In this document: positions 1 to 16,138 of the stretch, piece by piece
How the letters are laid out: each line of letters starts with the position of its first letter
How positions within the stretch are numbered: position 1 is the first letter of the stretch
Assembly: GCA_018658605.1 (NCBI GenBank)
Contig: JABHUV010000087.1
Coordinates: forward strand, 1 to 16,138
Source of the DNA: Planctomycetaceae bacterium
GTDB taxonomy: Bacteria > Planctomycetota > Planctomycetia > Pirellulales > Pirellulaceae
Direction: 5' to 3'
Length of the DNA stretch: 16,138 nucleotides
Notes under the pieces: generated by a model
The model's input: only the letters and a program-made list of their open reading frames with translations
What the model was told of the DNA's origin: nothing
Databases searched by the model: none
Position numbers and translations under genes: made by a program

Positions 1-1
1 A

Positions 2-397
2 AAAACGTCTGATGCCATCGTCGCTACGGTAGATTTCATGCCAACGTTTGCGAGTCTCGCCGGTTTTGATCTTCCCACTGACCGTAAGATCGATGGAGTT
101 GACCAAACTAGCTTATTACTTGGAACCAATAAACAGGGCAACAGAGATAATTACTACTATCAAGGCAATGGTGTGCGACAGGGGAAATGGAAATACTTGG
201 TAGCGGATCAAAAGGTTTATGGTTATGCGCGAGATATGGAACGTCCCGTCGTTGAAGAATTGTACAACCTTGATCGCGATATTGGGGAGACAAATAATCT
301 GGCTACTAGACACCCCGTGAAAGTGCAAATGTTGAAAGCGTTGATGAATTCAATCAAAGAGGACGCAACCATCCAACCAGTACAGAAGCTACGTTAA
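2..397 (+). CDS. Sulfatase, C-terminal fragment (5' end outside window)
   Basis: The frame is open from the left edge (Lys codon at 2-4) and ends with TAA at 395-397, giving 131 residues of a truncated protein. It begins with a stretch reading TVDFMPTFASLAG, which matches the segment after the sulfatase core that in this family reads roughly 'D-hydrophobic-PT-hydrophobic-LAG'. It continues with a Gly-Val-Asp-x-x-Ser-Leu segment, a GKWKYL strand, and the typical C-terminal block ELYNLDRDIGETNNLA (Glu-Leu-Tyr-Asn-Leu ... Glu-Thr-Asn-Asn-Leu). These are the usual C-terminal subdomain features of family S1 sulfatases. The catalytic Cys region lies outside the window, so activity cannot be judged. 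The ATG at 38 is internal and is not a start. The gene converges on the - strand gene ending at 412, leaving 14 bp between the stops. It is a separate gene from the three-domain sulfatase further right. Confidence 0.85.
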   Translation, partial: KTSDAIVATVDFMPTFASLAGFDLPTDRKIDGVDQTSLLLGTNKQGNRDNYYYQGNGVRQGKWKYLVADQKVYGYARDMERPVVEELYNLDRDIGETNNLATRHPVKVQMLKALMNSIKEDATIQPVQKLR

Positions 398-411
398 TAG
401 GCTATCTTAAA

Positions 412-1149
412 CTATAGAGTTTCGGAACTATTCTTGGTGTCGCCGTCTGGCTGCGGTGTTCGGTACGTCGATTTGTCGGAGTTTAGGGATAAAGCGGCGG
501 ATTTACACATGAGTGCCCCTAAGCGTAGTGCGTGGTTATTGGAAATAGATTGACTGAGTGAGGACAATACTTCTTTCAACACGAGGTTGAATTCCTCTCG
601 CTTGGGAGACACGCTGCGTTCGGATATTTGTTGAATTATCTGTAGAATTCGAGAACGTTTTTGAACGTTTACTGGCAGCAGAAGGCTAAATGAACCCTGT
701 GAATGCTCGCCAGAACCCCCAACATAAGTTGTAATCGAAAAGGATTGGTTGTCACTGGATTTCACCTCCAGGTTTACGTAGGCTGAAATGTCTTCGCCTG
801 ACTTGACCGGCCACTTGCAGGGATGGCAATCGGTGATGGTCAACACGACGGTTGTATCGTCCTTTAAATTTAGTGTTGCAACTCCGCTAAAGGGAAGAGG
901 GACAACTGATCCACCTTGGCACTCGCGCGTCGGGTCGCTTGCTTCATGTACCGGTCCTTCAACGAGCTCCAAGCCACGTTCCATTAGGCTTTGTTGGAGC
1001 GCTTTTGAGGCTATTGCATCAAGTTTGGATAAGTCGACCGAGGTATTAGGTTGCGAAAGGTCATATACGGTTCTTGCCCCAAGTATTGTAATTAGTACGA
1101 ACAGAGTGATCTTCAGGAGAAATCGGTTCGTAGGGGGAGGGAGCGTCAT
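412..1149 (-). CDS. Unrecognised membrane-anchored protein with CxxC
   Basis: 245 residues, family not recognised. An N-terminal hydrophobic segment (about residues 9-28) follows a Lys/Arg-poor start and looks like a signal anchor or uncleaved signal, with the remainder outside the cytoplasm. A central region (about 85-160) is rich in alternating beta-type residues and holds a CHPC motif (Cys108, Cys111). Further cysteines are at 77 and 215. The region from about 163 to 220 looks helical, and the tail is polar. The ATG at 1147-1149 is preceded on the coding strand by AGGA with 7 nt spacing, a reasonable ribosome binding site. Of the two long opposing frames here, this one is preferred because it has a plausible signal anchor and binding site; the + strand frame at 788-1261 has neither. 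It converges with the left-edge sulfatase and diverges from the propeller gene at 1423. A role in sulfoglycan metabolism would be guilt by association only. Confidence 0.6.
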   Translation of the reverse strand: MTLPPPTNRFLLKITLFVLITILGARTVYDLSQPNTSVDLSKLDAIASKALQQSLMERGLELVEGPVHEASDPTRECQGGSVVPLPFSGVATLNLKDDTTVVLTITDCHPCKWPVKSGEDISAYVNLEVKSSDNQSFSITTYVGGSGEHSQGSFSLLLPVNVQKRSRILQIIQQISERSVSPKREEFNLVLKEVLSSLSQSISNNHALRLGALMCKSAALSLNSDKSTYRTPQPDGDTKNSSETL

Positions 1150-1422
1150 ATTCTATTCCTGCGAGAAGTCAAAATCGAAATTGGTTGTTCACATGCCGAC
1201 AACGAGAAACCATTTACTATTCTATATTGCGTGTTCTCCCAATTGTAACCTATTGGCGTGACGCTCCTTGGTCACAAATTACTATACTTCTTTAGCTAGT
1301 GCGGTAAATCATCAAATAAGGAATGGAAGGTAGAGCGAAGCTTTCGCGCCGATTTATTCGATCAGAAGTGGTAGGCTACTATTAACACCTAATAATCGCA
1401 TACTTACATCAAGGCTCGTACG
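1150..1422. other. Divergent intergenic region
   Basis: This 273-bp stretch separates the divergent genes at 1149 (-) and 1423 (+), so it must carry promoters for both. Two short inverted repeats are visible: GTGAC at 1258-1262 with GTCAC at 1271-1275, and GCGAA at 1335-1339 with TTCGC at 1343-1347. A TATACT hexamer at 1283-1288 resembles a -10 box on +, but no good -35 partner lies at standard spacing. No small gene with a credible start was found. Confidence 0.35.
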
Positions 1423-3228
1423 ATGATTCGATTTCATATTATTACGCTAAGCGCCTTACTTATTTGCAGCTTAAACTCGGCAAACGGGGTCGACCAATAC
1501 ATGACGATTCGCGTTATTGACGCGGATACGGAGCGTGGTGTTCCGTTAGTTCAATTAACAACCGTCAATCATCGCAGTTTTATTACCGATAGTCAGGGTG
1601 TGATTGCCTTTGATGAGCCGGGATTGATGAATCGCCGTGTGTTTTTTCACGTATTCAGTCACGGTTATGAGTTCCCAAAAGACAAATTTGGTTATCGTGG
1701 TAGAGCGATTCAGGTCAGTGCTGGTGGCACGGTTACATTAGAACTACAGCGGATTAATATAGCTGAGCGGCTTTATCGGGTGACTGGCCAGGGGAAATAT
1801 CGCGGCAGTCGATTACTAGGGTTGGACCTCCCGGTACGCGAGGATTTGCCGGGAGGCGTGCTTGGCAGCGACAGCGTGCTAACGGAAACCATTGGCGACT
1901 CGCTCTATTGGTTTTGGGGGGACACCAATAGAGCGGAATATCCCTTAGGTAATTTCCATGTCCCCGGAGCACGTTCTAAGCTGCCCGGCAAGGGAGGTTT
2001 GGATCCCCATCTCGGCATTGATCTAGATTACTTTCTTAATGAAAAAGGTTTCGCGAAGGAAACTTGTAAAATGCCGGGCAATGGGCCAACTTGGTTGGAC
2101 TGCCTAATGAAAGTAGAGGAGGAGGGCAAACCGGATCGACTTTTGGGGGTGTACATGAAGGTAGAAGCTCCATTACACATTTATGAACGTGGAATTGTGG
2201 AATTCAATCTTGCCACGCAACTTTGGGAACACCGGATGACATTCCCAGATTCCCAAAAAGTGGTTCCTCGCGGGCACCCATTCAAACACCGCGAGAAGGA
2301 TGAATTGTTTTTTTACTTTGCGGGCGGCGTACCGAGGACACGCGTTCCGGCTACGGTTAAGGATATTTTGGATCCCACGCGTTACGAAGCCTATACTTGC
2401 CTGACTGAATCCAGTAAATCACTCCCGGGCGTCCGTCGTGACGGCAATAACGAGCTGTCGTTCAGATGGACGACGACTGGACCAATATTGAGTGTGAATC
2501 TTGCCAATAAACTACTCCAAGCGGGGAGGCTTTCTGAAAATGAAATACCTGGTTTAATCGACATTGAAACGGGCAAGCATATAATTCCCCACCATGGCAG
2601 CGTCTATTACAACGCATATCTAGGCAAGTACATCATGATCATTAGTCAGTCTATGGGCCGCAGCATGCTTGGTGAAGTTTGGTTTTCGGAGTCAGCAACC
2701 CCCTCCGGACCCTGGAAATACGCGCGTCGAATCGTCACGCACGACAATTATAGTTTTTATAATCCCAAGCAGCATCCAATGCTTGACCGTGACAATGGCC
2801 GCAGTATTTTTTTTGAAGGCACCTATACCACCACCTTTTCCGGCAATACCAACCCAACACCTGGCTACGATTACAACCAGATAATGTACAAACTGGATTT
2901 AGCGGACGTGAGGCTCAATCTTCCCGTCCCCGTTTATTCCGAGCAGTTAGAACCTGGCTTGAATCCGATCCAATCCGTGCAACTAACTCCGGCGGACAAG
3001 GCTCGGGCTCCTCTGTTTTACGCGCTAACTCGAGCGGGGGTTAAAACGCAAGAAATCAAAATTAGCGGAGGTTCTTTTTGGATCGCCAAAGCGCCTGGCC
3101 CCCATCTCCAACCCCTCGTGGAATGGACTAAAAGAGATCAAACTTCCATTTATCTGCCTCAGGGAATGACCGTGTCCGGAGGTTATCAGAAAAAGCAAGG
3201 AGCGGTTGGGTATGTTTGGAAGAGATAA
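1423..3228 (+). CDS. Secreted beta-propeller protein, glycan-active-like
   Basis: 601 residues. A clear Sec signal peptide (about 1-22, ending SANG) is followed by a transthyretin/carboxypeptidase-regulatory-like beta-sandwich (about 25-110; reads as an IRVIDADTERGVPL strand and an SFITDSQGVIAF segment, typical of that fold). From about 115 to 500 the pattern is that of a five-bladed beta-propeller of the glycoside-hydrolase or DUF4185 type: a first-blade LYWFWGDT motif (Asp167), a GHPF turn (about 284), a HHGSVYYNAYLGKYIMI segment (His390, His391) and FYNPKQHP with FFEGTYTT (about 445-469). The last 100 residues form a further beta-rich domain. The fold call is inference from motif shape. 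The catalytic residues of GH43 or GH32 cannot be assigned with certainty, so activity is unknown. A weak AAGG lies upstream of the ATG. It probably acts outside the cytoplasm on the same glycans as the neighbouring sulfatases. It converges on the three-domain sulfatase gene. Confidence 0.8.
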   Translation: MIRFHIITLSALLICSLNSANGVDQYMTIRVIDADTERGVPLVQLTTVNHRSFITDSQGVIAFDEPGLMNRRVFFHVFSHGYEFPKDKFGYRGRAIQVSAGGTVTLELQRINIAERLYRVTGQGKYRGSRLLGLDLPVREDLPGGVLGSDSVLTETIGDSLYWFWGDTNRAEYPLGNFHVPGARSKLPGKGGLDPHLGIDLDYFLNEKGFAKETCKMPGNGPTWLDCLMKVEEEGKPDRLLGVYMKVEAPLHIYERGIVEFNLATQLWEHRMTFPDSQKVVPRGHPFKHREKDELFFYFAGGVPRTRVPATVKDILDPTRYEAYTCLTESSKSLPGVRRDGNNELSFRWTTTGPILSVNLANKLLQAGRLSENEIPGLIDIETGKHIIPHHGSVYYNAYLGKYIMIISQSMGRSMLGEVWFSESATPSGPWKYARRIVTHDNYSFYNPKQHPMLDRDNGRSIFFEGTYTTTFSGNTNPTPGYDYNQIMYKLDLADVRLNLPVPVYSEQLEPGLNPIQSVQLTPADKARAPLFYALTRAGVKTQEIKISGGSFWIAKAPGPHLQPLVEWTKRDQTSIYLPQGMTVSGGYQKKQGAVGYVWKR

Positions 3229-3241
3229 ACAGAAGTTAATC

Positions 3242-3274
3242 AATGATTGGAATTTTCTTTTTCCGACAATCATT
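3242..3274. terminator. Inverted repeat between convergent genes, possible terminator
   Basis: AATGATTG at 3242-3249 is a perfect 8-bp inverse of CAATCATT at 3267-3274, with a 17-nt T-rich loop, in the 61 bp between the stops at 3228 (+) and 3290 (-). The position fits a bidirectional terminator. The stem is AT-rich and no T-run follows it on either strand, so this is weak. Confidence 0.25.
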
Positions 3275-3289
3275 TCCACGGTCGGTGGT

Positions 3290-6200
3290 TTATTCGAGAG
3301 GTAATTTTCGTGGCATAGCAGCCTTCGTCTCCAATAGCCACCTGCTCAGATCATCATTAAGACGTTGCGTAAGTTTGGGGCGCGAGACAGCCAAATTATT
3401 GGCTTCACTTATGTCCTTGGTGATATTGTAAAGTTCCAGGGAATTTGTTGCATAATGACGCACCAATTTGTAGTCTCCACTACGCACGGCACCTGCAAGC
3501 GAATTACTACGGTGCCATGCATAATTCGGGAAATGAAAGTATATGTTAGTCCTGTCAAGTTGTTTGTTGTGAAACAATGGTGCTAAGGATACCCCGTCAC
3601 AAATGGATTCTGCTTCTAAGTTGCAGACTTCAAGAATGGTTGGAAAGAAGTCCATGCTAATCACAGGAGTGTCATTGAGTTGGTTTGGTTTGATGACGTT
3701 GGGCCAGCGAATCATTAGGGGCACCCGAATGCCGCCTTCATAGATATGGCCTTTTGATTCTCGCAGTGGTCGGTTGTCGGACACGCCCGCGAATCCTCCG
3801 TTGTCTGAGGTAAAGATCACTAGCGTATTATCACTGAGCCCCTTCTTGTCCAGGTGAGCCATGATTTTTCCAAACGAAGCATCCAGCGCTTCAATCATGG
3901 CGCCGTAGCGAGTGTCATTGAGTCCTGGTCCGGATTTGGATTCATATTTCTTCAAAAGATGGTCTGGGGCCTCCATCGGCCAGTGAACGGAATAATTCCA
4001 GAGGCAAGTAAAAAACGGCGCGCCGTCTGCCTTATCAATAAATTGGCACACCTCGTCGGCTAAGCGATCTGGCAGGTATTCCCCTTCCTTGCGATCGGTA
4101 AGGTTGTGGATTCGATAGGGATCGAAAAAGGTCGGTGGACCCCCGTAAATACAGCCTCCAATGTTGACGTCAAATCCTTGGTTTTCGGGATAATACTTAA
4201 CGGCTCCCTGTCCGAGGGGGCCAACGCCGGTACCCGCAATATGCCATTTTCCGAAGAAGCCCGTAGCGTAGCCGACTCCTTGGAGCCGTTCGGCGATGGT
4301 TGTATAGGACGGATCGAGGTAATCAAACATTTCAGCGCCGGTATGTGAGGCGTCGGCGGGTGTAAATTGCGGACGGTCGGGAATGTGATTGGTAATTCTG
4401 AGCCGAGCCGGCGCCAAGCCAGTGATTAAAGCGGCGCGGGTCGGTGAGCAGACTGGAGCTGCGGCATAAGCGCTGGTGAAACGAATGCCTTCATTTGCGA
4501 AACGGTCCAGATGCGGGGTTTCGACTAGAGGGTTACCCTGACAAGCCAAATCCATCCAGGCCAAATCGTCCGCCATGACCAAAATGATATTTGGAGGTGA
4601 ACTTGACATGATTTGCTTGTCTTGTAATACGGGGTCGCGTTCCGGTGTATATGCTCTGTTGGTCGTTGGCAGTTGTGCCTTGATGTCTTTTAGGTACTGC
4701 TTAAGTTTAGTATTAAGCTGGGCTGCCTTTTCCGGATAGGTGTTCACCAGATTATTGGCCTCCCCTAGATCTTTGGAAAGATCGTACAATTGTAATTCAC
4801 CCGATTCCCAGAAGTAATGAAGTTTATAATCGCCGTCAACAATCGTCGAATCAGGTTTGCTTAGCTTTTGATGTTGATAGTGCGGCCAGTGGAAGTAAAG
4901 TTCATTGCGGGGTCGAATTACGCTGCCTGTTTGGTGCAACGCAGGTATCAGACTTCCACCCTCAACCCGCTCGTCTAGATTATGTATACCGAGGATGTCA
5001 CAGATGGTCGGTAAAATGTCGTAGCCGATGGCCTTCTGACGAGAAAGGGATCCAGCTGTAATTCCGGGACCAGAAATCATCAGGGGAACCCGCACGCCCG
5101 CTTCCCACAAGGTTGCCTTGCTGCCGCGTAGGGGCCCATTGATGTTCGCGGGATCCGTTGTTGGATACGTGCCATTGTCTGAGGTATAGATAATATAGGT
5201 GTTGTCAAGAATTCCTAGGTGTTCGACCGCGTCCAACAATTGACCGAGTGATGTGTCTAAATCTTCAATCATGCCCCCGTACTGAATGTTATTGTGACGT
5301 TTTCCCTCCTGGCGGGATTCAAGCCGGGCGATAGTATGCGGTTGGGACTGGTATCCCAAATGAGTTGCGTAGTGCGAAACCTGCAAATAGAAAGGATTGC
5401 CTCGGGAAACCTGTTTCTGCATCCAGTTCACCGACGAACGCGTAATGCTAAAAGCTCTTTTTGGATCGTCCGGCAGGTTGGACTTTAACCCCCCCTCTCG
5501 ATTACCGGTCGAACCGTCTCCGATATCAAAACCGTGCGCCAGCGGGCCTCCTCCATTGAGATGCCATTTACCAAAATGTGCAGCCATATATGCGGAGTTA
5601 TGTGCTTTGAGTCGCTCAGGAATTGTTACTGTAGCTGAGTCGAGTTGATTGACATGGGCTGGCGGGGTCAAACGATTGCCGATGTAGTATTTTCCCGTAT
5701 TACGACCGACGATATCACTGAAGTGCAGTGCCGCCGGACTGATGCCGGTAAGCAGTGCGGCACGGGATGGCGAACAGTTAGTATGCGCCGAATAGGCCTG
5801 AGTAAAACGCATGCCGGAAGCGGCGATACGTTGCATATTAGGGGTGTGAAAAAAGTCACTCTTAGATTGTTTGATTTGCGGATCATACGGGATCGATGTG
5901 GTTCCCCAGCCTTGGTCGTCTGATAGAATCACGATAAAATTGGGCGGATTTTTTGCGGAGGTGTTAGATTGATTGGCCTTAATTGCCGCCGGTTCAAGTG
6001 GATCTAACCGGACCCGAGTCACCTCTCCGGTGTAGCGAAATGGGTCATCGTAATTACCGACATTACTTTGATTGTCATCGTTAATACTCAGACCATCCTG
6101 TGGTTCGACGGGTATCAAACCATCCGCCTGACCCGTGGCTATGACCTCACCATTGATTTTCAACGACATCTTGGCGTCTTTGGCGAGAATCGCTTCGATA

Positions 6201-8047
6201 TCAAGGGGCTTTTTGTTTTTGATGGTCGCGGATGAGATCGATTTTAATTTGCCGTTGATGCGGACGCTAAACGTAAGCTGCGCTTGCTTAATATGCAGCG
6301 CAACGCCCTGTTGGCTACCGCCCAAGGCAAACAAGACCCCATCGCGTTGTCCTGATGACGCGGTACACGAGAGAGAAATCGCGCGGTTGGCGATTTTTAT
6401 GGTACCGGACTTGGGTGTAGTTTTAGAAGCGGTGGGCATCGTCTTAAACCAGTCATGCCAGCGATAGGAAAGCTCTTCGAGGCGGATGGATTGCTCGCTC
6501 GCCAGATTAGTCGTTTCCGCTGGGTCCTGTTGGATATTGAACAGCTCCCATGGCTGCCCAGCAAGTGCAGAGATTTTCCACTGCCGATATCTAGCGGCTC
6601 GACCGCCCATATGTTCAAAGTAAAGCATGCGATCGCTATCGACTTTATTTCGTTGTAATAATCCAACCAAACTATCACCGTCCATTCTGAACGAATCGCT
6701 CTGTCTCGCGCCAGCTAACTCCAAACAGGTGGGAGCAATATCCATGACGTGACCGATGTTAGTTGTGATTTTACCTGGATTCACATCCATTCCAGCGGGC
6801 CAGTGCACGATTAACGGGGTTCGACAACCACCTTCGTAACTTTCTTTTTTCCAGTATCGCAGAGGACTGTTGGTTGCATTTGCCCAAGCGGGCCCGAGTC
6901 CGGTATAGCTTTCCGCGGCTCCGAGTTTACTGCGATGTTGCGGTAGTTTAAGTTCACGTTCGCGATGGGCAATTTTGCCGGTGCGTGTTTGTCCGTTTCG
7001 ATCATAGCCGGCATAACCGGGGATTTCCGGCGACGCGCCGTTGTCAGAGAGAAAGAAAATAACAGTGTTTTCTAGTTCGCCGGTTTCCTTTAACGCCCCG
7101 ATAATACGTCCAATTCCCTGATCGACACTGTCGATCATAGCGGCGTGCACTTCCATCTTACCGGATTGATAAGACTTCTCCGATACGGTGAGTTCATCCC
7201 ATGAGTTCCCACGGTCGATTACCCCGTCTATGGGGGTGTTCTGCGGGAACAACTTCATGTCTCTTTGTTGCTTAAAACGGTTGGTCTTCAATTCATCCCA
7301 ACCCCCATTGTATTTTCCCTGGTATTTTTTTATTACGCCAGGCTTGGCATGTAGCGGCCAGTGCGGTGCCGTATAGGCAACGTAGAGAAAAAAAGGTTCT
7401 TCATCTTTTTCGTCAAAGGAATGAATGTAGTTAACCGAATAATCCGTAATCGAATCGGTCAAATAGAAATCGTTCGGAACGTTTTCAACAGGGGTGTCGT
7501 CGTGAACCAAACTGAAAGGATCGAAATAGTCGACGACGCCCCAGATCACTCCGTAGTAATGGTCAAATCCGCGTTTGCGGGGATAAGAAGCAGGATCGGC
7601 GAAGGGGATGTCCAAATCTAGTTGGTGATCCATCCAGCGAATACGTTGTTGATCGTCATTGGTAGACGTCAATTCGGAGAGGTGCCATTTTCCGGTCATC
7701 CCCGTTTGGTACCCAGCGGGCTTGAGCAGTTCGGCCAAGGTGGGCGCGGTAACAGCCAGCGTTTTCCCGTTACGTGCAAGACCCACTCGATGTGGATAGG
7801 AGCCGGTAAGCAGGCTGGCGCGAGTTGGGCAGCAGCGGGCACAGTTATAGAACTGTGTGAAACGTAGGCCTCCGTCTGCCAGTCTATTCAGATTGGGCGT
7901 CTCAATTTCACCCCCAAAGCACATAGGATCTGAATAACCCATATCGTCAACCATGATGACTAAAAAATTGGGTTTATCGGCTGAGAGTAACGTGACTGAG
8001 TACAGCAGGGGGATTAAGAAACAACAGAGTTTTACTAGGTTTCGCAT
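3290..8047 (-). CDS. Secreted tri-sulfatase: three tandem sulfatase domains with lectin-like insert
   Basis: One uninterrupted frame of 1585 residues from the ATG at 8047, about three times the usual sulfatase length. Numbering from that ATG: signal peptide 1 to about 23; sulfatase 1 (25-538) with Asp34/Asp35, nucleophile signature CCPTR at Cys72, GKWH 119-122 and SDNG 334-337; a beta-sandwich, lectin/LamG-like domain (about 547-683); sulfatase 2 (699-1136) with Asp710/711, CSPSR at Cys758, GKWH 826-829 and SDNG 956-959; sulfatase 3 (1150-1581) with Asp1160/1161, CSPTR at Cys1200, GKWH 1266-1269 and SDNG 1414-1417. All three sites therefore keep the Cys that becomes formylglycine plus metal-binding Asp/Asn and Lys/His residues. 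Domains 2 and 3 resemble each other more (LRGSK...EAGVRVPLMI against LRESK...EGGIRVPLMI) than domain 1. Neither internal junction has a hydrophobic signal sequence, which argues for a real fusion. A TTG at 8074 is an alternative start, but the ATG sits directly before the signal peptide and fits the promoter at 8087-8115. The iduronate-sulfatase-like gene lies upstream on the same strand. The substrate is unknown. Confidence 0.92.
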   Translation of the reverse strand: MRNLVKLCCFLIPLLYSVTLLSADKPNFLVIMVDDMGYSDPMCFGGEIETPNLNRLADGGLRFTQFYNCARCCPTRASLLTGSYPHRVGLARNGKTLAVTAPTLAELLKPAGYQTGMTGKWHLSELTSTNDDQQRIRWMDHQLDLDIPFADPASYPRKRGFDHYYGVIWGVVDYFDPFSLVHDDTPVENVPNDFYLTDSITDYSVNYIHSFDEKDEEPFFLYVAYTAPHWPLHAKPGVIKKYQGKYNGGWDELKTNRFKQQRDMKLFPQNTPIDGVIDRGNSWDELTVSEKSYQSGKMEVHAAMIDSVDQGIGRIIGALKETGELENTVIFFLSDNGASPEIPGYAGYDRNGQTRTGKIAHRERELKLPQHRSKLGAAESYTGLGPAWANATNSPLRYWKKESYEGGCRTPLIVHWPAGMDVNPGKITTNIGHVMDIAPTCLELAGARQSDSFRMDGDSLVGLLQRNKVDSDRMLYFEHMGGRAARYRQWKISALAGQPWELFNIQQDPAETTNLASEQSIRLEELSYRWHDWFKTMPTASKTTPKSGTIKIANRAISLSCTASSGQRDGVLFALGGSQQGVALHIKQAQLTFSVRINGKLKSISSATIKNKKPLDIEAILAKDAKMSLKINGEVIATGQADGLIPVEPQDGLSINDDNQSNVGNYDDPFRYTGEVTRVRLDPLEPAAIKANQSNTSAKNPPNFIVILSDDQGWGTTSIPYDPQIKQSKSDFFHTPNMQRIAASGMRFTQAYSAHTNCSPSRAALLTGISPAALHFSDIVGRNTGKYYIGNRLTPPAHVNQLDSATVTIPERLKAHNSAYMAAHFGKWHLNGGGPLAHGFDIGDGSTGNREGGLKSNLPDDPKRAFSITRSSVNWMQKQVSRGNPFYLQVSHYATHLGYQSQPHTIARLESRQEGKRHNNIQYGGMIEDLDTSLGQLLDAVEHLGILDNTYIIYTSDNGTYPTTDPANINGPLRGSKATLWEAGVRVPLMISGPGITAGSLSRQKAIGYDILPTICDILGIHNLDERVEGGSLIPALHQTGSVIRPRNELYFHWPHYQHQKLSKPDSTIVDGDYKLHYFWESGELQLYDLSKDLGEANNLVNTYPEKAAQLNTKLKQYLKDIKAQLPTTNRAYTPERDPVLQDKQIMSSSPPNIILVMADDLAWMDLACQGNPLVETPHLDRFANEGIRFTSAYAAAPVCSPTRAALITGLAPARLRITNHIPDRPQFTPADASHTGAEMFDYLDPSYTTIAERLQGVGYATGFFGKWHIAGTGVGPLGQGAVKYYPENQGFDVNIGGCIYGGPPTFFDPYRIHNLTDRKEGEYLPDRLADEVCQFIDKADGAPFFTCLWNYSVHWPMEAPDHLLKKYESKSGPGLNDTRYGAMIEALDASFGKIMAHLDKKGLSDNTLVIFTSDNGGFAGVSDNRPLRESKGHIYEGGIRVPLMIRWPNVIKPNQLNDTPVISMDFFPTILEVCNLEAESICDGVSLAPLFHNKQLDRTNIYFHFPNYAWHRSNSLAGAVRSGDYKLVRHYATNSLELYNITKDISEANNLAVSRPKLTQRLNDDLSRWLLETKAAMPRKLPLE

Positions 8048-8208
8048 AAGTTGCCAAGTATTTGTGGAGAGCAAAGGTAAAGCTTCATTATACGTCGACG
8101 GCCGCGTTTCGTCTGGTCATTTTGGGCGCCGATATTTCGGATGTTGAGTTGATTGTTTTTAGATAAGGCCGATGGCAACGTCACTAGGAATTGTGGGTTT
8201 GGAAAGCG
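8048..8208. other. Intergenic gap upstream of the tri-sulfatase gene
   Basis: This 161-bp gap lies between the stop of the iduronate-sulfatase-like gene (8209) and the ATG of the tri-sulfatase gene (8047), both on the - strand. It carries a promoter-like site, reported separately. No convincing terminator for the upstream gene was found, so read-through plus an internal promoter is possible. Confidence 0.4.
8087..8115 (-). promoter_or_regulatory. Sigma70-like promoter candidate for the tri-sulfatase gene
   Basis: On the - strand a perfect TATAAT (8092-8087) is preceded by 17 nt and then CAGACG (8115-8110), a weak 3-of-6 match to TTGACA. Transcription would begin near 8080. That leaves about 5 nt before the TTG at 8074 but about 32 nt before the ATG at 8047, which supports the ATG as the start. 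Sigma70 consensus is an assumption for this organism. Confidence 0.4.
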
Positions 8209-9657
8209 TCAATGCGATAACGTGGGTGAGTGCACCACCGTTTGTAGTGCCTCAGCTAGCTTACTGCGGAGGTGGAGACTAGATCTATTAATCACATTGG
8301 CGGTCTCATGTGGATCTTTTTTGTGATCGTACAGCTCATAAGCAAGGATCTTACCGGATAGGAAATCCCTCCATTCTGTATAACGATAGCGATCGGTACG
8401 AATGGAGTAACCAATTGCTTCCGGATCTGCGCCATTGGCTGGGTAAGCGGGGCGGCAATGTTGAGTCAGGGCAAGATCTTTCACAGTGCTACGTGGATGT
8501 TTTAGAATGGAAACCAAGCTCTCGCCCGCTAGATCAGGGGGAGGTTGTAAGTTGCACAAATCCGCAAGTGTCGGATATATATCCAACAACTCCACTAATG
8601 AATCCGTGCGTTGGGATTGATTGTACTGGGGAGTGGAAATGATCAAGGGAACACGCGCATCTAGTTCGAAATTAGACGTTTTCGCCCATAGACCTTTTTC
8701 CCCAAGATGGAATCCATGGTCGGACCAGAGTACAATAATCGTATTTCTGCGCAGACCAAGACGTTCCAGCTCGGAGACGACCTTCCCTACTTGTGCGTCC
8801 ATATATGAAATATTGGCGTAATAGCCTCGCCGCATTTCACGGCTTTGATGGTCTGTCGGGTGTTGATTAGGCGAATTGGCATAGGAACGGAGTATTTCAC
8901 GGCTATCATGTAATGCAATTGGGGGTACATCCGTGGGTGGATGCGGATTAGTCGGAAGTTGGATGTCAGCTGGTTCATACAGGTCCCAATACTTCTTCGG
9001 CGCGTTAAAGTGCGAATGAGGTTTCCAGAATCCAACGGCTAGGAAAAAAGGTTTATTTTTAATCGCGCGGAGTGTTTCGATGGCATATTCAGCCACTCTC
9101 CCGTCGAAATACGCGTTGTCGGGTACGTCACGAATCTCACATTTAGGAACCTCAGACAGATCAGGCGGTAGTTTGCCGGCGACAATCGCCTTGTCGTTAC
9201 CATGAGAATTGTAATGCATCACTTCTGGCACGGACCAGGAAACACGGTCTCCTTTGAAATCGTCCTGACGCCAGTTGTGAAAAATCTTACCAATGCATTG
9301 TGTGTGATAACCGCCGTTCAAAAACATTTGGGGAAGCGTGATCGCCATTGGTCGTCGTTGCCTAAAATGCGTTGGTAGATCCCAAATTCGGAGAGTATCG
9401 AGCCTTAGTCCGGTTAGCATCGAACTACGGGAAGGATTGCACACCGCCTGTTGACAGTATGCACGATTAAATAATGTGCCAGAGTTTGCTAGAGCATCGA
9501 TATTTGGTGAAATGATTTGAGGGTTGGTGTAACAGGCTAGGTCCGTACGCAGATCGTCAATTGCGATAAACAAGACGTTTGGTTTTGGCGCACTGCATAA
9601 AGGTGCCGCCAAGGTACATAACAGTAGGCAATAAAGCGGTATATACCGGAGTATCAT
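8209..9657 (-). CDS. Iduronate-2-sulfatase-like secreted sulfatase
   Basis: 482 residues, a normal length for the iduronate-2-sulfatase-like branch of S1 sulfatases. The signal peptide is about 1-22 (ends PLCSA). Metal-binding Asp34/Asp35 sit in [11 protein letters not shown], and the formylglycine signature is [11 protein letters not shown] with nucleophile Cys73. A Gly-Lys pair at 123-124 takes the place of the GKWH motif (reads IGKIFHNW). The stretch [22 protein letters not shown] (about 310-331, Asp313 and His314) is the branch's hallmark, matching the 'SDHG-x-LGEH-x-W-x-K-x-SNFE' region of iduronate-2-sulfatases. The C-terminal [15 protein letters not shown] block is complete. In animals this branch removes 2-O-sulfate from iduronate in heparan or dermatan sulfate; bacterial relatives act on varied sulfated glycans, so the substrate is not assigned. 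No clear Shine-Dalgarno precedes the ATG. It may be co-transcribed with the tri-sulfatase gene downstream and is divergent from the hydrolase at 9776. Confidence 0.9.
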
Positions 9658-9714
9658 TTTTTTCTATCGCTTATTTAAATTTGTTATCTAGGATTGTTGG
9701 CCTGCGCACACTAG

Positions 9715-9744
9715 TTGACTCACCGGTGTGATGCGTGTTATCAC
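9715..9744 (+). promoter_or_regulatory. Promoter candidate for the alpha/beta hydrolase gene
   Basis: TTGACT at 9715-9720 (5 of 6 to the -35 consensus) is followed after 18 nt by TATCAC at 9739-9744 (4 of 6 to the -10 consensus). Transcription would start near 9751, about 25 nt before the ATG at 9776. An inverted repeat lies between and over these boxes and is reported separately. Confidence 0.35.
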
Positions 9745-9745
9745 A
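9727..9745. promoter_or_regulatory. Operator-like inverted repeat in the divergent region
   Basis: TGTGAT at 9727-9732 and ATCACA at 9740-9745 form a perfect 6-bp inverted repeat around 7 nt. It overlaps the spacer and -10 of the candidate promoter for the gene at 9776 and lies in the only control region of the divergent sulfatase gene. The half-site resembles that of CRP/FNR-type sites, but the spacing is 9 nt between TGTGA and TCACA instead of 6, so CRP is not claimed. An adjacent CACCGGTG palindrome lies at 9721-9728. Confidence 0.3.
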
Positions 9746-9775
9746 GTGAACGCCTGATTTTACGAAGAAAAATCC

Positions 9776-10642
9776 ATGACCGCAACCAAAACAAAATCTA
9801 CCCCGCGTCAAATTTCGTGGGCTAAAGTTTGGACTGTTTTGTGGAAAACAGGACGCTGCCTGATTATCGCTTACGTTCTCCTTCTAGTGCTATTGGTTGC
9901 ATTTGAAAATCGGTTGGTCTATCCACTGAAATCATGGGATCCGCAGGTTCGCTTGGGAGGGGATTCATCCCTGCAGGAGGTGTTTTTTGCTTCAGCGGAT
10001 GGTGTAAAGCTGCATGGGTTATATCGCCAACGGGAACGTCCGAGAGTTGTAATTCTGTATTTGCATGGAAACGGAGGCAATATAGGACATCGCGCTGGAC
10101 TATTGCGTTTCTTGTCATCTCAATACGACGCATCAGTGCTAGGTGTTTCATACCGGGGCTATGGCAAAAGCGAGGGCTATCCGACGGAAAACGGTTTGTC
10201 CTTAGATGCGGAGGCGGCGTTGGAATACCTTCTTGTAAACGAGCGAGTCGATATAGATCGGGTATTAATCGTCAGTCGCAGTTTGGGCGCGGCGGTAGGA
10301 TTGAAATTAGCGATTGACCGTTGCGTTCCGGCGATTTGCATCGAAAGCACGTTTACTTCGTTGCCCGACGTAGCGGCCCGCCAATATCCCTGGTTTCCAG
10401 TGCGACTGTTGATGAAGAATCAGTTTCCTAGTTTAAAACGCATCAGTGAATACCGTGGACGCTTACTACAATCACACGGTAGTCGAGATGAATTGGTTCC
10501 GCTCTCCATGGCCCAAGAACTTTACGCGGCCGCAACCTGTTCGAAGGAGTTTAGAGTCATACCTAGCGGTACTCACAATAGTCCACAAAGTGGGGAATAT
10601 TACTCGCTTGTCGATCTGTTAATCACGCAAGTTTACGATTAA
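9776..10642 (+). CDS. Membrane-anchored alpha/beta hydrolase (BEM46/ABHD13-like)
   Basis: 288 residues. A basic N-terminus and a hydrophobic segment (about 26-43, LIIAYVLLLVLLVAF) indicate a single membrane anchor with the hydrolase outside the cytoplasm. The alpha/beta hydrolase core follows: oxyanion-region HGNGGN (97-102), a SYRGYGKSEG loop (125-134), the nucleophile elbow SRSLG with Ser169, then Asp238 in GSRDELVP and His267 in GTHN. All three triad positions are present. The first glycine of the elbow is replaced by Ser167 (family members usually read GRSLGG). The order and spacing match the BEM46/ABHD13 group of serine hydrolases, whose substrates are poorly known; esterase or thioesterase activity is an inference. 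The start is preceded only by a weak purine-rich stretch (GAAGAAAAA). It is divergent from the iduronate-sulfatase-like gene and convergent with PQQ-like propeller 1. Confidence 0.85.
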   Translation: MTATKTKSTPRQISWAKVWTVLWKTGRCLIIAYVLLLVLLVAFENRLVYPLKSWDPQVRLGGDSSLQEVFFASADGVKLHGLYRQRERPRVVILYLHGNGGNIGHRAGLLRFLSSQYDASVLGVSYRGYGKSEGYPTENGLSLDAEAALEYLLVNERVDIDRVLIVSRSLGAAVGLKLAIDRCVPAICIESTFTSLPDVAARQYPWFPVRLLMKNQFPSLKRISEYRGRLLQSHGSRDELVPLSMAQELYAAATCSKEFRVIPSGTHNSPQSGEYYSLVDLLITQVYD

Positions 10643-10671
10643 CAACCGCATACTTGTATACGTAAATCCAG

Positions 10672-12021
10672 TTACGGTTTGCTATCCCGACTTATGCAAT
10701 AAACGCTCGATGCAGTTCGCAAAAGTAGCTTTCCTTGACTAATTGCTGGCGTAGCAATGCACAACTCGTCCAATTCATTAGTCGATTCTATTTTGAACTC
10801 GTCACCGGCGGGCATCACGTGTGTCGTGCCATTTTCGTCGAGAAAAAATAATTTACCGTTGTAAGCCCATGGCGAAGCGGTAAAACTGGCACCCTGAGGG
10901 AATCGCGTTCTATTGAACACCAATTCTCCTGTCAAAGCATTGTGACAAGTCAACATGCCACGATCGAGAAGTGTATAGTAGTTTCCCTTGTAGACAATTG
11001 GGGAAGTATTGTATGGGCCCATGCGTTGCAACGACCATGAAATGAACTCATTGGCAGTCTCGTCCGCCTTCAGGGAAATGTCACCACGTGCACCTGGCCT
11101 AATAGCGTACACTGGACGTTTGTTGTCTTGGAAATATCCAGAAGTTATATACAGTAAATCATGGACGACGAAGGGTGACGGGATCGTCAGAACGGACATC
11201 TTGCCGTCAAAATGCCAAAGCAATTTTCCCGACGGTGTGTAGGCGCGATTTTCTTTACGACCACAGACTACAATTTCTACGCCGTTGGGATGTTCCCACA
11301 CAAAAGGCGTCGCCCAGGTACTTGTTTCGCTGCGAGGAACTTTCCAACGGATTTTTCCGGACACTGTATCGTGAGCAGCTATAAAAGATTCTTCTTCATT
11401 ATCGTAAACCATAATAACCTGATTTTTATGGACCACAGGCGAAGCGGCTGCCCCGTAACCTGCGGCGGTTTTACGGGGTGTCACAGGATGTTTCCAGAGT
11501 GGCTGCCCGTCTAGATCTAGGCAATATAAACCAAGGTCGCCAAACAACACATAAAGACGGTCGCCATCAATGGTCGGTGTTTCTGCCGCGTAGGTGCTTT
11601 TGGGATGGCGGGGAACCTTCGGTTTTCCCTGATGCGCTTCATGTTTCCAAATAATCGTTCCGTCTTCAATATTCAGGCAATAGATCATCCAGTGATGCGT
11701 TGTATCGGGTGGTGCCGGACGCCCTTGTCCTAAATAGAGCCCTCCTTTGGGCTTTTCATAGTCGAGATCGCTATGCACGGCGGTTACAAAAACACGATTA
11801 CCCCATACCACTGGGCTGCCCCAACCCCAACCTAGGATTTTGGTTTTCCACTGAACGTTTTCTTTGGCGTTCCAGCGCTCGGGTAATCGAGGATCATCCG
11901 TAACAACTCCGTTACCATTATCTCCACGAAATCGAGTCCAGTGATCCTGAGCGTTGATTGGTGAGCTTATCGCCGGCATTAGCAAGCAGCTAAGAGCGAT
12001 GGCAGAAAAAGACCTGTTCAT
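10672..12021 (-). CDS. Secreted PQQ-like beta-propeller protein 1
   Basis: 449 residues. The signal peptide is about 1-24 (ends PINAQ). The mature protein opens with HWTRFRGDNGNGVV, a start motif common in secreted planctomycete proteins with PQQ-like repeats. It then shows repeated blade patterns of the form 'C-L-D-x-x-G-x-x-x-W-K' (for example YCLNIEDGTIIWKHE and YCLDLDGQPLWKHP) separated by SP or TP-hydrophobic turns (GSPVVWGNRVFV, AASPVVHKNQVIM, TSPIVYKGNYYT), as in seven- or eight-bladed WD/PQQ-like propellers. The pattern shows the fold only: dehydrogenase catalytic residues and PQQ binding are not evident, so a structural or binding role is as likely as an enzymatic one. GGGGAAG about 8 nt before the ATG is a fair ribosome binding site. 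The start lies 18 bp downstream of the sulfatase stop at 12040, so the two are very likely co-transcribed. It ends convergent with the hydrolase at 10642. Confidence 0.85.
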   Translation of the reverse strand: MNRSFSAIALSCLLMPAISSPINAQDHWTRFRGDNGNGVVTDDPRLPERWNAKENVQWKTKILGWGWGSPVVWGNRVFVTAVHSDLDYEKPKGGLYLGQGRPAPPDTTHHWMIYCLNIEDGTIIWKHEAHQGKPKVPRHPKSTYAAETPTIDGDRLYVLFGDLGLYCLDLDGQPLWKHPVTPRKTAAGYGAAASPVVHKNQVIMVYDNEEESFIAAHDTVSGKIRWKVPRSETSTWATPFVWEHPNGVEIVVCGRKENRAYTPSGKLLWHFDGKMSVLTIPSPFVVHDLLYITSGYFQDNKRPVYAIRPGARGDISLKADETANEFISWSLQRMGPYNTSPIVYKGNYYTLLDRGMLTCHNALTGELVFNRTRFPQGASFTASPWAYNGKLFFLDENGTTHVMPAGDEFKIESTNELDELCIATPAISQGKLLLRTASSVYCISRDSKP

Positions 12022-12039
12022 AGTAGTGCTTCCCCGTTA

Positions 12040-13590
12040 TTAATAACCAGTGCCGACGGCGGGAAGATGATCTACCATCTTGGCGCCCGTACGACGAAGC
12101 TCGGCGATCGTGGCCGCACGCAAGCGAAGAGTTAAAGATCGATATTGTTTGTAGAATGCTAAGTTGTGCAACTCGTCCGGATCGCGTTTTAGATCGTATA
12201 ACTCTTCCGGTTCATTCGCCACAAGTGTACGAATGTACTTGTAATTTCCATCTCGCAGGGAGACCCACCAAGGCACGCCATTAAGATCCCGAATCTCCGG
12301 ATCGGAGGGAATGGTATCGGTATCTCTCCCATAGCTGCGCCCAGTAAGGGTTTGTAACACAGGGTGATTCCATTTTGTCTTTGGGTTGCTCAGAAGCGGT
12401 GAAATATCGTGCCCATGCATTTTCCAAGGTAGATTAATACCAGCAAAACTGAAAAAGGTTGGAGCGATATCGACACCGGCCACTGGCGTTTTACAGACAG
12501 ACTTTTTGGGTATTCGGCCGGGCATACTGACAATCATCGGTGACCGAGTTGTGGCATCGTAGGGCGCTAGTTTCATACGAAAACCATGTTGCCCCCATGC
12601 AAATCCTTGATCCGAGGTGAACACAACAAGTGTATTTTCACGTTGGCCAGAGGCGTCGAGTGCTGCCATTATACGACCGACCCCCTCGTCGATTGCAATG
12701 ACGCCCTGATGATATTGGCGCACCCAATCGCTAAGGTCGTTACCGTGGATGCCTTTCGTATCAACGGTACGTGCTTGAAAACCGTTTCCCGCCATTACGG
12801 GTTGCCCATCCTCGCCCTTTTCCCACTGATCAATTTTTTGCATCCAGTCTGGTTTACCGGGACGGGGGGGGTAGATGTCCTGCGGCGTGGGGATTTGAAC
12901 ATTTGGATAGTCTTGTTGATGGCGCTCGGCGGGTGGAAAAGGTCCATGGACCGCTCCAAAGCAAACCCACAAATACCAAGGTTTAGCAGGATCTCGATGA
13001 TCGCCGTCAATAAAGTCGATTGCCCAGTCTGTGTAGTTGTCTGTGGAATAGCCATTCACATGTTTACCGTCTGCACCATCAACCTGTATTAATTGATTGT
13101 CATAATAGTTGCCAGCGTTTTCTGGATAAGCCGGACGATTCCACACTTTCTGGTGATCCCAGTCGCGACCAAACCCGTTATCCGTCCCAGTGTGCCATTT
13201 ACCGATTTGTGCCGTCACATATCCGTGACTGCGAAACACACTCGGCCAAAAAGGACACTGTTGAGGGTCATATTCGCTGCCGGGATATTGTCCCTCCATT
13301 CTCATAGATTGGACGCCGTATTGATGATGTCCTGTAAGCATTGCTGCTCGACTCGGCATACACCAAGTTCCAATATACGCTGCGTCAAAACGCATTCCTT
13401 GTTTGGCAAGTTGGTCAATATGAGGAGTGCGTACAAAATCATAGCTATCCTTATAGCAACCAACCGTACGATAGGATTGATCATCTGTATAAATAAACAG
13501 AATATTGGGTGGGTTGGAGTCATTCTCGGCAGCAGAAATGGGTTCGGCAAAGGCCATGCAACTTAAAATAATAAACAATATATATTTCAT
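12040..13590 (-). CDS. Secreted sulfatase (CMPSR type)
   Basis: 516 residues from the ATG at 13590, which directly precedes a signal peptide (1 to about 21, KYILFIILSCMAFAEPISA). The frame stays open to 13719, but the extra 43 residues would bury the signal peptide, so the upstream start is rejected. Family S1 features: Asp36/Asp37 in FIYTDDQSY, formylglycine signature CMPSRAAMLTG with nucleophile Cys77, GKWH 130-133, SDQG 326-329 (Asn of the usual SDNG replaced by Gln), GHDI near 393 and a complete ELYDLKRDPDELHNLA end. The Asn-to-Gln change is at a metal-coordinating position but is seen in many sulfatases, so activity is still expected. The substrate subfamily was not identified. It probably forms a two-gene unit with PQQ-like propeller 1 (18 bp downstream). 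Confidence 0.9.
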   Translation of the reverse strand: MKYILFIILSCMAFAEPISAAENDSNPPNILFIYTDDQSYRTVGCYKDSYDFVRTPHIDQLAKQGMRFDAAYIGTWCMPSRAAMLTGHHQYGVQSMRMEGQYPGSEYDPQQCPFWPSVFRSHGYVTAQIGKWHTGTDNGFGRDWDHQKVWNRPAYPENAGNYYDNQLIQVDGADGKHVNGYSTDNYTDWAIDFIDGDHRDPAKPWYLWVCFGAVHGPFPPAERHQQDYPNVQIPTPQDIYPPRPGKPDWMQKIDQWEKGEDGQPVMAGNGFQARTVDTKGIHGNDLSDWVRQYHQGVIAIDEGVGRIMAALDASGQRENTLVVFTSDQGFAWGQHGFRMKLAPYDATTRSPMIVSMPGRIPKKSVCKTPVAGVDIAPTFFSFAGINLPWKMHGHDISPLLSNPKTKWNHPVLQTLTGRSYGRDTDTIPSDPEIRDLNGVPWWVSLRDGNYKYIRTLVANEPEELYDLKRDPDELHNLAFYKQYRSLTLRLRAATIAELRRTGAKMVDHLPAVGTGY

Positions 13591-13642
13591 TATTAGGTTT
13601 CTCAATTTATAAGTGGCGTTTATAGCGAAGGAGGTTAGTCCC

Positions 13643-13813
13643 GTGTTTATTGTATATGATTTACACCGTTTCAGTATGATAGCCAATCCAGCTATCTTCG
13701 CGATAGCGTACGTTACCAATCTAAATAACCCATGTAAAGGGTTTGATGCCTCCAGGCCGATTTGTTTTATTGGCGGCCTGCGTACTGGGCTGCGTGAGAA
13801 GTTGTTGCGATAG
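13643..13813 (+). CDS. Possible small protein, 56 residues, strong ribosome binding site
   Basis: A GTG at 13643 is preceded by AAGGAGGT (13628-13635), an 8-base match to the anti-Shine-Dalgarno sequence, with an ideal 7-nt spacer; it is the best ribosome binding site seen in the window. The frame ends with TAG at 13811-13813. The product is unrecognised: a mildly hydrophobic first half (segment reading SMIANPAIFAIAYV) and a basic C-terminus (GLRTGLREKLLR). A GTG at 13613 in the same frame would add 10 residues but sits upstream of the binding site. An 8-base match is expected about once per 30 kb of both strands by chance, so this may be fortuitous. It also lies opposite the upstream region of the sulfatase gene. 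Confidence 0.3.
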   Translation: MFIVYDLHRFSMIANPAIFAIAYVTNLNNPCKGFDASRPICFIGGLRTGLREKLLR

Positions 13814-13844
13814 GTGAAAACTTGATGCTGCGGTCGCTCCGTTG

Positions 13845-13869
13845 AAAAAAAGTTCGCGGGGAACTATTT
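13845..13869 (-). terminator. Rho-independent terminator candidate after PQQ-like 2
   Basis: On the - strand, AGTTC (13865-13861), a CCCGC loop and GAACT (13855-13851) form a 5-bp hairpin, and 6 further T residues follow (13850-13845). The hairpin starts 73 nt past the PQQ-like 2 stop. The stem is short, but the T-run and position fit a terminator. Confidence 0.45.
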
Positions 13870-13938
13870 AGTACGAAAGGCGTTGCTCTACACAATTTCA
13901 ATAATCAGATAACGAAGTCCGCACTGTTTCCACAAACT

Positions 13939-15531
13939 TCACCGCTCAATGCAAATTAGTTCTTTGATAGTATGTGCATATATTCGACCTCCGGAAAACG
14001 ATAGGCTGGCACGTGTCCATGACTCACCAGCGACTCCGAGGTCATTGATTCCAACCAAAGCCTGTTCGTCTAATTTGTCCGAATTCCACCGTACGACGTA
14101 TACGGTTCCGTTCATCACGGGCACATAGAGGTGCTCGCCCGCAACGGAAGGGACGGGCGAGGCAATATGCCCCCAACCATTTCCGCGTGACCGCTTATCG
14201 CCACTGACGATAAATCCGGACGAATTAGTCATTGAGTTGGGGGTGAACGCCTGCTGGGTCAACCCCGCCGATTTTCCTGCTGTTGGAGGTTGAAACCAAA
14301 GCAGTTTGGATGCGGCGTTGGCAGTTGTCTTTAATTGTAAGGGTAGCTCCAAGTATTCGACTGCTCCCGTTGTCACATTCACACGTCCCAACCAGGGTCG
14401 CGTATAGCAACGGAAATAGTGATATTGACCGATCAATAAATTTGACGTTTGGGTGATCATGCGATTCTTTTTACTCGCATTAAGGGTTTCCACGCCTGAG
14501 ACGTATTCGTGGCCGTTCCATCTTCGTAAGGTTATGTCACCGACGATCGACGCTCGCCGTAGCACCTTCCCGGTGATCGCATCAATGGAAATATGCTCCC
14601 CTTGGTGGAAAATATGCACCTCATTATTCCTTACACGATAGCTCATTGTACTCATGAATCCTGGCAACGGTAGAGTCCAGAGCGTACCTCCCTCTTTCAA
14701 ATCAATCAGAGAGATGCCTTCGGGTTTTTCAGGGGGACCGTGACCGCCACCTCGTCCCACCACGGCTACTCGACGTCCGTCGTTTAGCATTTGTGGCAAC
14801 ACAGCGTTCCCCATATTCACCCCACATGTTGAATTCCAGACATCTTTACCGGTATTCATGTCCAAGGCCTGTAACTGCGTCCATTGTTCCTGAGGAAGAT
14901 CAGCATACTTATGCGGAAAGGTGCCATCGGTATTCGGCGGGTATTGTTGCCTCGTGAACACAAAGTTCCCGTCCATCTCAAAGGGCAACGTGCGACCAAT
15001 GCTCAGTAAATCACGTGTCCATACTTCCCGACCCTTTAAGTCAAAACAGACGATTTTACCGGAGGCATTTACAAATACTACACGTCCGTTTGCGCAGACC
15101 GCAGGAGGTGAACTACTGTCGCCGAAACATCCCGAAAGTCGTAGAGGATGTGTGCCCTCAATATTTCGCTTCCAAAGCGGTCTGCCGGTCCGTGTGGAGC
15201 AACACCATGCCACGATATCTTTTCCCAGAGACGAATCTTTGATGACGGGGGCGTAGGTCGTAAAATAGACGCGTCCCCGTGATACAACCGGTATGCTCTG
15301 CCCCGTTTCGGGAAGTGTTAGTTTCCATCGAATATTCTTGTCCCGCACCACACTCCAATCCAAGGGTGCGGACTCAAGCGACGTGAAATTACCATGGGGG
15401 CCAGCGCCCTGATGCCAATCTATAGTCGTGTCCGCGCATCGACCAGTGAATGCAGGCAGTAAGATTGATAAGATCAAACTGAATTGGCTTAGTTTTAACG
15501 CAAGTTTGAAAGTAAGAGAAAATTGTATCAC
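13939..15531 (-). CDS. Secreted PQQ-like beta-propeller protein 2
   Basis: 530 residues from the GTG at 15531. That start is chosen because GGAG lies 10 nt upstream and it leaves a normal signal peptide (hydrophobic core LSQFSLILSILLPAF, ends TGRCA). A TTG at 15567 in the same frame would add 12 residues and has no binding site. The mature protein opens DWHQGAGPHGNF, a variant of the 'W-x-x-x-RGP-x-x-x-G' opening of these proteins, then shows PQQ-like blades: CCSTRTGRPLWKR, CFDLKGREVWTRD, LQALDMNTGKDVWN and SLIDLKEGGTLWTL, with SPPAVCANGRVVFV and SVAGEHLYVP turns. No cofactor-binding or catalytic residues can be assigned. It is paralogous in architecture to PQQ-like protein 1 but longer and not closely similar. 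It is separated from the downstream sulfatase by 348 bp with a terminator candidate, so it is probably its own transcript. It is divergent from the right-edge hydrolase. Confidence 0.8.
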   Translation of the reverse strand: MIQFSLTFKLALKLSQFSLILSILLPAFTGRCADTTIDWHQGAGPHGNFTSLESAPLDWSVVRDKNIRWKLTLPETGQSIPVVSRGRVYFTTYAPVIKDSSLGKDIVAWCCSTRTGRPLWKRNIEGTHPLRLSGCFGDSSSPPAVCANGRVVFVNASGKIVCFDLKGREVWTRDLLSIGRTLPFEMDGNFVFTRQQYPPNTDGTFPHKYADLPQEQWTQLQALDMNTGKDVWNSTCGVNMGNAVLPQMLNDGRRVAVVGRGGGHGPPEKPEGISLIDLKEGGTLWTLPLPGFMSTMSYRVRNNEVHIFHQGEHISIDAITGKVLRRASIVGDITLRRWNGHEYVSGVETLNASKKNRMITQTSNLLIGQYHYFRCYTRPWLGRVNVTTGAVEYLELPLQLKTTANAASKLLWFQPPTAGKSAGLTQQAFTPNSMTNSSGFIVSGDKRSRGNGWGHIASPVPSVAGEHLYVPVMNGTVYVVRWNSDKLDEQALVGINDLGVAGESWTRASLSFSGGRIYAHTIKELICIER

Positions 15532-15609
15532 GGCCCGTCGACTCCAGATTAATAATGCTTCTTGCAAAACACAAAGATGTTTAACACTTTAACATACAGC
15601 GCGATCCAT

Positions 15610-15639
15610 TGGACAAATGGTTTGCGGCAGCTTTAGAAT
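15610..15639 (+). promoter_or_regulatory. Promoter candidate for the right-edge hydrolase
   Basis: TGGACA at 15610-15615 and TAGAAT at 15634-15639, each 5 of 6 to the sigma70 consensus, are separated by 18 nt in the 194-bp divergent region before the ATG at 15726. This would give a leader of about 80 nt. A CCATT/AATGG inverted repeat (15606-15620) overlaps the -35 box. Confidence 0.35.
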
Positions 15640-15725
15640 TTTACAGGCGTTGAAAAAGATTGACGATACGGTACATTGGATCAGATTCATAAATCCCATG
15701 CCAGCATTTGTTCCAAAGGTTTACG

Positions 15726-16138
15726 ATGCGTGCTTTCCTTCCGTTGCTACTTCTGTTTGTTATACCTCCGATAACAAACGGTGCTCCGACACCGCCGCTG
15801 AATATTGCGGGCACCAGTGCCGTCGTCTACAAGACGATTGGTGAAATAACTTTGTATCTATATATTTTTAACCCCAAAGACCATCGCGCGTCAGATGTAC
15901 GACCTGCCGCCGTATTCTTTTTTGGGGGTGGATGGAACGGCGGGACACCTACCCAATTTGAACACCACTGTAGACACTTGGCTTCTCGGGGGATGGTTGC
16001 CATGGTTGCCGATTATCGAGTTAAGAACCGCCAGGGTACGTCCCCGAAGGAATGTGTGATGGACGGTAAATCTGCTATCCGTTGGATCCGCTTAAATGCT
16101 AATAAGCTGGGAGTCGATCCAAGTCGAATAGCTGCCGG
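15726..16138 (+). CDS. Secreted esterase-like alpha/beta hydrolase, N-terminal part
   Basis: The frame opens at ATG 15726 and runs off the right edge without a stop (137 codons seen). AAAGG lies 6 nt upstream of the start. A signal peptide (1 to about 20, RAFLPLLLLFVIPPITNGA) is followed by the first half of a carboxylesterase/BD-FAE-type alpha/beta hydrolase: the oxyanion loop reads FFFGGGWNGGTP (His of the usual HGGGW replaced by Phe), then an ASRGMVAMVADYRV strand with the DYR motif, a DGKSAIRWIRLNANKLGVDPSRIAAG helix and the strand leading into the nucleophile elbow. The catalytic Ser, expected a few residues past the edge in a G-G-S-A-G-G-like context, and the Asp and His are outside the window. 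Relatives of this type include carbohydrate esterases that remove acetyl or feruloyl groups, which would fit the sulfated-glycan setting. The substrate is not determined. Confidence 0.85.
   Translation, partial: MRAFLPLLLLFVIPPITNGAPTPPLNIAGTSAVVYKTIGEITLYLYIFNPKDHRASDVRPAAVFFFGGGWNGGTPTQFEHHCRHLASRGMVAMVADYRVKNRQGTSPKECVMDGKSAIRWIRLNANKLGVDPSRIAA

Follow-up and report, generated by a model that had tools for sequence, protein, structure and literature searches.

Sulfation is a major obstacle to the degradation of polysaccharides from marine algae. To our knowledge, the substrates of most sulfatases are unknown.

Fusions of two sulfatases are known in Planctomycetes. As described in the accessible part of Kim et al. 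2016 (PMC4807772), the Porphyra-associated Planctomycetes P1 and P2 possess a gene with two sulfatase domains, interpreted there as a fusion of unrelated adjacent sulfatase genes, and sulfatase gene neighbours show high turnover. The SulfAtlas paper (PMC5066984), in the sections available, splits proteins with several FGly-sulfatase modules for classification. Multi-modular planctomycetotal CAZymes are the subject of PMC11131199, the available portion of which names no sulfatase fusion. Among the matches listed in a search of titles and abstract openings, no paper on a triple sulfatase was found. The gene described here encodes such a chain. It is one case of a wider class and extends the known habit of the group.

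One frame with three sulfatase domains

The window is the whole stretch of DNA that was analysed, 16,138 nucleotides long. Its minus strand holds, from 8047 to 3290, one unbroken frame of 1585 residues that begins with ATG at 8047 and stops at 3290-3292 (Table 1). A TTG upstream at 8074 is a possible alternative start that would add 9 codons. Pfam reports three PF00884 (Sulfatase) stretches in the protein (E 2.4e-157), which bears out the claim of a sequence-only reading that one 1585-residue frame contains three full S1 sulfatase domains, here D1, D2, and D3. Strongly hydrophobic 19-residue segments are confined to the N-terminus (residues 3-23), and beyond residue 30 the highest 19-residue hydropathy is 1.22. 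The proposals of a single signal peptide and of linkers free of hydrophobic segments are both upheld by this profile, the one hydrophobic stretch being signal-like.

Table 1. Coordinates of the fused gene, its predicted parts, and two neighbouring sulfatase genes in the window
Feature	Position	Strand	Remark
Whole gene, 1585 aa: signal-like N-terminus, D1, X, D2, linker, D3	3290..8047	-	
Signal-peptide-like N-terminus, residues 1-23	7979..8047	-	hydropathy maximum at residues 3-23
D1, S1_4-like sulfatase, residues 24-540	6428..7978	-	
Formylglycine Cys72 (CCPTR), D1	7832..7834	-	column invariant in 36-row alignment
X, all-beta module, residues 555-684, possibly laminin-G/ConA-like	5996..6385	-	
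D2, S1_16-like sulfatase, residues 702-1137	4637..5944	-	
Formylglycine Cys758 (CSPSR), D2	5774..5776	-	
D2-D3 linker, fusion junction, residues 1138-1150	4598..4636	-	
D3, S1_16-like sulfatase, residues 1151-1585	3293..4597	-	
Formylglycine Cys1200 (CSPTR), D3	4448..4450	-	
Single-domain sulfatase, 482 aa	8209..9657	-	482-aa sulfatase at same place in L001, L002
Single-domain sulfatase, 559 aa, TTG start	12040..13719	-	similar place in L001, L002

Each domain has its own Cys-x-Pro-x-Arg motif, Asp-Asp pair, GKWH, and SDNG, as had been read from the sequence. The formylglycine motifs are CCPTR at residue 72, CSPSR at 758, and CSPTR at 1200, GKWH occurs at 119, 826, and 1266, and SDNG at 334, 956, and 1414. 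D1 was compared with the P. aeruginosa arylsulfatase AtsA, using its metal- and sulfate-binding residues D13, D14, R55, K113, H115, H211, D317, N318, and K375 or their equivalents as reference. Identity is observed at 10 of the 11 positions checked, including D34, D35, R76, K120, H122, H229, D335, N336, and K400 of D1; the eleventh is the active-site residue, Cys72 in D1. The equivalents of the catalytic and metal residues DD, H125, H201, DN, and K287 kept in D2 are D710, D711, H829, H896, D957, N958, and K977, and those kept in D3 are D1160, D1161, H1269, H1355, D1415, N1416, and K1432. The Arg of CxPxR and the Lys of GKWH are also present in both. At position -1 of the formylglycine motif, D1 (Arg) and D2 (Asn) deviate from the PROSITE pattern, and the solved D1-like sulfatase 7all shares RCCP with D1. 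Judged by alignment, each of the three domains thus has an S1 formylglycine motif and the predicted metal/sulfate-binding residues.

D1 ends near residue 540 and D2 starts near 702. The linkers had been put at about 15 residues, which is correct for D2-D3 (~13-15 residues, ~1138-1150) but not for D1-D2, where the ~160 residues in between contain module X. An AlphaFold2 model of D1 and the following region (36 rows, mean pLDDT 83.9, pTM 0.75) predicts X to be all-beta, with strands at 557-683. Laminin_G_2 falls below the Pfam cut-off in all four X modules scanned (16.6-19.0 bits vs 22.9, E 0.002-0.012). A structural search listed sulfatases only and thereby barely probed the fold of X. A laminin-G/concanavalin-like fold is a likely candidate for X.

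The C-terminal piece of another sulfatase runs off the left end of the window (2-397, plus strand) and brings the sulfatase genes within 16 kb to four. The fused gene is followed downstream by one for a secreted-looking protein of 601-602 aa, located at 1423-3228 (+) in the window, 18472-20280 (-) in L002, and 1119-2927 (-) in L009. Pfam finds nothing in its copies from the window and from L002, and NCBIfam nothing in the window copy.

Conservation and probable stepwise assembly of the chain

Homologues were sought among about 5.8 billion proteins, with candidates taken only at 0.55-1.75 times the query length. Six homologues of equal length and domain order, P0002-P0007, are among the matches listed. 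They have 1584-1585 aa, are 81-85% identical over 99-100% of the query, and all six have the order D1-X-D2-D3. Their contigs range from 11 to 353 kb, and each protein has a start Met and a hydrophobic N-terminus as in the window protein. P0003 is identical to the protein of locus L002, from SI074_bin7, a Planctomycetaceae MAG in which the gene is complete. Between the window and L002, dN/dS (NG86) is 0.096 for D1, 0.216 for X, 0.072 for D2, and 0.062 for D3. All four modules are under purifying selection, which is weakest on X. Against stand-alone D3 genes dS is saturated, hence no dN/dS ratio is given.

A joining of adjacent genes by faulty assembly or gene prediction is extremely improbable. 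The gene of the MAG UWMA-0045 is divided between two contigs, L001 and L009, which speaks for such an error, but the frame has no internal stop, purifying selection acts throughout it, L002 has the gene whole, and six further full-length proteins lie on different contigs. An assembly artefact was rejected on these grounds. The triple fusion is real and conserved, as far as the seven distinct fused sequences indicate. The parts are not always three separate genes in other genomes, since the four split genomes (G003, G004, G006, and G007) have two.

Cleavage of the exported chain on either side of X and in the D2-D3 linker, releasing separate sulfatases, is quite unlikely. Low-confidence and perhaps flexible stretches of the model flank X (541-549 and 686-700), and the sequence of the D2-D3 linker varies among fused homologues, both of which would suit a cleaved precursor; the constant homologue length of 1584-1585 aa weighs weakly against it. 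The Met just ahead of D3 was rejected as an internal start of translation, as P0004, P0005, and P0006 lack it among the seven fused proteins. The spatial arrangement of D2 and D3 was not taken from AlphaFold2 because the model was too poor (17 rows, pTM 0.49).

Relatives of the parts exist as separate proteins. D1-X alone is represented by P0244 (699 aa, 56% over 96%) and P0245 (683 aa, 54% over 97%), and D2 alone by P0122 (475 aa, 67% over 100%). D3 alone occurs as genes of 461-472 aa, and all five inspected (L008, L083, L084, L085, and L089) have a signal-like N-terminus, located where the fused chain has the D2-D3 linker. D2 and D3 are 32% identical, vs 23% for D1-D2 and 26% for D1-D3, in agreement with the suggestion that D2 and D3 are related and D1 belongs to another subgroup. 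In a tree with long branches, where deeper joins are unsafe, D2 and D3 each cluster with stand-alone proteins and not together. Tandem duplication of one sulfatase was rejected, as each domain is closer to stand-alone relatives than to the other two. By these comparisons, one frame contains sulfatase domains of different origin, with separate stand-alone relatives for all three.

Seven MAGs that hold L001-L007 were compared (G001-G007). The fused form is found in two of them, G001 (in pieces) and G002. Four others (G003, G004, G006, and G007) encode D1-X-D2 as one gene (67-68% identity) and D3 at a separate place (80-82%). G005, a small assembly of 2.9 Mb, has D1-X-D2 and no close D3 among the matches listed. 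The match of G007 contains three reported stops and that of G004 contains one. These stops probably lie past the end of D1-X-D2, because D1-X-D2 by itself forms open frames, of 1144 and 1145 aa, in the two loci.

In the D1-X-D2 tree, the divergent unfused proteins P0010-P0013 join the close unfused P0008, and the fused rows come next. P0008, whose end is known from the protein only, stops at residue 1143 with a C-terminus resembling that of P0010-P0013. A root placed among the unfused rows makes the fused rows contiguous. As drawn, the root depends on a sole outgroup, P0014, and places the unfused rows beside the fused P0007. Because the P0014 branch is very long, 4 of the 11 inner forks are open, and this root leaves fused and unfused rows unseparated, a single fusion is something that we infer and do not read from the tree. 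The simplest history would be stepwise growth, where D1-X and D2 were joined first and D3 was then added, most simply once. This polarity is suggested by parsimony and the known split state, not by strong rooting. Alternatively, secondary splitting with loss of D3 may have occurred in P0008, or the fusion may have involved several events.

The neighbouring gene points to the site of the last step. An NHL-propeller gene starts 3-9 bases past the stand-alone D3 in all five loci (L008, L083, L084, L085, and L089), and in L002 it starts 3 bases after the fused gene. Since the same gene follows both forms, the fusion site is placed at the native locus of D3. The NHL-propeller gene has no tblastn match at E<=1e-5 in the window, where it is missing from 3229-3289, or in L009. 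Part of the fused lineage has therefore lost or relocated it.

Family assignment and probable substrate

The best solved relatives of D1 are 7all, which we take to be BT4683 (304 bits), and 1hdh (256 bits), vs 181 bits for the S1_16 enzyme 9fo1. Table 1 of PMC5066984, in the portion available, assigns 1hdh (P. aeruginosa AtsA) to S1_4, a family that also holds aryl sulfatases. D1 appears to be S1_4-like. For both D2 and D3, the top two solved matches are 9fo1 and 6ust, with 9fo1 scoring 259 bits against D2 and 373 bits against D3. D2 and D3 are predicted to be S1_16-like.

9fo1 is AMOR_S1_16A, described in the available part of PMC11760155 as an exo-acting kappa-carrageenan 4-O-sulfatase. According to the same part, Trp79 and His149 are conserved in the four solved S1_16 enzymes compared, the pocket Trp blocks the non-reducing side in 9fo1, and S1_16 also includes a 6S-GalNAc sulfatase. 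Mutating the pocket Trp abolishes activity in B. theta S1_16 enzymes, and just 37% of S1_16 sequences keep it, in the published passages at hand. By pairwise alignment, Trp79 is replaced by Ile779 in D2 and His1221 in D3, and His149 by Asn849 in D2 and Gly1303 in D3. Because Trp79 and His149 are missing, the two domains are called S1_16-like and not S1_16 4S-Gal sulfatases. A carry-over of 4-O-galactose specificity was rejected, since the pocket residues differ from those of the characterised enzymes. The two domains may therefore take sulfates at different positions, on different sugars, or on internal residues.

These divergent pockets would also fit a chain in which one of the three domains is a pseudo-enzyme with a binding or structural role. 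This is very unlikely, given that D1, D2, and D3 all possess the catalytic and metal residues examined and that dN/dS is low. The preferred reading is that all three domains are catalytic.

Glycoside hydrolase accessions occur in one chain with relatives of D1, X, or D2, namely PF04616 in P0015, P0017, P0025, P0026, P0043, and P0046, and PF02836/02837 in P0042, P0048, P0049, and P0091. We take PF04616 to be GH43 and PF02836/02837 to be GH2. In P0015 (2107 aa), P0017 (1516 aa), P0025, and P0026, D1-, X-, and D2-like modules are recombined with the PF04616 domain. Such combinations suggest that D1, X, and D2 have been shuffled as units.

The window also encodes PQQ-repeat proteins and an alpha/beta hydrolase (Pfam). 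No glycoside hydrolase domain was found by Pfam in the eight window frames scanned, so the context leaves the substrate unfixed. For characterised relatives in S1_4 and S1_16, the published excerpts available describe activity on Gal-3S, on Gal/GalNAc-4S, and on galactose-4S of kappa-carrageenan. A galactose-rich sulfated algal glycan would fit best as the substrate, a proposal held with rather less than even confidence.

Proposed function and comparison with known systems

The protein is probably a secreted triple sulfatase of marine Planctomycetota that removes different sulfates from one complex algal glycan. D1-X would have been joined to D2, and D3, added later, would have lost its signal peptide. 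The formylglycine-generating enzyme (FGE) would convert Cys72, Cys758, and Cys1200 before the respective domains fold, and the chain would be exported once, probably via Sec. Module X may hold the chain on the glycan while the three active sites remove different sulfates from the same complex sulfated polysaccharide. The fusion would fix a 1:1:1 stoichiometry and co-localise the steps. The idea that several distinct sulfate positions are targeted is held plausible, as D1 is predicted to be of another subgroup than D2 and D3.

Three formylglycine sites on one chain had been thought unusually demanding for the maturation enzyme. This expectation was not sustained. All six related genomes searched have 4-15 FGE-domain (PF03781) matches each, together with 84 to at least 118 sulfatase-domain matches per genome, so that three sites in the same protein add little. 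A burden on maturation is unlikely.

The domains could also be three sulfatases with unrelated substrates that share a promoter and a signal peptide by neutral or regulatory accident and do not cooperate on a glycan. Each of the six genomes has a very large number of sulfatases, their gene neighbours turn over fast (Kim et al. 2016, PMC4807772, in the part available), and many sulfatase combinations occur within single chains. An accident is nonetheless unlikely, since three active sites and their order are preserved at 81-85% identity and both D1-X-D2 and D3 are kept as separate genes in four of the seven MAGs. Among 119 genomes of the family of G002 (best four candidates per genome), four match at E<=1e-200, three with both parts and one (G107) with D3 alone (80%), and 115 have neither; shared ancestry weakens this point against an accident. 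Six matches are found in 246 genomes of the order, and in three of the six the match is confined to D1 relatives at 53-54% (few candidates per genome). Cooperation on one glycan remains the preferred reading.

A motif census covered 121 long proteins, made up of the query and the best 120 matches listed under the length filter (0.55-1.75 times the query length). Formylglycine motifs number three or four in 52 of them and two in 36, 29 have one and 4 have none, and a looser pattern gives three or more in 54 of the 121. The figure of 52 in 121 is no estimate of frequency, because the length filter and the selection of listed matches favour multi-domain proteins. Seven of the 52 have the present architecture, 36 map with a D1-like domain ahead of two D3-like ones, and the order differs in nine, of which seven show four or five mapped domains. 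An esterase accession is present in 26 of the 52.

The second triple architecture, seen from P0047 on, mostly has the motifs CWP[TS]R, CSASR, and C[AS]PTR and often carries an alpha/beta-hydrolase esterase accession (PF07859/PF20434). P0021 (2487 aa), P0022 (2396 aa), P0027 (2390 aa), and P0030 (2503 aa) contain about five sulfatase domains each but four motifs, which leaves at least one domain per chain without a recognised motif. No paper on sulfatase chains of four motifs and five domains was found. Chain A of PDB 9s8x ('Sulfatase', 1263 aa) is more than twice the usual length, and its match to the sulfatases here begins near residue 480. It may be a multi-domain sulfatase, and a literature search found no paper naming it.

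As a speculative and rather doubtful generalisation, marine Planctomycetota might build 'polysulfatases', secreted chains of 3-5 different sulfatases that arose by repeated, independent assembly and act in concert to desulfate a single complex glycan. In the present lineage, the split, two-part, and three-part stages form a clean series for testing what is gained by fusion. Across the fusion boundary, split relatives share 67-68% identity in D1-X-D2 and 80-82% in D3 with the fused form, which permits the effect of joining sulfatases to be tested directly. The conserved fusion predicts a shared substrate for D1, D2, and D3 and so provides a handle on specificity.

The single-domain enzymes AtsA (1hdh) and 7all match D1 over its length, and their catalytic residues are kept in D1, but D1 carries X and is fused. 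AMOR_S1_16A (9fo1; PMC11760155, in part) is the best solved relative of D2 and D3 by sequence. It has the pocket residues Trp79 and His149, whereas D2 has Ile and Asn and D3 has His and Gly. The sulfatase-glycosidase fusions of Planctomycetes and Kiritimatiellales, as described in the available parts of PMC4807772 and PMC6388578, are also multi-enzyme chains for sulfated polysaccharides. The partners in those fusions are mostly glycosidases or other domains, whereas here all three catalytic modules are sulfatases. The closest known case is in the same phylum, the two-sulfatase genes of P1 and P2 (PMC4807772, in part), which likewise have sulfatase domains of different origin in one frame. They contain two domains where the present chain has three, and they are likened to D1-X-D2 by description only.
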